Below, in pieces: positions 1-64,000 of a DNA stretch of 64,000 bases. Made by a program: the position numbers and the translations under genes. The notes under the pieces were generated by a model. That model was not told the DNA's origin. It ran no database searches and was given only the letters and a program-made list of their open reading frames with translations. Each line of letters begins with the position of its first letter. Position 1 is the stretch's first letter. The DNA comes from Phycicoccus sp. Root101 (GTDB lineage Bacteria > Actinomycetota > Actinomycetes > Actinomycetales > Dermatophilaceae), in contig NZ_LMCM01000001.1 of the NCBI RefSeq assembly GCF_001426245.1, forward strand, positions 622,625 to 686,624. Direction: 5' to 3'.

Positions 1-886
1 CCGCGGTGCGGACGTCCTGGATCTCCTTGGGCGTCAGCCCGACGTCCTCGGCGATCCACTCGCACAGCTGGGCGACGCGCTCACTGTGCCCGACGTTGTG
101 GGGCATCTTCGTCTCGACCGCGGTGACGAGTGCCTTCAGGGTGCGCTCGTGCGCCTTGAGCTCCTCGCCGTACTGGTCGAAGGCCCAGCGGGCGACCAGC
201 AGGGGTGCGAGGACGAGCACCCCGGCGAACCACCCGACCTTGGCGGGGATCCAGAGGACCACGAGGAGGAACCCGATGACGCCGTACCCGACGTAGGCCA
301 GGCCGCTCGTGGTCAGCAGGCTGAGGACGCGGGTGCGGATGGGGCTGCCGCTGGAGACGCGGAGCACGAGCGCGATGAGCAGGGCGTTGAGCAGGCACTG
401 GGTCACGTCGGTGACGACGAGGGGCAGACCCACGTGCAGCAGGACCTCACCGGCGGACATGTCGGCCGAGACGATGTCGCGGCCGCCGACTGCGAGGTAG
501 ACCAGGCCACCGGCCACACCGAGGCCGCTCATCATCGCCACGTTGAACGCGGTGGCCACCTTGGGGCCACTGGTCACCTTGGCGAGCATCGCGACGGCGC
601 CGACGATGCCGGCTCCCACGGGGCCGACGATCACCGCGGCCGCGACGAGGATGATGCTCAGGAAGCTGATGCGCACCCGGCTGATCAGCTCGGTCTCGCG
701 CAGGAGGACGCCGCCCGCAGCCAGGGCGGTCAGGACACCGATCGCCGGCCAGTCCTGGGGCGGCCCGTCGACGTGGAGGGCCAGCACGACCAGGGAGAGC
801 GTGAAGGCGTAGACGCTTCCGACATAGGCGAACACGGCAGGGCGGTAGAGCGTCGATGCCTGGGATCCTGATCGGGCGGCGCTCAC
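1..886 (-). CDS. Membrane protein with C-terminal HD phosphohydrolase domain (partial)
   Basis: The reading frame starts at GTG 886 and runs off the left edge, leaving 295 codons. An in-frame TAG lies four codons upstream of the GTG, so this is the first possible start. Roughly 220 residues form about seven or eight hydrophobic segments. A soluble part then begins with TLKALVTAVETKMPHNVGHS and continues ERVAQLCEWIAEDVGL, which resembles the start of HD or HD-GYP domains (GHSxRVAxL). The HD dyad itself lies outside the window. HD-GYP proteins usually degrade cyclic di-nucleotides; whether this one is a true HD-GYP or another HD hydrolase cannot be decided here. A TAGATT box six bases before the GTG suggests a leaderless mRNA. 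Confidence 0.75.
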   Translation of the reverse strand, partial: MSAARSGSQASTLYRPAVFAYVGSVYAFTLSLVVLALHVDGPPQDWPAIGVLTALAAGGVLLRETELISRVRISFLSIILVAAAVIVGPVGAGIVGAVAMLAKVTSGPKVATAFNVAMMSGLGVAGGLVYLAVGGRDIVSADMSAGEVLLHVGLPLVVTDVTQCLLNALLIALVLRVSSGSPIRTRVLSLLTTSGLAYVGYGVIGFLLVVLWIPAKVGWFAGVLVLAPLLVARWAFDQYGEELKAHERTLKALVTAVETKMPHNVGHSERVAQLCEWIAEDVGLTPKEIQDVRTA

Positions 887-892
887 GTCACC

Positions 893-898
893 AATCTA
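893..898 (-). promoter_or_regulatory. -10 box of the HD-domain gene (leaderless)
   Basis: TAGATT on the minus strand ends six bases before GTG 886. This is the spacing expected if transcription begins at the start codon. Confidence 0.4.
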
Positions 899-949
899 CG
901 GCGTGAGCGACCCGCCCGTATCCGGACCAGAAGATCAGGACCCGGAGCG

Positions 950-1111
950 TCAGATGCTCTCGAGGCCCTTCCAGTCCCAGCCACGCGAAGCGCCGTCGAC
1001 GCCCTTCCAGTCCCAGCCACGGGCGAACTCGGTCGGGCCGTCGGTGGGGGTCCAGACGAACGTGTCGTCCTGGCCGAGGATGGACTCAAAGATGGTGGTG
1101 ATCGTCTTCAT
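950..1111 (-). CDS. Small Trp-rich repeat peptide, unknown function
   Basis: A 53-residue ORF begins MKTITTIFESILGQDDTFVW and contains the heptad RGWDWKG twice, exactly 12 residues apart. The DNA repeat is a 20-base identity at 966-985 and 1002-1021. An AAGGAG sequence lies about 10 bases before ATG 1111. A longer frame (ATG 1150) exists but lacks a ribosome site. There is no signal peptide or transmembrane segment. I do not recognise the family. Duplicated aromatic units at the C-terminus of a short peptide can occur in modified-peptide precursors, but no maturation enzyme is visible nearby, so that is only a possibility. A reading frame on the opposite strand covers the same bases, so coding is likely but not certain. 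Confidence 0.5.
   Translation of the reverse strand: MKTITTIFESILGQDDTFVWTPTDGPTEFARGWDWKGVDGASRGWDWKGLESI
966..1021 (-). repeat. Two 20-bp direct repeats, 36-bp period
   Basis: CCCTTCCAGTCCCAGCCACG occurs at 966-985 and 1002-1021. The 36-base period equals 12 codons of the small ORF, so the repeat keeps its frame and duplicates RGWDWKG. Confidence 0.85.
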
Positions 1112-1421
1112 GGCTGGGGTGCTCCTTCTGCTCGGGGGATGGTCCCTCATCCGTTCGGACCATTTCGAGCCGTCATTGCGCCTAGGTGTCAGGGGTGCAC
1201 CGTGGTCGCAGGACTATGATGTCCCGGCCGTCGAGAGCGCGCAGGCGGAGTAGTTCCTTCTTTGCCAAATCTTGAAGGTTCGCTGGAACTTCGGGGTGTA
1301 CAGACCTCCTCAAAAGGGGCCTTCTCCCCCTCTGCGGCGTGGAGCACACATGTCGCTGTGCGACAATGACGGCAGGAAGGGCGCTGTCCTGGCGCCACCG
1401 GACCACCCGACGGAGACACCC
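1112..1421. other. Intergenic gap between the small peptide and the bL37-like ORF
   Basis: No convincing gene is seen. The stretch holds the upstream region of the small minus-strand peptide and, at 1351-1365, a perfect short inverted repeat (TGTCGC, three-base loop, GCGACA) that could be an operator or minor hairpin. Confidence 0.4.
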
Positions 1422-1565
1422 ATGAGCAAGCGCGCCCGCAAGCGCCGCTCTCGTGGTGTCCGGGGTCGTGCCGGCAGGTCTGGTGCGACGCTGCCGAGGA
1501 GGCGCTACTCGGAGATCTCGTACCGGATCGTCGTGATCCGGGCCATGATCTCGGTCCGCAGCTGA
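1422..1565 (+). CDS. Short basic ORF resembling the N-terminus of ribosomal protein bL37
   Basis: GGAG lies about eight bases before ATG 1422, and the product begins MSKRARKRRSRG. That closely matches the start of the tiny actinobacterial ribosomal protein bL37, which from memory is about 24 residues, is encoded beside sigR/rsrA-type genes in mycobacteria, and ends ANHGKRPN-. Here that tail is absent in all three frames. The frame instead continues basic for about 28 residues and then runs antisense through the last 61 bases of rsrA, ending at 1565 (47 residues). It may be a divergent or decayed bL37 or an unrelated basic peptide. Confidence 0.35.
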   Translation: MSKRARKRRSRGVRGRAGRSGATLPRRRYSEISYRIVVIRAMISVRS

Positions 1566-1789
1566 ACCGGTGCCTCCTCGCAGGCGCAGGAGCGCTTCAC
1601 GAGCGCCTTGAGTGCCTGGTCGAGGTCGTACTGCTTCAGGCAGGGCGAGCAGGCCTCGAGGTGGTGGGCGATCTTCTCCGTGTCGTCACGGGTCATCTCG
1701 CCGTCGAGGTACTCGTAGACCCGGTGCAGCACCTCGGAGCAGTCTGCTCCTGCGGCGTCTCCCTGACCTGAGTCGCTTCCACACATCAT
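1505..1789 (-). CDS. rsrA: Anti-sigma factor RsrA (mycothiol system)
   Basis: This 94-residue protein is a zinc-containing anti-sigma (ZAS) factor. C17, H43, C47 and C50 have the same spacing as the zinc ligands and redox thiols of Streptomyces RsrA (C11, H37, C41, C44), with HHLEACSPC as the HxxxCxxC core. C68 and C70 lie further on. In the family, oxidation forms disulfides, releases zinc and frees SigR to transcribe thiol-stress genes. The start codon ATG 1789 overlaps the sigR stop as ATGA, so the two are translationally coupled. The 3' end is overlapped antisense by the bL37-like ORF. Confidence 0.95.
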
Positions 1790-2409
1790 GAGTCCGCTCC
1801 CTGGGTCGCGAAGCCGCGCTCGGCGGCGTAATCGGTCAGCAGCTCACGCAGCTGCCGCCTGCCTCGGTGCAGCCGGGACATCACGGTGCCGATCGGCGTG
1901 TCCATGATCTCGGCGATCTCCTTGTACGCGAAGCCCTCGACGTCGGCGAGGTACACCGCCATACGGAAGTCCTCCGGAAGGTCCTGCAGCGCGCGCTTCA
2001 CCTCGGTGTCGGGGAGGTGGTCCAGCGCCTCGGTCTCGGCCGAGCGCAGGCCGGCGGAGCTGTGGGACTCGGCCCGGGCGAGCTGGTAGTCCTCGATCTC
2101 CGACGCGTCCGACTGGAGCGGCTCGCGCTGCTTCTTCCGGTAGCTGTTGATGTACGTGTTGGTGAGGATGCGGTACATCCACGCCTTGAAGTTCGTGCCC
2201 GGGCGGTACTGGTGGAACGCGGCGAAGGCCTTCGTGTAGGTCTCCTGCACGAGGTCCTCGGCGTCGGCCGGGTTGCGCGTGGTCCGCAGCGCGGCGGAGT
2301 ACAGCTGGTCGAGCAGCGGCATGGCCTCGCGCTGGAAGCGGGCCTGCCGCTCCTCGGGCGACTCGGTGGCCACGTCGACGGTCGCGTCGGGGGCAGGGGT
2401 CTCAGTCAT
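1786..2409 (-). CDS. sigR: ECF RNA polymerase sigma factor SigR
   Basis: From ATG 2409 this gives 207 residues, starting [20 protein letters not shown]. Region 2 contains [19 protein letters not shown] and [20 protein letters not shown]. Region 4 contains [20 protein letters not shown] followed by [20 protein letters not shown]. This is the SigR/SigH group that controls the mycothiol and thioredoxin response. GGAGG lies close before the ATG. The frame stays open upstream to 2637, and a SigR-type promoter at 2615-2640 would start transcription almost exactly at in-frame ATG 2607. That would give an isoform with 66 extra residues, like the unstable sigma-R-prime described in Streptomyces. The gene is followed by rsrA with a four-base overlap. 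Confidence 0.93.
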
Positions 2410-2614
2410 TGCCCTCCAGCCTAGCCCGCTCGTCGAGCGGCTCGGCCCGGTCGTGGTGGTCGTGCTCGACGTGGCACCCGCGGACAGGCCCAGCTGCACG
2501 GGTGCGGTCGTGCCACCCTCGGGCGGCGAGGCGGTCAGCATTGGCACGGTGCGGCTCCTTGGAGGCCGGGTCGAGGACCCTCGGGCTCCGGTTGCGGGTG
2601 GGGACATCTCGTGC

Positions 2615-2640
2615 AACGGCTCCGCCCCGGGTGTCATTCC
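2615..2640 (-). promoter_or_regulatory. SigR-dependent promoter (GGAAT-N18-GTT) of sigR
   Basis: On the minus strand GGAAT (2640-2636) is followed by exactly 18 bases and GTT (2617-2615). This is the known SigR/SigH consensus and implies positive autoregulation of sigR. The predicted transcription start, about 2607, coincides with an in-frame ATG. Confidence 0.75.
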
Positions 2641-2648
2641 CCGCGCGC

Positions 2649-2654
2649 TAACCT
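2649..2654 (+). promoter_or_regulatory. -10 box of the ferritin gene (leaderless)
   Basis: TAACCT ends six bases before ATG 2661, consistent with a leaderless transcript divergent from sigR. Confidence 0.4.
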
Positions 2655-2660
2655 CGGCCC

Positions 2661-3203
2661 ATGTCGCGCCACGCCAACCCCACCTTCGTCCAGCTGCTCG
2701 CTGAGCAGGTGAGGCACGAGTTCACCGCGAGCCAGCAGTACATCGCGATCGCGGTGTGGTTCGACGACCACGACCTCCCTCGCCTGGCCGCGCACTTCTA
2801 CGCGCAGAGCGTCGAGGAACGCAACCACGCGATGATGATGGTCCAGTACATGCTCGACCGGGACTGGCCGGTGACCATCCCTGGCGTGGACGAGGTCCGC
2901 GGTGAGTTCGACAAGCCCACCGCGCCGATCGAGCTCGCCCTCGCCCAGGAGAAGGCCGTCACGGCCCAGATCGAGGCACTCTTCCGCGCCGCCCGTGAGG
3001 AGGGCGACGTCCTCGGCGAGCAGTTCATGCTGTGGTTCCTCAAGGAGCAGGTCGAGGAGGTCTCCTCGATGAACACCCTGCTGACCATCGCGGTCCGCGC
3101 GGGCACCGACTGGTTCCAGATCGAGGACCACCTCGCCCGCGAGGCCGTCGGCGACGGTGGCAACGACGCCTCCGCACCCGAGGCCGCCGGCGGCGCGCTC
3201 TAG
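2661..3203 (+). CDS. Ferritin
   Basis: The 180-residue product has the four-helix ferritin fold. It carries the ferroxidase ligands E20 (in [11 protein letters not shown]), E53 and H56 (EERNH), and a later helix with [16 protein letters not shown]. The protein oxidises Fe(II) and stores ferric mineral in a 24-subunit cytosolic cage. It resembles the heme-free ferritin BfrB of actinobacteria; no bacterioferritin heme Met was identified. The last 17 residues (acidic, Ala/Gly-rich) are a likely disordered tail. The gene is divergent from sigR, with the shared 250-base region holding both promoters, so co-induction by oxidative stress is possible but not shown. Confidence 0.92.
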
Positions 3204-3853
3204 CCTTCCGCGCCCTGCTGGTCCCCCAACCCGGCGAGGAACGCCGCGGCAGCGCGGACCAGGGCCCCGGTGTCCCTCACGGTGTGCTCACCGACGACCT
3301 CGGTGACCAGAGCGGGGTCGGGAAGCTCCGCCCTGACCTCCGCGGGGGTGCCGAACGGGTCCCGGGTGCCCTGGACCACGTGCAGCGGTATGCCGTGGGC
3401 CAGCGGTGCGCGCAGCTCACCCGCGCGGGAGGTCTCCGGCCTGCCCGGCGGGTGGAGGGGGAAGGCCAGGCAGAGCACCGCGTCGGCCCCGACCAGGTGG
3501 GCGGTGCGGCACGCGACCCTGGCGCCGTTGCTCTTCCCGGCCACGACCAGGGGCTGAGGGAGCCTCCCCCGACCCGTGGTCAGCGCCTGGACGACCGGCA
3601 CCCACGCCTCGTCCTGCGGACCGGGCCGCGGCGGGGTGCGGCGGCCGGCCACGCCCCACGCCTGGTGGACGAGGGCGACGGCCCACCCCTGCGCGACCAG
3701 TCCGTCGCGGACGGCGAGCACGTCGCGGCCGTCCACCCGGCCGCTGGCCCCGTGGGTGAGCACCACGGTCCCGCGGGCGTGGACGGGCCGCTGCACCTGC
3801 ACCACGGCAGGCCCCAGCGTCGTGGGCACCTCGACCGTGCGCACCGTGGTCAT
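3200..3853 (-). CDS. Alpha/beta-hydrolase of the KANL3/Tex30 type
   Basis: From ATG 3853 the product is 217 residues. It has an N-terminal beta strand, VVLTHGASG as the oxyanion strand, and GKSNGARVA as the nucleophile elbow (GxSxG with Ser central). A late strand with HVVQGTRDPFG supplies the acidic residue, and GEHTV gives the probable catalytic His. This matches the dienelactone-hydrolase-like KANL3/Tex30 domain, whose substrates are unknown. The start codon overlaps the stop of the SRAP gene (ATGA), so the two genes are coupled. The 3' end meets the ferritin gene tail to tail with a four-base overlap. Confidence 0.8.
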   Translation of the reverse strand: MTTVRTVEVPTTLGPAVVQVQRPVHARGTVVLTHGASGRVDGRDVLAVRDGLVAQGWAVALVHQAWGVAGRRTPPRPGPQDEAWVPVVQALTTGRGRLPQPLVVAGKSNGARVACRTAHLVGADAVLCLAFPLHPPGRPETSRAGELRAPLAHGIPLHVVQGTRDPFGTPAEVRAELPDPALVTEVVGEHTVRDTGALVRAAAAFLAGLGDQQGAEG

Positions 3854-4788
3854 GCGGGGTTCGCCCCGCCCACGGTCTCGGCGGACGGCACGGTCGACAC
3901 AGCGGTCGACGCCGGGGCGGGCGACGTGGCCGCACCGCCGGTGCCCACGATCTCCCCCGTCATCGGGTCGACCACGCCCTCGAGCTCGGCCTCCCCCGCG
4001 GGCTCGATGAGCTGGGGCCCGTTGCTGCGGTTGGAGGACACCGCCGTGCCCACCGGGTACGCCTCGAACCGCCCCGGGCGGGAGAACGCCAGCAGTGCGC
4101 CCACCTCGGCGGTGTCGGTCATCTCCGGGTCGAGCCACGTGGCCCAGTCCTCGCGCTCGAGGACGAGCGGCTGGCGGTCGTGGATCCGGTCCAGGCCGGG
4201 CTCGGCGTCGGTCGTGATGATCGTGAACGTCGTCAGCCAGGCCTGCGGGTCGTCCTTGTCGGCGATCTCGCGGTCCCGCCAGAACTCGTAGAGACCGGCG
4301 AACGCCACGACGTCGCCGTCGGCCCGGTGCATGAAGAACGGCTGCTTGCGCGGGTTCCCCTTGGCGTCGGTGGCGACGGGCGACTTCTGCCACTCGTACC
4401 AGCCCTGCGCCGGGACGAGGCAGCGGCGGGACGCTGCGGCCTTCGCGAACGAGCTCTTCTCCAGGACCGACTCGGCCCGGGCGTTGATCATCCGCATCCC
4501 GATCTTGGTGTCCTTGGACCAGCTCGGGACCAGTCCCCACGTCAGCAACCGCAGCTGCCGCACCGGACCCGCGTCCGCGGCATACGCCTCGTCGGTGTCG
4601 CGGGGCACCCGCGAGAGGACCACGGGGGCCTGCTTGCTGGGGGCGAGGTTCCAGTCGGGGGCGCCCGCCGGCGGGCTCTGGGGGTTCTTGAGGATGCTGC
4701 GCGACGGGTCGCCGGTGCGGTCCTGCTCGACCTCGAACTCCTCCACGAGCTCGTCGGGATTCGCCGTCGCCGCGTACCGTCCGCACAT
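3850..4788 (-). CDS. SRAP-family abasic-site crosslinking protein (YedK/HMCES)
   Basis: The 312-residue product begins MCGRY, exposing catalytic Cys2 after Met removal. The other family residues are visible: N47 in WNLAPS, E132 in GWYEW, and the His in DRIHDRQP. SRAP proteins form a thiazolidine crosslink with abasic sites in single-stranded DNA and so shield them from cleavage. At about 310 residues it is longer than E. coli YedK (about 220) because of a C-terminal extension rich in Ala, Ser, Thr and Pro. The first gene of a two-gene operon with the hydrolase. TACCCT seven bases before the ATG suggests a leaderless transcript. Confidence 0.93.
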   Translation of the reverse strand: MCGRYAATANPDELVEEFEVEQDRTGDPSRSILKNPQSPPAGAPDWNLAPSKQAPVVLSRVPRDTDEAYAADAGPVRQLRLLTWGLVPSWSKDTKIGMRMINARAESVLEKSSFAKAAASRRCLVPAQGWYEWQKSPVATDAKGNPRKQPFFMHRADGDVVAFAGLYEFWRDREIADKDDPQAWLTTFTIITTDAEPGLDRIHDRQPLVLEREDWATWLDPEMTDTAEVGALLAFSRPGRFEAYPVGTAVSSNRSNGPQLIEPAGEAELEGVVDPMTGEIVGTGGAATSPAPASTAVSTVPSAETVGGANPA

Positions 4789-4795
4789 GGTGGAC

Positions 4796-4801
4796 AGGGT
4801 A
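4796..4801 (-). promoter_or_regulatory. -10 box of the SRAP gene (leaderless)
   Basis: TACCCT on the minus strand ends seven bases before ATG 4788. Confidence 0.4.
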
Positions 4802-4884
4802 CGCAGCGACGCCGACGCGCCCCATACGGTAGGAAGGGAGCCGATGGGGAAAACCCGTCTCCCCAGACGTCCACAGGAGTGATC

Positions 4885-5424
4885 ATGACCCTCGTCCGCC
4901 GTGTGGCCCGCCCGATGCTCGCCGCGATCTTCGTGGTGCAGGGGCTCGAGCAGCTGCGGCACCCCGCCGCGCTCAAGGCCAAGGTGGCCCCGTTCGCCGA
5001 GCAGGTCGCCCCGCTGGGCCTGCCCAACGACCCCGAGCTGCTGGTCCGCGCCAACGGCGCGACGATGGTCGGTGGTGGAGCGCTGCTCGCCACGGGCCAC
5101 TTCCCGCGGCTGGCCTCGCTCGCGCTGGTCGGCTCGCTGGTGCCGACGACGTATGTGGGACACCGGTTCTGGGAGGAGACCGACCCCGCGGTGCGCACCA
5201 CGCAGCGGATCGGGTTCCTCAAGAACCTCGGGCTCCTCGGAGGGCTGCTGCTCGCCTCGGTCGACACCGAGGGCAAGCCCGGTCTCGCCTACCGTGCGGG
5301 CCTGGCCAGCGACTCCGCCAAGCGGGTCGCGAAGCAGACCCGCCGCGAGGCCAAGCACGCGGCGCGTGCCGCCCGTCGCGAGGCCAAGCTCGCCGCGTCG
5401 CAGGCCCACGATGCCCTCACCTGA
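4885..5424 (+). CDS. DoxX-family membrane protein
   Basis: The 179-residue product starts at ATG 4885 after AGGAG. It begins [20 protein letters not shown], typical of DoxX, and has four hydrophobic segments within residues 1-125. A strongly basic tail follows with Ala/Arg/Lys-rich repeats ([20 protein letters not shown]) that should be an amphipathic cytosolic helix. DoxX proteins are small membrane proteins linked to thiol and redox stress; the activity of this one is unknown. The 3' end overlaps the start of aroA by 14 bases, so the two are probably cotranscribed. Confidence 0.82.
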
Positions 5425-6793
5425 TCCCGTCCGACCCCCCACCCGCCCCTCGGACCCGTCGCTGAGCGCCACGTCCACGGCGCCTGCAGAGGGCGACTGG
5501 TCCGTGCCCGCGGCCCCGGGACCCGTCGACGCCGACGTCGTCCTCCCCGGGAGCAAGTCGCTCACCAACCGCTTCCTCGTCCTGGCCGCGCTGGCCAACG
5601 GCCCGTCCCGGCTGCGTCGCCCGTTGCGCTCGCGCGACACGTTGCTCATGGCCCAGGCGCTGCGGCAGCTGGGAGCCGGGATCGAGGACACGACCGCGCA
5701 CTCCGGCGAGCTGCCGGACTGGGTCGTCACGCCGGCGACGCTGCGCGGCGGCGCCCGGGTGGACTGTGGGCTCGCCGGCACCGTCATGCGCTTCCTGCCC
5801 CCGGTCGCCGCCCTGGCTGCCGGGCCGGTGGCGTTCGACGGCGACCCGCAGGCGCGCGTGCGGCCGATGGGGCCGGTCCTCGACGCCCTGCGCGCCCTCG
5901 GCGCCGACCTCGACGACGGTGGCCGTGGCACGCTGCCCTTCACCGTCCGGGGCCGGGGCAGCCTCCCCGGTGGCGCGGTGACCCTGGACGCCTCGGCGTC
6001 GTCCCAGTTCATCTCGGCCCTGCTGCTCGCCGGCCCGAGGTACGACCGGGGCGTCACGATCCACCACGACGGGAAGCCGGTCCCTTCCGAGCCGCACATC
6101 GAGATGACCGTCGAGACCCTGCGCGACGCCGGTGCCCTCATCGACGACAGCGACCCGGACACCTGGCGCGTCGAGCCCTCGGAGATCAACGCCCTCGACG
6201 TGCAGGTCGAGCCGGACCTGTCCAACGCCGCACCGTTCCTCGCCGCAGGGCTGGTCACCGGCGGGCGGGTGACGGTCCCCGGCTGGCCGCACCACACCAC
6301 CCAGGCCGGCGACGCCATCCGCGACATCCTCGACGCCATGGGTGCCGACGTGAACCTCAGCCGCGAGGGGCTGACGGTGTCGGGCACCGGCGAGGTGTCG
6401 GGGATCGACGTGGACCTGCACGACGCGTCCGAGCTGACGCCGGTCGTGGCGGCCGTGGCCGCGCTCGCCGACTCCCCCAGCGTGATCCGCGGCGTGGCCC
6501 ACATCCGGGGCCACGAGACCGACCGCCTGGCAGCCCTCGCCCGCGAGCTCGGAGCCCTCGGCACCGTGGTCACCGAGACCGAGGACGGGCTGCGGATCGA
6601 GCCGAAACCGTTGCGGCCCAGCCTCTTCCACACCTACGCCGACCACCGCATGGTGATGGCCGGTGCGGTGCTGGGGCTCCGCTGCCCGGGCCTGGTCATC
6701 GAGGACGCAGGCACCGTCGCCAAGACGCTGCCCGAGTTCACCACGCTGTGGCACCGCCTCGTGTCGCCGGGCACCAGCGCAGCGGACGCATGA
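5411..6793 (+). CDS. aroA: 3-phosphoshikimate 1-carboxyvinyltransferase (EPSP synthase)
   Basis: This enzyme of the shikimate pathway joins shikimate-3-phosphate and PEP to make EPSP. The 460-residue product has the substrate motif [10 protein letters not shown] (K49, S50, R54), [12 protein letters not shown] in place of the usual NAGTAMR region, and [14 protein letters not shown] near the C-terminus. About 40 unusual residues precede the domain, so the start is uncertain. ATG 5411 lies inside the end of the DoxX gene, and other starts downstream are possible. The stop overlaps rsgA (ATGA). The aroA-rsgA order is common in actinobacteria. Confidence 0.95.
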
Positions 6794-7827
6794 ACCGCAA
6801 GGCCACCGACTACGACGAGAGCGACGTCCGGGTCCGCCCGAGCCGGAGGGGTTCGCGTCCGCGGTCGAAGGACCGCCCCGCCCACGAGGACGCGGTGCCG
6901 GGCTTCGTGGTGGCCGTGGACCGCGGCCGCTACACCGTGCTCATCCCCCGGGGCACCGGCCGCAAGGCGGCCCCCGAGCGGCTCGTGACGGCCATGAAGG
7001 CGCGCGAGCTCGGCCGCAAGGGCATCGTGGTCGGCGACGACGTCGGGCTGGTCGGCGACACCACCGGCAACCCCGACGGACTGGCCCGCATCGTCCGGCT
7101 GACCCCACGCCGTTCGGTGCTGCGGCGCAGCGCCGACGACACCGACCCCGTGGAGCGGGTCATCGTCTCGAACGCCGACCAGCTGGTCATCGTTTCCGCC
7201 CTGGCCAACCCCGAACCCCGGCCGCGCCTGATCGACCGCTGCCTCGTCGCCGCCTACGACGCCGGCCTGGAGCCCCTCCTCGTCCTCACCAAGGCCGACC
7301 TCAAGGACCCGTCGGAGTTCCTCGGGAGCTACGCCCCGCTCAACGTCCCCAACGTCGTCACCTCGACGGGCGAGTCCGGCTTCGACGGGCTGGAGGGCCT
7401 CACCGAGCGCCTCGTCGGCCGGGTGAGCGTCTTCGTCGGCCACTCCGGCGTCGGCAAGTCCACGCTGGTCAACGGCCTCGTGCCCGACGCACGACGGGCG
7501 GTGGGCATCGTCAACGACCACACCGGCCGTGGCCGCCACACCTCCTCCTCCGCGGTCGCCCTGCGCCTCCCGGACGGCGACGGGTGGGTCATCGACACCC
7601 CCGGTGTGCGCTCGTTCGGCCTGGCCCACGTCGACCTGGGCCGCATCATCCAGCACTTCCCCGACCTCGAGGCCGGCACCGGCCTGTGCCCCCGCGGCTG
7701 CACCCACGACGAGGACGAGTGCGCCCTCGACGCATGGGTCGAGTCGGGCCAGGCGGGTCCGGCAGGGGCGTCCCGGCTCGAGTCGCTCCGCAGGCTCCTG
7801 CGGGCCCGCTCGGGCGAGGCCGACTGA
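6790..7827 (+). CDS. rsgA: Ribosome small-subunit GTPase RsgA
   Basis: The 345-residue product is a circularly permuted GTPase that acts in late 30S assembly. An OB-like N-terminal domain is followed by the permuted motifs: VLTKADL (G4) comes before GHSGVGKST (G1, near residue 220) and DTPGVRSF (G3). A C-terminal zinc site [12 protein letters not shown] lies near residues 300-312. The first 35 residues are very basic and probably disordered. The start overlaps the aroA stop as ATGA, indicating coupling. A strong hairpin follows about 75 bases after the stop. Confidence 0.96.
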
Positions 7828-7902
7828 GTCCCGACGTGTTCCGGGCGCGGTCCCGCCCACGGCGACTCCTGCAGCGGGAGCCACCCTCACGGCATGGCAA
7901 CC

Positions 7903-7945
7903 AACGACCGCGCCGCCCCCCGTCGAGGGGAGCGGCGCGGTCGTT
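7903..7945. terminator. Bidirectional terminator between rsgA and dppF
   Basis: A perfect 14-bp stem (AACGACCGCGCCGC at 7903-7916, complement at 7932-7945) has a 15-base loop. It lies between convergent operons. Confidence 0.7.
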
Positions 7946-7968
7946 CGTGCGTATGCCGTGCGGGGACG

Positions 7969-9012
7969 TCAGACGGCGTTGCCGGCACCCTGCTCGGTGA
8001 GGTCGATCGTCTCGATGATCTCGCGCGGCTGGGCGAAGTGGCAGGCCGACAGGTGCTCGCCGGCGCCGTCGGGGCGCAGCTCGAGCAGTGGGATGTCGGT
8101 CTTGCACTTGTCCTGCGCCTTGAAGCACCGCGTGTGGAACCGGCAGCCCGAGGGCGGGTTCGCCGGCGAGGGGACGTCGCCCTTGAGGACGATCTGCTCC
8201 TTCTTGTCGCGCAGCGTCGGGTCCGGCACCGGCACGGCCGACAGCAGGGCCTGGGTGTAGGGGTGGGTGGGACGACCGTAGATGTCGTCCTCCTCCCCCA
8301 GCTCTGCCATCTTGCCGAGGTACATCACGCCGACGCGGTCGGAGATGTGACGCACCACGGACAGGTCGTGGGCGATGAAGATGTAGGACAGCCCGAGCTC
8401 GTCCTGCAGCTTCTCCATGAGGTTGACGACCTGCGCCTGCACCGACACGTCGAGAGCCGAGACCGGCTCGTCGCAGATCAGCACCTTGGGGTTGAGCGCG
8501 ATGCCCCGGGCGATGCCGATGCGCTGGCGCTGGCCACCGGAGAACTGGTGCGGGTAGCGGTTGATGTGCTCAGGGTTGAGGCCCACCAGGTCGAGCAGGT
8601 CCTGCACGGCCTTGCGGCGGCCCTTCTTCGGCACCACGTCGGGGTGGATGTCGAACGGCTCCCCGACGATGTCGCCGACCGTCTTGCGCGGGTTGAGCGA
8701 CGTGTAGGGGTCCTGGAACACGATCTGGATGTCGCGACGCAGCTTGCGCATCGCGCGACCCTTCTGCGCGTACATGTCGACACCGTCGAACACCACGGAA
8801 CCCGAGGTGGGCTCCTCCAGGCGCATCAGCAGGCGGCCCAGCGTGGACTTGCCACAGCCGGACTCACCGACGATGCCCAGCGTCTCGCCCTTGAGGAGCT
8901 CGAAGCTGACACCGTCGACGGCCTTGACGTGGCCGACGGTGCGGCGCAGGACGCCACCCTTGATCGGGTAGTGCTTGACCAGGTCGGTCGCGGTCAGGAT
9001 GGCTTCAGCCAT
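7969..9012 (-). CDS. Oligopeptide ABC transporter ATPase, DppF/OppF type
   Basis: The 347-residue product has Walker [11 protein letters not shown]-loop [12 protein letters not shown], signature [14 protein letters not shown] and Walker [19 protein letters not shown]. It ends with the oligopeptide-transporter C-terminal domain containing [16 protein letters not shown], whose Cys spacing often binds an FeS cluster or metal. It powers peptide import together with the partner ATPase. The first eight bases overlap the end of dppD. It is the last gene of the operon and is followed by the shared hairpin. Confidence 0.95.
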
Positions 9013-10051
9013 TGAGGACCTCCTCGGCGAAATGGCAGGCGGACTCACGGCCGGGAGCAACGAGCCGCAGCGCGGGACGGTCCTCACGGCAGACGTCCTG
9101 GGCGTACTTGCAGCGCGGGTTGAACGCACACCCTTCGGGGATGCGCATGAGGTTCGGCGGGAGACCGCCGATCGCCGCGAGCTGCTGGCCCTTCTGGTCC
9201 AGTCGGGGAATCGACTCGAGCAGGCCTTTGGTGTACGGGTGGGCGGGCTGGCGGTACAGGTCGTACACGTCCGCGCGCTCGACGATGCGGCCGGCATACA
9301 TGACCGCGATCTTGTCGGCCACGTCGGCCACGACGCCCAGGTCGTGCGTGATGAGGATGAGCCCCATCTGGCGCTCCTCCTGGAGCTCCTGCAGCAGCGC
9401 CATGATCTGGGCCTGGACGGTCACGTCGAGCGCGGTGGTCGGCTCGTCCGCGATGAGCACGGCCGGGTCGAGCGCGATGGCCATGGCGATCATGATGCGC
9501 TGGCGCATCCCGCCGGAGAACTGGTGCGGGTAGGCCTTCACCCGCTCCTTGGCACCCGGGATCTGCACGCGCTGCATGAGCTTGATCGCCCGCTCGAGCG
9601 AGTCGGAGCGGTTCATGCCGCGGTGCACGCGGAACATCTCGGCGATCTGCCAGCCCACCGGGAAGACCGGGTTGAGCGAGGACAGCGCGTCCTGGAAGAC
9701 CATCGAGATCTCCGGGCCACGGGTCTTGCGTCGCTTCTCCGCCTGCATGGTCAGCAGGTCCTCACCGCAGTAGCGGATCTGGCCCTTGGGGATCACGGCA
9801 GGCGGCACGTCCAGGATGCCCATGATGGCCTGCGCCGTCACGGACTTGCCGGATCCCGACTCGCCGAGGATGGCCAGCGTCTGGCCCTCGTACAGGTCGA
9901 AGTTGACGCCGTTGATGGCCCTGGCGATGCCGTCGGCGGTGTGGAACTCGACGTAGAGGTCCTCCACCTCGAGCAGCAGCCCGTCCTTGGCGTGGTACTC
10001 GGAGCCGGCCGCGGCCTTGCCGCGGCGCGTTCCGGTGTCAGTTGTCGTCAT
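9005..10051 (-). CDS. Oligopeptide ABC transporter ATPase, DppD/OppD type
   Basis: The 348-residue product has Walker A GESGSGKS, signature [14 protein letters not shown] and Walker [19 protein letters not shown]. Its C-terminal domain carries [17 protein letters not shown]. The start ATG 10051 follows a 23-residue Gly/Thr-rich lead. It pairs with DppF as a heterodimeric motor under the two permeases, and it overlaps the dppF start by eight bases. Substrate specificity (peptides rather than nickel or sugars) is inferred from the family and the large binding protein. Confidence 0.95.
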
Positions 10052-10070
10052 CTGTGTGTGTCTTTCCCGC

Positions 10071-11003
10071 TCAGCGCGACTTCGGGTCGAAGGCGTCGCG
10101 CACGGCGTCACCGAGCATGATGAAGGCCAGCACCGCAAGGGAGAGGAACAGGCTGGGGAACAGCAGGATGTGCGGGTAGGTCCGCACAGCCACGAGGGCG
10201 TCCGAGATCGCGACACCCCACGAGACGGCCGGCGGCGTGAGCCCGATCCCGAGGAAGCTCAAGGTGGCCTCCGCGGTGATGAACACACCGAGGTTGATCG
10301 TCGAGACCACGATGACCGGCGCGAGCGCGTTGGGCATGACGTGGGACCGGATGATCCGCCAGGGGCTGGCGCCGAGGGCCCGCGCCGCCTGCACGTAGTC
10401 GTTGGGCTTGACCTGCAGCACCGACGAACGCATCAGGCGGGCGATGCTCGGCCACCCGAAGACGGACAGCACCAGCACGACCTTGCCGACCACCACGAGG
10501 TAGGGCGTGTTCTGGTCGTTCGGGAAGGTGGACATGAACAGGATGCCGCCGAGGAGCAGCGGGATCGCGAAGAAGATGTCCGTCACGCGGGAGACCAGGG
10601 TGTCGAGGAAGCCGCCGTAGTACCCGGCGAGGACACCCATGACCAGGCCGATGACCACCGTGGCCAGCGTCGAGAAGACACCGACGAGGATCGACGCGCG
10701 GGCACCGTAGACGGTGCGCGAGTAGATGTCGTAGCCCTGGATGTCGCGACCGAACCACGCGTCGGCCCCTGGTTCCGCACGGGCCTCCTTGAGGACGGCT
10801 GCGCCGGGGTCGACGTTGGTGAACAGCTGCGGCACGAGTGCCATGACCACGAACAGGGTGATCAGGCTGACGGAGACCCAGAAGATCGGGTTCCCCTTGA
10901 GCTGGCGCCAGGCGTCGGACGCGAGCGAACGCCCCTCGTCCGCCTGGCCACCCACCGGCTGACCGGCCTCTGCGGAGACGGCGATGGTCGATGCCTCAGT
11001 CAT
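10071..11003 (-). CDS. Oligopeptide ABC transporter permease, DppC type
   Basis: The 310-residue product has a cytosolic N-terminus of about 40 residues, one isolated membrane helix (ISLFWVS-like region near 40-65), a periplasmic loop, then five helices. The EAA coupling motif reads YVQAARALGASPWRIIRSHV. It forms the transmembrane pore with the DppB partner. The start codon overlaps the end of dppB by eight bases, and the 19-base gap to dppD keeps the genes in one transcript. Confidence 0.94.
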   Translation of the reverse strand: MTEASTIAVSAEAGQPVGGQADEGRSLASDAWRQLKGNPIFWVSVSLITLFVVMALVPQLFTNVDPGAAVLKEARAEPGADAWFGRDIQGYDIYSRTVYGARASILVGVFSTLATVVIGLVMGVLAGYYGGFLDTLVSRVTDIFFAIPLLLGGILFMSTFPNDQNTPYLVVVGKVVLVLSVFGWPSIARLMRSSVLQVKPNDYVQAARALGASPWRIIRSHVMPNALAPVIVVSTINLGVFITAEATLSFLGIGLTPPAVSWGVAISDALVAVRTYPHILLFPSLFLSLAVLAFIMLGDAVRDAFDPKSR

Positions 11004-11922
11004 GGCTGATCCTCGGGTCGAGCACGCCGTACAAGAGGTCGACGAGCAGGTTGGCGATGAGGAAGACGAGCACCAGGACGGTCACGGTGCCGACGACGCT
11101 CACGGGGTCGCGGTTGCGGATGCCGGTGAAGAGGAACCCACCGACGCCCTGGATGTTGAAGATGCGCTCGGTCACGATCGCGCCACCGAGCAGGCCGCCG
11201 AAGTCGGCGCCGATGAAGGTGACGACCGGGATGAGGGAGTTGCGCAGGGCGTGCACGCTCAGCGTGCGCCGGCGGGTCAGGCCCTTGGCGGTCGCGGTGC
11301 GCAGGTAGTCGGCCCGGAGGTTCTCGACGAGGTTGGTGCGCGTCAGGCGGGCCACGTAGGCGATCGAGGCAGAACCGAGGACGAAGGCCGGGAGCAGCAG
11401 CTTGTAGTACGTGACGTCGGAGCCCACGGTCGCCGGGAAGATCGGGTACTTGAGGCCGAAGTAGTACTGCAGCGTCACACCGATGACGAAGATCGGGATG
11501 GAGATGACGAAGAGCGTGCTCACCAGGACCAGGTTGTCGATGAACCGGCCCTTGCGGATGCCGGCCAGCACACCGGCGATGATGCCGATGACGGTCTCGA
11601 AGACGATCGCCATACCGGCCAGCTTGGCCGTGGTCGGGTAGCGGAGCTTGAGCTCGTCAACCACCGCGAGGTCGCGGAAGTTGGTGCCCAGGTCACCGTG
11701 GAGGAGGTTGCCCATGTACGTGAAGTACCGGACCAGGAACGGGTCGTTGAGGCCGTGCTTGTCACGGAACTCGGCCACGAAGGCAGCCGGGCACGGACGC
11801 TCGCCGCAGAGCCCGATGGTGGGGTCGCCGGGAAGGGCGTAGACCATGACGAAAATGATGAACGTGGCTCCAAGCAGCACCGGGATCATCTGAATCAGTC
11901 GCCGAAGGATGTACTTGTACAC
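10996..11922 (-). CDS. Oligopeptide ABC transporter permease, DppB type
   Basis: The 308-residue product begins MYKYILRRLIQMIPVLLGAT, the classic N-terminus of DppB/OppB, with GTG 11922 preceded by AAGGAGGTG. It has six predicted membrane helices and the EAA-type motif YLRTATAKGLTRRRTLSVHA. The periplasmic loop after helix one holds a pair of Cys (CGERPC) that could form a disulfide. It lies 248 bases downstream of the binding-protein gene, behind a hairpin that probably lowers expression of the membrane components relative to the binding protein. Confidence 0.94.
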   Translation of the reverse strand: MYKYILRRLIQMIPVLLGATFIIFVMVYALPGDPTIGLCGERPCPAAFVAEFRDKHGLNDPFLVRYFTYMGNLLHGDLGTNFRDLAVVDELKLRYPTTAKLAGMAIVFETVIGIIAGVLAGIRKGRFIDNLVLVSTLFVISIPIFVIGVTLQYYFGLKYPIFPATVGSDVTYYKLLLPAFVLGSASIAYVARLTRTNLVENLRADYLRTATAKGLTRRRTLSVHALRNSLIPVVTFIGADFGGLLGGAIVTERIFNIQGVGGFLFTGIRNRDPVSVVGTVTVLVLVFLIANLLVDLLYGVLDPRISHD

Positions 11923-12090
11923 GTCACCTCCTTGGGTTTGACGCCAGCGGGATGGGGTGTTCCCGGCAGCGTGGCTGGACGAGCGGGGACGCTACCTCAG
12001 GTTGGCGTCGCTGCCCATCACAACATAGTCGTATAGGGGGTGCTGGGGGCATCAGGCGGGTCACGCCACGACTGTCCCCGGACAGGCCAT

Positions 12091-12119
12091 CGGCCTGCCG
12101 ACACTGGGCCGGCAGGCCG
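12091..12119 (-). terminator. Hairpin between dppA and dppB
   Basis: A perfect 10-bp stem (CGGCCTGCCG and its complement, 12091-12100 and 12110-12119) lies just after the dppA stop. Partial termination here would give more binding protein than permease, as in many ABC operons. Confidence 0.55.
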
Positions 12120-12170
12120 ACGACCTGTCTGGATCCGCTCACCCGATCAGGGTGGGCGAACCGGGTCGAC

Positions 12171-13832
12171 TTACTTCAGCGCGAGGCTGGAGAAGTCGAT
12201 CGTGCCGAACGCGGTGATCTTCACGCCGGTGACCTTGTCGGACCAGCCGAAGGTCGCGGTGGAGTACCACATCGGGATGGCCGGCATGTCGTTGGCGAGC
12301 AGTGCCTCGGCCTCCTGGTACTTCTGGTTGGCCTGAGCAGCGTCCGTCGAGGCAGCAGCCTCGGTGAGGAGCTTGTCGAACTCAGGGTTGCTGTACTTGC
12401 CATCGTTCGAGGACGCGCCGGTCTTGAAGATCGGGGCGAGGAAGTTCTCGATCGACGGGTAGTCCATCTGCCAGCCGGTGCGGAACATGCCCTTCTGCTT
12501 GCCCGCCGCGATGTTGCCGCGGAAGGTGGAGAAGTCCACGACCGGGGTGGCGACACAGTCGACACCGAGGGCACCCTTGATGGAGTTGCAGGTCGCCTCG
12601 ACCCACGCCTTGTGAGAAGCGTCAGCGTTGTAGGCGATCGTCATCTTGCCGCCCTTGAAGCCGCCGGCCTCGTCCAGCTTGGCCTTGGCCTTGGCAGCGT
12701 CGAAGGTGCAGTACTCGCCACAGGCGTTGGCCTTGTAGCCGTCGACGACCGGGGAGACCCAGCCGGTGGCGGGCTGACGGGTGTTGTTGAAGATCTGCTT
12801 GATGATCGTCGGACGGTCGATGGCCATCGAGATGGCCTGACGGATCTTCGGGTCGGCGTAGTTCGGGTCGACCTTGACCGGCGCGAACGTGATGGTCTGG
12901 ATGACGCCAACGGCCTTCTGGGCGTTGCGGTCAGGCAGGTCCGTCTTGTACTTGTCGTCGATCATCGCCGAGGAGGGAACCTCGTCGGTCACGTCGAGGT
13001 TGTTGGCCTGGACGTCGGTGTAGGCAGCGTCAGCGTCCTGGTAGATCTTGAACGTGATCGCGTCGAGCTTGCCACCGAACTTGCCCGAGTAGTCAGCGAA
13101 CTTGCTGAGCTTGATCTCGGTGTTCTTGGTCCAGGAGTCGAGCTTGTACGGGCCCGCGCCGACCGGCTTCTCGCCGTAGGCCTTCGGGTCGCTGAAGAAG
13201 GTGTCCGGCAGCGGCGAGAACGCCGAGTAGCCGAGACGGACCGGCATGTTGGAGACCTTCTCGGTGGTCTTGATCGTGAAGGTGTAGTCGTCCTTCACGG
13301 CGAGACCGGTGAGGGTCTTGGCCTTCGGCGTGAACCCCTTGCAGGGGTCCTCGGCGTCGGTGCCGGCGCACTGCATGTCACCGAAACCCTCGATGGGCTC
13401 CATGAAGTACCCGGAGGACTGGGCGTTCGGGCCGTAGGCGGCGTAGTTCCAGGCGTCGACGAAGTTCTTCGCCTTGACCTCGGTGCCGTCCTGGAACTTG
13501 TAACCCTTCTTGATCGTCACCGTGAAGTTCTGGTTGTCCGTGGTGTCGATCTTGTCCGCGATGTCGTTCTCCGGCGCACCGGTCTCGGGGTTGTAGTGGA
13601 CGAGCTTCGCCGTGATGGCGTCGAGCACGTTTCCACCACAGGTCTCCGTGGTGTTGCTGGGAATGAGGGGGTTCTGGGGGTTGCACCCACGGACCGTGAC
13701 AGCGCCGCCGGCCTTGCCGCCTGCACTGGAGCTGGTGGCCTTGTCGCCGCTACCGCCACCACAGGCAGCTGCGAGCAGCGCCACGGTGGAAATACCAGCA
13801 ACCATGGTCACCGTGCGAGTAAGTCCTCGCAT
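12171..13832 (-). CDS. Oligopeptide ABC transporter substrate-binding lipoprotein, DppA/OppA type
   Basis: The 553-residue product starts at ATG 13832 (GGAGG upstream). A lipoprotein signal ends in LLAAAC, so Cys24 should be lipidated and the protein anchored outside the membrane. The body is a family-5 solute-binding protein, with ISMAIDRPTIIKQIFNNTRQ and a C-terminal region containing ANDMPAIPMWYS. Size and family indicate capture of peptides. Four Cys in the mature part (for example CGEYC) may form disulfides. It heads the transporter operon. Confidence 0.94.
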   Translation of the reverse strand: MRGLTRTVTMVAGISTVALLAAACGGGSGDKATSSSAGGKAGGAVTVRGCNPQNPLIPSNTTETCGGNVLDAITAKLVHYNPETGAPENDIADKIDTTDNQNFTVTIKKGYKFQDGTEVKAKNFVDAWNYAAYGPNAQSSGYFMEPIEGFGDMQCAGTDAEDPCKGFTPKAKTLTGLAVKDDYTFTIKTTEKVSNMPVRLGYSAFSPLPDTFFSDPKAYGEKPVGAGPYKLDSWTKNTEIKLSKFADYSGKFGGKLDAITFKIYQDADAAYTDVQANNLDVTDEVPSSAMIDDKYKTDLPDRNAQKAVGVIQTITFAPVKVDPNYADPKIRQAISMAIDRPTIIKQIFNNTRQPATGWVSPVVDGYKANACGEYCTFDAAKAKAKLDEAGGFKGGKMTIAYNADASHKAWVEATCNSIKGALGVDCVATPVVDFSTFRGNIAAGKQKGMFRTGWQMDYPSIENFLAPIFKTGASSNDGKYSNPEFDKLLTEAAASTDAAQANQKYQEAEALLANDMPAIPMWYSTATFGWSDKVTGVKITAFGTIDFSSLALK

Positions 13833-13879
13833 TGATGTCCTCCTACTTAGGGTCTGCCGTTCGAGTGAACGGTCGGTCC

Positions 13880-13907
13880 GGGCTGCACGCCGGTCGGAGT
13901 GCAGCCC
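13880..13907 (-). promoter_or_regulatory. Inverted repeat in the dppA leader
   Basis: A perfect 9-bp inverted repeat (GGGCTGCAC / GTGCAGCCC, 10-base loop) lies 48-75 bases upstream of the dppA ATG. It could be an operator or a leader hairpin; no factor can be assigned. Confidence 0.35.
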
Positions 13908-14051
13908 TGTAACGCCCAGGGCGTCGTGTTGTGGCACCCATGAAAGAGCAAGGAGGGAGTAAAGGCGACGTTCTGAGCCAACCCGAGACAAAAACGTGAT
14001 CGTCCCGCAGCCGACCTGAGAGCAGATCTTCGGCGTGAGTGGCTTTTCGAC

Positions 14052-14525
14052 CTATTGGGACGTGTTCCTCACGATCTGCCCCCACACGGCCTCGGCGCCC
14101 GAATGACCCACCCGGATGGTCCACACGACCACGACCCCGGCGGCCGCCGTGACCAGCACGGACAGGGCCGTGCGCACCTGCTGACCGGTGGTGGCGGAGG
14201 CCGACACCCGGATGCGGTGGACCTGCACGAGGACCGCGGCCAGGAGCAGCGCACCGGCCATGAGGGGCAGTGGTCCGGCGAGGTGACCGTGCTCCACCGC
14301 GGCCTGGCCACCGAGCCGTCGCTGGAGCGCCTCCCCCGACTGCTTGGCCACGAAGGTCATGACCATGACGACGGCGTCGGCGGCGACGACGAGCCACCCG
14401 GCGGTCGCCCGTCCCGGTCGACGCCAGGCCCAGACCAGCGTGACGAGGGCCATCAGCGGCAGGAGCACCACGACGCCGTGCACCACGAGGGCGTGGACGG
14501 GGAGTCCGAGGACGGTGTCGAACAC
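14052..14525 (-). CDS. DUF2231 membrane protein
   Basis: The 157-residue product starts at GTG 14525, with AGGAG six bases upstream. It begins MFDTVLGLPVHALVVHGVVV, the DUF2231 hallmark (LPxHxLxVHxxxxLLPL), and has four membrane helices. The central loop (KQSGEALQRRLGGQAAVEHG) and a conserved-looking His near RVGHSGAEAVWG recall cytochrome- or heme-associated membrane proteins, but the function is not known. It stands alone between the peptide transporter and hisN. Confidence 0.78.
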   Translation of the reverse strand: MFDTVLGLPVHALVVHGVVVLLPLMALVTLVWAWRRPGRATAGWLVVAADAVVMVMTFVAKQSGEALQRRLGGQAAVEHGHLAGPLPLMAGALLLAAVLVQVHRIRVSASATTGQQVRTALSVLVTAAAGVVVVWTIRVGHSGAEAVWGQIVRNTSQ

Positions 14526-14686
14526 GGCAGGCTCCTGCGGGTCGGTCGGGTCCGGTGCGGACGGGCTGTCGGGACCTCAGGTCCGCCGACGCTAGCGGTG
14601 GACAGCTCGGGCCGACACCCCTTCGCGGCTGGGAGATTGCTGTGAGTGCACCCGTGGCGGTCCCTCGCCGCACCGGGGGGACGGGC

Positions 14687-14692
14687 TAGCGT
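14687..14692 (+). promoter_or_regulatory. -10 box of hisN (leaderless)
   Basis: TAGCGT ends six bases before GTG 14699, implying a leaderless transcript. Confidence 0.45.
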
Positions 14693-14698
14693 GGCCGG

Positions 14699-15490
14699 GT
14701 GCCCTACGACGACGACCTGCGCCTCGCCCATGTCCTGGCGGACGCCGTCGAACGCATCACCATGGCGCGGTTCCGCGCCGAGGACCTCGTCGTCGAGTCG
14801 AAGCCGGACCTCACCCTGGTGAGCGATGCGGATCGCTCCGCCGAGGAGCTCGTGCGTTCGCAGCTCAAGCGCACCAGGCCCCGCGACGCCGTCGAGGGCG
14901 AGGAGTTCGAGACCACGGGTCACGGCCCGCGACGGTGGGTCATCGACCCGATCGACGGCACCCACAACTTCGTCCGTGGCGTCCCCGCGTGGGCGACGCT
15001 GATCTCCCTGGTCGACGAGGGGCAGCCGGTCCTCGGCCTCGTGGCCGCACCGGCGCTCGGCCGGCGGTGGTGGGCTGCAACGGGATCCGGCGCCTGGTCC
15101 GGTCGCAGCCTGACCGCCGCGAAGCGCATCCACGTGTCACGGGTGTCCCGGATCGAGGACGCCTCCCTGTCGTACTCGAGCCTGTCGGGATGGCGTGCCC
15201 TCGATCGGCACCAGCAGTTCCTCGACCTCACGGACGAGTGCTGGCGCACGCGCGCCTACGGAGACTTCTGGTCCTACATGCTCGTCGCCGAGGGGGCCGT
15301 CGACATCGCGGCGGAGCCCGAGCTCGCGGTCTACGACATGGCGGCGCTGGTCCCAATCGTCACCGAGGCCGGCGGCCGGTTCACGTCGCTGGCGGGCACC
15401 GTGGGTCCGTGGGGTGGCAACGCCGTGGCCACCAACGGGCTGCTGCACGACGAGGTCCTCGCCCGTCTGGGTACCGACGCGCGCGCCTGA
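14699..15490 (+). CDS. hisN: Histidinol-phosphatase, inositol-monophosphatase family
   Basis: The 263-residue product carries the metal sites of the Li-sensitive IMPase fold: EGEEF (residues 63-67 region), the DPIDGTHNF motif near residue 83, and [15 protein letters not shown] (WDxA-like, with Tyr in place of Trp) near residue 210. Actinobacterial enzymes of this size and sequence are usually HisN, which dephosphorylates histidinol phosphate in His synthesis; activity on inositol phosphate is the main alternative. The gene is monocistronic and converges with the M16 operon across a hairpin. Confidence 0.85.
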
Positions 15491-15528
15491 ACCGCTGACG
15501 AGGCACCTCGTTCGCGCCGCGCCGCGCC

Positions 15529-15575
15529 CCGGACGCCGGACAGCGCCCGACGGCCCGGCGCCATCCGGCGTCCGG
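15529..15575. terminator. Bidirectional terminator between hisN and the M16 operon
   Basis: A perfect 12-bp stem (CCGGACGCCGGA at 15529-15540, complement at 15564-15575) lies between the two convergent stop codons. Confidence 0.65.
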
Positions 15576-15581
15576 CTCACG

Positions 15582-16964
15582 TCAGTTGGGGACGACGGTG
15601 ACCTCGCCGACGCCCAGCTCGCGGATGGCGTCGGCATACGTCGAGGCGTCCCCGACCACGACGACGGTCCACTCCCCCTGCACCCACCGGCGGTAGGCCT
15701 CCTGGAGGTCCTTCGGACCGAGCTCGCGCATCTGCTCGAGGTTGCGGGTGGTGAACTCCGTCGTGAGCCCCTCCAGGGCCATGGTCGAGGCCTCGTCGGC
15801 GACCGCGTCGGCCGTCGCGTAGCGGCCGGGTGCGGTCTTGCTGACGAAGTCAACCCCGGAGCGCACCTCCTCCTCGCCGAAGCCTTCGCGACCGCTGCCG
15901 AGGATCTCGAGCAGGAGCTGCACGGACTCCACGGTGGCGTCGGCGCGGACCGACCCCGAGGTGAGGAACAAACCGCCGGAGCTGCGCGGCCGGAAGACCG
16001 AGCGGATGCCGTAGGTGTAGCCCTTCTCCTCACGGAGCACCGCGTCCACCCGTGCGTTGGGCGAGCCGCCGACCACGAACCCGAGGACGGGGTATGGCGC
16101 CCAGCCACCTTCGACGCGTCGGTCCGGGCCCGCGCAGCCCACGAGGACCTCGCTCTGCACCGAGCCCGGCCGGTCGACCAGCACGATCCGCGCGGCGTCG
16201 GCGGCGCGGAGGGCGGGGACCGCGTCCGGTACGGAGGCCTCGGCGGTCCAGGTGCCGAGGGTGCGCTCGACCATGCCGAACACGTCCAGGTCGGACAGGT
16301 CGCCGGCGACGACCGCCGTCATGCCCTGCGGGCCGACGTGCCTGGCGTGGAAGTCCACGACGTCCTGTCGCGTCAGCGCTGAGATCGACGTGGCCGTGCC
16401 GGCCGACGGCCGCGAGGCCCGGTCCTGCGCGTCGTAGAACGTCGCGACGAACGCGCGCGCGGCGCGCTGGGGCGCGAGGGCCCGCTCCTGCTCGATCTCG
16501 GCGAGCCTGGTGCGACGGATGCGGTCGACCTCGGTCTGCGGGAAGACCGGCTCGGAGAGTGCGAGCCGCAGGAGGTCGAGGGCCTCCTCGAGGCGTCGCT
16601 TGGGCACGTCGAGGTCGACCCCGACACCGGCCTCGTTGACCGAGGCCCCGAGCGCGATCCCCTTGCGCTCCAACAGCTCTGCGAACTCCTCGGGCGAGTG
16701 CTCGGCGGTCCCCTCGTCCAGCAGCCGTGCCATCACGGTGGCCACGCCCTCGACCTCGCGCGGCTCGGCGGACAGGGGAAGGGGCAGCGCCGTGCGCACC
16801 GAGATGACGTACTGCCCCGGGATGTCGTACGCCAGCACCTCGATGCCGTTGGAGAGGGTCTGCCGGGTGGGGACCGGGAAGCTCCACGGACCCGGCGGCG
16901 TGACCTCGGGGCGCGGGGCACCATCCTGCTGCGGGGTCTCGGGGGTGGTGTGTCCGGTGCTCAT
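15582..16964 (-). CDS. M16-family peptidase, inactive-type partner subunit
   Basis: The 460-residue product has the M16 fold (TLSNGIEVLAYDIPGQYVIS at the N-terminal strand, and GYTYGIRSVFRPRSSGGLF in the second half). The HxxEH zinc motif is absent; the matching place reads MARLLDEGTAEHS. In two-subunit M16B proteases one chain keeps the zinc site and the other supplies an R/Y substrate-binding pair, and YTYGIRSVFRPR fits that role. It is translationally coupled to the catalytic subunit upstream (ATGA at 16961-16964). A Pro/Thr-rich 30-residue lead precedes the domain. Confidence 0.9.
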   Translation of the reverse strand: MSTGHTTPETPQQDGAPRPEVTPPGPWSFPVPTRQTLSNGIEVLAYDIPGQYVISVRTALPLPLSAEPREVEGVATVMARLLDEGTAEHSPEEFAELLERKGIALGASVNEAGVGVDLDVPKRRLEEALDLLRLALSEPVFPQTEVDRIRRTRLAEIEQERALAPQRAARAFVATFYDAQDRASRPSAGTATSISALTRQDVVDFHARHVGPQGMTAVVAGDLSDLDVFGMVERTLGTWTAEASVPDAVPALRAADAARIVLVDRPGSVQSEVLVGCAGPDRRVEGGWAPYPVLGFVVGGSPNARVDAVLREEKGYTYGIRSVFRPRSSGGLFLTSGSVRADATVESVQLLLEILGSGREGFGEEEVRSGVDFVSKTAPGRYATADAVADEASTMALEGLTTEFTTRNLEQMRELGPKDLQEAYRRWVQGEWTVVVVGDASTYADAIRELGVGEVTVVPN

Positions 16965-18244
16965 GCTGCGTCCTCCTGCGTCGCCACGAGGTGGCGCACG
17001 ACCGCCCTGCTCTCGGGTGCCAGCCACGCCTGCGCCGCGGCGCGCACCTGGTCGGGGGTCACCTGGCCGATGCGGTCCAGGAACGTGTTGATGAACTGCG
17101 CGTCGCCGTGCAGGAGTGCGTGCTGGCTGATGAGGTCGGCCCGCTCCTCCTGTCCCGCGAGTGCGGACAGCCAGCTGCGCTCGGACTGCGCCATCGCGGA
17201 CTCGGCCTCGACCTCGGTCGGGCCCTCCTTCGCGAACCGCTCGAGCTCCTCGACCACGGCAGCCTCGATGGCCTGCGGGTCCTGCCCCTCGGCGACGTCC
17301 ACGACGAAGAACCCGAGGCTCACGCCGTCGACGAACCCCATCGCGTGGGCCTGCACTGCGTTGGCGACCTGCTCGCGGCGCACCAGGCGCTGCACGAGGC
17401 GCGAGGTCGACAGCCCACCCAGGGCGTCGATCGCGAGCGCCGCCGCGAAGAACTCCTCGGTGTTGTCGGCCGGCAGCCGGAACGCGATGTGCAGCCGGTC
17501 GTTCGGCACCGGTCCCGGCCGGTCGACGTGCACCGGCGCGGGCAGCGGCTCGAGCTGCGGGAGGTTGGCGCGTGGCGTCTCGGCACTGGCCGGCAGGTGA
17601 CCGAAGTAGCGCTCGGCCGCGGCGAAGCCCTCCTCGGGGGTCAGGTCGCCGACGAGGGTGAGCACGGTGTTGTTCGGCCCGTAGTAGCGGCGGAAGAACT
17701 CGTGCACGTCCTCGACGCTGGCCGCGTCGAGGTCCTCCATCGACCCGATCGTCGGGTGGTGGTAGGGGTGCCCCTCGGGGAACACCGCGGCATACACCTC
17801 GATCAGGGCCTTGCCGTAGGGCACGTTGTCGTAGCGCTGGCGCTTCTCCTCCTTGACGACGTCCCGCTGGTTGTCGAGGTTCTCCTGGTTGACCGCGTCG
17901 AGGAGGTACCCGTGCCGGTCGGCCTCCATCCAGAGGGCCAGCTCGTACGCACCCTTGGGGACGGTCTCGAAGTAGTTGGTGCGGTCGAACCACGTCGTCG
18001 CGTTGAGGCGTCCGCCCTCGGCCATCAGCCGGGTGAAGTGCTCACCGCTGGCGATGTTGCGCGAGCCCTGGAACATCAGGTGCTCGAAGAGGTGCGCGAA
18101 GCCGGTGCGTCCGGCGACCTCGTGGCGCGAGCCGACGTTGACCCAGAGGTTGACCGTGACGTTCGGGACGCTGGTGTCGGGAGAGACCACGACACGCAGG
18201 CCGTTGGGCAGCGTGAACTCGTGGATCGGGTAGTCCAGGGGCAT
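16961..18244 (-). CDS. M16-family zinc metallopeptidase, catalytic subunit
   Basis: The 427-residue product contains the inverted zinc motif H51-L-F-E54-H55 in AHLFEHLMFQGS. The third ligand should be one of the Glu residues in VVKEEKRQR, about 76 residues later. It acts on small peptides or processing intermediates, probably as a heterodimer with the zinc-less M16 protein encoded next, with which it overlaps. No signal peptide is seen, so it should be cytosolic. TAGGGT six bases before the ATG indicates a leaderless transcript. Confidence 0.94.
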   Translation of the reverse strand: MPLDYPIHEFTLPNGLRVVVSPDTSVPNVTVNLWVNVGSRHEVAGRTGFAHLFEHLMFQGSRNIASGEHFTRLMAEGGRLNATTWFDRTNYFETVPKGAYELALWMEADRHGYLLDAVNQENLDNQRDVVKEEKRQRYDNVPYGKALIEVYAAVFPEGHPYHHPTIGSMEDLDAASVEDVHEFFRRYYGPNNTVLTLVGDLTPEEGFAAAERYFGHLPASAETPRANLPQLEPLPAPVHVDRPGPVPNDRLHIAFRLPADNTEEFFAAALAIDALGGLSTSRLVQRLVRREQVANAVQAHAMGFVDGVSLGFFVVDVAEGQDPQAIEAAVVEELERFAKEGPTEVEAESAMAQSERSWLSALAGQEERADLISQHALLHGDAQFINTFLDRIGQVTPDQVRAAAQAWLAPESRAVVRHLVATQEDAA

Positions 18245-18250
18245 GGCTGC

Positions 18251-18256
18251 ACCCTA
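18251..18256 (-). promoter_or_regulatory. -10 box of the M16 operon (leaderless)
   Basis: TAGGGT on the minus strand ends six bases before ATG 18244. Confidence 0.45.
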
Positions 18257-18327
18257 GGCGAACGCCCGCCCGCGTGCCTGCGTGCGGCGAACTTCCTCCC
18301 CCGCCAACGCCGCCCGGACGGCCGGTC

Positions 18328-19746
18328 TCAGAGGACGCGGCTGCCCTGCTCGCGCGCCTGGGCCACGGACTGCGCCGGCGGCTTGCGGTCGGCTGGGACG
18401 CGCGGCAGGGACGGGGCGTAGCCGTCGCCGAGCTGTTCGATCGCCGTGCGGGCGAACACCTGCTGCTCGGTCACCGTGCGTTCGGACCGCCCACGGCCGA
18501 CGAAGCTCACCGCCCAGTGCAGGAGCGTCGTCAGGCGGTGCTTGAACCCGATGATGTAGACGAGGTGCACGGCCAGCCACAGCAGCCACGCGACGAAGCC
18601 GCTGAAGTGGAGCCTGCCGATCGAGGTGACGGCGCTGAAGCGCGAGATCGTCGCCATCGATCCCTTGTCCTTGTAGACGAAGGGGCCGGCCGGCGCCTTG
18701 CCCGCGAGCCGTCGCTTGATCTGGTCAGCGGCGTAGCGCGAACCCTGGATCGCCACCTGCGCGACACCGGGATAGCCCTTGAGCGCGGCCATGTCACCGA
18801 CGACGAACACCTCGGGGTGGCCCGGGAGGGTGAGGTCGTCGTTCACCTCGATGCGTCCGGCCCGGTCGAGGCTCGCGCCGGACTGGTCCGACAGCTGGGC
18901 GGTCAGCTCGGAGGCCTGGACCCCGGCGGCCCAGACCTTGGTGACGGACTCGATGCGACGCATGGAGCCGTCGGAGTCCTTGACGTCGATGCCTGTCGCG
19001 TCGACCCCGGTCACCATCGCACCGAGCTGGACCTCGACCCCGAGGCTGCGCAGCTTCTCGGCGGCCTTGGCGCCCAGGTGGTCACCGAACGCCCCCAGGA
19101 CGGTCGGTGCAGCGTCGAGCAGCACGATGCGCGCGCGGGTGGGGTCGATGGACCGGAAGTCCCGACGCAACGTGCGCCGCGACAGCTCGGCGATCTGGCC
19201 GGCCATCTCCACCCCGGTCGGTCCCGCGCCGACGACGACGAACGTCATGAAGCGCTCGATCTCCTTGGGGGTGGTGGCCAGCTCCGCCCACTCGAACGCA
19301 CCGAAGATGCGTCCGCGCAGCTCGAGCGCGTCGTCGATCGACTTCATGCCGGGCGCGTACTGGGCGAAGTGGTCGTTGCCGAAGTACGACTGGCCGGCCC
19401 CCGCCGCGACGAGCAGCGAGTCGTACTCGGTGACGGTCTCGCGGTCGAGGACGCGGGAGGTCACCGTCCTGGACTCCAGGTCGATGTGTGTGACGTTGCC
19501 CAGGAGCACGCGGGCGTTGTCCTGTCGGGCGAGCACCTCACGGGTGGCAGGCGCGATCTCGCCCTCGGACAGGATGCCCGTGGCCACCTGGTAGAGCAGG
19601 GGCTGGAACAGGTGGTGGGTGGTCTTGGCGATCAGGGTGATGTCGACGTCGGAGCGCTTGAGCGCCTGCGTGCCGAACAACCCACCGAACCCCGAACCGA
19701 CCACGACGACGCGGTGACGTTGCTGGGTGTGGACCTCGTGCGACAT
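18328..19746 (-). CDS. ndh: Type II NADH dehydrogenase (NDH-2)
   Basis: From ATG 19746 (AGGAG nine bases upstream) the product is 472 residues. FAD binding is shown by VVVVGSGFGGLFG near residue 15, NADH binding by FVVVGAGPTGVEMAGQIAEL, and the second FAD segment by EVFVVGDMAA. YLVYIIGFKHRL-like hydrophobic residues near 380-410 should anchor the monotopic enzyme. NDH-2 passes electrons from NADH to quinone without pumping protons. A longer frame to 19782 lacks a ribosome site. It is transcribed alone behind the terminator of the transglycosylase gene. Confidence 0.95.
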   Translation of the reverse strand: MSHEVHTQQRHRVVVVGSGFGGLFGTQALKRSDVDITLIAKTTHHLFQPLLYQVATGILSEGEIAPATREVLARQDNARVLLGNVTHIDLESRTVTSRVLDRETVTEYDSLLVAAGAGQSYFGNDHFAQYAPGMKSIDDALELRGRIFGAFEWAELATTPKEIERFMTFVVVGAGPTGVEMAGQIAELSRRTLRRDFRSIDPTRARIVLLDAAPTVLGAFGDHLGAKAAEKLRSLGVEVQLGAMVTGVDATGIDVKDSDGSMRRIESVTKVWAAGVQASELTAQLSDQSGASLDRAGRIEVNDDLTLPGHPEVFVVGDMAALKGYPGVAQVAIQGSRYAADQIKRRLAGKAPAGPFVYKDKGSMATISRFSAVTSIGRLHFSGFVAWLLWLAVHLVYIIGFKHRLTTLLHWAVSFVGRGRSERTVTEQQVFARTAIEQLGDGYAPSLPRVPADRKPPAQSVAQAREQGSRVL

Positions 19747-19772
19747 ACCGACACTCTCCTGTGAAAGACGAA

Positions 19773-19804
19773 GGACGGCCACCCCTGGTCGGGGGTGCCG
19801 TCCT
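19773..19804 (-). terminator. Terminator of the lytic transglycosylase gene
   Basis: On the minus strand GGACGGCACCCC pairs with GGGGTGGCCGTCC (one bulged base), followed by a T-rich stretch. It separates the transglycosylase gene from ndh. Confidence 0.65.
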
Positions 19805-19901
19805 CCATGACGCCTGCATCTGCGTCAACAACCCTATCGGCGCACGTATGCCGTGGCCTCACCTCGCTGCGTGGGCTGCGATGCGCATCACGTCGTCGGG
19901 T

Positions 19902-21104
19902 TCACCCCGTCGTGGGAGTCGACACGTCGCCCGACGGATCGGGCGGAGGGACCGTCGACGCCGGGTCGGGGGTCGAGGGCGTGGGGTCCGGGACCGGTGT
20001 GGTCGTGGAGGGATCGGGGGTCGTGGGCCCCGAGGTCGTCGGGTCGGGCACCGGCGTGGTCGGCACCGGTGTCGTCGGGGACGGAGTCGGCGTGGTCGTC
20101 ACGGGACCCCGGTGCGGCGTCGTGGGTGACGCCTTGACCGGCTTCCTCACCGGCTTCTTCGCAGGCTTCTTGGCCGGCTTCTTCGCCTTCTCGGGCTCGG
20201 CGACCGCCAGGTCGCTGGCGCGACCGCCGGAACCCACCCGGAAGGCGACGTCGGTCATCGGGGCCAGCCCGTGCCGCGTGAAGAAGGTGACCCACTGCGA
20301 GACCGCGGCGACGTACTCCCCGGACCAGTTGTACGTGAGGATCGCCGAGCGCAGGTCACCGCTGCGGGACAGGTCGCGTCCGTCGCGGCACAGGTAGTCG
20401 GCGGTCGCCCGGGCGGCGTCGAAGACGTTCTGCGGGTCGCGGCGACCGTCGCCGTCACCGTCGCGCCCGGCCCAGCGCCAGGTGCCCGGCAGGAACTGGA
20501 GGGGACCCACGGCACGGTCGTAGTCGCCGGCCCCGTCGTAGGCACCCCCGTCGCTGTCGTGCACGACCGCGAAGGGTCCGCCGTCGAGCAGCGGGCCGTA
20601 GATCGCCGGGGTCACCCGGTGGTCGGCGTCGACCTGGCGACCACCGATCGAGCCGGACTCGACCTGGCCGATGGCAGCGAGGTGGGCCGGGCGGAGGTGG
20701 CAGGAGGCCGGGGCGGCGGCCGCGGCCCTGACGTAGGCGGCGGCGAGGACGGCCTGCGGTGTGCCCGCCCGCGGGAGCGCGCCCGAGGAGGCCCTGGTCG
20801 GGGGTTTCGGCGGCTTGGGCGGTGCGACGGTCCGGCGGACGGCCACGACGACCCGGCCGGCAGCACCGGCGGCCGGCGCGAACGCACCGTGCGCGTCGTC
20901 GAAGGACCACGCGTCGGGGACGGCAACCACGGGAGGCGTCAGCGCTGGCCCGACCGACAGGTCGACCGGCAGGACCGCCGGCGTGGTGGAGGCCTTCTCG
21001 GCGGACCCGGCCCCCGCGGTCAGCTCGTGGGCGGACGCCGTCTGGGCCACGACCGCCGTGACGAGGGCGGACAGCACCCCGAGCTTGACCAGCTGGACCC
21101 GCAC
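19902..21104 (-). CDS. Secreted lytic murein transglycosylase with basic and Thr/Pro-rich tail
   Basis: The likely start is GTG 21104 (GGGAGGGAGAG upstream), giving 400 residues with a signal sequence ending ATASA-like TASAHEL. The catalytic domain (near 125-290) is of the SLT_2/MltB type: AAIGQVESGSIGG holds the catalytic Glu, and DRAVGPLQFLPGTWRWAG is the typical second motif. It cleaves glycan strands of peptidoglycan. A basic linker (AKKPAKKPAKKPVRKPVK) then leads to about 80 residues rich in Thr, Pro, Ser and Asp, probably a cell-wall-spanning tail. An upstream ATG at 21161 gives 19 more residues but no clear ribosome site. Confidence 0.85.
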   Translation of the reverse strand: MRVQLVKLGVLSALVTAVVAQTASAHELTAGAGSAEKASTTPAVLPVDLSVGPALTPPVVAVPDAWSFDDAHGAFAPAAGAAGRVVVAVRRTVAPPKPPKPPTRASSGALPRAGTPQAVLAAAYVRAAAAAPASCHLRPAHLAAIGQVESGSIGGRQVDADHRVTPAIYGPLLDGGPFAVVHDSDGGAYDGAGDYDRAVGPLQFLPGTWRWAGRDGDGDGRRDPQNVFDAARATADYLCRDGRDLSRSGDLRSAILTYNWSGEYVAAVSQWVTFFTRHGLAPMTDVAFRVGSGGRASDLAVAEPEKAKKPAKKPAKKPVRKPVKASPTTPHRGPVTTTPTPSPTTPVPTTPVPDPTTSGPTTPDPSTTTPVPDPTPSTPDPASTVPPPDPSGDVSTPTTG

Positions 21105-21288
21105 CGACCTCTCCCTCCCGCGCGTGGAGCGGCCGGACCCGGCCGCAGCAGACCCGCCCACCCTGCCGGTCCGCGTCGCCGCCTACCTGGCCGCGCGGGG
21201 GGAACGGCACGAACGGACGAGGCGCAGACCGGACACAGGCCCCACGAGCCACAGGCGCCCCACGTCGTCCCAGGACGTGGACGGCCGG

Positions 21289-21789
21289 TCAGAACAACCG
21301 TGCGGCCCGGGTCTCCTCGGACTCCTCGAGGGCGAGGAGGAACCGCTTGCGGTCCAGGCCACCGGCATAGCCGACGAGGCTGCCGTCCGCGCCGATCACG
21401 CGGTGGCACGGGACGATGATGCCGAGCGGGTTGCGTCCGTTGGCGGCCCCGACCGCCTGGCTGAACCCGACGTCGCCCAGTGCCCTGGCCAGGTCGCCGT
21501 AGCTGCGGGTCTGGCCGTACGGGATCTCGCGGAGCAACGCCCACACCTTCTGCTCGAACGCGTTGCCCACCGGTGCCAGGGGCAGGTCGAAGGTGGTCCG
21601 CTCGCGGGCGAAGTACTCGCCGAGCTGCCTGGTGGCGGTGTCGAAGCCGCTGTCGTCCCGCTCCCCCAGCTCGGCCGTGGAGCCGGGTGCGTGCTTCGCC
21701 CGGTCCATGTGCAGCGCGACCAGGACGCCGTCCTCGGCGATGAGGGTGAGGTCGCCGATCGGCGAGGGCACGACGGTGTGGGTCCTCAT
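21289..21789 (-). CDS. ogt: Methylated-DNA--protein-cysteine methyltransferase
   Basis: The 166-residue product starts MRTHTVVPSPIGDL. The active-site motif is IIVPCHRVI with acceptor Cys128, and ANGRNPLG precedes it. The C-terminal helix-turn-helix region reads AFEQKVWALLREIPYGQTRS. It removes alkyl groups from O6-alkylguanine in a suicide reaction. It lies four bases downstream of the HIT gene, so the two are cotranscribed. It lacks the Ada regulatory domain. Confidence 0.95.
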   Translation of the reverse strand: MRTHTVVPSPIGDLTLIAEDGVLVALHMDRAKHAPGSTAELGERDDSGFDTATRQLGEYFARERTTFDLPLAPVGNAFEQKVWALLREIPYGQTRSYGDLARALGDVGFSQAVGAANGRNPLGIIVPCHRVIGADGSLVGYAGGLDRKRFLLALEESEETRAARLF

Positions 21790-21793
21790 GGCG

Positions 21794-22216
21794 TCACCGG
21801 GGTGCAGGCGCGAGCGCGGCAGCGACCCGCCCTGCATACTCCTGCGCCTCCTCGTCCGAGGCGTACTTCGTGCGGGGCCAGAAGAAGCCGCGCAGCCCGT
21901 CGCCCTTGGTGCGCGGCACGACGTGGACGTGCAGGTGCGGGACCGACTGCGAGACGACGTTGTTCACCGCCACGAACGACCCCTGCGCACCGAGCCCGGC
22001 GACGACGGCGCTCGCCGTGCGCTGGGCGGCGCCCATGAGGACCGGCAGGAGCTCGGCCGGGAGGTCGGGGAAGGTGTCGACGTGGATGCGGGGAACGAGA
22101 AGGACGTGCCCCTTGAACACGGGCCGGGTGTCGAGGAACCCGAGCACGAACGGCTCGTCGACGACCACGGTGGCGGGCACCGAGCCATCGATGATCTGGC
22201 AGAAGAGGCAGTCCAC
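21794..22216 (-). CDS. HIT-family nucleotide-binding hydrolase
   Basis: The product contains the histidine triad HLHVHVVPR and begins DCLFCQIIDGSVPATVV, the normal start of bacterial HIT proteins with a Cys-x-x-Cys pair. HIT proteins hydrolyse adenosine phosphoramidates or dinucleoside polyphosphates. GTG 22216 gives 140 residues and matches the family start; GTG 22246 would add 10 residues. No strong ribosome site decides between them. It sits upstream of ogt with a four-base gap. Confidence 0.88.
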   Translation of the reverse strand: MDCLFCQIIDGSVPATVVVDEPFVLGFLDTRPVFKGHVLLVPRIHVDTFPDLPAELLPVLMGAAQRTASAVVAGLGAQGSFVAVNNVVSQSVPHLHVHVVPRTKGDGLRGFFWPRTKYASDEEAQEYAGRVAAALAPAPR

Positions 22217-22282
22217 GCCAGCGACCCTAGCCGCCGTGTCCGACACGGGCGCGACGTCAGCCGCGGCAGTCGGGCGGGGGTC

Positions 22283-23074
22283 TCAGGCCTGCTTCGGCGG
22301 GCGGGGCAGGAAGTAGCTCGTGCGCCGACGGTACTCGGCGTACCCGGGGCGCTCGCCCATGTGCTTCTCGAGGAGCTTGGCCCCCGTGGCGAAGACGAGG
22401 AAGTAGGTCATGACGACGGGCGAGAGGACGGTGAGGACACCGGGCCACGCACTCGCGGCGACGAGGTAGATCCCCCACCAGACGCAGGAGTCCCCGAAGT
22501 AGTTGGGGTGGCGCGTCCACGACCAGAGGCCGCGGTCCATGACCTTGCCCTTGTTGGAGGCGTCGGCCTTGAACGCCTTGAGCTGGGCGTCACCGACCGC
22601 CTCGAACGTGAGGCCGACCGCCCACAGCAGCAGCCCGAGGACGGCGACCACGGTGATCCCGGGTCCGGACGCAGCGCTCACCTGGATCGGCAGGGACACG
22701 AACCAGACGGCCAGGCCCTGCACGAGGTAGACCTTCCGGATGGCGACCCACGTCGGGTTCCCGGGCTCCTTGTCGAGCATCTCCGCGTAGCGCGGGTCCT
22801 CGCCCTTGCCCGCGTTGCGTCGCGTCACGTGCCACGCCAGGCGCAGACCCCACAGCGCGACGACGACCACGAGGGCGAGGCGGCGCCACCCCGTGCCGTC
22901 ACCGACGAGGGCGGCCACGACCGCCACGACCACGAACCCGAGGCCCCAGGTCGTGTCGACCACGCTGACGCGCCCCTGCCTCGCGCCGACGACCGCGGTC
23001 GCCGCCATGAGGACGACGACCGTGAGGAGCGAGAGACCGGTGACGGCCAGGAAGTTCGAGCTGTCGAAGGTCAT
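22283..23074 (-). CDS. DUF1295 membrane protein (steroid 5-alpha-reductase-like)
   Basis: The 263-residue product has about seven membrane helices. The C-terminal motif LWSWTRHPNYFGDSCVWWGI with ERPGYAEYRRRTSYFLPRPP is typical of DUF1295 and the isoprenylcysteine methyltransferase/5-alpha-reductase superfamily, which bind NADPH or SAM at this end. Substrate is unknown. Its start overlaps the end of the upstream methyltransferase gene by four bases (ATGA). It is therefore the last gene of a lipid-modification operon, suggesting a reduction or methylation of an acyl chain. Confidence 0.88.
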   Translation of the reverse strand: MTFDSSNFLAVTGLSLLTVVVLMAATAVVGARQGRVSVVDTTWGLGFVVVAVVAALVGDGTGWRRLALVVVVALWGLRLAWHVTRRNAGKGEDPRYAEMLDKEPGNPTWVAIRKVYLVQGLAVWFVSLPIQVSAASGPGITVVAVLGLLLWAVGLTFEAVGDAQLKAFKADASNKGKVMDRGLWSWTRHPNYFGDSCVWWGIYLVAASAWPGVLTVLSPVVMTYFLVFATGAKLLEKHMGERPGYAEYRRRTSYFLPRPPKQA

Positions 23075-24384
23075 GACCAGATCGTAGGGCGCTGCGGCGG
23101 GAGGCCGGACGAACCGTGGTCCGGGCGGACCGACAGGATCTGGTCGACGCCCATGCGACCGTCGCGGAAGGCCATCGAGCCACCGACCAGGTAGAGCCGC
23201 CACACGCGGGCGACCTCTTCACCGACCAGGGCGACGGCCCGGTCCCAGTTGGCCTCGAACGTGTCGTGCCAGGCGTCGACGGTGCGCACGTAGTGCTCGC
23301 GCAGCGCGTGCACGTCGCGCACCTCCAGCCCCGACTCCTCGATGAGGTCGACGGTCTGGCCGACGGGCCGCATCGTCATGTCGGGGGCGATGAACGACTC
23401 GATGAAGGGACCCCCACCCGGGTGCCGGCCACGCCGGGACATCTGCTGGATGAGCACCCGGCCACCGGGGCGTACGCGGTCGTGGAGGACCGAGGTGTAG
23501 GTGCGGTAGTTGCGCTCCCCCACGTGCTCACCCATCTCGAGGGAGACGACGGCGTCGAAGTCGCTGTCCGGCACGTCGCGGTAGTCCTGGAGCCGGATCT
23601 CGACCCGGTCCTGCAGTCCACGCTCGGCGATGCGTGCGTCGATGAACTTCTTCTGCTCGGCGGCGATGGTCACCCCGGTGACCTGCGCGCCGAAGTGCTC
23701 CGCGGCATACAGGCTCATCGATCCCCAGCCGCACCCGACGTCGAGCAGGCGCATGCCCGGCTGGAGGCCGAGCTTGCGGCACACCAGGTCGAGCTTGTCG
23801 CGCTGGGCGTCCTCGACCGTGTAGTCGGGGTCGTCGGAGGTCCAGTAGCCGCAGGAGTAGGCCATGTGCGGGTCGAGGATGAGCTCGTAGAACTCGTTCG
23901 ACAGGTCGTAGTGGTGGTGGATGGCCTGCTTGTCGCGACCCAGGCTGTGCAGGCGCCCCTTGAGGACGGCCTGGCTCGCCGGCGGCCGGAGCGGGATCCC
24001 CAGTGCCCCAGCGCTCTTCGCAACCTTGACGATCGCGGCGATGGCCGCCGGAGTCGGGCGTATGGCGCCCAGGCCGCGTTCGTGCGCGACGGACCACACG
24101 TGCGTGAGGGCCGCGTCGAGGTCGCCCTCGACGTCGAGCTCGCCGGTGACGTAGGCCTGCGAGGCGCCGAGCTCACCCGGGTGGCGCAGCAGCCTGCGCA
24201 GGGCCCGCGGCGACCGGAGGACGACGTGGGGAGCGTCCTGCGGGCCGGCCGCGCTGCCGTCCCAGGCGGAGAGGTGCACCGGCAGGGCGCCGCCCACGAA
24301 GGGGGCGAGCGCCGCGGCGATCTCGGCGGCGACGCCCGGCTGGGTGGCCGTGGCGGTGCTGGGGGTGGTGTCTGTCGCGGTCAT
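23071..24384 (-). CDS. SAM-dependent methyltransferase, cyclopropane-fatty-acid-synthase family (second copy)
   Basis: The 437-residue product carries the family marker AIHHHYDLSNEFYELIL, the SAM motif LLDVGCGWGSMSLYAAE, and VSLEMGEHVGERNYRTY. A Thr/Ala-rich lead of about 20 residues and an N-terminal domain (to about residue 145) precede it. CFA-type enzymes add a methylene or methyl carbon to the double bond of membrane phospholipid acyl chains. This copy is clearly different from the upstream paralogue, so one may make cyclopropane and the other a methyl-branched product (inference). It overlaps the genes on both sides by four bases. Confidence 0.9.
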   Translation of the reverse strand: MTATDTTPSTATATQPGVAAEIAAALAPFVGGALPVHLSAWDGSAAGPQDAPHVVLRSPRALRRLLRHPGELGASQAYVTGELDVEGDLDAALTHVWSVAHERGLGAIRPTPAAIAAIVKVAKSAGALGIPLRPPASQAVLKGRLHSLGRDKQAIHHHYDLSNEFYELILDPHMAYSCGYWTSDDPDYTVEDAQRDKLDLVCRKLGLQPGMRLLDVGCGWGSMSLYAAEHFGAQVTGVTIAAEQKKFIDARIAERGLQDRVEIRLQDYRDVPDSDFDAVVSLEMGEHVGERNYRTYTSVLHDRVRPGGRVLIQQMSRRGRHPGGGPFIESFIAPDMTMRPVGQTVDLIEESGLEVRDVHALREHYVRTVDAWHDTFEANWDRAVALVGEEVARVWRLYLVGGSMAFRDGRMGVDQILSVRPDHGSSGLPPQRPTIWS

Positions 24385-25718
24385 CGGCCGCCTTCCCTCT
24401 GGAGAACGAGCTGCTGGACATCGAGGTAGCCGGAGCGGAAACCCGCCCGCGAGTACTCGAGGTAGAAGTGCCACATCCGGTCGAAGACCTCGTCGAAACC
24501 GAGCTGGTGGACCCGCTCGAGCGCACCGAGGAACCGCTCGTCCCAGAGGCGCAGGGTCTCGCCGTAGTGCTGGCCGAAGGACAGCCGCTCCGAGACCCGC
24601 AACGAGGTCTGGGCACGGTTGACGTCCACGATGGCCTGGGTCGACGGCAGGAAGCCGCCGGGGAAGATGTACTTGTGGATCCACGTGTACGTGTAGCGCG
24701 TCGCGAGCATCCGGTCGTGCGGCATCGTGATCGCCTGGATGGCGACCTTGCCGCCGGCAGCGAGGACGCTGTCGATCTTGCGGAAGTACTCGCCCCAGTA
24801 CTCGTGCCCCACGGCCTCGATCATCTCGACGGAGACGACGGCGTCGAACTTGCCCTCGACCAGGCGGTAGTCGAGCAGCTCCACGTCCACCTGCTCGGCG
24901 AACCCTGCTGCGGCGATGCGCTCGCGGGCCAGGGCCTGCTGCTCGGACGAGAGGGTGACCGACAGCACGGTCGCGCCCCGTCGGGCGGCGCGGATGGCGA
25001 GCTCGCCCCAGCCGGTACCGATCTCGAGGACGCGGCTGCCCTCACCCACCCCCGCGGAGTCGAGCATGCGCTCGACCTTGCGACCCTGCGCCTCGGCCAG
25101 GTCGTCCCAGGCCGGGGCGGACGCCGGACGGCTGACCGTGACGGCCTCCCCCGCCACCGGTCCGCCGCGCTGCTCGTCCCCGGCGAACAACGCCGACGAG
25201 TAGCTGAGGGTGCTGTCGAGGAACGTGGCGAACATGTCGTTGGACAGGTCGTAGTGCCTCGCGATGTTGTTGCGGGTGTTGGCCGTCGAGTTCTTCTCCG
25301 TGTGCGGCATGCGGGCGACGTAGACCGCGCGCAGCTTCTGCAGCGGCTCGGGGATGAGCGTGGCCATCTGGGCGGCGAACACCTCGAGCAGGCCGCCGAG
25401 GTCCTCGGCGTTCCAGTCGCCCGCCATGTAGGACTCACCGAAGCCGATGAGGCCGTTGGCACCGACGGCCTCGAAGAAGGCGTCCGGGCGCTCGATGACC
25501 ATGAGGGGTGCGGTCGGGTCCACGGCCGCTCCGCCGACGATCGCCTCGCGGCCGAGCTGCACACGCACGGGCAGCCGCTTCACCGCGGACAGGAAGATGC
25601 GTCGGGCGAGGGCACCCTCGACGACCCGGCGCGCCCTGGCGCGGCGGGTGGTCAGGCCCGGCCAGCGGACGGGGTCGATGGCGGGGCTCATGGAGAGCCC
25701 GGCGGTGGCGGTGGTCAC
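24381..25718 (-). CDS. SAM-dependent methyltransferase, cyclopropane-fatty-acid-synthase family (first copy)
   Basis: The start is GTG 25718, overlapping the DUF1365 stop as GTGA, which gives 445 residues. Family markers are NIARHYDLSNDMFATFLDST, the SAM motif VLEIGTGWGELAIRAARRGA, SVEMIEAVGHEYWGEYFRKI and FPGGFLPSTQAI. The N-terminal domain (1-140) has AFFEAVGANGLIGFGESYMA, typical of enzymes encoded beside DUF1365 and an FAD oxidoreductase. It should modify unsaturated acyl chains of phospholipids at the membrane surface. Confidence 0.92.
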   Translation of the reverse strand: MTTATAGLSMSPAIDPVRWPGLTTRRARARRVVEGALARRIFLSAVKRLPVRVQLGREAIVGGAAVDPTAPLMVIERPDAFFEAVGANGLIGFGESYMAGDWNAEDLGGLLEVFAAQMATLIPEPLQKLRAVYVARMPHTEKNSTANTRNNIARHYDLSNDMFATFLDSTLSYSSALFAGDEQRGGPVAGEAVTVSRPASAPAWDDLAEAQGRKVERMLDSAGVGEGSRVLEIGTGWGELAIRAARRGATVLSVTLSSEQQALARERIAAAGFAEQVDVELLDYRLVEGKFDAVVSVEMIEAVGHEYWGEYFRKIDSVLAAGGKVAIQAITMPHDRMLATRYTYTWIHKYIFPGGFLPSTQAIVDVNRAQTSLRVSERLSFGQHYGETLRLWDERFLGALERVHQLGFDEVFDRMWHFYLEYSRAGFRSGYLDVQQLVLQREGGR

Positions 25719-26446
25719 TGGACTGCCTCCTGGTGGTGGGACGGACGGGGTTGGACCGGCAGGCGACGCAGCCACAGCCAGATGCCGTGGAGTCGGATCC
25801 GTGCCGAGACGGAGAGAGGTTCGAGGGGCTGGGTCAGCGCCAGGCGCAGGACCGTGCGGGTCGTGACGGGGAGTGCGCGCCCGGTCATCCCGGCGACGAA
25901 GGCGGGGCGTCCGGGGCGTCGGAGGACGACCTGGACCGACACCCGGTCGTCGGGTTCGGGGACGGTGAGGCTGTAGGAGCCCGACACGTCGTTGAACGGG
26001 CTCACGTAGAGGGCCTTGTCGACCTCTGCCCGGCCGAACTCGTCGGCCTGCACGAGGTAGGCGTGCCGGTCGCCGTAGGTGTTGTGGACCTCGACCACGG
26101 TGCACGCGAGCGTGCCCTCGGGGTCGTGGCACCAGTAGACGCTGATGGGGTTGAAGACGGTTCCGAGCACCCGGGGCATGGCGAGCATCAGGATCCGCCC
26201 GCCGCGCAGGTCGACGCCCTTGGTGGCGAGGAAGGTGTCGAGGTTCTGGCGCAGGGTCCGCGCGGGGTCACCGAGGTGGTCGCGCGACTCGAAGCTCGCA
26301 AGGCGCTGCAGGCCACCCAGGCGCGGCAGGTCGTCGAGGTCGACGAGCCAGCTGTGGCTGCGTGTGCGGAACCGGTGGGCGACCGGCTCCTTGCGCGCGT
26401 GGTGGACCGACGTCGCGTAGATGCGCGTCGCGGGCGAGGTCCTCAT
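25715..26446 (-). CDS. DUF1365 protein
   Basis: The 243-residue product begins ATRIYATSVHHARKEPVAHR and contains LGTVFNPISVYWCHDPEG and HNTYGDRHAYL, all hallmarks of DUF1365. The biochemical role is unknown. It is almost always encoded between an FAD-dependent amine-oxidase-like protein and a CFA synthase, as here, so it probably takes part in the same acyl-chain modification. It overlaps both neighbours by four bases (ATGA, GTGA). Confidence 0.92.
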   Translation of the reverse strand: MRTSPATRIYATSVHHARKEPVAHRFRTRSHSWLVDLDDLPRLGGLQRLASFESRDHLGDPARTLRQNLDTFLATKGVDLRGGRILMLAMPRVLGTVFNPISVYWCHDPEGTLACTVVEVHNTYGDRHAYLVQADEFGRAEVDKALYVSPFNDVSGSYSLTVPEPDDRVSVQVVLRRPGRPAFVAGMTGRALPVTTRTVLRLALTQPLEPLSVSARIRLHGIWLWLRRLPVQPRPSHHQEAVQ

Positions 26447-27759
26447 CGGGCGACGACCTCCTCCGGCACTTCCTCGACGACCGCCTCGTCCCAGTCGACG
26501 CCGAGGGCAGCCGCAGCCTTGGCCCCGGAGAGCGCGCCGTCCTCGTGGAACCCCCACCCGTGGTAGGCGCCGGCGAAGGCGACCCGCGAGGTGTTGATCT
26601 CGGGAAGACGTCGTTGCGCTGCAACGGATTCCGGGGTGTAGAGGGGGTGCTCGTAGCTCATCGTGTCGATGACCTTGTCCTGGTCCACGCAGTCCACGCC
26701 GTTGAGTGTGACGAGGAACCGCCGTCCCGGCACGTCGAGGCGCTGCAGCCGCGTGAGGTCGTAGGTCACGAGGACACCGGTCCCACCGGCGCGCTCGGGG
26801 CGACGCCAGTAGTTCCACGAGGCCCGGGCACCTGTCGTGCGCGGCAGCACCGACTCGTCGGTGTGCAGCTGGGCCACGTTGCTGGAGTAAGGGATCGCGC
26901 CGAGGACGTCGCGCTGGAGGTCGGTGGGGGTGCTCAACATGGCGAGCGCCTGGTGCGGGTGGGCTGCGATGACGACGGAGTCGTACGTCTCGCTGTTCCC
27001 GCCGGCGTCGACCACCAGCACGCCGTCAGGTGTCTCGGTGACCGAGCTGACGGGGGTCGCGAGGCGGATGTCGTCGATGCCTGCGGCGAGGGCCTCGACG
27101 TAGCGCTTCGAGCCGCCGGTGACGGTGCGCCAGGTCGGCGACCCGAAGACGGTGAGCATGCCGTGGTGGTCGAGGAACTCGAACAGGTAGCGGGCGGGGT
27201 ACTTCAGCGAGACGTCCGGGTCGCAGGACCACACGGCTGCCACGACCGGCTCGAGGAAGTGGCGGGTGAAGTACGCGCTGAAGCCGACCCGGCGGGCGAA
27301 GGCGCCCAGGGTCTCGTCGCGGTCGGTGTCTGAGGAGTCGCGGGCCAGCACGTCGCGGGCAGCACCGTGGAACTTCTTCACCTCCGTGAGCATGCGCAGG
27401 TAGGACGGGTTGGCGAGGTTGGCGACGCGGGGGAACAGCCCCTTGGCCTTCTTCGCGCCGGCGTACTCCAGGCCGGACTCGTCGTCCCGGACCGACATGC
27501 TCATGTCGGAGTCCTGGGTGGCCACACCGAGCTCGGCGAACAGGCGCAGCAGCGTCGGGTAGGTCCGGTCGTTGTGCACGATGAAGCCCGTGTCCACGCC
27601 GACCACGCGACCGTCCACCTCGACCTCGTGCGTGTCCGCGTGACCGCCGAGGCGGGCGTCGGCCTCGTACAGGGTCACGGGGCCGCGCGTGCTGAGCACG
27701 TGGGCGGCGGTGAGGCCTGCGACTCCGCTGCCGATGACGGCGCGGCGTGGTGCTGACAT
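26443..27759 (-). CDS. NAD(P)/FAD-dependent oxidoreductase, amine-oxidase-like
   Basis: The 438-residue product has the dinucleotide-binding start RRAVIGSGVAGLTAAHVLS followed by LYEADARLGGHADTHEVEVD. FAD contacts near the C-terminus are in NTSRVAFAGAYHGWGFHEDG. HxxP-type residues and SCDPDVSLKYPARYLFEFLD match the group found beside DUF1365/CFA genes. It is the first gene of a five-gene operon in which every junction overlaps, so it probably introduces or removes unsaturation in the acyl substrate (inference). No signal peptide is present. Confidence 0.9.
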   Translation of the reverse strand: MSAPRRAVIGSGVAGLTAAHVLSTRGPVTLYEADARLGGHADTHEVEVDGRVVGVDTGFIVHNDRTYPTLLRLFAELGVATQDSDMSMSVRDDESGLEYAGAKKAKGLFPRVANLANPSYLRMLTEVKKFHGAARDVLARDSSDTDRDETLGAFARRVGFSAYFTRHFLEPVVAAVWSCDPDVSLKYPARYLFEFLDHHGMLTVFGSPTWRTVTGGSKRYVEALAAGIDDIRLATPVSSVTETPDGVLVVDAGGNSETYDSVVIAAHPHQALAMLSTPTDLQRDVLGAIPYSSNVAQLHTDESVLPRTTGARASWNYWRRPERAGGTGVLVTYDLTRLQRLDVPGRRFLVTLNGVDCVDQDKVIDTMSYEHPLYTPESVAAQRRLPEINTSRVAFAGAYHGWGFHEDGALSGAKAAAALGVDWDEAVVEEVPEEVVAR

Positions 27760-27823
27760 GGTGGTCCATCCGTTCAGGGGGTCGACGTGCAGGTCATTCG
27801 GCGTGCGGGGTGGGACGGATTGC

Positions 27824-29041
27824 CTATCGCGGGGCCGTGCCCGGCAGACGGGCAGGGGCTACGAGCCAGAGAGCCGCCCGCCGGGAGGTCACCGACACCA
27901 CCGTCTCCAGCGGTCCCCGCAGGGGCACGAGCGCGAAGAACGCGCCGACGACACCGACCACGAGGACCTGGTCGCCGTAGTGGTCCGGCGACTCCCAGTC
28001 GGGCCACCAGCCCTGGGCCATCATCAGCACGTGCAGGGTGTACAGCGACAAGGTCATGGCGCCGGCCCCGAACACCGCCGCCCACACCCTCGGGTGGATC
28101 CGGGTGGCGAGCACGCAGAGCCCGGTCACGGCCATGGCGGTGCCGATCGTCTGGGCCAGGTCCAGCGGCGCGCCCGAGTGCGGGGCCACCACCGCCAGCC
28201 ACCACCACGAACCGGTGGGCGTGGTCCCGCCCAGCCCGTGCGTCAACAGGGCGTCGAGGGCCCCGGGGTCCGTGGCGAGGGAGGGGTCGGGCGTCACCGT
28301 GTCGGGATAGGTCGCCGCGAGCGCCGCCCGCGCTCCCGGCTGCCCCAGCAGGAGCCGGGAGCTCGCGGTGGCCGCCACCGCGAGGACCACCCCGACGGCG
28401 AGCACCCGGGCCGCGACCACGGGCCGGGCCAGCGGGAGCCGGCCCAGCGCCATACCGGCGAGCAGGTAGGCGACCCACACGGCGGCTGGGTAGTAACCGG
28501 TGAGGAGCAGCTCGCTCAGGAGGTGGCCGGGGCGCAGGAGGTCCTCGGGTTCCGGGCTGCCGACCTCGTGAGGTGGGAGCAGGGGGCGCAGGAGGTGGGC
28601 GCCGACGGGGGCGAGGGCGACCCACGCCACCGCCCAGGCCGCCAACGAGCGGGGGCCCAGCCCGAGGAACGGCAGGCCGAGGAGGAAGAGCACTGCGTAC
28701 GAGGCGAGGATGACCGCGATCACGGTGGGCACGGCACCGAGCGCCAGGCCGAGGGCGCCGATGAGCAGGGCACGGACGGCGAGCCGCACCGACGCGGCGC
28801 CGCGCTCACGGCCTCGCAGCGGCTCGGTCCGGCCGCTCGCGAGGGCGACGCTGACCCCGGCCAGCACCGCGAACAGGGCCGACGCGCGACCCCCGGCCAC
28901 CTGTTGGGCCCAGGGCACGTCGTTCCCGATCCGACCGGGCAGGAGGTGGGTGGCCATCATTCCCGCGAGCGCGAACGCTCGGGCGACGTCGACGCCGACG
29001 ACCCGCCCCGGCGCGATGTCCGGGAGGACGGGCTCGCTCAT
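27824..29041 (-). CDS. Polytopic membrane protein of the DUF418/HGSNAT-like group
   Basis: The 405-residue product begins PGRVVGVDVARAFALAGMMA followed by THLLP, the signature of proteins with the heparan-alpha-glucosaminide acetyltransferase-like (DUF1624) or DUF418 domains. About ten membrane helices are visible, with loops rich in Pro and Gly. Relatives may move acyl groups across the membrane or act as transporters; no substrate can be given. It sits downstream of the lipid operon on the opposite side of the MerR/B12 regulator, with which it is divergent. Confidence 0.8.
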   Translation of the reverse strand: MSEPVLPDIAPGRVVGVDVARAFALAGMMATHLLPGRIGNDVPWAQQVAGGRASALFAVLAGVSVALASGRTEPLRGRERGAASVRLAVRALLIGALGLALGAVPTVIAVILASYAVLFLLGLPFLGLGPRSLAAWAVAWVALAPVGAHLLRPLLPPHEVGSPEPEDLLRPGHLLSELLLTGYYPAAVWVAYLLAGMALGRLPLARPVVAARVLAVGVVLAVAATASSRLLLGQPGARAALAATYPDTVTPDPSLATDPGALDALLTHGLGGTTPTGSWWWLAVVAPHSGAPLDLAQTIGTAMAVTGLCVLATRIHPRVWAAVFGAGAMTLSLYTLHVLMMAQGWWPDWESPDHYGDQVLVVGVVGAFFALVPLRGPLETVVSVTSRRAALWLVAPARLPGTAPR

Positions 29042-29214
29042 GCAGTCATCCTGTCAGCAGGCTTTTGGTTCCGCGCGCCCGTCGGCCCCGACGGGTGGAC
29101 CCCGACGCGCCGGAGCAAGGTCTCGGCACGTCGGGGTCGGTCGGGTGGTCGGTCGAGCCGACAGCTCCGCGGCCGCCTCGCCCCTGGTCGAGGAGGCCAA
29201 GCAGGCCCAGACTC

Positions 29215-29294
29215 TGTGAACAATGTTTGTCCAAGGTTGCACCCTGGAGTGATCCTGCCCGCCGCAGGAGCTCTTGTCCATACTTTGACCAACG
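29215..29294 (+). promoter_or_regulatory. Two pairs of 11-bp direct repeats, probable operator of the MerR/B12 gene
   Basis: Units of 11 bases start at 29215 (TGTGAACAATG), 29226 (TTTGTCCAAGG), 29273 (CTTGTCCATAC) and 29284 (TTTGACCAACG), with consensus nTTGnCCAnnn. The last pair abuts the -10 box. CarH-type regulators bind tandem 11-bp repeats, so autorepression is likely. The site also sits between this gene and the divergent membrane protein gene. Confidence 0.5.
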
Positions 29295-29301
29295 TCGGGG
29301 C

Positions 29302-29307
29302 TACGCT
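29302..29307 (+). promoter_or_regulatory. -10 box of the MerR/B12 gene (leaderless)
   Basis: TACGCT ends six bases before GTG 29314. Confidence 0.45.
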
Positions 29308-29313
29308 GCGCGG

Positions 29314-30312
29314 GTGTACACGATCAGCCACGCCGCGCGGCTGACCGGTGTTCCGGCCGCCACCCTGCGGGTCTGGGAGCGGCGGTACGCGCTGGTCGAG
29401 CCGCTGCGCACCGACGGTGGCTACCGCCTCTACGACGAGCGCGCCCTGCAGGTCGTGCGCGCGATGTCCTCGCTCGTGGCCGCCGGCTGGGCGCCGCGCC
29501 AGGCCGCCGACCACCTGCTGTCCGAACAGCCCGGCCGGGACACCGGGGGCACCGACACGACCGTGGCCCTCGAGACGATGACGGGCCTGCGGCCCGCACC
29601 GGGTTCGGCGCCGGGATCGGGTCGGGGCAGGAGTCCTGCACCGGTCGCGGCTCCCGCGCCGACGGAGGTGCCGGACGGGGACCCCCTGGCCGCGCTGGCG
29701 CGGGGGGCTGCCGCGATGGACCCGGGGGCGGTCTCCGCCGCGATGGTGGAGGCCTTCGCGGGCGGTGCCTTCGAGGACGTCGTCGACACCTGGCTCATGC
29801 CGTCCCTGCAGGTCGTGGGCGCCTGGTGGCGCGAGGGCCGGGTCGACGTCGCCGGCGAGCACGTCGTGAGCGCCACCGTGCACCGTCACCTCGGCGCCGC
29901 GATGGAGGCCTGCCCGCGCCAACCCGGCGGACCCCTGGTGGTGGTCGGCCTCGCCCGCGGATCGCACCACGAGCTCGGGGTGCTGGCGTTCTCGGTGGTG
30001 CTGCGCCGACGCGGGGTCCGGGTCGTCTACCTCGGCACCGACCTGCCGGCGCAGGACTGGGTGCAGGTCGTCCGTCGGCACTCCCCTGCGGCCGTGGTCG
30101 TCGGGGTGCCGATGCAGGCCGACGTCATCGCCGTCCGCGAGACCGCCGAGGCCCTGCACGCGCTCGACGCCGGGTTCCCGGTGTACGTCGGCGGGGCTGC
30201 CCAGGAGGACGTCGCCCACGGGACCCTACCCCTCGGGCACACCCTGCGGGACGCCGCGGACCTGATCGAGCTCGCGCTCGCCACGCACGGCTCGACGGTC
30301 CCCACGCGCTGA
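29314..30312 (+). CDS. MerR-family regulator with B12-binding domain (CarH/LitR-like)
   Basis: The 332-residue product has an N-terminal MerR helix-turn-helix (YTISHAARLTGVPAATLRVW followed by ERRY, residues 2-25). A Pro/Ala/Gly-rich linker spans about 92-122. The adenosylcobalamin module includes the Wx9EH motif, W172 to E182-H183, and H219 in SHHELG as the probable lower cobalt ligand. CarH/LitR proteins bind DNA as adenosyl-B12 tetramers in the dark and fall apart in light. The residue equivalent to Thermus CarH His132, which caps the cobalt after photolysis, is Arg173 here, so the light response may differ. Target genes are unknown. Confidence 0.88.
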   Translation: MYTISHAARLTGVPAATLRVWERRYALVEPLRTDGGYRLYDERALQVVRAMSSLVAAGWAPRQAADHLLSEQPGRDTGGTDTTVALETMTGLRPAPGSAPGSGRGRSPAPVAAPAPTEVPDGDPLAALARGAAAMDPGAVSAAMVEAFAGGAFEDVVDTWLMPSLQVVGAWWREGRVDVAGEHVVSATVHRHLGAAMEACPRQPGGPLVVVGLARGSHHELGVLAFSVVLRRRGVRVVYLGTDLPAQDWVQVVRRHSPAAVVVGVPMQADVIAVRETAEALHALDAGFPVYVGGAAQEDVAHGTLPLGHTLRDAADLIELALATHGSTVPTR

Positions 30313-30348
30313 CCGACGAGCCCGCCGGGCAGACGGCCGACCGTGCGG

Positions 30349-32538
30349 TCAGACGGTCAGACGGGCCTGGAGCGCGTCGGTGAGCAGCGCCACGAGGGCC
30401 TCGAGCTGGATGTCCTCGGAGGAGGACACGTCCTCGTCCGACCCGTCGAGAGCGCGCGCGGCCAGGCCGGCCTTGGCGTCGATGAGCTGGGCGACCTTGG
30501 AGTCGATGGTCTGGGCGGCGATGATGCGCCACGCAGTGACCGGCTCCTCCTGCCCGATCCGGTGCACCCGGTCGATGGCCTGGGTCTGCTCGGCGTCGGT
30601 CCACGAGAGCTCGGCGAGGACGACGTTCGAGGCCACCTGCAGGTTCAGGCCGACCCCGGCCGCACTCAGCGAGCACACGACGACCGCAACCTCGGGGTCG
30701 TTCACGAACGCGTCGATGTTGGCCTGGCGCTGCTTGGGCGTCTGGTCACCGCGGATCGAGGAGTAGCGCAGCCCCCGCTTGGCGAAGGTCTCCTCGGCGA
30801 CGTCCATGACGTCGATGTGCTTGGCGAAGAAGACGACCTTGCCGACGCTGCGCGCGAGCTGGGCGGCGTAGTCGGCGGCGAGGCCGGCCTTGGCCTGCCC
30901 GATGCGCCGCATCACGCCGAACACGTTCTCCTCCGAGGCGGAGGAGTTGGTGTCCTCGCGCTCCCAGCGAGCCACCCTGCGGACCAGCTCGTGGTCGATG
31001 CCCTCGACGAGGACGCTCGAGCGGCGGTTCTCCAGCGCGGAGTCGTAGCGGGACACCAGGCGCCGGGCGAGGTCGCGCTCGGCGGCGCGGATCGACCGAC
31101 CAGCCTCGTCGTCGAGCTCGACCGGGAGGTCGGCGATGCGCCGGGCCGGGATGTCGGACGCGACGTCGACCTTGCGGCGGCGCACGATGCCGAGGTCGAT
31201 GACGCTCGTGCGCGCAGCCGTGTAGAAGCCCGGGTCGGCCGGCGTCAGCCCGGTCTCCTCGAGCGCGTGCATGAGCGGGGCCAACGGCTTCTTGTCGTCG
31301 ATCCAGCCGAGGAACTGCCAGATGGCGCGGAAGTCCTCGATGTCGTTGATCAGGGGCGTCCCGGTGAGGGCCATGAGCAGCGGCCGCACGGTGCGCGAGC
31401 GGATGCGCTCGGAGAGCTGCAGGACGTGCTGCGAGCGCTGCGACGTCTTGTTCTTGATGAAGTGCGCCTCGTCGACGACCATGCCGCGGAACCCGAGGTT
31501 GCCGAGCCAGCCGACGTGGCGGTCCAGCACCTCGTAGTTGACGACGACGATGTCCGCGAACCCGTCGATGGTGTCGCCGTTGCCGTGGACCACGGTCGCG
31601 GTGCGGCGGGGGGTCCAGAGGGCCGCTTCCCGGGCCCAGTTCGTCTTGACGACGTTCGGGACGACGACGAGCAGCGGGTAGGCGCCTGCGGCCTCGGCGG
31701 CGAGCAGGGCCTGGGCGGTCTTGCCGAGACCGGGCTCGTCGGCGAGCAGAAAGGTGCGGTGGCCCGCTGCGGCCGCGCCGACGAGCTGGGCCTGGTGGTG
31801 CATGAGCTCGAGCCCGGCAGGGGCCTTGACGGGGGCGTCCTCCGGCAGCTCCATGCAGGACGACGCACCGCCGTACTCGAAGGAGCGGAACAGCGGACCG
31901 AGCAGCTCCCAGCTGCTGAGCCGGCCCGTGGGGCGCTTGTGCTCCACGGCGGAGAAGTCGGGGGCGAGGAACGGGTTGGCGAGCTGGCGGGCGACGACCG
32001 AGCGGGGCACGACCCGCCGCTCGGGGACCGGGGCTGCGGAGTCGTCGACGGGTTCGGGCTCCGGCTCGTCGGGCACCTCGAACCCTGCGGCCAGCTGCAT
32101 CTCGCGCTTGAGCGTCGCAGCGTCGTCGGAGACCGGGGTGTCCTCGGGCAGCAGGACCAGCAGGGAGGTGTCCCGCGCCGCGGTCTTGGCGAGGATGGTG
32201 GCCACGCCGTCGAGCCGCTTGAGCTGCTCCGTGCGTTGCGCCTCGGTGCTCTCGGCGTCGCTGCGGATCCGCGCCCGCTCCTCGCGGACCAGGAGGGCGA
32301 CGACCTGGAACTTCGTCCGGCCGGACGGGCGGACCTTTCCACGCTGGGCGGCGGCCTCGACCTCGCGCACGGCGCGGGCGAGGACCGGGATCATCCCCTC
32401 GTTGTCGAGGTCACGGACCCGTCGGGGCGACCGCTGACCCCCCTGGGCACCTCCGCGACGCGCTCCGCCCGAGCGGGCGGGACCACCACTGGCGGCACCA
32501 CTGCGCGTGGCGCCGGGCTGGCGTTGGCCTCGAGCCAA
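30349..32538 (-). CDS. SNF2-family DEAD/DEAH-box helicase-like ATPase
   Basis: The 729-residue product begins at TTG 32538, supported by GGAGGAG six bases upstream. A basic, disordered N-terminus of about 45 residues precedes the domain. Helicase motifs are GLGKT (motif I), VVDEAHFIKN (DEAH, II), LTGTPLIND (III), and QTQAIDRVHRIGQ (VI) in the C-terminal RecA fold. SNF2 ATPases move along double-stranded DNA and remodel bound proteins; this one lacks an obvious extra domain beyond the N-terminal region. It stands alone, convergent with the MerR/B12 gene, so no pathway can be read from context. Confidence 0.92.
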   Translation of the reverse strand: MARGQRQPGATRSGAASGGPARSGGARRGGAQGGQRSPRRVRDLDNEGMIPVLARAVREVEAAAQRGKVRPSGRTKFQVVALLVREERARIRSDAESTEAQRTEQLKRLDGVATILAKTAARDTSLLVLLPEDTPVSDDAATLKREMQLAAGFEVPDEPEPEPVDDSAAPVPERRVVPRSVVARQLANPFLAPDFSAVEHKRPTGRLSSWELLGPLFRSFEYGGASSCMELPEDAPVKAPAGLELMHHQAQLVGAAAAGHRTFLLADEPGLGKTAQALLAAEAAGAYPLLVVVPNVVKTNWAREAALWTPRRTATVVHGNGDTIDGFADIVVVNYEVLDRHVGWLGNLGFRGMVVDEAHFIKNKTSQRSQHVLQLSERIRSRTVRPLLMALTGTPLINDIEDFRAIWQFLGWIDDKKPLAPLMHALEETGLTPADPGFYTAARTSVIDLGIVRRRKVDVASDIPARRIADLPVELDDEAGRSIRAAERDLARRLVSRYDSALENRRSSVLVEGIDHELVRRVARWEREDTNSSASEENVFGVMRRIGQAKAGLAADYAAQLARSVGKVVFFAKHIDVMDVAEETFAKRGLRYSSIRGDQTPKQRQANIDAFVNDPEVAVVVCSLSAAGVGLNLQVASNVVLAELSWTDAEQTQAIDRVHRIGQEEPVTAWRIIAAQTIDSKVAQLIDAKAGLAARALDGSDEDVSSSEDIQLEALVALLTDALQARLTV

Positions 32539-32897
32539 GAACTTCTCCTCCGAAGGACCGCGGCGAGCGGACGGGCGGACCCGGCCTGGGACGACCGGGA
32601 CGATCAGGCGACGGCAGGCGTCCCTCCCGGGACCCCTCGACGCGACCCGGACCCGCCGGTCGAGCGACCGGGGCGGGGACGGAGCAGCTGCCCCCGCGGT
32701 GGGACCGGGGACCCCGGGGTGCCGCGACCGCCGTGCACCGAGCTGAGTCGGTGCGAGAGGGACGGTATGGCGCCGGGGCCGGTACTGCGCCCATCCTACC
32801 GTCCGCGGCGCCCGTGCGGGCGGCGGCCCGCAAACCCCCGGCGGGCACCCCGGCTGTGGTACATCTTTCGCACCATCCTCCGAGGCGAGAGAGCACG
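32539..32897. other. Divergent intergenic region, helicase and PAS-ANTAR genes
   Basis: No gene is convincing in these 359 bases. TAGGAT on the minus strand (32793-32798) is a possible helicase promoter. A GTACAT element near 32860 on the plus strand lies upstream of the PAS-ANTAR gene. The rest is GC-rich sequence without clear repeats. Confidence 0.4.
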
Positions 32898-33707
32898 ATG
32901 AGCACCGTCACGCCCAGCTCCCCCGTCGACCGACCCCTCCGGACGGAGGGATCCTCCCCCGTCCCCGGTGAGGCCCTCGCAGGCGCGGTCCACAGCAAGC
33001 CGGTCAACGAGGCACCCACCCAGCCGGGCCGGGCCACGGGCACCGGTGCCGCGGCCTGGGACCCGCTGACCGCCCTGACCGCCGGCACCGCCGAGCCCGC
33101 CGCGCGCTTCCGCTACGACGTCCGCAGCGGTGACTGGTGGTGGTCACCGGGCATGTTCGACCTGCACGGGCTCACCGAGGGCGAGGTCGAACCCACCACC
33201 GAGCTGCTCATGAGCCACAAGCACCCCGAGGACCTGGTCGCGACGGAGCAGACGCTGCGCAGCGTCCTCTCGACGGGCGAGCCCTTCTGCTGCCGGCACC
33301 GCGTCCTCGACACCCACGGTCAGGTGCGCGAGGTGCTCTCGGTGGGCGAGGCCGTCTGTGACGCCGACGGACGGATCGCCACGGTGCAGGGCTACTTCGT
33401 CGACCTCACCTCGGCCTTCGCCGTGGCCACCTCGCAGGCCGCCGCCGAGGTCCTCATGGTCGAGGCGCGTCGCCCGGCGATCGATCCCGTCATCGAGCAG
33501 GCCAAGGGCGCCCTCATCGCCGCCTTCCGGCTCACGGCCGGCGCAGCACTCGAGCTGCTCACCTGGCGTTCGGAGGAGACGGGCACGGACCTGGCCATCG
33601 TGGCGCGCGGCCTCGTCACGGAGTTCCACTCCGTCCACGACGACGACCTCAGTGCAGCACGAAGGGCTTGCGCCTACCTCGGACTCACGGCCCTGGACGA
33701 GGACTGA
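32898..33707 (+). CDS. PAS and ANTAR domain regulator
   Basis: The 269-residue product has a disordered Pro/Ser-rich start (1-50) and a PAS fold (about 65-170: FRYDVRSGDWWWSPGMFDLH, then LSVGEAVCDADGRIATVQGY). A C-terminal ANTAR domain (about 190-255: IDPVIEQAKGALIAAFRLTA, then AALELLTWRSEETGTDLAIV) follows. ANTAR domains bind paired hairpins in RNA and prevent termination; PAS senses a small molecule, redox state or a partner. ATG 32898 follows GAGGCGAGAG. It is not next to any kinase gene. Confidence 0.88.
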   Translation: MSTVTPSSPVDRPLRTEGSSPVPGEALAGAVHSKPVNEAPTQPGRATGTGAAAWDPLTALTAGTAEPAARFRYDVRSGDWWWSPGMFDLHGLTEGEVEPTTELLMSHKHPEDLVATEQTLRSVLSTGEPFCCRHRVLDTHGQVREVLSVGEAVCDADGRIATVQGYFVDLTSAFAVATSQAAAEVLMVEARRPAIDPVIEQAKGALIAAFRLTAGAALELLTWRSEETGTDLAIVARGLVTEFHSVHDDDLSAARRACAYLGLTALDED

Positions 33708-33726
33708 GCCTCCGAGACCCCCCGGG

Positions 33727-33732
33727 TACGAT
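33727..33732 (+). promoter_or_regulatory. -10 box upstream of the CDF transporter
   Basis: TACGAT ends six bases before ATG 33739, which opens a seven-codon ORF rather than the transporter frame. Confidence 0.45.
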
Positions 33733-33738
33733 CGGGAC

Positions 33739-33762
33739 ATGACCTCCACGGACGGTTCCTGA
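33739..33762 (+). CDS. Seven-codon leader ORF before the CDF transporter
   Basis: The frame reads MTSTDGS and then a stop. Its ATG has the spacing of a leaderless start from the TACGAT box. The stop lies four bases before GTG 33767 of the transporter, which has no strong ribosome site of its own. Reinitiation or coupling is plausible. A frameshift or error in the transporter start region is the alternative. Confidence 0.35.
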   Translation: MTSTDGS

Positions 33763-33766
33763 CGCC

Positions 33767-34684
33767 GTGGGCGGCTCCCACTCCCACTCGCACGCGCCGA
33801 TCCCCGGTCACGCGGGCGCGGCGCACCGGTGGCGACTGCGGACCGCATTCGCCCTCGTCGCAGGGTTCTTCGTCGTCGAGCTCGTCACGGGCATCGTGTC
33901 GGGGTCGCTGGCGCTGCTCTCGGATGCCGGGCACATGGCCGCGGACGTGGTGGCCCTCGGCGCCGCCCTCGTGGCGACCCGCATCGCCGCGCGGCCCGAC
34001 ACGACGGGAAGGCGCACCTTCGGCTCCTACCGCGCCGAGGTGTTCGCGTCAGGGCTCGCCGTCCTCCTCATGCTCGGCGTCTCGGTCTACATCGTCGTCG
34101 AGGCGCTGGGACGGATCGGGACGCCGGCCCAGGTCGCGGCGACACCGATGTTCGTCGTGGGCTTCCTCGGGCTCGTCGTCAACGTCGTCTGCCTCGTCCT
34201 CCTGCGCGAGGGCGCCTCGGAGTCCCTGAACGTCAAGGGCGCCTACCTCGAGGTCGTCGCCGACACCGTCGGGTCGCTCGGCGTCCTGGTGGCCGGGGTC
34301 CTCGTGGCCGCCACCGGCAACGCCTGGTGGGACACCGGCGTGGCCCTGGCCATCGCCGTCTTCGTCGCCGTCCGGGCCGTGGCCCTCGGTCGTGAGGTCC
34401 TCGTCGTCCTGGGTCAGCACGCCCCCGCGGGCATGGACCCCGACCAGGTCGCCAGCGCGCTCGGTGCCGTGGCGGGAGTGCGCGAGGTCCACGACCTGCA
34501 CGTGTGGACGCTCACCTCCGGCATGAACGTCGCCACCGCCCACCTCGTCACCGCACAGAGCACCGACGCGCACGCCGTGCTGGACGACGCGCGCCAGGTG
34601 ATGCGCAGCCGGTTCGGGGTCGAGCACGCGACCCTGCAGGTCGAGCCCGACACCCACACCGGCTGCGCCGAGGTCACCTGGTGA
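33767..34684 (+). CDS. Cation diffusion facilitator (Zn/Co/Cd efflux)
   Basis: The 305-residue product begins with a His-rich segment (GGSHSHSHAPIPGH). It has six membrane helices, with the metal site SDAGHMAAD in helix two (HxxxD) and EVVADTVGSLGVL in helix five (DxxxD type). The cytosolic domain follows after residue 215, with HDLHVWTL. It exports divalent metal in exchange for protons. The start is GTG 33767, just after a seven-codon upstream ORF. It is convergent with the copper cluster, hinting at a shared metal-resistance theme. Confidence 0.92.
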   Translation: MGGSHSHSHAPIPGHAGAAHRWRLRTAFALVAGFFVVELVTGIVSGSLALLSDAGHMAADVVALGAALVATRIAARPDTTGRRTFGSYRAEVFASGLAVLLMLGVSVYIVVEALGRIGTPAQVAATPMFVVGFLGLVVNVVCLVLLREGASESLNVKGAYLEVVADTVGSLGVLVAGVLVAATGNAWWDTGVALAIAVFVAVRAVALGREVLVVLGQHAPAGMDPDQVASALGAVAGVREVHDLHVWTLTSGMNVATAHLVTAQSTDAHAVLDDARQVMRSRFGVEHATLQVEPDTHTGCAEVTW

Positions 34685-34702
34685 TGCCGCCGTCCAGCTG
34701 GC

Positions 34703-35221
34703 TCACCGCACCTGCACCTTGAGCAGCCGCAGCGCCGGGTGGTGCGTCTCCACCTCGTAGGTCCCTGGCTGGTCCGTGACGAGGTCGAGGGTCGTCGCCG
34801 TGCCGGCCACGAGCTCGGCCTCCTTCTCGAAGCCGTGCGCGTGCAGCTCGTCCGCGTGGTCGCTCGTGACGGTCAGGCGCAACACCTGGCCGACCCGGAG
34901 CTCCACCACCCCTGGTGACGGCGAGACCTTCTTGCCGGTGACGGTGACCGACAGCTGCTTCGCTCCGGCCGGCAGGTCACCCGCGGACGAGGTCGTGGTG
35001 GTCGGCGGGCTCGTGGAGGAGGTGGACGACGTCGGGTCTCCACCGCTGGAGGCGGCGGACGTGCTCGTGGCCGCCGCCGTGGAGCTCGAGCCCCCGGTGG
35101 TGCTCGAGGACCCCGAGGTGCCGGACCCCGAGGAGCAGCCGGCGAGGGCGACGGCGATGGCGGCAATACCCACGGTGGCGCGAACGCCATGGGACGGGCG
35201 CGGGTGCTGGAAACGGGTCAT
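34703..35221 (-). CDS. Cupredoxin-like lipoprotein
   Basis: The 172-residue product has a lipoprotein signal ending VALAGC (Cys29). A long Ser/Thr/Gly linker (30-85) follows, then a beta-rich domain of about 85 residues (LSVTVTGKKVSPSPGVVELR, then SDHADELHAHGFEKEAELVA) like plastocyanin-fold EfeO/cupredoxin_1 proteins. His residues in HADELHAHG and ETHHP could bind copper, but no standard Cys ligand is present. It is the last gene of the copC/ycnI cluster, 11 bases downstream of copC. Confidence 0.75.
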   Translation of the reverse strand: MTRFQHPRPSHGVRATVGIAAIAVALAGCSSGSGTSGSSSTTGGSSSTAAATSTSAASSGGDPTSSTSSTSPPTTTTSSAGDLPAGAKQLSVTVTGKKVSPSPGVVELRVGQVLRLTVTSDHADELHAHGFEKEAELVAGTATTLDLVTDQPGTYEVETHHPALRLLKVQVR

Positions 35222-35232
35222 GGGAGGGGCCT

Positions 35233-35865
35233 TCACTTTCGGAGATGACGGGTGGAGCGGGTGCGCGCGAGGGCGAGAACCCCCAGCGCCACGGCTACGA
35301 GGGCGGCGGCCAGGACCAGCCACCGGCTGGCCGTGCCGGAGGTGGCTTCGGGGGGTGTGGGGCGCGTGGTCGCCACAGTGGGGGCAGCGCCGGGTGTCGC
35401 GGAGGTCGTCGACGGCGCCGACGACGCCGACGACGACGACGCGGCACCGTCCCCAGCCACGGTGAAGGCGAACTCGTCCGAGACGGGGTGTCCGTCGTCG
35501 GAGGTCACCCGCCAGGCGACGTGGTACGCCCCCCGGGCGAGACCGTCCGCGAGGGTCTGGTGGACCTCGTCGTCCACCACCCGGACGGCACCGACGGAGA
35601 CGACCCGACCGTCCGGCGCCTCCACGCGGACGACGGCGCCGACGCCGATGGGCGGCTCGTTGAACGTCAGGACGACCTCCTGCGGCGCGGTCGTGAGCGT
35701 GGCCCCCGCAGCCGGGACCGTGGAGCGGACGCGGGCATGGGCCTGCGCCGACGGCGCGAGCGCGAGCGCGAGGCCGACGGTGCCGGCGGCCACGAGGGCC
35801 ACCAGCACCGCCCGCACCCCGGGGAGGGCGCGCCGGGTGCGCCCTCCCCGTCGCGGGCCGGTCAC
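35233..35865 (-). CDS. copC: Copper-resistance protein CopC
   Basis: The 210-residue product has a signal peptide cleaved before H43 (AQA-HARV), giving the N-terminal His copper ligand. VLTFNEPPIGVGAVVRV and WRVTSDDGHPVSDEFAFTV are the CopC fold, with Asp and His of DDGHPV as further Cu(II) ligands. A Ser/Thr/Pro linker and a C-terminal membrane helix (about 180-200) anchor it outside the membrane. CopD is not fused, unlike in YcnJ. It overlaps the ycnI-like gene by four bases (ATGA). Confidence 0.92.
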   Translation of the reverse strand: MTGPRRGGRTRRALPGVRAVLVALVAAGTVGLALALAPSAQAHARVRSTVPAAGATLTTAPQEVVLTFNEPPIGVGAVVRVEAPDGRVVSVGAVRVVDDEVHQTLADGLARGAYHVAWRVTSDDGHPVSDEFAFTVAGDGAASSSSASSAPSTTSATPGAAPTVATTRPTPPEATSGTASRWLVLAAALVAVALGVLALARTRSTRHLRK

Positions 35866-36596
35866 GCGAAGACCTCACGTCGTCGCCGTGCGAGCACCTG
35901 GCCGGCCAGGGCGGCCAGGGCCACGAGGAGCGCACCACCCGCCAGGAGGCGGCTGACGAGGTCGCCCTCGTTGCCGGAGGTCTGTTCCGCGTGCGCGGCC
36001 CGCCCGTCCCCCGCCCCGGCTGACACGCCAGCCGTGCCTCCCGCCGTGGCAGCCGTCACCTCGAACTGCGGCGCCGGGTGCTCAGGCTCCTCCTGCCCGG
36101 GAGCCAGGGCCGTGGCCCAGTCGACGACCTCGCCGTCCGAGTAGGTCTGGGTGACGGGCAGCACCAGGGTGCCGGGGGCGGGCAGCGGGCCCGCGCTGAT
36201 CGCGAACTCCTGGTACTGGCCCGGGGCGATCGCCTGCCCACCCCCGGCCGTCCACGTGACAGTGCGAGCGGCCTTGGTGAGCGTGCTGCCGTCGAGCGTG
36301 ACGGGTGTCGGGAGGGGGGCCTCGGTGACGGCTGCGGTCCACCCCGGGACCGGTCGCACCGAGACGTGGCGGAAGGGCGTGTCCCGGGGCAGCGTCAGGA
36401 CCACCTTCGTCGTGGACGCGGTGTCGGACTCGTTCGGCACACGGAACGTGAGCCCGGAGTAGCTGCCAGAGACCGTCGAGTCGGGTTCGACCCTGACGTG
36501 GGCCGCGGCCGGCCCCGCTGACAGGGAGACTGCAGCAAGTCCGCCGAGGACGACGGTGGTGGTGCGCGCACGAAGGCGCGCCGGGAAGTGGTTCAT
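35862..36596 (-). CDS. YcnI-like (DUF1775) copper-associated protein
   Basis: The 244-residue product has a signal peptide ending AAA-HVRV, so His33 becomes residue 1 of the mature protein, the known copper-binding position in Bacillus YcnI. The domain continues with GSYSGLTFRVPNES and ends near residue 185. An Ala/Gly linker and a C-terminal membrane helix (about 215-235) follow, with a basic tail. It probably delivers or senses copper outside the membrane. It is the first gene of the YcnI-CopC-lipoprotein operon. Confidence 0.92.
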   Translation of the reverse strand: MNHFPARLRARTTTVVLGGLAAVSLSAGPAAAHVRVEPDSTVSGSYSGLTFRVPNESDTASTTKVVLTLPRDTPFRHVSVRPVPGWTAAVTEAPLPTPVTLDGSTLTKAARTVTWTAGGGQAIAPGQYQEFAISAGPLPAPGTLVLPVTQTYSDGEVVDWATALAPGQEEPEHPAPQFEVTAATAGGTAGVSAGAGDGRAAHAEQTSGNEGDLVSRLLAGGALLVALAALAGQVLARRRREVFA

Positions 36597-36738
36597 CGAT
36601 GAGGTTCCTTTGCGTGGGTACGCCGGAACGCCCCGAGGCGTTGCGGACGCAGGGAGTTCGGGGGGTGGTGGGCACCCGGCCCGTCCGCGCGCCATACGCC
36701 GTCGTCGCGTCGTCGACGCGATGGGGAGGTGCGGTCGC

Positions 36739-37368
36739 TCAGGAGGTGGCCGGGGTGTGGACCCACGGCGGGCCCCGGCGACCCACGCTGCCGGGCACGA
36801 CGGGCTCGGCCACCGCGAGGAGCAGCCGGGGCAGGACGGTCAGCGGTCGGCGCGCCGCCGGCAGCTGCGCCGCAGCGGGCGGCGTCGGCCACACCAGACC
36901 GGCGAGGAACCACACCGCCGCCTCACCGCGCGCCAGCACGAGGGCGAGGAGGACGGCGGCGAGAACGTGGGCGGCGACCATGGCCGCTCCCGACGGCCCC
37001 TGGTGCGACATCGGGCCCATGCCGTTCATCCCGGCAGCGCTGCACACCGTGCTGGCGCCGTCGACGAGGTGACCGGCGTGGGCGTGCACCACGGTGACGC
37101 ACGACCCAGCGGTCCCGGCGACCAGGAACGCCTGGTGCAGGAGGACCTGGGACAGCGCCAGCACCGAGACGAGCGCGACCCGGCCGAGTCGGCGGTGCGT
37201 GACGAGCACACAGGCCCACCAGGTCACGAACAGCAGCACGCCGGTGCCAGCCGGCGAAGGAGCACTGCCCCCGCCCACGAGGTGGGCGGCGAGCGAGAGT
37301 CCGTATGCCGCGACGGCCAGGCCGAGGGCACGGGTCAGGCGCAGAGCACCCGCGCCTGCCGAGACCAT
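36739..37368 (-). CDS. Membrane protein with His/Met-rich loop, copper cluster
   Basis: From ATG 37368 the product is 209 residues with about five membrane helices. GTG 37386 would add six residues. The loop near residues 100-130 reads HAHAGHLVDG and later MNGMGPMSHQGPSG. Such His and Met clusters suggest binding of Cu(I) or another soft metal. I do not recognise a family. It lies 142 bases upstream of the YcnI-like gene on the same strand and so probably belongs to the copper-handling group. Confidence 0.65.
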   Translation of the reverse strand: MVSAGAGALRLTRALGLAVAAYGLSLAAHLVGGGSAPSPAGTGVLLFVTWWACVLVTHRRLGRVALVSVLALSQVLLHQAFLVAGTAGSCVTVVHAHAGHLVDGASTVCSAAGMNGMGPMSHQGPSGAAMVAAHVLAAVLLALVLARGEAAVWFLAGLVWPTPPAAAQLPAARRPLTVLPRLLLAVAEPVVPGSVGRRGPPWVHTPATS

Positions 37369-37650
37369 GCGGACCAGAGTACGCACCCGGGTGCCGGCGG
37401 CCCCTCCGGCAGCCTGCGTAGGACGCCCACCACCAGGGCTGCCACACCGCCACGAAACCGGTCGAGCCACCCACCGACACGGGTGGACGAGGGCCGCGCG
37501 GGCGCCCCCGGATGGTCGTCGGGGCCACCTGTGCGCACCATCCCGCCGCGGACAGAGGACACTGGCAGGTGACCGAACCGGTCGGGAGCCCAGCGGGCGC
37601 CCGGGTGGCTCACCCCGCAGCACCGTTCAACCCCATACCGAAGGACATCG

Positions 37651-37713
37651 ATGAACACTCCCCAGCAGGCACGTCGTGCCTCGTCCACCACGATCCCCGG
37701 CGCGGCGCGATGA
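37651..37713 (+). CDS. Twenty-codon ORF overlapping the RNase J start
   Basis: AAGGA lies seven bases before ATG 37651, and the frame encodes MNTPQQARRASSTTIPGAAR. Its TGA overlaps the RNase J ATG as ATGA. The RNase J start has no ribosome site of its own, so translation of this short ORF could deliver ribosomes to it. It resembles no known peptide. Confidence 0.45.
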   Translation: MNTPQQARRASSTTIPGAAR

Positions 37714-39410
37714 GCCGCCGCAGCTCCGGACGCGGTCGCCGGACCAAGGACACGCTCGCCCCCCTGCCGAAGGGTGGCCTGCGCGTCGTGCCGCTCGGCG
37801 GCCTGGGCGAGATCGGCCGCAACATGACCGTCTTCGAGCACGAGGGCCGCCTGATGATCGTCGACTGCGGCGTCCTCTTCCCCGAGGAGCACCAGCCCGG
37901 CGTCGACGTCATCCTCCCGGACTTCACCTGGATCCGGGACCGCCTCGACAAGATCGACGCCATCGTCCTCACGCACGGCCACGAGGACCACATCGGCGGT
38001 GTGCCGTACCTCCTGCGCGAGCGGGCGGACATCCCCGTCGTGGGGTCCCGGCTGACGCTGGCCTTCCTCGAGGCCAAGCTCAAGGAGCACCGCATCACCC
38101 CGAAGACCGTCGAGGTCAAGGAGGGTGACCGCCGCACGCTCGGGGCGTTCGACTGCGAGTTCATCGCCGTCAACCACTCCATCCCGGACGGCCTGGCCGT
38201 CGCCATCCGCACCGAGGCCGGTCTGGTCCTGCACACGGGCGACTTCAAGATGGACCAGTTCCCGCTCGACGGCCGGGTCACCGACCTGCGCGCGTTCGCC
38301 CGGCTCGGCGAGGAGGGGGTCGACCTGTTCCTGTCCGACTCGACCAACGCCGAGGTGCCCGGGTTCACGATCTCGGAGGGTGAGCTGTCCCCCGCCATCG
38401 ACACCGTGTTCCGGACCACCAAGGGCCGGGTCATCGTGTCGAGCTTCGCCAGCCACGTGCACCGGATCCAACAGGTCCTCGACACCGCCCACGAGCACGG
38501 CCGCAAGGTCGCGTTCGTCGGCCGGTCGATGGTCCGCAACATGGGCATCGCGTCCGAGCTCGGCTACCTGAACATCCCGCAGGGACTGGTCGTCGACCTC
38601 AAGAAGCTCGAGAACCTCCCCGCGGACAAGATCGCGCTGATCTGCACCGGGTCGCAGGGTGAGCCGCTGGCCGCCCTGTCGCGCATGGCGAACCGTGACC
38701 ACCCCATCGAGGTCACGGAGGGCGACACCGTCCTGCTGGCCAGCTCGCTCATCCCCGGCAACGAGAACGCGATCTACCGCGTGATCAACGAGCTCACCCG
38801 CTGGGGCGCCAACGTCGTGCACAAGGGCAACGCCAAGGTGCACGTCTCCGGCCACGCCAGCGCCGGCGAGCTGTCCTACTGCTACAACATCATCAAGCCG
38901 CGCAACGTGCTCCCGGTCCACGGCGAGTGGCGTCACCTGCGCGCGAACGCCGACATCGCGATCCGCACCGGTGTCGACCCCCGCAACGCCCTCATCGCCG
39001 AGGACGGCTCGGTCATCGACCTCGTCCGCGGCAAGGTGAGCATCACCGGCAAGGTGTCCGCCGGCATGGTCTACGTCGACGGCGGCCGGGTCGGTGGGGC
39101 GACCGAGGAGACCCTGCACATCCGCCGGACCCTCGCGGAGGAGGGCGTCCTCACGATCGTCTGCATCGTCGACCCCGACTCGGGCAAGCTCACCGAGGAC
39201 CCCGACTACATGGTCCACGGCCTGGCCACCGACACGATCGACTTCACCGACGCCACGTCGGCAATCCAGCAGGCGCTCTTCAAGGCGTCCAAGGACGGCG
39301 TGGACGACCTCGACCAGATCGAGGAGCTCGTCCGCAAGGCCACCTCCACCTGGGTGCACCGCAAGCACCGCCGCAGCCCGCTGATCATCCCCGTGATCGT
39401 CGACGCCTGA
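37710..39410 (+). CDS. rnj: Ribonuclease J
   Basis: The 566-residue product is a metallo-beta-lactamase nuclease that matures and degrades RNA with both endo- and 5'-exonuclease activity. Zinc ligands are in LTHGHEDH (H89, H91, D93, H94), NHSIPD and HTGDFKMD. The beta-CASP domain includes FASHVHRIQQVL and HVSGHASAGEL. A basic N-terminus (MSRRSSGRGRRTK) is typical of actinobacterial RNase J. ATG 37710 matches homologues but has no ribosome site and overlaps the stop of a short upstream ORF. A 20-bp-stem terminator follows. Confidence 0.96.
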   Translation: MSRRSSGRGRRTKDTLAPLPKGGLRVVPLGGLGEIGRNMTVFEHEGRLMIVDCGVLFPEEHQPGVDVILPDFTWIRDRLDKIDAIVLTHGHEDHIGGVPYLLRERADIPVVGSRLTLAFLEAKLKEHRITPKTVEVKEGDRRTLGAFDCEFIAVNHSIPDGLAVAIRTEAGLVLHTGDFKMDQFPLDGRVTDLRAFARLGEEGVDLFLSDSTNAEVPGFTISEGELSPAIDTVFRTTKGRVIVSSFASHVHRIQQVLDTAHEHGRKVAFVGRSMVRNMGIASELGYLNIPQGLVVDLKKLENLPADKIALICTGSQGEPLAALSRMANRDHPIEVTEGDTVLLASSLIPGNENAIYRVINELTRWGANVVHKGNAKVHVSGHASAGELSYCYNIIKPRNVLPVHGEWRHLRANADIAIRTGVDPRNALIAEDGSVIDLVRGKVSITGKVSAGMVYVDGGRVGGATEETLHIRRTLAEEGVLTIVCIVDPDSGKLTEDPDYMVHGLATDTIDFTDATSAIQQALFKASKDGVDDLDQIEELVRKATSTWVHRKHRRSPLIIPVIVDA

Positions 39411-39468
39411 CCAACCCCCCCGGTATGGCGCGCGGGTCACCCGCACGCCGCCGCGAGCCCACCGCACA

Positions 39469-39513
39469 CGTGACGACGCCCCACCCGAACCGATCGGGTG
39501 GGGCGTCGTCACG
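39469..39513. terminator. Bidirectional terminator between rnj and the histidine kinase
   Basis: A perfect 20-bp stem (39469-39488 with 39494-39513, five-base loop) ends two bases from the kinase stop codon. Confidence 0.8.
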
Positions 39514-39514
39514 T

Positions 39515-42256
39515 TCAGGCCAGGGGCACGGTGAAGGTGAAGCGGGCCCCGCCACCCTCGGTGCCACCGGCGTGCATGTCGCCGCCGTGCAGGCGCACGA
39601 TGTCGCGGGAGATGGCCAGGCCCAGGCCCGAGCCCTGGTGGGACCGGGTGTCGGTCGCGTCGACCTGCACGAACGGTTCGAAGATCTTCTCGACCATCTC
39701 CGCAGGGATGCCGCTGCCGTGGTCGCGCACCTCGAAGGTCGCCCAGTGGTCGTCGGCGCGGACGTCGAGGTCGATGGACGCGCCCTGGCTGGAGAACTTC
39801 GAGGCGTTGACGAGCAGGTTCGCGAGCACCTGGACGATGCGGTCGGAGTCCACCCGCACGGTCAGCGGGGTCGGCGTGTACTCCAGCGCGACGGCCGCCC
39901 GCTTGAGCGCGGCCGCGGCGTCGAGCGAGGCTGCCGAGACCAGGTCGTCGACGGGAACCTCCGCCGGGTGCAGCACGAGACGGCCCGTGCGCAGGCGTTC
40001 GGCGTCGAGGATGTCGCTGACGAGCCGGACCAGCCGGTCGGCGCTGGTCGTCGCGAGGGCCACCATCCGCGCGGCGGCTGGTGGCAGCTCGCCGGCCGCT
40101 CCCCCGCTCAGCAGCCCGAGCGACCCGCGCAACGACGTCAGCGGGGTGCGCAGCTCGTGGCTGACCATGGCGGTGAACTGGTCCTTCATCCGCTCGACCA
40201 CCTGCACCTGGCCGATGTCCCGGACGATGACCACCGCTCCGGAGCGGGTGCGCATCGGTGACACGACCCACTCGGCGTCGAAGCTCGAACCGTCCGCCCT
40301 GACGTGGGTGCCGCGTTCGGGCAGGCCCGGCCTCACCTCTGGTGGCACGGCTCCGGCCGGTGTCGCCACCGCCCGCGCCGACCGCGTCGCCGGGACGCAG
40401 GCCAGGCTGAGGACCTCCACGTCGGTACGCCCCAGGATGCTCGTGCGCGGCAGCCGCACGAGGTCCTCCCCGGCGCGGTTGACGAAGGTGATGACCCCGT
40501 CACCGCCGACCCCGAAGATTCCCTCCTCCACCGAGTCGAGGACGGTACCCATCTGGTCGGTGAGCTCCTGGAGCGCCGTGGACTGCGACGCGAGGTCGTC
40601 CTCGGCATAGTGCCGCTCCACGCTGCGCCCGAGGTGGACACCGACCTGGCTCATCACCTCGGTGACGGCTGCGTCCTCCTCGACGACGGACCGGGAGAAC
40701 ATCTCCAGCACACCCACCGCGTTGTCGCGCACGCGGATCGGCAGGGCGACCGCCGTCCGCAGACCCACCGACTCCGCGGTGCGCAGCCAGGCCGCGCTGC
40801 TCCACTCCCGGGTGTCGCTCCACACCGGGACCCCTCGTTCCATGGCCAGGCCCACCACGGGGAGGTCGGTCAGCTCGGTGCTCTCGGTCTGGCTGCGGAA
40901 CGAGTCGTCGTCCGGGCCCGCCGAGGTGGTCCACATGTGGGTCGACGCCGTCGCCGCCGACCGCGGGGCCAGCCACGCGTGCGCGACGTCCCACTCCCCG
41001 AACTCGCAGAGGGCGTCGAGCGTCTGCGCCACCGCAGCCTCCACACTGACGGCCGAGTTGGCTGCGGCGGCCACGGTGCCGAGCAGCTCGAGCACGCGCT
41101 GCTGCCTCTGCAGCGTGTCCGCCGCGGTGGCCAGCTCCCGCTGCAGCTGCCGCCCTGCCGTGACGTCGCGGAAGCTCCACACCCGTCCGACGACGCGGCC
41201 CTCGAGGCGTTGCGGCTGCGAGTAGCGCTCGAAGATCCGACCGTCCGTGAACAGGATCTCGTCGAAGCTCGTCGCCACCGTGTCCTCGTACAGAGCCGTC
41301 ACCCCGGCCTGGAAGGCCGCCGGGTCCACGAGCTGCCCGAGGACCGAACCCATGACCGCTTCGTCGTCACCGGCCTCGAGCAGCCCCGGCGGCACCCGCC
41401 ACATCGACGCGAACTTCTGGTTGTACCCGACCACGTGACCCGCCTGGTCGACGACCAGCAGCCCGTCCACCGTGGACTCGAGGGTCGCGGCGGCGAGGGC
41501 GGCCGCCCGCAGCGAGCGCGAGCGGTCGGCGAGCATGCGTTGCGCCTGCACCGTCGTGTCCGCCAGCCACGCCAGCGTGTCCTCGACGTCCGGCGAGGGC
41601 GCGGCCAGGATCGACGCCGCACCGGGGCCGTCGAGGCCGCAGTGGCGCACGTGGTCGACGGCCTCGTGCTCGGTGAGGATCGGGCCGGATGCCGCGAGCT
41701 CGTGGGCCACCGTGGTGTCCGCACCGACCGACACCCGGCAGTGGTGGGCCATGCACATCTCGCCGGCGGCCCGGACCAGCGGTTCGAGACAGTCCGCGAG
41801 CGGCGCCCCGGCGCTCACCTGCTCGACGAGGAGGCCGTGCGCGGCCACCTTGAGCTCGGACCGCCGCAGGGAGGTCACGTCGACGAAGACGCCGTCGAAC
41901 ACCGGCCCCTCGACGGGGTCCTCGACCACGTTCGCCTCGTCGAGCACCCACACCAGCCGGCCGTCCTCGCGGACGATCCGGTACTCCGAGACCAGCTCTC
42001 CGTTGCGGAAGCCGATCTCCTCCTGCTCCAGCGCTGCCGCCTGGTCGGCGGGGTGCAGGTGGCGGGACCAGTAGTCGTCGTCGGCGAGGATCCGGCTCGA
42101 CGGCGCCCCGAGCACGTCCTTCACGCCACCGGCGACCGACAGGAACCGCCCCTGCTCGCCGGGCACCGCGCGGTAGGTGACCACGCGCCGTACGGGGGAG
42201 GTCACGACCGCGCCGGACGGGTCGAGCTGGCAGGCCACGCCGGTACGCGACTCCAT
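39515..42256 (-). CDS. Multi-sensor histidine kinase (PAS-PAS-GAF-PAS)
   Basis: ATG 42256 with GGGAGGG upstream gives 913 residues. In order: PAS near 40-135 (VWVLDEANVVEDPVEGPVFD), PAS near 260-380 (TVDGLLVVDQAGHVVGYNQK), GAF near 400-550 (GVPVWSDTREWSSAAWLR), PAS near 565-690, then HisKA with the phosphorylated His700 (MVSHELRTPLTSLRGS). The ATPase domain has NLLVNASKF (N box), DHGSGIP (G1) and HQGSGLGLAIS (G2). There is no membrane segment, so it senses cytosolic signals. No response regulator is adjacent, so its partner is elsewhere. Confidence 0.93.
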   Translation of the reverse strand: MESRTGVACQLDPSGAVVTSPVRRVVTYRAVPGEQGRFLSVAGGVKDVLGAPSSRILADDDYWSRHLHPADQAAALEQEEIGFRNGELVSEYRIVREDGRLVWVLDEANVVEDPVEGPVFDGVFVDVTSLRRSELKVAAHGLLVEQVSAGAPLADCLEPLVRAAGEMCMAHHCRVSVGADTTVAHELAASGPILTEHEAVDHVRHCGLDGPGAASILAAPSPDVEDTLAWLADTTVQAQRMLADRSRSLRAAALAAATLESTVDGLLVVDQAGHVVGYNQKFASMWRVPPGLLEAGDDEAVMGSVLGQLVDPAAFQAGVTALYEDTVATSFDEILFTDGRIFERYSQPQRLEGRVVGRVWSFRDVTAGRQLQRELATAADTLQRQQRVLELLGTVAAAANSAVSVEAAVAQTLDALCEFGEWDVAHAWLAPRSAATASTHMWTTSAGPDDDSFRSQTESTELTDLPVVGLAMERGVPVWSDTREWSSAAWLRTAESVGLRTAVALPIRVRDNAVGVLEMFSRSVVEEDAAVTEVMSQVGVHLGRSVERHYAEDDLASQSTALQELTDQMGTVLDSVEEGIFGVGGDGVITFVNRAGEDLVRLPRTSILGRTDVEVLSLACVPATRSARAVATPAGAVPPEVRPGLPERGTHVRADGSSFDAEWVVSPMRTRSGAVVIVRDIGQVQVVERMKDQFTAMVSHELRTPLTSLRGSLGLLSGGAAGELPPAAARMVALATTSADRLVRLVSDILDAERLRTGRLVLHPAEVPVDDLVSAASLDAAAALKRAAVALEYTPTPLTVRVDSDRIVQVLANLLVNASKFSSQGASIDLDVRADDHWATFEVRDHGSGIPAEMVEKIFEPFVQVDATDTRSHQGSGLGLAISRDIVRLHGGDMHAGGTEGGGARFTFTVPLA

Positions 42257-42465
42257 CCGAACCCTCCCCTCCACCGTCCCAGCGATCCTCTCGCACGCCG
42301 ATGGTAGAGGCGTGGGGTGCCCACCGGACGGAAGTCACACATTTGCCGGTGGCGGGGGCCAGCGAGCGACGAGCAGCCTCGGAGGGGCGTCCGCTGCGGC
42401 AGGGGGAGCGCCGCGCACAGCAGAAGGCCCGGACCAGTGGTCCGGGCCTTCTGTCGCTGACGCGT
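42257..42465. other. Gap between the histidine kinase and the left island junction
   Basis: This holds the kinase upstream region and the chromosomal hairpin at 42421-42453. No gene is convincing. Confidence 0.4.
42421..42453 (-). terminator. Original terminator downstream of tRNA-fMet (chromosomal side)
   Basis: A perfect 15-bp stem (42421-42435, 42439-42453, loop AGT) lies just past the 3' end of the partial tRNA copy. It probably ended the tRNA transcript before the island was inserted. Confidence 0.6.
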
Positions 42466-42512
42466 TGGTAGCGGGGGCAGGATTTGAACCTGCGACCTCC
42501 GGGTTATGAGCC
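42466..42512 (-). repeat. Left attachment site: partial tRNA-fMet (3' part)
   Basis: 47 bases identical to the 3' part of the intact tRNA at 53330-53406, including CCA, T arm and anticodon. The 5' half is missing, so this is not a functional tRNA. Confidence 0.92.
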
Positions 42513-42734
42513 ACCCCAGCCAACGTCTCACACGTCCCGCAGCATCTCCCCCGCCGCACGAAATCTCGGCACTGTGTCCCCGGTGTTGCGCCGCGTCTCA
42601 AGCCGTCCCGCCTGCTCCCGGTTACACATTTGGCTACACCTCCACGGAGCGGACAGTGCCGGTCAGTGTCCGACGTGGCTCCCCGCCCGAGGATCCATTC
42701 ACCGCCCTGCAAATCGCCCCCGGCGGGGGACGCA
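42513..42734. other. Island left end with arm-like site
   Basis: Non-coding. It contains TACACATTTGGCTACA at 42623-42638, which matches the right-end site at 53256-53271, and shared short words such as CGTCTCA and GTCCCGC. It is probably a recombinase arm region. Confidence 0.5.
42623..42638 (+). repeat. Arm-type-like site, left
   Basis: TACACATTTGGCTACA differs from the right-end copy at one base and has the same orientation. It lies about 110 bases inside the left tRNA repeat. Confidence 0.55.
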
Positions 42735-44006
42735 TCACTGGGCGGCCAGCTCGGCGCGGCCTGCGGGAGTTCCTTGATCCAGCCATGTCGGGAGGATCTC
42801 AGGCGACAGCAGGGCGTCCATGACCATGTGAGCCGCGCCGCGCAGACCGGCCCGGTCGCTCAGGCCTGAGCGGACGATCTGGAGCGAGCGGGTCGCGAGG
42901 GGCAGCGACCGGCCGATCACGGTCTGCCGAACCTCCGCCAGATAGTAGTCGCCTGCCTCCGAGACCCCCCCTCCGACGAGGATGAGAGAGGGGTTGAAGA
43001 AGTTCACGATCCGCGCCAGGGTCTGCCCGACCAGTCGGGCGGAGGCTGCCAGGAGCTTGATCGCCACAGGGTCGCCGTGGATGGCGGCCTCGCTCACGGC
43101 GCGCGCATCGATCGTGTCCCCGCTCGCGAGCAGATCGGCGAGATAGGCACTGTCACCTTCCCGGGCGGCGGTCTCGCCGTCCCGGCCCAGCGCTGCGCCC
43201 CCAGCCAGCGCCTCGAGGCAGCCGAACTTGCCACACCGGCAGAGCACGGTGGATCCCTCCTCCACAATCACGTGCCCGATGTCGCCCGCGCAGCCCTGGG
43301 CCCCCCGGTGCAGGACGCCCTGGGAAACGAGTCCTGCGCCGATACCGGAACCGATCTTCACGTAGACGACGTCGCGCAGGCCCTTGGCCTGCCCGGAACG
43401 CAACTCCCCCAGCGCCATCACGTTGACGTCGTTGTCGACCCAGACCGGCGCCTGAAACCGTCCCGCGAAGAAAGCGCGCACGTCGAACCCGTCCCAGCCG
43501 GGCATGATGGGAGGCGCAACCGGCCGACCAGTCGCGAATTCGACGGGGCCCGGGAGGCCGATCCCCAAGCCCCAGATGGGCGCGCCGGCACCGAGCTGCT
43601 GCAGGAGCTCGTCAAAGACTTCGGCCACGCGGGTGAGCACCGTGACCGGCCCCATCGTCACGTCTGCGTCCTCTTCGTACTGGGCCAGAAGGGTCCCCTC
43701 CAGGTCGCTCACAGCGGCCCCGATGCTCGTCGCGCCAAGTTCGGCCACCAGCATCCGGCCTGCATCGGCGGGAAACCGCAGTGCACGCGGGGCGCGACCA
43801 CCGGTCGACCGCAAGGGCGGACCCTCGACCAGCAGGCCCGAGTCCATCAGACGGGCCACCCGCTGGGTCACGACATTTCTGCCAAGACCCGTGGCCTGGG
43901 CGAGTTCCGGGCGTGTGCTGGCCCGGCCGGAGCGCACGGCATCCAGCACACGTACCAGGTCGACGACGTGATCGGGGGCAAGAGGCCCTTGAGTTCTGGC
44001 ATCCAT
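42735..44006 (-). CDS. ROK-family transcriptional repressor
   Basis: ATG 44006 with AAGGAGGTG upstream gives 423 residues. An N-terminal winged helix (about 15-75: STRPELAQATGLGRNVVTQR) is followed by a ROK sugar-kinase-like domain. GLGIGLPGPVEF is the nucleotide/sugar loop. The zinc site is GHVIVEEGSTVLCRCGKFGC (CxCGxxGCxE with LEALAGG). This is the NagC/XylR-like group that binds a sugar and releases DNA. It is divergent from the island operon across 146 bases and therefore very probably controls it. Confidence 0.94.
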   Translation of the reverse strand: MDARTQGPLAPDHVVDLVRVLDAVRSGRASTRPELAQATGLGRNVVTQRVARLMDSGLLVEGPPLRSTGGRAPRALRFPADAGRMLVAELGATSIGAAVSDLEGTLLAQYEEDADVTMGPVTVLTRVAEVFDELLQQLGAGAPIWGLGIGLPGPVEFATGRPVAPPIMPGWDGFDVRAFFAGRFQAPVWVDNDVNVMALGELRSGQAKGLRDVVYVKIGSGIGAGLVSQGVLHRGAQGCAGDIGHVIVEEGSTVLCRCGKFGCLEALAGGAALGRDGETAAREGDSAYLADLLASGDTIDARAVSEAAIHGDPVAIKLLAASARLVGQTLARIVNFFNPSLILVGGGVSEAGDYYLAEVRQTVIGRSLPLATRSLQIVRSGLSDRAGLRGAAHMVMDALLSPEILPTWLDQGTPAGRAELAAQ

Positions 44007-44032
44007 GTCAGCCACCTCCTTCTGTCTGTGAC

Positions 44033-44086
44033 GTAAATATATCAGCACGTTTACTCTTGACTTTTGCACGGTACATGCAGAAGTAT
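44033..44086. promoter_or_regulatory. Divergent promoter/operator of the island operon
   Basis: This AT-rich stretch holds TTGACT (44057-44062), then 18 bases, then AAGTAT (44081-44086) for the plus-strand operon. TATATT on the minus strand (44036-44041) lies before the ROK gene. An inverted repeat GTAAA-N12-TTTAC (44033-44054) and three TGCA words are candidate ROK operators. Confidence 0.45.
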
Positions 44087-44152
44087 GCACCTCACAGGAA
44101 AAACCGGGCAGCGGCTGAGACACCCCACACTGCAGACAGAACGGACTCGACG

Positions 44153-45007
44153 ATGAGGCTCGGTTACCACACCATCACCTGGGGTGGCGTCGTGGGCGAC
44201 GCCACCGGCGTGACCAGCGTCAAGGACCTCTTCTACCGCGTGAATGGCCCCATGGACCGTGCCGTAGCGGACATCGCGAGCCTGGGGTACGAGGGCGTCG
44301 AGATGTTCGACGGCAACGTGGCGGACTACGCCAACCGGCCCGACGAGCTGGCGGACCTGCTGGCCAACGCAGGCGTGGTGCTGGCAGCCGTCTACACCGG
44401 GGGCAACTTCATCTACCCGGACATCCTGAGCGACGAGCTGCACCGGGTGCGTCAGGCGGCGGAACTGGCTGCCCGCTTCGGAGCCGACAACCTCGTCGTG
44501 GGCGGCGGCGCCCGCAGGGCGTCGGGTACCACAGACGGGGACTACTCCGCGCTGGGCGCTGCGCTCGACCAGGTCACCGACATCGCCGAGGAGCTCGGGT
44601 TGGTGGCCTGCTACCACCCGCACCTGACCACCATCGTCGAGAGCCCAGATGAGCTTGACCGGCTGATGGCGCTGACCCGGATCGGCTTCTGTCCCGACAC
44701 CGCCCACCTGATCGCCGGTGGCGGTGACCCCGCGGAACTGATCCGCCGGTATGCAACACGCCTGCGTCACGTGCACCTCAAGGACGTGGACGTGGCGACC
44801 ACCCAATTCCTCCCCTTGGGCCAGGGGGACGTCGACTTCGAGGACGTCATCGCGGCCGTCAACGAGGTCGGCTACGACGGCTGGATCGTCGTCGAGCTCG
44901 ACTCATACGAAGGCGACCCTCGTGAAGCGGCCGCCACCAGCAAGAAGTACCTCGACACGCTGCTCGCAACCGCTGGCGGCACCATCCCCTCAGGAGAGAT
45001 TCGATGA
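44153..45007 (+). CDS. Sugar phosphate isomerase/epimerase-like TIM-barrel protein
   Basis: The 284-residue product starts MRLGYHTITWGG and has the AP_endonuc_2 TIM barrel. Probable metal ligands are in CYHPHLTTIVES, CPDTAHL (Asp and His), HVHLKDVD and VELDSYEG (Glu). This resembles inosose dehydratase IolE and related isomerases, and the 3-keto-sugar lyases/hydratases of glycoside pathways. First gene of the island operon; its stop overlaps the next start by four bases (ATGA). The exact reaction cannot be read from sequence. Confidence 0.85.
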   Translation: MRLGYHTITWGGVVGDATGVTSVKDLFYRVNGPMDRAVADIASLGYEGVEMFDGNVADYANRPDELADLLANAGVVLAAVYTGGNFIYPDILSDELHRVRQAAELAARFGADNLVVGGGARRASGTTDGDYSALGAALDQVTDIAEELGLVACYHPHLTTIVESPDELDRLMALTRIGFCPDTAHLIAGGGDPAELIRRYATRLRHVHLKDVDVATTQFLPLGQGDVDFEDVIAAVNEVGYDGWIVVELDSYEGDPREAAATSKKYLDTLLATAGGTIPSGEIR

Positions 45008-46161
45008 AGAAGAGCACCTACCGCCTGGCGGGCTTGGCGACCGCCATCGCCTTGGCCACGGCCGGCTGCAGTTCAGCCTCCAGCGCGACCACCGGCGTCG
45101 ACGCCGGAGTGTCGTCCAAAGCCGATGATGCGCTGGCGAAGATCAAGGGCACCGTCCTCAGCAAGGGGCCCAACGGCGAAGAGCCCTCCCCTGCCTCGGC
45201 GGCAGCCCTCAGCGCCGAGGAGATCACGAAGGTCAAGGGAATGAAGGCCAAGGCGGCGATCGTCATGCACTACGGAGGCAACGACTGGGCCAACGCGCAG
45301 GTGGACGGCCTGAAGAGCGAGTTCGGCAAGCTGGGCATCGACGTCGTCGCTGTCACCGACGCCAACTTCAAGCCGGACAAGCAGGTCTCCGACCTTGAGA
45401 CCGTGCTCAACCTCAAGCCCGACATCATCGTCTCGATCCCCACCGACCCGGTGGCCACGGCGTCCGCGTTCAAGAAGGCCGCCGCAGCAGGGGTGAAGCT
45501 CGTCTTCATGGACAACGTCCCCCAGGGCATGAAGGCCGGCACGGATTACGTCTCTGTCGTGTCCGCGGACAACTACGGCAACGGTGTCACCTCCGCCCAC
45601 CTGATGGCCAAGGCCCTGGGCGGCAAGGGCGAGATCGGCCTGGTCTTCCACGAGGCCGACTTCTTCGTCACGAAGCAGCGCTACGACGGGTTCAAGTCCA
45701 CCATCACCAAGGACTACCCCGACATCAAGATCGTGGAGGAGAAGGGAATCGCGGGCCCCGACTTCGCCGGCGACGCGCAAGGTGCGGCCAACGCGATGCT
45801 GAGCAAGCACCCCACCCTGGCCGGAATCTGGGGCGTCTGGGACGTTCCCGCCGAGGGCATCATGGCCGCGGCACGTGCCTCCGGTCGTGCGGACCTGAAG
45901 ATCGCCACAGAGGACCTTGGCAAGAACGTCGCAATCGCCTTGGCGAAGAACCAGCTCGTGGTCGGTCTGGGCGCACAGCTGCCCTACGACCAGGGCGTGA
46001 CCGAGGCCCTGCTGGGCGCAGGTGCCTTGCTGGGCAAGAAGGCCCCGCCCTACGTCGCCCTGAGCTCGCTGCCTGTCGACCACTCGAACATCCTCGAGGC
46101 GTGGAAGCAGGTCTATCACCAGGAGCCCCCGGCCGACCTGAAGAGCTCGTACAAGAAGTAG
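45004..46161 (+). CDS. Sugar ABC transporter substrate-binding lipoprotein
   Basis: The 385-residue product has a lipoprotein signal ending ATAGC (Cys22). A ribose/galactose-type periplasmic-binding fold follows (AAIVMHYGGNDWANAQVDGL, then IIVSIPTDPVATASAFKKAA and GIWGVWDVPAEGI). About 60 extra residues between the lipid anchor and the domain form a linker. It binds the imported sugar outside the cell and feeds the RbsA/RbsC-like pair encoded next. AGGAGA precedes ATG 45004. Confidence 0.92.
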   Translation: MKKSTYRLAGLATAIALATAGCSSASSATTGVDAGVSSKADDALAKIKGTVLSKGPNGEEPSPASAAALSAEEITKVKGMKAKAAIVMHYGGNDWANAQVDGLKSEFGKLGIDVVAVTDANFKPDKQVSDLETVLNLKPDIIVSIPTDPVATASAFKKAAAAGVKLVFMDNVPQGMKAGTDYVSVVSADNYGNGVTSAHLMAKALGGKGEIGLVFHEADFFVTKQRYDGFKSTITKDYPDIKIVEEKGIAGPDFAGDAQGAANAMLSKHPTLAGIWGVWDVPAEGIMAAARASGRADLKIATEDLGKNVAIALAKNQLVVGLGAQLPYDQGVTEALLGAGALLGKKAPPYVALSSLPVDHSNILEAWKQVYHQEPPADLKSSYKK

Positions 46162-46218
46162 ACATCCCGGCGGGGCGGACCAGCAGCGATCCGCCCCGCC
46201 ACCAGAAGGGAGTACGCG

Positions 46219-47733
46219 ATGGGCGAGCAGAGCAGTACCGCGACAGCGGTAGAGATGCACGGCATCACCAAGGCATTCGACGGGGTGGTCGTCCTGGACA
46301 ACGTCGACTTCGAGGTCCGCCGCGGCGAGGTCCATGCGCTCGCGGGGGGCAACGGCGCAGGAAAGTCGACGCTCATGAAGATCCTCCAAGGGGTCTACCG
46401 GGCCGACGAAGGGGACATCCGCGTCGACGGCGAGCCCGTAGACATCAACTCCATCCAGAGCGCGCGAGCAGCGGGCATCGGCATGGTGTTCCAGGAGTTC
46501 AGCCTGGTGCCGACTCTGACGGTGGCACAAAACATCTATCTGGCCGACGAGCCCGCTGGAAGGTTCGGTCTCATTGACGACCGAGCTGCCGTCGCGAAAG
46601 CCGCGGAGGTCTTTGCCACCATGGAGGTCTCAGTCAACCCGAAGGCGATGGTTGCCAGCCTCGGAACTGCTTACTGGCAGCTCACCGAAATCGCCAAGGC
46701 GCTGGCCCAGAATGCCCAGATCCTCATCATGGACGAGCCCACGGCGAGCCTGGCCAAGCACGAGACCGAGGCGCTTTTCGACCTCATCGGCCGGATCAAA
46801 GAGCGCGGAATCTCGATCATCTACATCTCCCACCGGATGGACGAGATCTACCGAATCGCCGACCGCATCACCATTCTTCGCGATGGGAAGCGCCTCCTCA
46901 CCGAGCCGCTGGCTGCGGTCACGCCCGAGCAGATCGTCGAGGGGATTGTCGGCAAGAAGATCGAAGGTCAGATGAACTACCGCGAACGGGAGGGTCTCGA
47001 CCAGCGGGAGGCCCTGCTGGAAGTATCCGGGCTGACCAGTGGTCCCCTGGTGCAGGACGTCTCATTCACCGTCCACGCAGGCGAGATCATCGGGCTCGCC
47101 GGCCTCATGGGAAGTGGACGCACCGAGCTCGCCCGGACCCTCTTCGGGATCGACAAGGCCACGAGCGGAACCATCCGCCTGCGGGGCAGGGAGATCACCG
47201 TCAACGACCCCCGCGCCGCGATCGGTCACGGACTCGCGCTCATCCCGGAGGACCGTCGCGAGCAAGGACTGGTCCTGGACCATTCCGTACGCGAGAACCT
47301 GCTCCTCCCCCTGCTGGGGAAGCTCAAGAAGGGTCCGCTGCTCGACGGGAAGGCGGGAAAGGCCATGTCCTCCAGCCTCATTCAGCGGTTTGCCATCAAG
47401 GCAACCAACCCGAATCGGCCCATCCGTCTGCTCTCGGGCGGCAACCAACAGAAGGTCGTGATCGCCAAGTGGCTGGGCACCGAACCCGACGTCCTCATCC
47501 TTGACGAACCCACCGCGGGAGTGGACATCGGGACCAAGTCCGAGATTCTCGACATGGTCCGCGCCCTCGCTGATGTCGGCAAGGCCGTCATCCTCATCTC
47601 CTCGGAGTACCCCGAGCTCCTCGCGGTCAGCGACCGCATCCTCATCCTGCGTGACGGCTCTGTGACCCGCGATCTGCGGCGCAGCGAGATCGCCGACGAG
47701 GAATCCCTTCAACTGGCCGTTCAAGGAGTCTGA
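46219..47733 (+). CDS. Sugar ABC transporter ATPase, two-domain RbsA type
   Basis: The 504-residue product contains two ATPase domains. Domain one has GGNGAGKSTLMK (Walker A, near 45) and LIMDEPTASL (Walker B), with a changed signature (LGTAYWQLTEIAKALAQN rather than LSxGxxQ). Domain two has GLMGSGRTELARTLFG in the degenerate Walker A place and LLSGGNQQKVVIAKWL with VLILDEPTAGVDIGTK, as in RbsA/MglA. It drives import of a monosaccharide or related sugar. It lies four bases before the permease gene. Confidence 0.95.
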   Translation: MGEQSSTATAVEMHGITKAFDGVVVLDNVDFEVRRGEVHALAGGNGAGKSTLMKILQGVYRADEGDIRVDGEPVDINSIQSARAAGIGMVFQEFSLVPTLTVAQNIYLADEPAGRFGLIDDRAAVAKAAEVFATMEVSVNPKAMVASLGTAYWQLTEIAKALAQNAQILIMDEPTASLAKHETEALFDLIGRIKERGISIIYISHRMDEIYRIADRITILRDGKRLLTEPLAAVTPEQIVEGIVGKKIEGQMNYREREGLDQREALLEVSGLTSGPLVQDVSFTVHAGEIIGLAGLMGSGRTELARTLFGIDKATSGTIRLRGREITVNDPRAAIGHGLALIPEDRREQGLVLDHSVRENLLLPLLGKLKKGPLLDGKAGKAMSSSLIQRFAIKATNPNRPIRLLSGGNQQKVVIAKWLGTEPDVLILDEPTAGVDIGTKSEILDMVRALADVGKAVILISSEYPELLAVSDRILILRDGSVTRDLRRSEIADEESLQLAVQGV

Positions 47734-47736
47734 CCC

Positions 47737-48717
47737 ATGGTCACCATCGCACCGAACCAAGAGAACACCGCACTGGGCTCATTTCAGAGCCGCATGTCCA
47801 CGATCGACTGGCGCCGCTACGTCATCTACATCGGCTTCCTGGTCGTCTTTGCCTTCTTCGCAGTCCTGTTGCGGGACCAAGGCTTTCTCTCCTCCAACAA
47901 CCTGCTCAACATCTTCCGCCAGACCGCGACGATCACGGTCATCGCTGTGGGTATGACCTACGTGATCGCCTGTGCCGAGATCGACCTGTCCGTGGGCTCA
48001 GTGGCAGGACTGTCGAGCGTCGTGACCGCCATGGCTATTTCCAGCTGGGGTCTCATCCCGGGCGTCCTCGCCGGACTCGCGGTGGGCCTTGCCGTGGGCA
48101 CGGTGAACGGTGCCCTGGTGAGCCTGCTCGGTATCCCGTCCTTCCTTGTGACGCTGGGCATGCTCGGCATCGCCGCAGGGGTGGCGCAATGGATAACCTC
48201 CTCGGCGCCGCAGCCCATCCTGAACGACACGTTCAACCTGATCTTCGGTGGTGGAAACTTCGGTCCAGTTCCCGGCCTGCTCGCGTGGAGCGCCATCTTC
48301 GTGACCATCGGCGCCATCGTGCTGGCCAAGACGCGCTTCGGCCGTCAGGTGCTCGCGACAGGCGGCAACCGCACCGCGGCTCAGTTCACTGGGGTGAACA
48401 CACGCAGGATCAAGTTCCAGGTGCTGCTCCTCTCCGCCACGGTCGCCAGCTTTGCCGGAATGCTCTATGCGGGCCGGCTGCAGTCTGGACGGTTCCAGTG
48501 GGGCGCAGGCGACGAGCTGTCCGCCATCGCGGCGGTGATCCTCGGCGGCACCAGCCTCTTCGGGGGCGCAGGATCGGTGGTCGGCACGCTCGTCGGTGCG
48601 CTGCTCATCGGCCTGATCAACAACGGCCTGATTCTTGCCGGACTCGACAGCAGCCAGCAGCAGGTCGTCCGCGGCGTCATCATCATCCTGGCTGTCGCGC
48701 TCGCGCGGAAGAAGTGA
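47737..48717 (+). CDS. Sugar ABC transporter permease, RbsC type
   Basis: The 326-residue product has about nine or ten membrane helices. Typical family segments are VIACAEIDLSVGSVAGLSSV (ID-LSVG), GTVNGALVSLLGIPSFLVTL, GGNRTAAQFTGVNTRRIKFQ and ILGGTSLFGGAGSVVGTLVG. It forms the pore of a ribose/xylose/inositol-type importer. The last residues after about 315 (LAVALARKK) are shorter than in many RbsC proteins. Only three bases separate it from the ATPase gene. Confidence 0.95.
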   Translation: MVTIAPNQENTALGSFQSRMSTIDWRRYVIYIGFLVVFAFFAVLLRDQGFLSSNNLLNIFRQTATITVIAVGMTYVIACAEIDLSVGSVAGLSSVVTAMAISSWGLIPGVLAGLAVGLAVGTVNGALVSLLGIPSFLVTLGMLGIAAGVAQWITSSAPQPILNDTFNLIFGGGNFGPVPGLLAWSAIFVTIGAIVLAKTRFGRQVLATGGNRTAAQFTGVNTRRIKFQVLLLSATVASFAGMLYAGRLQSGRFQWGAGDELSAIAAVILGGTSLFGGAGSVVGTLVGALLIGLINNGLILAGLDSSQQQVVRGVIIILAVALARKK

Positions 48718-48722
48718 GTCGC

Positions 48723-49817
48723 ATGCCCGCACTGCGAGCTGGAATCATCGGCGCCGGCTTCATCGGCGGTGTGCACGCGTATGCCGTGCGAGCAAGCGGA
48801 GGAGTGGTGACGCAAGTCGCCGACCACTCCCCCGAGGCAGCCACCCACGCCGCGGTTCGGCTCGGAGCCAGGTCAGGCGCCGAGTCCCCCGAGGCACTCA
48901 TCGCCTCCGACGACGTCGACGTCGTGCACATCTGCACACCGAATGACACGCACTACGACCTGGCGCTCGCCGCAATGCAGGCCGGGAAGGCGGTCATCTG
49001 CGAGAAGCCGCTGGCCACCTCGGTGGAGCGCGCCGCCCTGCTGGCCGAGACGGCCGAGTCCACGGGCGCGGTCACCGCAGTGCCGTTCATCTACCGCTTC
49101 TACCCCTCCGTCCGTGAGGCGAGGCACCGCATCTCCAGCGGACAGGCGGGAGACCTGTGGATGCTGCACGGCTCGTATCTCCAGGACTGGCTCTCCGGCT
49201 CACAGGAAACGAACTGGAGGGTGGACCCGGCCATCGGCGGTGGGTCGCGAGCCTTCGGCGACATCGGTGTCCACTGGTGCGACGTCATGGAGTTCACCAC
49301 CGGACACCGCATCACACGTCTCGTGTCCCGGATGTCCCAGGCCCACGCCAGCCGGGCAGGCACCGACGGCAGTTCGGTGGTGGGCACCGAGGACGGCGCG
49401 ACCGTGATGTTCGAGACCGACCGCGGCGCGACCGGCTCGGTGGTAGCCAGCCAGGTATCGCTGGGCCGCAAGAACCGGCTCTGGTTCTCCTTCGACGGGA
49501 CCGAGGCGGCTTACGTCTTCGACCAGGAGCTCCCGGACTCTCTGTGGATCGGTGGGCGGTCCTCCAGCCAGATAGTCCCCCGTGGGCCGGATACGTTCAC
49601 CGCCGGTGGCGGCGCCGACTACTCGCGCCTGCCTGCCGGGCACCCACAGGGGTACCAGGACAGCTTCACCGCGTTCATGGCGGATGCGTATGCCGCGGTG
49701 TCCGGCCCGCGGCCCGAGGGGCTTCCCAGTTTCAGCGACGGCCACCGGGCCGCCGTCATCACCGAGGCCGTCCTGGCCTCGGCTGCGAAGGACTCCTGGG
49801 TGGAGGTGCCCTCGTGA
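48723..49817 (+). CDS. Gfo/Idh/MocA-family oxidoreductase
   Basis: The 364-residue product has an N-terminal Rossmann domain (RAGIIGAGFIGGVHAYAVRA) and the EKPLA motif in AVICEKPLATS (Lys as probable catalytic base). GGSRAFGDIGVHWCDVMEF supplies the Asp and His of the active site. The C-terminal alpha/beta domain binds the sugar. Family members oxidise or reduce sugars and inositols with NAD(P). Its place among TIM-barrel and GMC genes suggests it interconverts 3-keto-sugar and sugar, but direction and substrate are open. ATG 48723 lies five bases after the permease stop. Confidence 0.92.
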   Translation: MPALRAGIIGAGFIGGVHAYAVRASGGVVTQVADHSPEAATHAAVRLGARSGAESPEALIASDDVDVVHICTPNDTHYDLALAAMQAGKAVICEKPLATSVERAALLAETAESTGAVTAVPFIYRFYPSVREARHRISSGQAGDLWMLHGSYLQDWLSGSQETNWRVDPAIGGGSRAFGDIGVHWCDVMEFTTGHRITRLVSRMSQAHASRAGTDGSSVVGTEDGATVMFETDRGATGSVVASQVSLGRKNRLWFSFDGTEAAYVFDQELPDSLWIGGRSSSQIVPRGPDTFTAGGGADYSRLPAGHPQGYQDSFTAFMADAYAAVSGPRPEGLPSFSDGHRAAVITEAVLASAAKDSWVEVPS

Positions 49818-50734
49818 AACTCGGGTTCCTCACGGCCTGCCTTCCGGACCGGCCCCTCGAAGACATTGCCAGGTGGGCGGCGGAGCACGACTATGAGGCG
49901 CTGGAGGTGGCAGCTTGGCCGGCACTTGGTGATCGACCGTTCACAGCGAGCCACATCGTGGCTGAGTCGTTCACCGACGGCGACGCCGAGAAGATCCGTG
50001 CGCTGTTCGAACACCACGATCTCACCCTGTCGTCCCTTGCGTTCTACGACAACAACCTTCACCCTGACCTTAGGGAACGACAGGCGATCAACGACCACGT
50101 CATCGCGTGCATCGATGCTGCCGCTCTCCTCGATGTCCCTACCGTCGGGACGTTCATCGGCCGCCATCCTGGCCAGAGCGTGGCGGACAACCTTCGCGAG
50201 GCCGAGAGGATCTTCCCGCGACTCGTGGACCACGCCGGCCAGAAGGGCGTCAAGCTCGTCATCGAGAACTGCGTCATGGAGGGCTGGCACCCCGACGGTT
50301 ATCCCGGAAACCTTGCGTACTCCCCTGAGCTCTGGGAGTGGATGTTCGGGCTGGGCCTCTACCTGAACTACGACCCGTCCCACCTGGTCTGGATGGGCAT
50401 CGACCCTGTGGAGGCGCTGCGCCCCTACGTGGACCGCGTCGCGCACGCCCAGGCCAAGGACATCGAGCTGTTCCCGCACAAGCGGAACCGGTTCGGCTGG
50501 CCCGGGATCGCAGACAAGAGCGCGGACCCGTGGGACGTCGGTTGGTGGCGGTACCGCATCCCCGGTCGCGGTCAGGTCGACTGGAACGGCGTCGTGGACA
50601 CGCTCTACGAGGGCGGGTTCGACGGCGTGCTGTCGGTGGAGCACGAGGACCCGGTCTGGGGCGGCAGCGAGGCCCGGATCGAAACCGGGCTGCTCGTCGC
50701 ACATCACACCTTGCGACCACTCATCATCGCCTGA
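49814..50734 (+). CDS. Second sugar phosphate isomerase/epimerase-like TIM-barrel protein
   Basis: GTG 49814 overlaps the upstream stop (GTGA) and gives 306 residues. Metal-site candidates are KLVIENCVMEG (Glu), LNYDPSHLVWMG (Asp, His), AHAQAKDIELFPHKRNRFGW and VLSVEHEDP (Glu). The long loop FPHKRNRFGWPGIADKSADP and DVGWWRYRIPGRGQVDWN resemble family members beside Gfo/Idh enzymes in plant- and anhydrosugar-derived glycoside pathways. It probably cleaves, hydrates or isomerises a keto-sugar (inference). Confidence 0.87.
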   Translation: MKLGFLTACLPDRPLEDIARWAAEHDYEALEVAAWPALGDRPFTASHIVAESFTDGDAEKIRALFEHHDLTLSSLAFYDNNLHPDLRERQAINDHVIACIDAAALLDVPTVGTFIGRHPGQSVADNLREAERIFPRLVDHAGQKGVKLVIENCVMEGWHPDGYPGNLAYSPELWEWMFGLGLYLNYDPSHLVWMGIDPVEALRPYVDRVAHAQAKDIELFPHKRNRFGWPGIADKSADPWDVGWWRYRIPGRGQVDWNGVVDTLYEGGFDGVLSVEHEDPVWGGSEARIETGLLVAHHTLRPLIIA

Positions 50735-50760
50735 CCCCCACGACTCGAACGGAGGCCCCC

Positions 50761-51390
50761 ATGGCTGACATCTTCCTCGACGCCCACCAGCGGGAGACGA
50801 CAGAGGCGGCAATGGCCCGGATCATCCCGACTGACGACACACCCGGCGCACGCGAGGCCGGCACGATCGACTTCCTCGACCGCTACCTGTCTGGCATCGA
50901 CTACATCTACGCCCTTCCCGACGGGACCGGGTTCGAGACGCTCACTGGACTGCGCGCGCAGGCCTGGCAGCAACGGGTCGACCACGCGCGTGCGGTGTAC
51001 GTCGCAGGGGTCGTCGAGCTCGACAAGCGTGCCAACGACGCCCACGGAAGGTCCTTCGTCAAGCTCGATGACGCCGAGCAGGACGACATCCTTCGCGGGC
51101 TCGAGCATGGCACGAGCGCTCCGACCATCAACTACGGGGGGCCCGAAGAGCCGGCGCTGCAGCAGACCAGCGCCGAGTCCGACCTCGACTTCTTCGGCCT
51201 GCTCGTGACGCACACCCGCCAGGGCTTCCTGGCAGATCCGATCTACGGCGGCAACCGTGGCCAGGTCGGCTGGCAGACCATCGGCTTCCCCGGGCCGAAG
51301 GATCTCGCGGAGGTGCACACCGGCCGCTACACCACCCACCAGTACTTCTCTGACAACCCGACCCACCGCAGCCTGGAGGAGTCCTCATGA
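50761..51390 (+). CDS. Gluconate 2-dehydrogenase subunit 3-like protein
   Basis: The 209-residue product follows GGAGG at ATG 50761. It begins DIFLDAHQRETTEAAMARII, then PTDDTPGAREAGTIDFLDRY, the family motif, and includes FFGLLVTHTRQGFLADPIYG with GGNRGQVGWQTIGFPGP. Such proteins partner FAD-dependent GMC subunits in gluconate 2-dehydrogenase and glucoside 3-dehydrogenase. The usual Tat signal is absent, so the complex should be cytosolic. Its stop overlaps the GMC gene start by four bases (ATGA), supporting a complex of fixed stoichiometry. Confidence 0.9.
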   Translation: MADIFLDAHQRETTEAAMARIIPTDDTPGAREAGTIDFLDRYLSGIDYIYALPDGTGFETLTGLRAQAWQQRVDHARAVYVAGVVELDKRANDAHGRSFVKLDDAEQDDILRGLEHGTSAPTINYGGPEEPALQQTSAESDLDFFGLLVTHTRQGFLADPIYGGNRGQVGWQTIGFPGPKDLAEVHTGRYTTHQYFSDNPTHRSLEESS

Positions 51391-53024
51391 CCATCCCCGC
51401 GACCAAGCCCGAGAGAGTCGATGCCGTGATCATCGGCGCCGGCGCCTCCGGGGCAGCCGCGGCCAAGGTGCTCACCGAGGGTGGCATGCGCGTGGTCGCC
51501 CTCGAGAAGGGGCCCTGGCGCACCAAGGAGTCCTTCGGCGGAGACGAGCTGGCCAACGTCAACCGCTACAACCTCTGGCCCGATCCACTGCTGAACCCCC
51601 GCACATCGCGGCGCGACACCGAGAGCGAGGCGGAGGTCGACCTCTTCTGCCCGGTTCCGCAGATGGTCGGTGGCGGGACGGTCCACTGGCAGGGGTGGCT
51701 CCCCCGATTCACCGAGAACGACTTCCGCCTGCGCAGCATCGCGGGCGAACTGCCCGGGACCTCACTTGCCGACTGGCCGATCACGTACGCCGAGCTGGAG
51801 CCCTACTACGACAAGGTCGAGTGGGCCTTCGGAGTCTCGGGACAGGCCGGAGCGAACGCGTTCGAGTCCTTCCGTTCCCGGGGCTACCCCTGCCCGCCGA
51901 TGCCCCAGTCCCGCTACGCCGAGAAGTTCCACCTCGGCTGCGAACAACTCGGCTGGAACTCCTTCCCGACTCCGCAGGCGGCCCTGTCTCAGCCGTTCAA
52001 CGGGCGGCCCGCCACGGTCATCAGCGCCTTCGCGCAGCAGCACGGCGATCCCAGTGGCACCCGGTCCAGCGCACTGAACGTGTTCATCCCCGATGCTGTC
52101 GCCACGGGCCGGTACGACCTTCGGGCGGACTCCTACGTTCGCGAGCTCACGGTCGACTCTCAAGGTCGCATCCAGAGCGCCGTGTACGAGGACTCCGCGG
52201 GTCGACTCGTGGAGCAGGAGGCCGATGTCTTCATCCTTGCCTGCGGCGCCGTGGAGACCGCCCGGCTGATGTTGCTGTCGACCTCCTCGAGGTTCCCCAA
52301 CGGACTCGCCAACGGCAACGACCTCGTGGGGCGCAACGTCACCTTCCATGAGTACAGCGCGTCGGTCGGCACCTTCGAGGACCCGATCAATGCCTGGGCC
52401 GGCGGCGGCTATGTCAGCGCGAGCAGCTTCCAGTTCTACGAGCACGACGACTCCAGGGGGTTCGTCAGTGGTGGGCACATTGCTGCCGCCGGAGTCGGCA
52501 TACCACTGCCCATCAACTGGGGACTGCCGGGTCGACCCACCTGGGGCGCCGAGGCCAAGCAGAACGATCGCGACTACTTCAGCCACAGCATGGCGGTCGC
52601 CATGGTCCTGCACGACATGCCGCAGCACGACAACCGGGTCGACCTCGACCCCAACGTCAAGGATGCCTGGGGACTGCCCGTCGCCCGCATCACCCTTCAA
52701 ACCCACCAGAACGACATCGACCAGGGCAGGTTCCTGGTCGACCGGTGCGGGGAGATCCTCGACGCTGCGGGGGCCAAGCAGGTCGACCGCGTCTACGCCG
52801 AGAAGGTGACAGGCAACTGTTCTCACCAGCACGGCACCGCCCGGATGGGTGACGACCCCGCATTGTCAGTACTGGACCGCAACTGCCGCGCCCACGAGGT
52901 CGACAACCTGTTCGTTGTCGACGGCTCTCCGTTCCCCACGGCAACAGGAGCGAACCCGACACTCACCATCATGGCCAACGCCTGGCGGGTCTGCGACCAC
53001 ATCTTGTCGAACCGAGCGAGCTAG
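51387..53024 (+). CDS. GMC-family FAD-dependent oxidoreductase
   Basis: The 545-residue product has the FAD motif VIIGAGASGAAAAKVLTEGG (G17-x-G19-x-x-G22) and an NVTFHEY segment. The catalytic pair lies in SHQHGTARMG (H480, H482) and GANPTLTIMAN (N523). With the small subunit upstream it resembles glucoside 3-dehydrogenase or the sugar C3-oxidases of C-glycoside pathways, which make 3-keto sugars. No heme motif or cytochrome gene is present, so the electron acceptor is unknown. Last gene of the island operon; no signal peptide. Confidence 0.92.
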   Translation: MTIPATKPERVDAVIIGAGASGAAAAKVLTEGGMRVVALEKGPWRTKESFGGDELANVNRYNLWPDPLLNPRTSRRDTESEAEVDLFCPVPQMVGGGTVHWQGWLPRFTENDFRLRSIAGELPGTSLADWPITYAELEPYYDKVEWAFGVSGQAGANAFESFRSRGYPCPPMPQSRYAEKFHLGCEQLGWNSFPTPQAALSQPFNGRPATVISAFAQQHGDPSGTRSSALNVFIPDAVATGRYDLRADSYVRELTVDSQGRIQSAVYEDSAGRLVEQEADVFILACGAVETARLMLLSTSSRFPNGLANGNDLVGRNVTFHEYSASVGTFEDPINAWAGGGYVSASSFQFYEHDDSRGFVSGGHIAAAGVGIPLPINWGLPGRPTWGAEAKQNDRDYFSHSMAVAMVLHDMPQHDNRVDLDPNVKDAWGLPVARITLQTHQNDIDQGRFLVDRCGEILDAAGAKQVDRVYAEKVTGNCSHQHGTARMGDDPALSVLDRNCRAHEVDNLFVVDGSPFPTATGANPTLTIMANAWRVCDHILSNRAS

Positions 53025-53255
53025 TCAGAGACAGGAAGACTCCGACCGGGTACTGCACGTCACAGGAGCACCACCCAAGGAGAAAATCACCCAAGGCTCT
53101 GTGGCGGGCGCTGACTGGCGATCGCCCGGATATCGACCCGGCGACATCCCGAATTGGCGGCATCCGGCGTCCGGCCGGGCGTCTCATGCGTTTCTGCCTC
53201 GTCCCAGGTGTCCCAAGCGGTCCCGCTCGTCCCGGAGCCCTCGACGCCCGCTGGC

Positions 53256-53271
53256 TACGCATTTGGCTACA
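53256..53271 (+). repeat. Arm-type-like site, right
   Basis: TACGCATTTGGCTACA matches the left copy (42623-42638) at 15 of 16 bases. TGGCTAC is itself repeated 12 bases apart here. Confidence 0.55.
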
Positions 53272-53282
53272 GGTGCCAACGC

Positions 53283-53316
53283 CAGAGGCCCTCTCCTCGA
53301 AAGGAAAGGGCCTCTG
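53283..53316. terminator. Hairpin at the right end of the island
   Basis: CAGAGGCCCT pairs with AGGGCCTCTG, extended inward with one mismatch. It can end the tRNA transcript (minus strand) and the GMC operon (plus strand), replacing the tRNA's original terminator. Confidence 0.6.
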
Positions 53317-53329
53317 ACCTGCTACTTCG

Positions 53330-53406
53330 TGGTAGCGGGGGCAGGATTTGAACCTGCGACCTCCGGGTTATGAGCCCGGCGAGCTACCGAGCTGCTCCAC
53401 CCCGCG
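53330..53406 (-). tRNA. Initiator tRNA-fMet (CAU)
   Basis: 77 bases including an encoded CCA. It begins CGCGGGGTGGAGCAGCTCGG, with an unpaired C1 as in bacterial initiators. The anticodon stem has three G-C pairs (CGGG CTCATAA CCCG), and the T arm is GCAGG TTCAAAT CCTGC. These features separate initiator from elongator tRNA-Met. Its 3' part is the attachment core of the island, which keeps the tRNA intact on this side. Confidence 0.96.
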
Positions 53407-53479
53407 TCGGTAGACCCAACCTTACGGGACGGCCCGCGCCATCTCCAAATCGTCCCCGGCGGGTGCTGCGGGGCGGCCG

Positions 53480-53505
53480 CCGGAGGACTCGGGCGAGTCC
53501 CCCGG
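53480..53505 (-). terminator. Terminator of the UPF0182 gene
   Basis: CCGGAGGACTCG and CGAGTCCCCCGG pair with one mismatch around a two-base loop, ten bases past the UPF0182 stop. Confidence 0.55.
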
Positions 53506-53514
53506 CAGCCCTCC

Positions 53515-56500
53515 TCACGGGGTCGTCGCGCTCGGAGCCGGCGTGGTCGTGGTCGCCGACGGGGACGGCGACACCGTCGCGCTGCCGCCCTTCGGTGACG
53601 CGGCCACGGCCCGCTTGATCGCGTCGTCGAGCTTCTTCTGCGCCTCGCCGTAGGCGGCGAAGTCGTTCTTGCGCAACGCTTCCTGACCCGCGGCATACGC
53701 GGCCTGGAGGTCGGAGAGCGCCTGGGCGAGCGCCGCCGGGTTGGCGACACCGGTGCTGCTCGGGCTGGGCGTCGGCGTGCTGCCGCCACCGGTGCCGCTC
53801 GGGCTCGGCGTGGGGGTGGGGGTCGTGGCCCCACCGGTGCCGGAGTCGCCCGCGGTCGCGCCCGAGTTGCCGCCGAAGAGGCCGTCGAGCGCCCCGTCGA
53901 GGGTGTCGGACCACGCCAGCTTGTTGCCGAACGCCACGACCGTGGCCCGTGAGAGCGGGAACGCCGTCGTGCTGCTGGCGCTGACGTAGATCGGCTGGAC
54001 GTAGAGCAGTCCGCCACCGACCGGCAGGGTGAGCAGGTTGCCCAGCGTCACGCTGGAACCCGGCTGCCGCGCGTTGTTGAGGAACTGCGACAGCGTCAGG
54101 CTGAAGGCCGCCGAGGTCTGGTTGGACGACCCGATGTCGTTCTGGACCTGTCCGGGACCCTTGACCTGACTGTCCTTGGGCAGCTCCAGCAGCCGCAGCG
54201 TGCCGTAGTCGTTGCTGGGTTGACCCGCCGTCCGGCCGGCATCGGCGTCGACCGCGAGGAAGCCCGAGAGCACCTGCCGGTCACCGACCGGCTTGAAGGT
54301 CGTCGTCAGCGAGAACTTGGCGGCAGCCTGCTCCGGCATCTTCAGCGTCAGGTAGTACGGAGGCTGGTCGACGTTGCGCGCCTCCTGCGCCGGGTCCTCC
54401 GGGACCTCCCAGAAGTCCTGGCCGCCGTAGAAGGACGCTGCGTCGGTCACGTGGTACTTGGTGAGGATCTTGCGCTGCACCTTGAACAGGTCCTCGGGGT
54501 AGCGCAGGTGCGCCATGAGGTCGCTGCTGATCTGCGACATCGGCAGGACCGTGTTGCCGAAGGCCTTGCTCCACGCCTTGAGCACCGGGTCCTTGTCGTC
54601 CCACGAGTAGAGCTTGATCGAGCCGTCGTAGGCGTCGACCGTGGCCTTGACCGAGTTGCGGATGTAGTTGACCTTGCCCGCGCCGATCGCCTGCACCGCG
54701 CTGGAGCGCGCGGTGACCGAGTCGGACGTGGCCGTGTCGACCTCGGTGAGCTTGGAGTACGGGTAGTCGGCCGAGGTCGTGTAGCCGTCGATGATCCACT
54801 GGATCCGGCCGTCCACGACGGCGGGGTACGGGTTGCCGTCGGGGGTGAGCCAGGGGGCGACGCGCTCGACGCGCTCGAGCGGCTCGCGGTGGTCGAGGAT
54901 CCGGCTGTTGTCGGTGACCGCGTCCGAGAGCAGGAGGTTGAGCTCGCGGTACTTGAGGGCGTAGGCCGCCTGGCGCGCGAACGAGCTCAGCGCCACACCA
55001 CCCTTGCCCGCGTAGGTGTTGTTCTTCTGCCCCGCCGTGCTGTTGTCCGGGTAGTCGAACTCGCGCGGCGATGCACCCGAGGCTCCACCGACGATGGAGT
55101 ACGACGGGGACTTCTCGCCGAAGTACACGCGCGGCTCGTAGTCGCCGAGCTTCCCGGTCGGGGGGATGTTGCGCTCGTAGAAGACCGGCTCGCCGTCCGC
55201 GGTGCGCTGGTTGCCGTAGGCCGCCACCACGCCGTAGCCGTGGGTGTAGACGGTGTGGTCGTTGAGCCAGTTGCGCTGGTTGAGGGGCACCCCGGCCAGG
55301 TCGAGCTCGCGCACGGCGACGACCGTGTCGCTGACCTTGCCGTCGACGTTGTAGCGGTCGACGTCGAGGGCGTCGGGGAAGGCGTAGTAGGACTTCACCG
55401 ACTGGAGCTGCTTGAACGTCGGCGACACCACGATCGGGTCGACGAGGCGGATGCCGGGGATCGTCTCGGCGTCGTCACGCAGCTGGCCCTGGCTCGCCTC
55501 GGTGGTCGCCGTGTACGGCGTGGTCTTGACCGACTCGATCCCGAACGCTGCGCGGGTCGCCTTGATGCTGCGCTCGATGTATGGCTGCTCGAGGGACTTC
55601 TCCGAGGGCTTGACCTGGAAGCGCTGCACGAGCGCCGGGTAGATGTTGCCGACGACCAGGGACGTGATGACGAGCAGGGCGACACCGACGACCGGCAGGC
55701 GCCAGGAGCGCGTCCAGATCGAGGCGACGAAGATGCCCGCGACCATGACCGCCGCGACGGCGAGGATCGCCTTGGCCGGCAGGACGGCGTTGGCGTCGGT
55801 GTACCTGATGCCGGTCAGAAGCGTGGAGTCCTTGACGGACAACGAGTACCGGTCGAACCAGTAGGTCGCCGCGCGGACGAGGACGAGCACCGCGACGAGG
55901 ATCGCCAGGTGGGTGCGGGTCGCCCGGGTGGTGCGCTCGGCGCGCGTCTGGATCTGCAGGCCGCCGTAGACGTAGTGCGTGAACGCGGCGGCGAGCAGGG
56001 CCATGACCAGCGCCATGGTGAAGAACCCGAGGAGGAACCGGATCCACGGCAGGGTGAAGACGAAGAAGGACAGGTCGAGGTTGAACTGCGGGTCCTTGGT
56101 GCCGAACGAGCTGCCGTTGCGCCACAGCAGGAAGGTCTGCCACTGGCCCGCGGCACCGGTGCCGGCGAGCAGCCCGAGCACCGCCGGGACCGCGAAGATC
56201 GCGATCTTGCGCAGCGGCTCGATTGCCTCGCGGTACTGGTCGAGGTTCTGCTGCTGCGCCGTGACGGGGGCGTAGATCGGCCGGGTCCGGTAGGCGATGA
56301 GCAGGCTGGAGGCGACGAGCGCCGCCGTGATGACGAACCCGATGACGAACAGGACGATCTTGGTCACGAGCTGCGTGGTGAACACGTTCTCGTAGCCGAC
56401 CGACTTGAACCACAGCACCTCGGTCCACAGCGAGGACCCGATCGAGATGAGGAAGCCCAGCGCCACGAGGATGAGGATCGTCGGCACGAGCGGGCCTCGG

Positions 56501-56628
56501 CGCCTGCCGAAGCTCAGGGTCGGGGGTCGCCGACCGCCGGCCCCTGCCCCACCGGGGCGCGGGGCACCGTCGCCCCGACCCCCTTCGCCGCCCGGTCCGT
56601 CCTGCCCGAACCACTCTGAAGAACTCAC
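53515..56628 (-). CDS. UPF0182-family large membrane protein
   Basis: GTG 56628 gives 1037 residues. Seven membrane helices lie within residues 45-330, starting VPTILILVALGFLISIGSSL. A large extracellular part follows with family segments such as TTEASQGQLRDDAETIPGIR, LNDHTVYTHGYGVVAAYGNQ and YPEDLFKVQRKILTKYHV. The tail after about 910 is low-complexity Thr/Pro/Ser with a short predicted helix. The family is near-universal in actinobacteria and of unknown function. It is divergent from the PPA1309 gene, its usual neighbour. Confidence 0.93.
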   Translation of the reverse strand: MSSSEWFGQDGPGGEGGRGDGAPRPGGAGAGGRRPPTLSFGRRRGPLVPTILILVALGFLISIGSSLWTEVLWFKSVGYENVFTTQLVTKIVLFVIGFVITAALVASSLLIAYRTRPIYAPVTAQQQNLDQYREAIEPLRKIAIFAVPAVLGLLAGTGAAGQWQTFLLWRNGSSFGTKDPQFNLDLSFFVFTLPWIRFLLGFFTMALVMALLAAAFTHYVYGGLQIQTRAERTTRATRTHLAILVAVLVLVRAATYWFDRYSLSVKDSTLLTGIRYTDANAVLPAKAILAVAAVMVAGIFVASIWTRSWRLPVVGVALLVITSLVVGNIYPALVQRFQVKPSEKSLEQPYIERSIKATRAAFGIESVKTTPYTATTEASQGQLRDDAETIPGIRLVDPIVVSPTFKQLQSVKSYYAFPDALDVDRYNVDGKVSDTVVAVRELDLAGVPLNQRNWLNDHTVYTHGYGVVAAYGNQRTADGEPVFYERNIPPTGKLGDYEPRVYFGEKSPSYSIVGGASGASPREFDYPDNSTAGQKNNTYAGKGGVALSSFARQAAYALKYRELNLLLSDAVTDNSRILDHREPLERVERVAPWLTPDGNPYPAVVDGRIQWIIDGYTTSADYPYSKLTEVDTATSDSVTARSSAVQAIGAGKVNYIRNSVKATVDAYDGSIKLYSWDDKDPVLKAWSKAFGNTVLPMSQISSDLMAHLRYPEDLFKVQRKILTKYHVTDAASFYGGQDFWEVPEDPAQEARNVDQPPYYLTLKMPEQAAAKFSLTTTFKPVGDRQVLSGFLAVDADAGRTAGQPSNDYGTLRLLELPKDSQVKGPGQVQNDIGSSNQTSAAFSLTLSQFLNNARQPGSSVTLGNLLTLPVGGGLLYVQPIYVSASSTTAFPLSRATVVAFGNKLAWSDTLDGALDGLFGGNSGATAGDSGTGGATTPTPTPSPSGTGGGSTPTPSPSSTGVANPAALAQALSDLQAAYAAGQEALRKNDFAAYGEAQKKLDDAIKRAVAASPKGGSATVSPSPSATTTTPAPSATTP

Positions 56629-56804
56629 TCCACGCCCGATCTGCCGCGCCGCCTCCCACGATGGGGGCCTGCTGGTAGTGGGACCAACTTACCGAGCGCG
56701 CCTGTGGTTCCCACGGCAACCTCGGTCACGCCTTGGCGTCGGCTGGCAACCCGCTGGGAATGCCGCGTGCGCGCCCCCGGTCGGCGATGCGGCACGATGG
56801 GCGC

Positions 56805-57341
56805 GTGAGCCAGACGTCCCGACCTGTCGCCGACCCGCTGTCCATCGCCGCCCTCGACACCGAGAAGCACGTCGCGGCGTCGGGCTGGGACCAGAACCCA
56901 CGCCTGTTCGCCCTCGTGCCGACCTCGGACCTGGTCGCGCGCGAGCCGCACCTGCGGGCCCAGCTCAAGGGCGCCGACCTCGCCGAGGGCGCCCTGAGCG
57001 CCATCGAGCAGGAAGACCTCCCGAAGACCTCGAACCTCGAGTCGCTGCTCGGCGGCATCGCCTGGCCCGAGAGCGTCGTCGGGGCCGCCCTGGCCGTCGA
57101 GCGGATCGTCGTGCCCCCGGAGGCGGAGCGCGACCTCCCGGTCCACGCCGAGTCGGCCGTCGACGCCCTGGCCGCGCACCCGAAGCGGCAGGACGTGCGC
57201 CTCCTCGTCGCGGTGACCAGGGACGGGCAGAGCCGGTGCCTGCTGCGCCAGCGCGCCCATGACAGCGACGACCAGGTGGCGCTGGGCGAGGACATCGCAC
57301 CCGGTCTGGTGCACGCGCTGCGCGCGACGCTCCAGGACTGA
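56805..57341 (+). CDS. PPA1309-family protein
   Basis: The 178-residue product from GTG 56805 begins SQTSRPVADPLSIAALDTEK and contains LFALVPTSDLVAREP, GIAWPESVVGAALAVERIVV, VRLLVAVTRDGQSRCLLRQR and HDSDDQVALGEDIAPGLVHA, matching the family named after Cutibacterium PPA1309. Function is unknown. It is soluble. In-frame ATG 56787 would add six residues; a SigR-like GGAAT-N18-GTC lies just upstream of it. Encoded between UPF0182 and the Lon-like PDZ protein, the usual actinobacterial order. Confidence 0.88.
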   Translation: MSQTSRPVADPLSIAALDTEKHVAASGWDQNPRLFALVPTSDLVAREPHLRAQLKGADLAEGALSAIEQEDLPKTSNLESLLGGIAWPESVVGAALAVERIVVPPEAERDLPVHAESAVDALAAHPKRQDVRLLVAVTRDGQSRCLLRQRAHDSDDQVALGEDIAPGLVHALRATLQD

Positions 57342-57360
57342 CCGGGGCCGCCCGCCTCGC

Positions 57361-58485
57361 CTACTTGGTGCAGGTCGGCAGGCTGGACGCCTTGCCCGCG
57401 GCGATCGCCTCGACGGAGCTCCTCGCCTCGTCGAAGGTGCTGATCCTCACGACCGTCAGGCCGTCCGGGACGTGGCCGACGACCTCGTCGCAGTTCTGCG
57501 CCGGCGCGAGGAAGAACTTCGCGCCGCCGTCGCGGGCTCCCACGAGCTTCTGCCGGATGCCGCCGATGGGACCCACCGTCCCGGCCGCGTCGATCGTGCC
57601 GGTGCCGGCGATCTTCTTGCCACCGGTGAGCGCGCCGGGGGTGAGTCGGTCGTAGACACCGAGAGCGAACATCGTTCCGGCAGAAGGGCCGCCGACGTTC
57701 CCGGCGTCGATCTTCACGTCGAACGGGAACTCGAACTTGGTCCCGAGGAAGATCCCCACGGTCACGCGGCCGTCGGAGTCGCGCGTCTTGGCCGCGACGT
57801 CGACGGTGCTCCCGTCGCGCTGGAGCTTGAGGTCGACGGTCTCCCCCGCCTTGTGGGCGCTGACCGCCTTGCGGATCGAGTCGGGCCCGTCCACGGTCTT
57901 GCCGTCCACGGCGAGCACCTCGTCGCCGGCCTTGAGCAGGGCGGCCGACGGCGCGTCCTTGGCGACCTGCCCGATGACCGTGTGGGTCGTGACCTTCTGC
58001 CCGGTGGCCTTGAGCGCCACGGCGATCGCCTCCTGCTGGGAGTCGATCATCTCCGCGGTGCTCTCCTCCTCCACCTGCTTGTCGGTGACGCCCTTGGGGA
58101 AGTACAGCTCCTCGTCGACGACCTCCTCGCTGGGGTCGAGCTTGCCCTTGAGCACGTCCCAGATGGTGACGCGGAAACCGGGCCCACCGGAGACCCGCAC
58201 GGTGGTGAAGTCCAGCGCACCCTCGGTCGGGTAGGTCTGGGCACCCGAGACGGTGATGAGGTCCTTGCCCGACAGCTGCCCGAGCGTGTTGGTGATCGGG
58301 CCGGGCTTCATGACGACGTAGGGCAGGCCCACGAGGGTCGACAACGCCCCGAGGGCGATCGCGAGGAACAGGGCGATGAGGCTCGCCGAGGAACGCCGCC
58401 CGAGGCGGTAGGGATCGGTCTGGCCGGGACCGCCGCGCTGGCCGGCCTCCACGATCGGGGACGGCGTCATGCCGGGAGTGGTCAC
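57361..58485 (-). CDS. PDZ-domain Lon-like serine protease (YlbL type)
   Basis: GTG 58485 overlaps the moaE stop (GTGA) and gives 374 residues. One N-terminal membrane helix (about 32-55) is followed by a PDZ domain (about 160-235) and an S16 Lon protease domain. The dyad is S268 in GGPSAGTMFALG and K313 in IGGIRQKLVGA. It is anchored with the catalytic domain outside the membrane. YlbL-like proteases cleave membrane-associated or cell-division proteins. Starts at ATG 58470 are possible but less well placed. Confidence 0.92.
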   Translation of the reverse strand: MTTPGMTPSPIVEAGQRGGPGQTDPYRLGRRSSASLIALFLAIALGALSTLVGLPYVVMKPGPITNTLGQLSGKDLITVSGAQTYPTEGALDFTTVRVSGGPGFRVTIWDVLKGKLDPSEEVVDEELYFPKGVTDKQVEEESTAEMIDSQQEAIAVALKATGQKVTTHTVIGQVAKDAPSAALLKAGDEVLAVDGKTVDGPDSIRKAVSAHKAGETVDLKLQRDGSTVDVAAKTRDSDGRVTVGIFLGTKFEFPFDVKIDAGNVGGPSAGTMFALGVYDRLTPGALTGGKKIAGTGTIDAAGTVGPIGGIRQKLVGARDGGAKFFLAPAQNCDEVVGHVPDGLTVVRISTFDEARSSVEAIAAGKASSLPTCTK

Positions 58486-58946
58486 GGGAGGCCCACCCAC
58501 TCGTCGGACCCGTCGGTGAACTGCTGGTGCTTCCAGATCGGCACCGTGGACTTCAGGGTGTCGATGAGGTCGCGGCAGGCGTCGAAGGCCTGCCCCCGGT
58601 GCGGGGCGGACACGGCGGCCACGACCGCCATGTCGCCGATCTCGAGGTGCCCGACGCGGTGGACCGCCCCGAGCCGCGCGACGGGGTGGCGCTCGGCGAC
58701 CTCGCGGCAGACCTTCGCCAGCGCGTCGACGACGGTCGGGTGCGCCGAGTAGTCCAGCGCGGTGACCGGGGCACCGTGGTCGTGGTCGCGGACGACGCCC
58801 ACGAACAGCGCGATCCCGCCGCACTGCGGGTGCCGGACGACCCCGAGCACCTCGTCGACGCTCAGGGGCTCGTCCCGGACGTCGCACAGGACGACCTCGG
58901 CACTGGTCGACAGCTCGCTGGTCGACCCGGTGGTCGGCTCGGTCAT
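58482..58946 (-). CDS. moaE: Molybdopterin synthase catalytic subunit MoaE
   Basis: The 154-residue product contains GIALFVGVVRDHDHGAPVTA, VHRVGHLEIGDMAVVAAVSA, PHRGQAFDACRDLIDTLKST and VPIWKHQQF, the MoaE signature with the conserved Lys pairs. With MoaD it transfers sulfur to cyclic pyranopterin monophosphate in molybdenum-cofactor synthesis. No moaD is nearby. A 20-residue Thr/Ser-rich lead precedes the domain. It overlaps the genes on both sides by four bases. Confidence 0.95.
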   Translation of the reverse strand: MTEPTTGSTSELSTSAEVVLCDVRDEPLSVDEVLGVVRHPQCGGIALFVGVVRDHDHGAPVTALDYSAHPTVVDALAKVCREVAERHPVARLGAVHRVGHLEIGDMAVVAAVSAPHRGQAFDACRDLIDTLKSTVPIWKHQQFTDGSDEWVGLP

Positions 58947-60100
58947 CCGGTCGCACCCTTCCTGCGGCGACGCCGCATGATCGCCGCCGTGCCCACGAGG
59001 GCGACAGCGGCACTGGCCGCCCCGAGGGCGGCGTCCTTGCGGTCCAGGCGTCTCGCCGCGACCGCGTGTGAGCCCCGGATGGCGTCCAGGAGGACACCGA
59101 GGCACGTCTCATTGTCATGGACCGGCACCCAACCGCGACCCAGCAGGGTGTGGGAGGAGACCGCCCACGGGAAAGCCACGAAGGCCAGGTCGCTGGCGGG
59201 TGCCGGCAAGACACCAACGCGGTGGAGGCGGTCGGCAGTTCCCATCGCGGCGCCCAGGCTCAGCTCGACCTGCCGCATCCCGGTGAGGCGCTCGAGGTCC
59301 GCCTGGGTGAGGTGACCGGGGGCGCCTGCGGCCACCGCCCCCTCGATCCCGCGGGCGACCACGAGCGCCACCGCCGACCCGAGGTCGTCGACGTGGCAGA
59401 ACTGCCAGGCGGGGGCGGCACCACGCACCGTGAGCAGCCGCGGCGCCTCGAAGTGCCTGGTCGCGACCGTGTCGACCCCGTCCCCGACGAGGGCCGCGGG
59501 GCGGACCACGGTCAGCTTCAGCCCGGGGTGCACGTCGCGGGCGACGGCCACGAGCTGCTCGACATCCATGAGGTCGCCGACCTGGCCCTCGTCGGCCGGC
59601 GCGCGCAGCGGGGCGTCGTCGGCGAGGGGCACCGGGTTGTCCGGCAGGGCGCCGTACACCTGTGCGCCGGTGACCACGACGAGGTGGCGCACCCCCGCAG
59701 CGGCTGCCGCGGTGATGACGGTCTGGGCGCGGCGCAGGTTGCGCTCGCGGCGCGGACGGGTGCCGAGGGCGAGGTCCTGCTCGAGGTCCGTGCTCGCCGC
59801 CACGTATGCCGCGGCGTGGACCCCCGTCAGCGCGCGCACCAGGGCGGGGTCGGCCGGGTCGGCGAGGCGGAACTCGACCCCACCGACGGCCGGGCGTTCG
59901 GTGTCCACGGCCACGACGCTGCCGATGCGCGACTCGGAGCCCGGCTCCCCCGGTGCCGCGTGGCCGCGGGCGGCGGCGGTGACGAGCGCGCGCAGCACGG
60001 CGTGGCTGGCGGCGTCGGCGGTACCCACGACGGCCACGTCGATGGCGCTACGCCGCGAGCGAACGCCGCCTGCTCCGGCGCGCGCAGGGGAACTCACCAT
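58943..60100 (-). CDS. NAD-dependent epimerase/dehydratase-like protein
   Basis: The 385-residue product has an extended-SDR fold but a weak Rossmann glycine motif (IDVAVVGTADAASHAVLRAL). Later segments include GVRHLVVVTGAQVYGALPDN, TVVRPAALVGDGVD and WQFCHVDDLGSAVALVV. The YxxxK catalytic pair is not evident (the region reads GDLMDVEQLVAVARDV), so it may bind NAD without being an active dehydrogenase. The C-terminal 40 residues include a hydrophobic helix and end RRRRRKGATG, suggesting a membrane anchor. First gene of the operon with moaE and the PDZ protease. Confidence 0.85.
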   Translation of the reverse strand: MVSSPARAGAGGVRSRRSAIDVAVVGTADAASHAVLRALVTAAARGHAAPGEPGSESRIGSVVAVDTERPAVGGVEFRLADPADPALVRALTGVHAAAYVAASTDLEQDLALGTRPRRERNLRRAQTVITAAAAAGVRHLVVVTGAQVYGALPDNPVPLADDAPLRAPADEGQVGDLMDVEQLVAVARDVHPGLKLTVVRPAALVGDGVDTVATRHFEAPRLLTVRGAAPAWQFCHVDDLGSAVALVVARGIEGAVAAGAPGHLTQADLERLTGMRQVELSLGAAMGTADRLHRVGVLPAPASDLAFVAFPWAVSSHTLLGRGWVPVHDNETCLGVLLDAIRGSHAVAARRLDRKDAALGAASAAVALVGTAAIMRRRRRKGATG

Positions 60101-60158
60101 GGCCTCCGCGTGGTTGTCTAGGGAAAGCCCATCCTCTCAGGACTGCCGAGGAGCCGTT

Positions 60159-61562
60159 GTGCCCGACCACCCCCAGACCCCCGACGAACCCACCGAGTCG
60201 GGTCTGCCGCCCGAGCTCGAGCAGATGATCGCCAGGATCACCGGCGGACCGATCGACCCCGAGATGGCGCGCACCCTCAAGGACATGGGGATCGACCAGG
60301 TGGACCCGGCGATGCTGCAGATGATGATGGGCCAGGTGCAGGCGATGTTCGCCAGCACCGACGAGGGACCGTTCAACGTCGCCCTCGCCACCGACACGGC
60401 ACGCAAGACCGTCTCGGCCGCCGGCGACGCCAGCGTCAGCGAGGCGACGGCGCGCCAGGTCGCCCAGGCCGCCCAGGTCGCCGAGCTGTGGCTCGACGAG
60501 GTCACGGCGTTCGAGGCGCCCGGCATCACCACGCACGCCTGGAGCCGCGCCGAGTGGGTCGAGGCGACGATGCCCACGTGGCGCACCCTGGTGGAGCCGG
60601 TGGCCGAGGGTGTGGGGCGCGCCGTGGGCGACGCCATGCGCGCGCAGATGAAGGAGCTGGGCGACGGGGCCGCCCTGCCCGAGGGACTCCTGCCGGCGGG
60701 GATGGACCCGTCCGCGCTGATCGGCCAGATGGAGCCGATGATGGCCAAGATGAGCGGGTCGATGTTCGGCCTGCAGGTGGGTCAGGCGCTCGGCGCACTG
60801 GCCACCGAGACCGTCAGCGGCACCGAGGTCGGTCTCCCGCTGGTGGCGGACCGGTCCGTCGTCCTGCTGCCGGCGAACGTCGAGGCGTTCGCCGAGGGCC
60901 TGGGCGTCGACCTGGACCAGGTCCGGCTCTACCTCGCCGTGCGCGAGGCGGCCCGGGTCCGGCTGTTCTCCGAGGTGCCGTGGATCGGCCCGCAGCTGCT
61001 GGCGGCGGTGCGCGACTACGCCCGCGACATCAGCATCGACACCGACCGCATCGAGTCGGCCCTGACCTCGGTCGACACCAGCGACCCGACTGCCCTGCAG
61101 TCTGCGCTGCAGGACCAGCTCTTCCGCCCCGAGCCGAGCGCCAGCCAGCGTGCTGCCCTGGGACGACTGGAGACCTACCTCGCCCTCGTCGAGGGGTGGG
61201 TCGACGTCGTGGCCGACCGCGCCACCCGCGACCACCTGCCGCAGGCAGCCGCCCTGGGCGAGGCCGTCCGCCGTCGCCGGGCCATCGGTGGCCCGGCCGA
61301 GAAGGCGTTCTCCGGTCTCGTCGGACTGGAGCTGCGACCGCGTCGCCTCCGTGACGCGGCCAACCTCTGGGCCGCGCTGGAGGACCGCCACGGGCAGAAG
61401 GGCCGGGACGGCGCGTGGGGCCACCCCGACGTCGCGCCGACCGCTGCCGACCTCGACGACCCGCTCGGGTACGTCGACCGTGTCGGTGGGTCCAGCGACT
61501 CCGAAATGGACGCCGCGCTCGACCAGCTGCTCAGCGAGGGTGAGCAGGGCCCCGAGCAGTGA
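60159..61562 (+). CDS. DUF2342 zinc-dependent-metalloprotease-like protein with altered ExxH motif
   Basis: GTG 60159 after GAGGAG gives 467 residues of the DUF2342 family. It has MSGSMFGLQVGQALGALATE, LPLVADRSVVLLPANVEAFA and YLALVEGWVDVVADRAT. Homologues carry a minimal gluzincin ExxH (REAAH) followed by a distal Glu. Here the place reads VREAARVRLFSEVPWIG, so E263 is followed by R266 instead of His. If the family assignment of that His as zinc ligand holds, this copy should not bind zinc normally. It is followed by a Nudix gene with a GTGA overlap. Confidence 0.87.
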   Translation: MPDHPQTPDEPTESGLPPELEQMIARITGGPIDPEMARTLKDMGIDQVDPAMLQMMMGQVQAMFASTDEGPFNVALATDTARKTVSAAGDASVSEATARQVAQAAQVAELWLDEVTAFEAPGITTHAWSRAEWVEATMPTWRTLVEPVAEGVGRAVGDAMRAQMKELGDGAALPEGLLPAGMDPSALIGQMEPMMAKMSGSMFGLQVGQALGALATETVSGTEVGLPLVADRSVVLLPANVEAFAEGLGVDLDQVRLYLAVREAARVRLFSEVPWIGPQLLAAVRDYARDISIDTDRIESALTSVDTSDPTALQSALQDQLFRPEPSASQRAALGRLETYLALVEGWVDVVADRATRDHLPQAAALGEAVRRRRAIGGPAEKAFSGLVGLELRPRRLRDAANLWAALEDRHGQKGRDGAWGHPDVAPTAADLDDPLGYVDRVGGSSDSEMDAALDQLLSEGEQGPEQ

Positions 61563-62131
61563 CCGACCAGATCCCTCCCGGCTACCTCGTCCTGCGGGAC
61601 GACGCCGTCCGGGTCCTGCAGGCCTGGGCCGCACCCGACGACCAGCAGGAGACGCTGCGGGTCGAGCTGCTCGAGCACTGCCGGTCCCATCCCGACGCGC
61701 TGTCGAAACAGGGTCCACCCGCCCACCTGACGGCCAGCGCCCTCGTGCTCAACGCCTCACTGGACAAGGTCCTGCTGACCCTGCACGCGAAGGCGGGCCT
61801 GTGGCTGCAGTTCGGCGGCCACTTCGAGCCCGGCGACCGGACCGTCCTCGGAGCCGCCACCCGCGAGGCCCGGGAGGAGTCGGGGATCGCCGGCCTCGAG
61901 CTGGCACCGGAGCTGGTGCACCTGGACCGGCACCGGCTGCTGGCCGCGGGGTTCGGCAGGTGCAGCGAGCACCTCGACCTCCGGTACGCCGGTGTCGCCC
62001 GCGACGAGAGCGCCTACGCCGTCAGTGACGAGTCGCTCGACGTCGCCTGGTGGCCGGTCGGTGCGCTGCCGCCCGAGAGCGCCCACGAGATCGGACCCCT
62101 CGCGCGCGCCGCCCGCAGGCAGCTGGGCTGA
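61559..62131 (+). CDS. Nudix hydrolase
   Basis: The 190-residue product has a full Nudix box spanning about residues 82-104: GGHFEPGD, then AATREAREESGI (REUxEExGU). It hydrolyses a nucleoside diphosphate linked to another group; the substrate is not predictable. About 55 residues before the box form an extra N-terminal helix region seen in DUF4916/NUDIX proteins of actinobacteria. GTG 61559 overlaps the DUF2342 stop, so the two genes are coupled. Confidence 0.93.
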   Translation: MTDQIPPGYLVLRDDAVRVLQAWAAPDDQQETLRVELLEHCRSHPDALSKQGPPAHLTASALVLNASLDKVLLTLHAKAGLWLQFGGHFEPGDRTVLGAATREAREESGIAGLELAPELVHLDRHRLLAAGFGRCSEHLDLRYAGVARDESAYAVSDESLDVAWWPVGALPPESAHEIGPLARAARRQLG

Positions 62132-62148
62132 CCGACGCGCGGGACGGG

Positions 62149-62730
62149 TCAGTCGGTGGCCACGACGTCGAGGGCGGCCTGCTCGGCATCCCCGTCGACG
62201 CCGTCCACGACCTCGTCGTCCTCGGACAGGTCGAGCCCTGCCGTGGCGGCGACACCCTCGAGGTAGCCGCGGGCGCGCTCGGTGCGCGGGTAGGCCTTCA
62301 GCAGGCGCCAGAAGTCCGGCCCGTGGCCGGGGGCCAGCAGGTGGGCGAGCTCGTGGAGGATGACGTAGTCGAGGACGTAGGCCGGCATGCCCTTGACCCG
62401 CGCCGAGATCCGGATCGTGCCGTCGGCGGGGGTGCACGAACCCCACCGGGAGTTCTGGTTGGTCACCCAGCGGATGCTCGACGGCTTCGCCAGGCCCCCG
62501 AGGTAGCGCTGGGAGAGGTCGGCCGCCCGCTTCTGGAGCTGGCTGTCACTCGGCCGGCGGCGCTGGTCGCCCTTGTCGAGCTTGTCGACCATGGTGGCGA
62601 CCCACTGCTGCTCCTCGGCGCGCGTGAACCGCGCGGGGATGAGCACGATGGTGCGACCGTTCTCGCGGTAGGCGCTCACGGTGCGACGCCGGCGCCGGCT
62701 GCGCCTGACCTCGATGTCAGTACTCCCCAT
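62149..62730 (-). CDS. M48-type metallopeptidase, YgjP/DUF45 group
   Basis: The 193-residue product begins IEVRRSRRRRRTVSAYRENG. It contains TNQNSRWGSCTPADGTIRIS, a hallmark of the YgjP/WLM-related group, and the zinc motif ILHELAHLLAPGHGPDFW (HELAH plus a downstream His). It is soluble and short, lacking membrane helices. The C-terminal 30 residues are acidic. TATCGT six bases before ATG 62730 suggests a leaderless transcript. Converges with the Nudix gene. Confidence 0.92.
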   Translation of the reverse strand: MGSTDIEVRRSRRRRRTVSAYRENGRTIVLIPARFTRAEEQQWVATMVDKLDKGDQRRRPSDSQLQKRAADLSQRYLGGLAKPSSIRWVTNQNSRWGSCTPADGTIRISARVKGMPAYVLDYVILHELAHLLAPGHGPDFWRLLKAYPRTERARGYLEGVAATAGLDLSEDDEVVDGVDGDAEQAALDVVATD

Positions 62731-62736
62731 GTGACC

Positions 62737-62742
62737 ACGATA
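62737..62742 (-). promoter_or_regulatory. -10 box of the YgjP-like gene (leaderless)
   Basis: TATCGT on the minus strand ends six bases before ATG 62730. Confidence 0.45.
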
Positions 62743-62811
62743 GGTGACGGATCTGACATCGCCGGTGATCTGCGCCGCGACACCCGTGCAGGTCAGCGGG
62801 CCGGCGCCCCC

Positions 62812-63636
62812 CTACTTCCCCTGGAACCGCGGGGTGCGTCGCCCGGCCGCAGCGTCGATGCCCTCGTGGACGTCGTCGGTCGCCAGCGTCGTCGCCTGGG
62901 CCAGCGCCTCCCACTGCAACGCCGTCTCGAGGTCGGCGTGACCGCCCCCGCGAAGCGCCTGCAGCGTCAGCCGGGTCGCGACCGGGGCCGCAGCGGCGAT
63001 GCGGTCCGCGGCCGCGAGCGCCTCGTCCAGGACGTCCGCGGCGGGCACGGACCGGGAGACCAGCCCCAGGCGAAAGGCCTCGTCGCCGTTGATGATCCGG
63101 CCCGTGAGCAGCAGGTCGCGGGCCACCGCCTGACCGGCGACGTCGGGCAGCGACCACGTCGTGGCCATGCCCGGGTGCAGCCCCAGGGAGGTGAACGGCA
63201 CGCCCAGCTTCGCGTCAGCGGCGGCATACCTCAGGTCGCAGGCGAGGGCGATCGCGAACCCGGCCCCGATCGCCGACCCGTTGACGGCCGCGATGGTCGG
63301 CACCTCGAGGTCACGGATCGAGAGCCAGGAGCGGTAGAAGGCGAGCATCCGCGAGCGCAGGTCGGAGACGGCCGCGTCCGGTTCGGAGACGATCCAGGAG
63401 AGGTCGCCGCCGGCGCAGAACGCCGGAGGCGCACCGGTCACGACGACCGCTGCGAGGTCGGGGTCGAGGCGCAGCAGGCCCATGAGGTCGACCCACGACG
63501 CCGTCATGGCGGCGCTCATCGAGTTGCGGCGGTCCGGCAGGTCGAGGGTGACCACCGCGACCCGGCGTCCGGCGCTCTCACGGCTCGTGACCTGCAGATC
63601 TTCGAACGTCTCGTCCCGCCACTGTCGACCCGTCAT
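62812..63636 (-). CDS. Enoyl-CoA hydratase/isomerase family protein
   Basis: The 274-residue product has the crotonase fold: TLDLPDRRNSMSAAMTASWV, the oxyanion-hole segment PPAFCAGGDLSWIV, and VPTIAAVNGSAIGAGFAIAL followed by ACDLRYAAADAKLGVPFTSL. The Glu residues of classical hydratases are not both obvious (GLHPGMATTWSLPDVAG), so hydratase versus isomerase is open. It acts on acyl-CoA in fatty-acid or amino-acid breakdown. TAGGCT seven bases before ATG 63636 implies a leaderless mRNA. Confidence 0.9.
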   Translation of the reverse strand: MTGRQWRDETFEDLQVTSRESAGRRVAVVTLDLPDRRNSMSAAMTASWVDLMGLLRLDPDLAAVVVTGAPPAFCAGGDLSWIVSEPDAAVSDLRSRMLAFYRSWLSIRDLEVPTIAAVNGSAIGAGFAIALACDLRYAAADAKLGVPFTSLGLHPGMATTWSLPDVAGQAVARDLLLTGRIINGDEAFRLGLVSRSVPAADVLDEALAAADRIAAAAPVATRLTLQALRGGGHADLETALQWEALAQATTLATDDVHEGIDAAAGRRTPRFQGK

Positions 63637-63643
63637 GGCGCGA

Positions 63644-63649
63644 AGCCTA
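63644..63649 (-). promoter_or_regulatory. -10 box of the enoyl-CoA hydratase gene (leaderless)
   Basis: TAGGCT on the minus strand ends seven bases before ATG 63636. Confidence 0.45.
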
Positions 63650-63767
63650 GGGGCGGAGCTGAGCACGAGGGACACACCCCCCTTGCGCGATTTTGTGCTC
63701 AGCATGGTCTACGGTGGCCGAAGTCCGACGGCGCAGCGTGCGCCGAGATCGACAAGGAGACATGGCG

Positions 63768-63935
63768 ATGGCTGAAGAGACCCAAGAGACCTACAAGGGC
63801 GAGTTCTACTGCGTGAAGTGCAAGGAGAAGCGCGAGGCCGAGGGCCGTGTCGTGGAGACGAACGGCCGCCGCATGGCCAAGGGCGTCTGCCCCGTCTGCG
63901 GGACCAACCTCAACCGCATTCTCGGCAAGGCCTGA
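63768..63935 (+). CDS. DUF5679 small zinc-ribbon protein
   Basis: The 55-residue product begins MAEETQETYKGEFYCVKCKE and contains two CxxC pairs (CVKC and CPVC), forming a zinc ribbon. GRRMAKGVCPVCGTNLNRIL matches DUF5679, a small conserved actinobacterial protein of unknown role that resembles ribosome- or RNA-binding zinc ribbons. AAGGAG is eight bases before ATG 63768; ATG 63762 is too close to it. It is followed by a strong terminator. Confidence 0.9.
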   Translation: MAEETQETYKGEFYCVKCKEKREAEGRVVETNGRRMAKGVCPVCGTNLNRILGKA

Positions 63936-63951
63936 TCCAGGCCGACCCCAT

Positions 63952-63995
63952 CGCGAGGGGCGGGTCCGACCACACGGTCGGGTCCGCCCCTCGCG
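63952..63995 (+). terminator. Terminator of the DUF5679 gene
   Basis: A 20-bp stem with two mismatches (63952-63971 with 63976-63995) and a four-base loop lies 16 bases after the stop. Confidence 0.7.
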
Positions 63996-64000
63996 GCGTT

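Follow-up and report, generated by a model that had tools for sequence, protein, structure and literature searches.

In the 64,000-nucleotide window analysed here, a stretch of the genome of the soil bacterium Phycicoccus sp. Root101 (G000), ARAGORN calls a sole tRNA, a tRNA-Met(CAT) on the minus strand at 53330-53406, and its 53330-53376 portion recurs at 42466-42512, identical at 47/47 positions and in direct orientation. An earlier note, made from the sequence alone, had claimed this 47-bp copy of the tRNA-fMet 3' part as well as the complete tRNA, and both are exactly where it put them. The 10.8 kb between the repeats (island 42513-53329) hold a ROK-regulated sugar operon of nine genes, and the features of the locus are as follows.

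42421-42453: native tRNA terminator hairpin, today at the island's far side (comparison with G007, G003, G006 and G008)
42466-42512, minus strand: att core copy, the displaced tRNA-fMet 3' fragment (47/47 match to 53330-53376)
42513-42657: element left end with GTCYCR repeats (77-81% identity to the G003, G006 and G008 left ends)
42620-42638, plus strand: arm-like site GGTTACACATTTGGCTACA (motif search)
42735-44006, minus strand: ROK-family regulator, start assumed at 44006 (PF00480, 8.1e-57)
44153-45007, plus strand: sugar isomerase/dehydratase-like TIM barrel, IolE-like (PF01261)
45004-46161, plus strand: sugar SBP (PF13407)
46219-47733, plus strand: sugar ABC transporter ATPase (PF00005, two stretches)
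47737-48717, plus strand: sugar ABC transporter permease (PF02653)
48723-49817, plus strand: Gfo/Idh/MocA oxidoreductase, kin of levoglucosan dehydrogenase (PDB 6a3f, E 2.9e-46)
49820-50734, plus strand: second sugar isomerase/hydratase-like TIM barrel (PF01261; weak match to 8ro4)
50761-51390, plus strand: gluconate 2-dehydrogenase subunit 3-like protein, gluconate_2-dh3 (PF13618, 7.4e-31)
51387-53024, plus strand: GMC-family FAD sugar dehydrogenase large subunit (PF05199/PF00732)
53096-53329: element right end with phased GTCYCR repeats and a new terminator (76-77% identity to G003, G006 and G008)
53253-53271, plus strand: arm-like site GGCTACGCATTTGGCTACA (motif search)
53283-53316: island-borne terminator-like hairpin behind the restored tRNA (aligned in four islands)
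53330-53406, minus strand: complete tRNA-Met(CAT), apparently of initiator type (ARAGORN)

The complete tRNA looks like an initiator tRNA: its anticodon stem reads GGG/CCC and the first position of its acceptor stem is unpaired, both hallmarks of this type. The hairpin at 42421-42453, also listed in the earlier note, can be recognised as the native 3' terminator of the tRNA because a related genome, G007, whose allele is empty, has the same hairpin immediately next to its complete tRNA; in G003, G006 and G008, the flank matching it adjoins the displaced core. The second terminator-like hairpin (53283-53316) and the arm-like repeats (42620-42638 and 53253-53271) had gone unremarked in that note.

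Domain matches bear out the regulator-plus-operon cassette that had been proposed between the repeats, with the ROK gene on the minus strand and eight sugar-use genes on the plus strand, and the codon use is indeed looser than in the flanks (GC3 of 0.82-0.91 for the nine cargo genes, compared with 0.94-0.97 for the RNase J, kinase and UPF0182 genes; GC of 66.5% in the island against 71.4% and 71.8% in the flanks). Structural matches of the 44153-45007 product are IolE and 2-hydroxy-3-keto-glucal hydratase chains, its score against the IolE NCBIfam model lying under the cut-off, and the PDB matches of the GMC protein are fructose and glucose dehydrogenases (about 1e-45). These protein families suggest that the cargo is a regulated operon for sugar uptake and catabolism of the 3-keto-sugar type. 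The lgd levoglucosan cluster of Bacillus smithii is similar in its Gfo/Idh-type dehydrogenase, two sugar-isomerase-like proteins and sugar ABC transporter, as described in PMC7676230, whereas the operon here has one Gfo/Idh protein, a GMC/gluconate_2-dh3 pair and a ROK regulator, and its Gfo/Idh protein scores 179.9 bits against the NCBIfam model LevoglcsnDh (NF052479), under the curated cut-off of 650. Most of the same operon is found in G128, yet with neither core nor arm motif on the 20 kb read, as expected if the cargo was captured.

The empty site that the earlier note had predicted exists in G007, which a tree of the UPF0182 region places as sister to the window genome (support 100/100). 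It has the same terminator, one tRNA-fMet and UPF0182, the cassette is absent, and no second core is present in the 18.6 kb read to the left of its tRNA-fMet. In G001, G002 and G010, the terminator is likewise of native type, and the sequence read in each, about 18-19 kb, contains no second core; G005 and G009, in which the 3' side has diverged, were left out of the classing into empty and occupied alleles. A clear second core copy, together with both element ends, is found in G000, G003, G006 and G008, and in the latter three the homologous ends at this tRNA enclose different cargo: blastn between island cargos gave no matches in 10 pairs, and the cargo kinds include sugar catabolism, a STAND/WD40 regulator, a BNR-like protein and AbiE toxin-antitoxin genes. 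The partial copy in G003 is also called tRNA-Met by ARAGORN, so that a tRNA caller alone would miss its being a fragment. The locus thus shows features looked for in tRNA islands: a complete tRNA at one end, a displaced and directly repeated 3' fragment at the opposite end, and an empty allele in close relatives. The outcome named beforehand as contrary to an island, namely no empty allele and a 47-bp copy conserved without the cassette, was not found among the genus genomes, and the island reading is supported. Comparison with the empty sites shows that site-specific recombination has placed 42513-53329, a genomic island, within the 3' half of the gene for the initiator tRNA. The island core restores the tRNA, whose present 53330-53376 portion would be supplied by the element; the right end provides a new terminator, and what was the 3' end of the gene stays behind at 42466-42512.

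The islands of the four occupied genomes share only their ends, of about 145-235 bp, which consist of core, arm-like site, GTCYCR repeats and terminator. Across G000, G003, G006 and G008 these ends are 74-85% identical, against 45% for random cargo pairs (60 pairs for each end; mean 45.6% and maximum 55.5% for the left-end control, mean 45.1% and maximum 55.4% for the right-end control). Each of the four has exactly two copies of the arm-like repeat GGYTACRCATTTGGCTACA and the other 7 of the 11 genus genomes have none, a reversed-pattern control also giving 0; in the family, 8 of 186 genomes have the motif. GTCYCR, a motif picked after inspecting the end alignment, was counted 36 times in 1516 bp of ends, with 2.2 expected from cargo and 0 found on the opposite strand, and its repeats crowd the island ends, often 9-10 bp apart.

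The earlier note, in which the missing integrase goes unmentioned, had also called the cassette self-contained, which does not hold for the island because it carries no recombinase. The genome has 13 PF00589 matches, all of them outside the window, and the integrase gene that the Islander database requires inside a tRNA island is absent; 34 integrase queries against five island sequences of four genomes gave nothing at E 0.01, and no transfer or replication family was found among the cargo proteins scanned (a subset of ORFs). It is possible that each island is a decayed ICE/IME or AICE, that is a CIME, which lost its integrase and transfer genes independently and kept its att ends. CIMEs are defined exactly so (PMC5704250), the integration module is missing from 15 of 31 Dehalococcoides ssrA islands (PMC3146451), and the copy in G004 is clearly decayed, with a left-end remnant and the right end kept, no left core copy in 18.8 kb read and an arm-motif count of 0. 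However, the absence of any integrase remnant from the five island sequences, and of transfer and replication families from the proteins scanned, makes this explanation unlikely, as does the number of times that decay would have had to reduce an island to its ends (two or more on the tree, four if the islands arrived separately) while the non-coding ends remained alignable throughout.

A search for helpers gave neither an autonomous fMet element with the arm motif in the 186 family genomes nor an intact parent with the island ends in the family, order, named-contig and integrase searches. A blastp grouping of the integrase ORFs in G000, G003, G006 and G008 drew first on 31 loci (21 from these four genomes) and then on ten regions. 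Only one pair, which we take to be XerC/XerD-like, and one divergent group are present in all four. The divergent integrase is 97% identical between G006 and G008, where it adjoins tRNA-Thr, and about 46% identical to the G003 copy, which adjoins tRNA-Lys and has a helix-turn-helix domain inside; in G000 it is a fragment only (about 55% over 136 residues). Another group is common to G000, G003 and G006 (about 43%) and adjoins tRNA-Arg in G003 and G006, and further groups are common to two genomes, for instance G000 and G006 (97%). The arm motif is absent from the integrase loci fetched in these four genomes. This comparison revealed no resident helper, though one may exist. Similarity to plasmids and phages was confined to tRNA stretches and single-gene matches among the best 20 of 101, 20 of 143 and 12 of 344 records.

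Related ends are present outside the genus. In another genus, G204 and G203 have right-end/core/left-end junctions as in a tandem array, with 978 bp in common at 88.5% and different cargo thereafter, and the G203 cargo adjoining the left end is 81% identical to G006 cargo over 651 bp; these junctions, like that of G015, are on short draft contigs and may be excised circles or assembly products. At the order level (396 genomes), the arm-motif pattern was found outside the family only in G246 and G509, with one mismatch each. In G246, it begins 9 nt past the stop codon of a tyrosine integrase that has an arm-DNA-binding domain, and is followed by a terminator and then tRNA-Pro; integrases of this type were not found in G000, G003, G006 and G008 at E 1e-25. 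Named genome contigs gave 14 stretches, five of them in four actinobacterial genomes of this kind and the others in Nocardia australiensis (two), an Acidimicrobiia MAG (one) and other phyla (six). Matches among viral contigs include L061, L062 and L115, and in one viral contig the motif is at the 5' end of an integrase gene. Several candidates were set aside: G094 and G122 as right-end carriers (the terminator alone is alike and the arm motif was not seen), weak end matches in G173 and G187 (E 4e-4 to 1e-3), taken as chance, the G205 motif as fMet-linked (the core that it lies behind is, by eye, tRNA-Pro-like), and four viral-contig matches in which the tRNA core is absent. The earlier note had regarded initiator tRNA as an integration target described less often than elongator tRNAs, but in this family it is not exceptional, considering the element signatures in G015 (an integrase ORF behind a core copy at tRNA-fMet), G021 (a 38-bp core copy at tRNA-fMet) and G192 (an integrase gene adjoining tRNA-fMet). 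The G192 integrase is at most a candidate part of an fMet-inserted element: the flank there is native-like, and a second core was not seen in 8 kb at this tRNA.

A single old insertion that was inherited within the genus, disappeared from some lineages and had its cargo replaced by homologous recombination between conserved ends and flanks would require no site-specific mobility today. G003, G006 and G008 are all occupied and form one clade in the UPF0182-region tree, and their ends diverged like the chromosome (74-85%, no more alike than the UPF0182 regions at 85-87%), so that one old insertion with later cargo exchange fits these genomes too. As an account of the whole it is quite improbable, since G007, the sister of G000, is empty, as are G001, G002 and G010, and since related ends are found in another genus, where the G203 cargo resembles that of G006. 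If the cassette had come in by general recombination next to an old tRNA fragment unrelated to it, the repeat would be coincidental; this would suit an island without a recombinase gene but is scarcely credible given the exact 47-bp core, the native terminator beside the displaced copy, the new one beside the tRNA, and an empty allele that matches.

We consider it probable that these are non-autonomous islands with interchangeable cargo at tRNA-fMet, moved by an integrase in trans. A co-resident or newly arriving element would provide a tyrosine integrase, perhaps along with an excision factor, to bind the island ends and excise or integrate the island, and tandem insertion together with recombination at the shared core could swap cargo. 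More tentatively, there may be a distributed cassette system in this actinobacterial family, in which minimal ends-plus-cargo islands would accumulate and be exchanged in arrays at the initiator tRNA by a tyrosine integrase encoded elsewhere and acting in trans, much as in an integron. This ends-only family suggests that whole catabolic operons can ride at a tRNA gene without bringing a recombinase of their own; its conserved ends are a directly testable minimal substrate for integration in trans and open a single-step route for the present operon, the GMC gene of which occurs in 2 of 186 family genomes. Islands of this kind would be missed by surveys demanding an integrase, such as the Islander database, which is described as requiring an integrase gene inside the island (PMC4383910).

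In open-licence literature we found no description of this island family and none of Pedococcus genomic islands; PMC12429752 reports phage-borne tRNA-fMet genes, not integration at tRNA-fMet. The AICEs of actinobacteria, as presented in PMC3218068, also integrate at tRNA genes by tyrosine integrases, one tRNA-Met case included, and in the integrase-bearing element end of G246 the arm motif is followed by the terminator and then by the tRNA core; however, AICEs carry their own integrase, replication and transfer genes, none of which was found among the nine genes of the island. The ssrA islands of Dehalococcoides are likewise tandem at one RNA gene, with catabolic cargo and often no integration module, but use serine recombinases and a 20-bp repeat (PMC3146451), whereas the core here is 46-47 bp of tRNA-fMet and the motif lies beside tyrosine integrases. 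The resemblance to integron cassette arrays is functional only, in the interchangeable cargo at one site. The islands described here are close to CIMEs and to the microcin H47 island of E. coli. CIMEs, cis-mobilizable elements that are by definition decayed ICEs or IMEs, keep attL and attR flanks, have no integration and transfer genes and occur in tandem with other elements (PMC5704250); the island likewise keeps both att ends without such genes, but in this family a single pair of ends is found around unrelated cargos, and no remnant of an integrase was seen. The 13-kb microcin H47 island, according to PMC3191183, also has direct-repeat flanks and no recombinase genes and is excised and integrated by functions of its genetic context; it has one cargo system and extensive imperfect repeats, whereas the islands here have a tRNA-fMet core, arm-like ends and several cargos.

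The 47-bp repeat that the earlier note placed on either side of a catabolic island in the initiator tRNA gene is exact and in direct orientation, and the sole tRNA called in the window by ARAGORN is the tRNA-Met(CAT) at 53330-53406.

42421-42453: native terminator hairpin
42466-42512: 47-bp copy of the tRNA-fMet 3' part (core)
42513-53329: island
42620-42638: arm-like repeat GGYTACRCATTTGGCTACA (arm motif), left end
53253-53271: arm motif, right end
53330-53406: complete tRNA-Met(CAT)

When the UPF0182/tRNA-fMet locus was compared across ten same-genus genomes, the empty site sought by that note was found in G007, the sister of the window genome G000 (support 100/100 in a tree built on the UPF0182 region, 1.95 kb), where the terminator, a single tRNA and UPF0182 are present and the cassette is absent. 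With an exact repeat and an empty site, the tRNA-fMet island is real. Window positions 42421-42465 have their match in G007, in its terminator and the bases leading to its tRNA; the left copy in the window thus marks where the tRNA originally had its 3' side, and what lies on the right comes from the element. Native-type terminators also occur in G001, G002, and G010, and the stretches read in these genomes lack a second copy of the core; G005 and G009, whose 3' side has diverged, were left unclassed. In composition, the island has a GC content of 66.5% vs 71.4% and 71.8% in its flanks, and its genes have GC3 values of 0.82-0.91 vs 0.94-0.97 in three flanking genes. Outside the tRNA, G007 has ~5.4 kb of other genes between kinase and terminator (L030:13300-18570) that are absent from the window, including a rhodanese/metallo-beta-lactamase protein and a TauE permease.

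More interesting than the island itself is that it belongs to a family of integrase-free islands that share their ends and have interchangeable cargo. Three congeners likewise have an additional, incomplete copy of the tRNA, namely G003 (56 bp, 100% identity), G006 (55 bp, 94.5%), and G008 (47 bp, 100%), each retaining the native terminator beside the displaced copy and having another terminator next to the complete tRNA. The left ends align at 77-85% over 145 bp and the right ends at 74-77% over 234 bp, compared with control means of 45.6% and 45.1% (maximum 55.5% and 55.4%) for 60 random cargo pairs each. Exactly two copies of GGYTACRCATTTGGCTACA, one per island end, are present in each of G000, G003, G006, and G008 (up to two mismatches), and none in the other seven of the 11 genus genomes; a reversed-pattern control gave none. 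Allowing one mismatch, eight of 186 family genomes have the motif: these four and four of genus g6, which are all the g6 genomes in the set. GTCYCR, a motif picked post hoc from the alignment, occurs 36 times in the 1516 bp of the eight ends vs 2.2 expected from cargo, often at 9-10 bp spacing, and not once on the opposite strand. The whole left end as query matched eight of the 186 genomes, strongly in the same four and weakly in G204, G203, G004, and G173, the last regarded as chance, and the right end matched six (the same four, with weak matches in G173 and G187). By blastn, cargo without ends gave no match in any of 10 pairs; by tblastx, G000 and the left part of G008 gave nine matches, the two G008 parts gave six, and the remaining pairs none.

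Cargo of the other islands
G003: ~4.3 kb between tRNA copies; RHS-like fragments by eye, one ORF scanned without Pfam match
G006: 2.75 kb between tRNA copies; one protein with a BNR match under the Pfam cut-off
G008: at least 7.5 + 2.3 kb, split over two contigs; 1661-aa BTAD/STAND/WD40 protein and others
G004, between left-end remnant and right end: LacI and GntR regulators, sugar-binding protein, permease, IolB/KduI-, PfkB-, TIM-barrel-, and Gfo/Idh-family proteins, FGGY kinase

Within G008, a tiny ORF (MTTLRTKATTAFVLLSSVAWLAIETAP...) recurs in near-identical, closely spaced copies (L031:820-1130), and just inside the right end a terminator-like hairpin is followed by a fragment like the 3' part of another tRNA (L031:1980-2060), perhaps an att site left over from a second element.

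G004 looks like an immobilised island, a decayed fifth member: its right end is present with the arm 2 bp short, no left core copy was found in 18.8 kb, and what remains of the left end, 72 bp at 75%, lies ~14 kb from the right end. Its cargo, too, belongs to sugar catabolism, of inositol type judged by protein family. In contrast to the window island, this stretch has a GC content (69.5%) close to that of its left flank (68.7%). In G204 and G203, from another genus, the right end passes directly into a ~46-bp core and this into a left end. The two genomes share 978 bp across the junction at 88.5% before different cargo begins: AMP-binding (acyl-CoA synthetase-like) and thiolase proteins in G204, and for G203 an ORF lacking any Pfam match, whose DNA matches the G006 BNR-like gene at 81% identity over 651 bp. 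AbiEi/AbiEii-family ORFs precede the G203 right end. In G015, such a right end is joined via the core to a left end bearing another repeat. The joined ends fit tandem cassettes, but with contigs of just 4-10 kb they may instead be circles or assembly artefacts. At the same tRNA-fMet, G015 also has another element type (L067:1370-2948): a 44-bp core copy has a tyrosine integrase gene directly behind it, encoding PF00589 and an arm-binding domain, and a different repeat, GCTGCCATTCTGCTGCCAT, on its opposite side.

None of the PF00589 matches of the G000 genome lies within the window, and 34 integrase queries gave no match to five island sequences at E 0.01, with a control contig recovered. In the genome G246 (L116:1662-3225), the arm motif, one base different, starts 9 nt past the stop codon of a gene for a tyrosine integrase with the arm-DNA-binding domain PF14657. 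This element end, in which the arm motif is followed by a terminator and tRNA-Pro, is ordered like the right end of the islands. The motif is also located at the 5' end of an integrase gene in a viral contig and, with flanking sequence, adjoins tRNA-Gly(TCC) in two Nocardia australiensis contigs (L107 and L114). Its position at integrase genes and beside tRNA-Gly suggests a putative integrase arm site. At 1e-25, the G246 integrase was matched in 20 of the 186 family genomes, G000, G003, G006, and G008 not among them; the only near-full-length match, in G192, adjoins tRNA-fMet with a different repeat. The integrases of these four genomes include one divergent non-Xer group common to all, which adjoins other tRNAs and is a mere fragment in G000. 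Beside tRNA-Lys, G003 encodes an integrase-family protein with a helix-turn-helix domain within the catalytic region (L125:1607-3121). Arthrobacter phage Galaxy has, ~2 kb from its integrase gene, a match of ~40 bp to the tRNA-fMet core with hairpin-like sequence alongside (L155:2501-2543), which could be the attP of phages using the initiator tRNA.

The nine genes of the window island comprise a divergently oriented ROK regulator plus an operon in the order TIM barrel, ABC sugar transporter, Gfo/Idh oxidoreductase, second TIM barrel, gluconate_2-dh3 subunit, and GMC oxidoreductase. The closest PDB entry to the Gfo/Idh protein is 6a3f (E 2.9e-46), a levoglucosan dehydrogenase, and the protein matches NCBIfam LevoglcsnDh far under the cut-off. 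Both TIM barrels weakly match 2-hydroxy-3-keto-glucal hydratase, and the GMC protein matches large subunits of fructose and glucose dehydrogenase. The Bacillus smithii lgd pathway proceeds by 3-dehydrogenation, elimination, hydration, and reduction (PMC7676230). The operon probably encodes a 3-keto-sugar pathway, whose substrate would be an anhydrosugar or a glycoside. The GMC gene was detected in two of the 186 family genomes (E 1e-120), G000 and G128 (77% identity). On the 20 kb read, G128 retains most of the operon in the same order, with a 39% ROK match and a weak (27%), displaced match to the second TIM barrel; tRNA core and arm motif are absent from it.

Among known systems, the island family would function like a CIME (PMC5704250), although descent from an ICE by decay, one of the defining traits of CIMEs, could not be demonstrated here, and like the microcin H47 island (PMC3191183). 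A close parallel to this integrase-free family is provided by the islands at one RNA gene in PMC3146451, about half of which are without an integration module.
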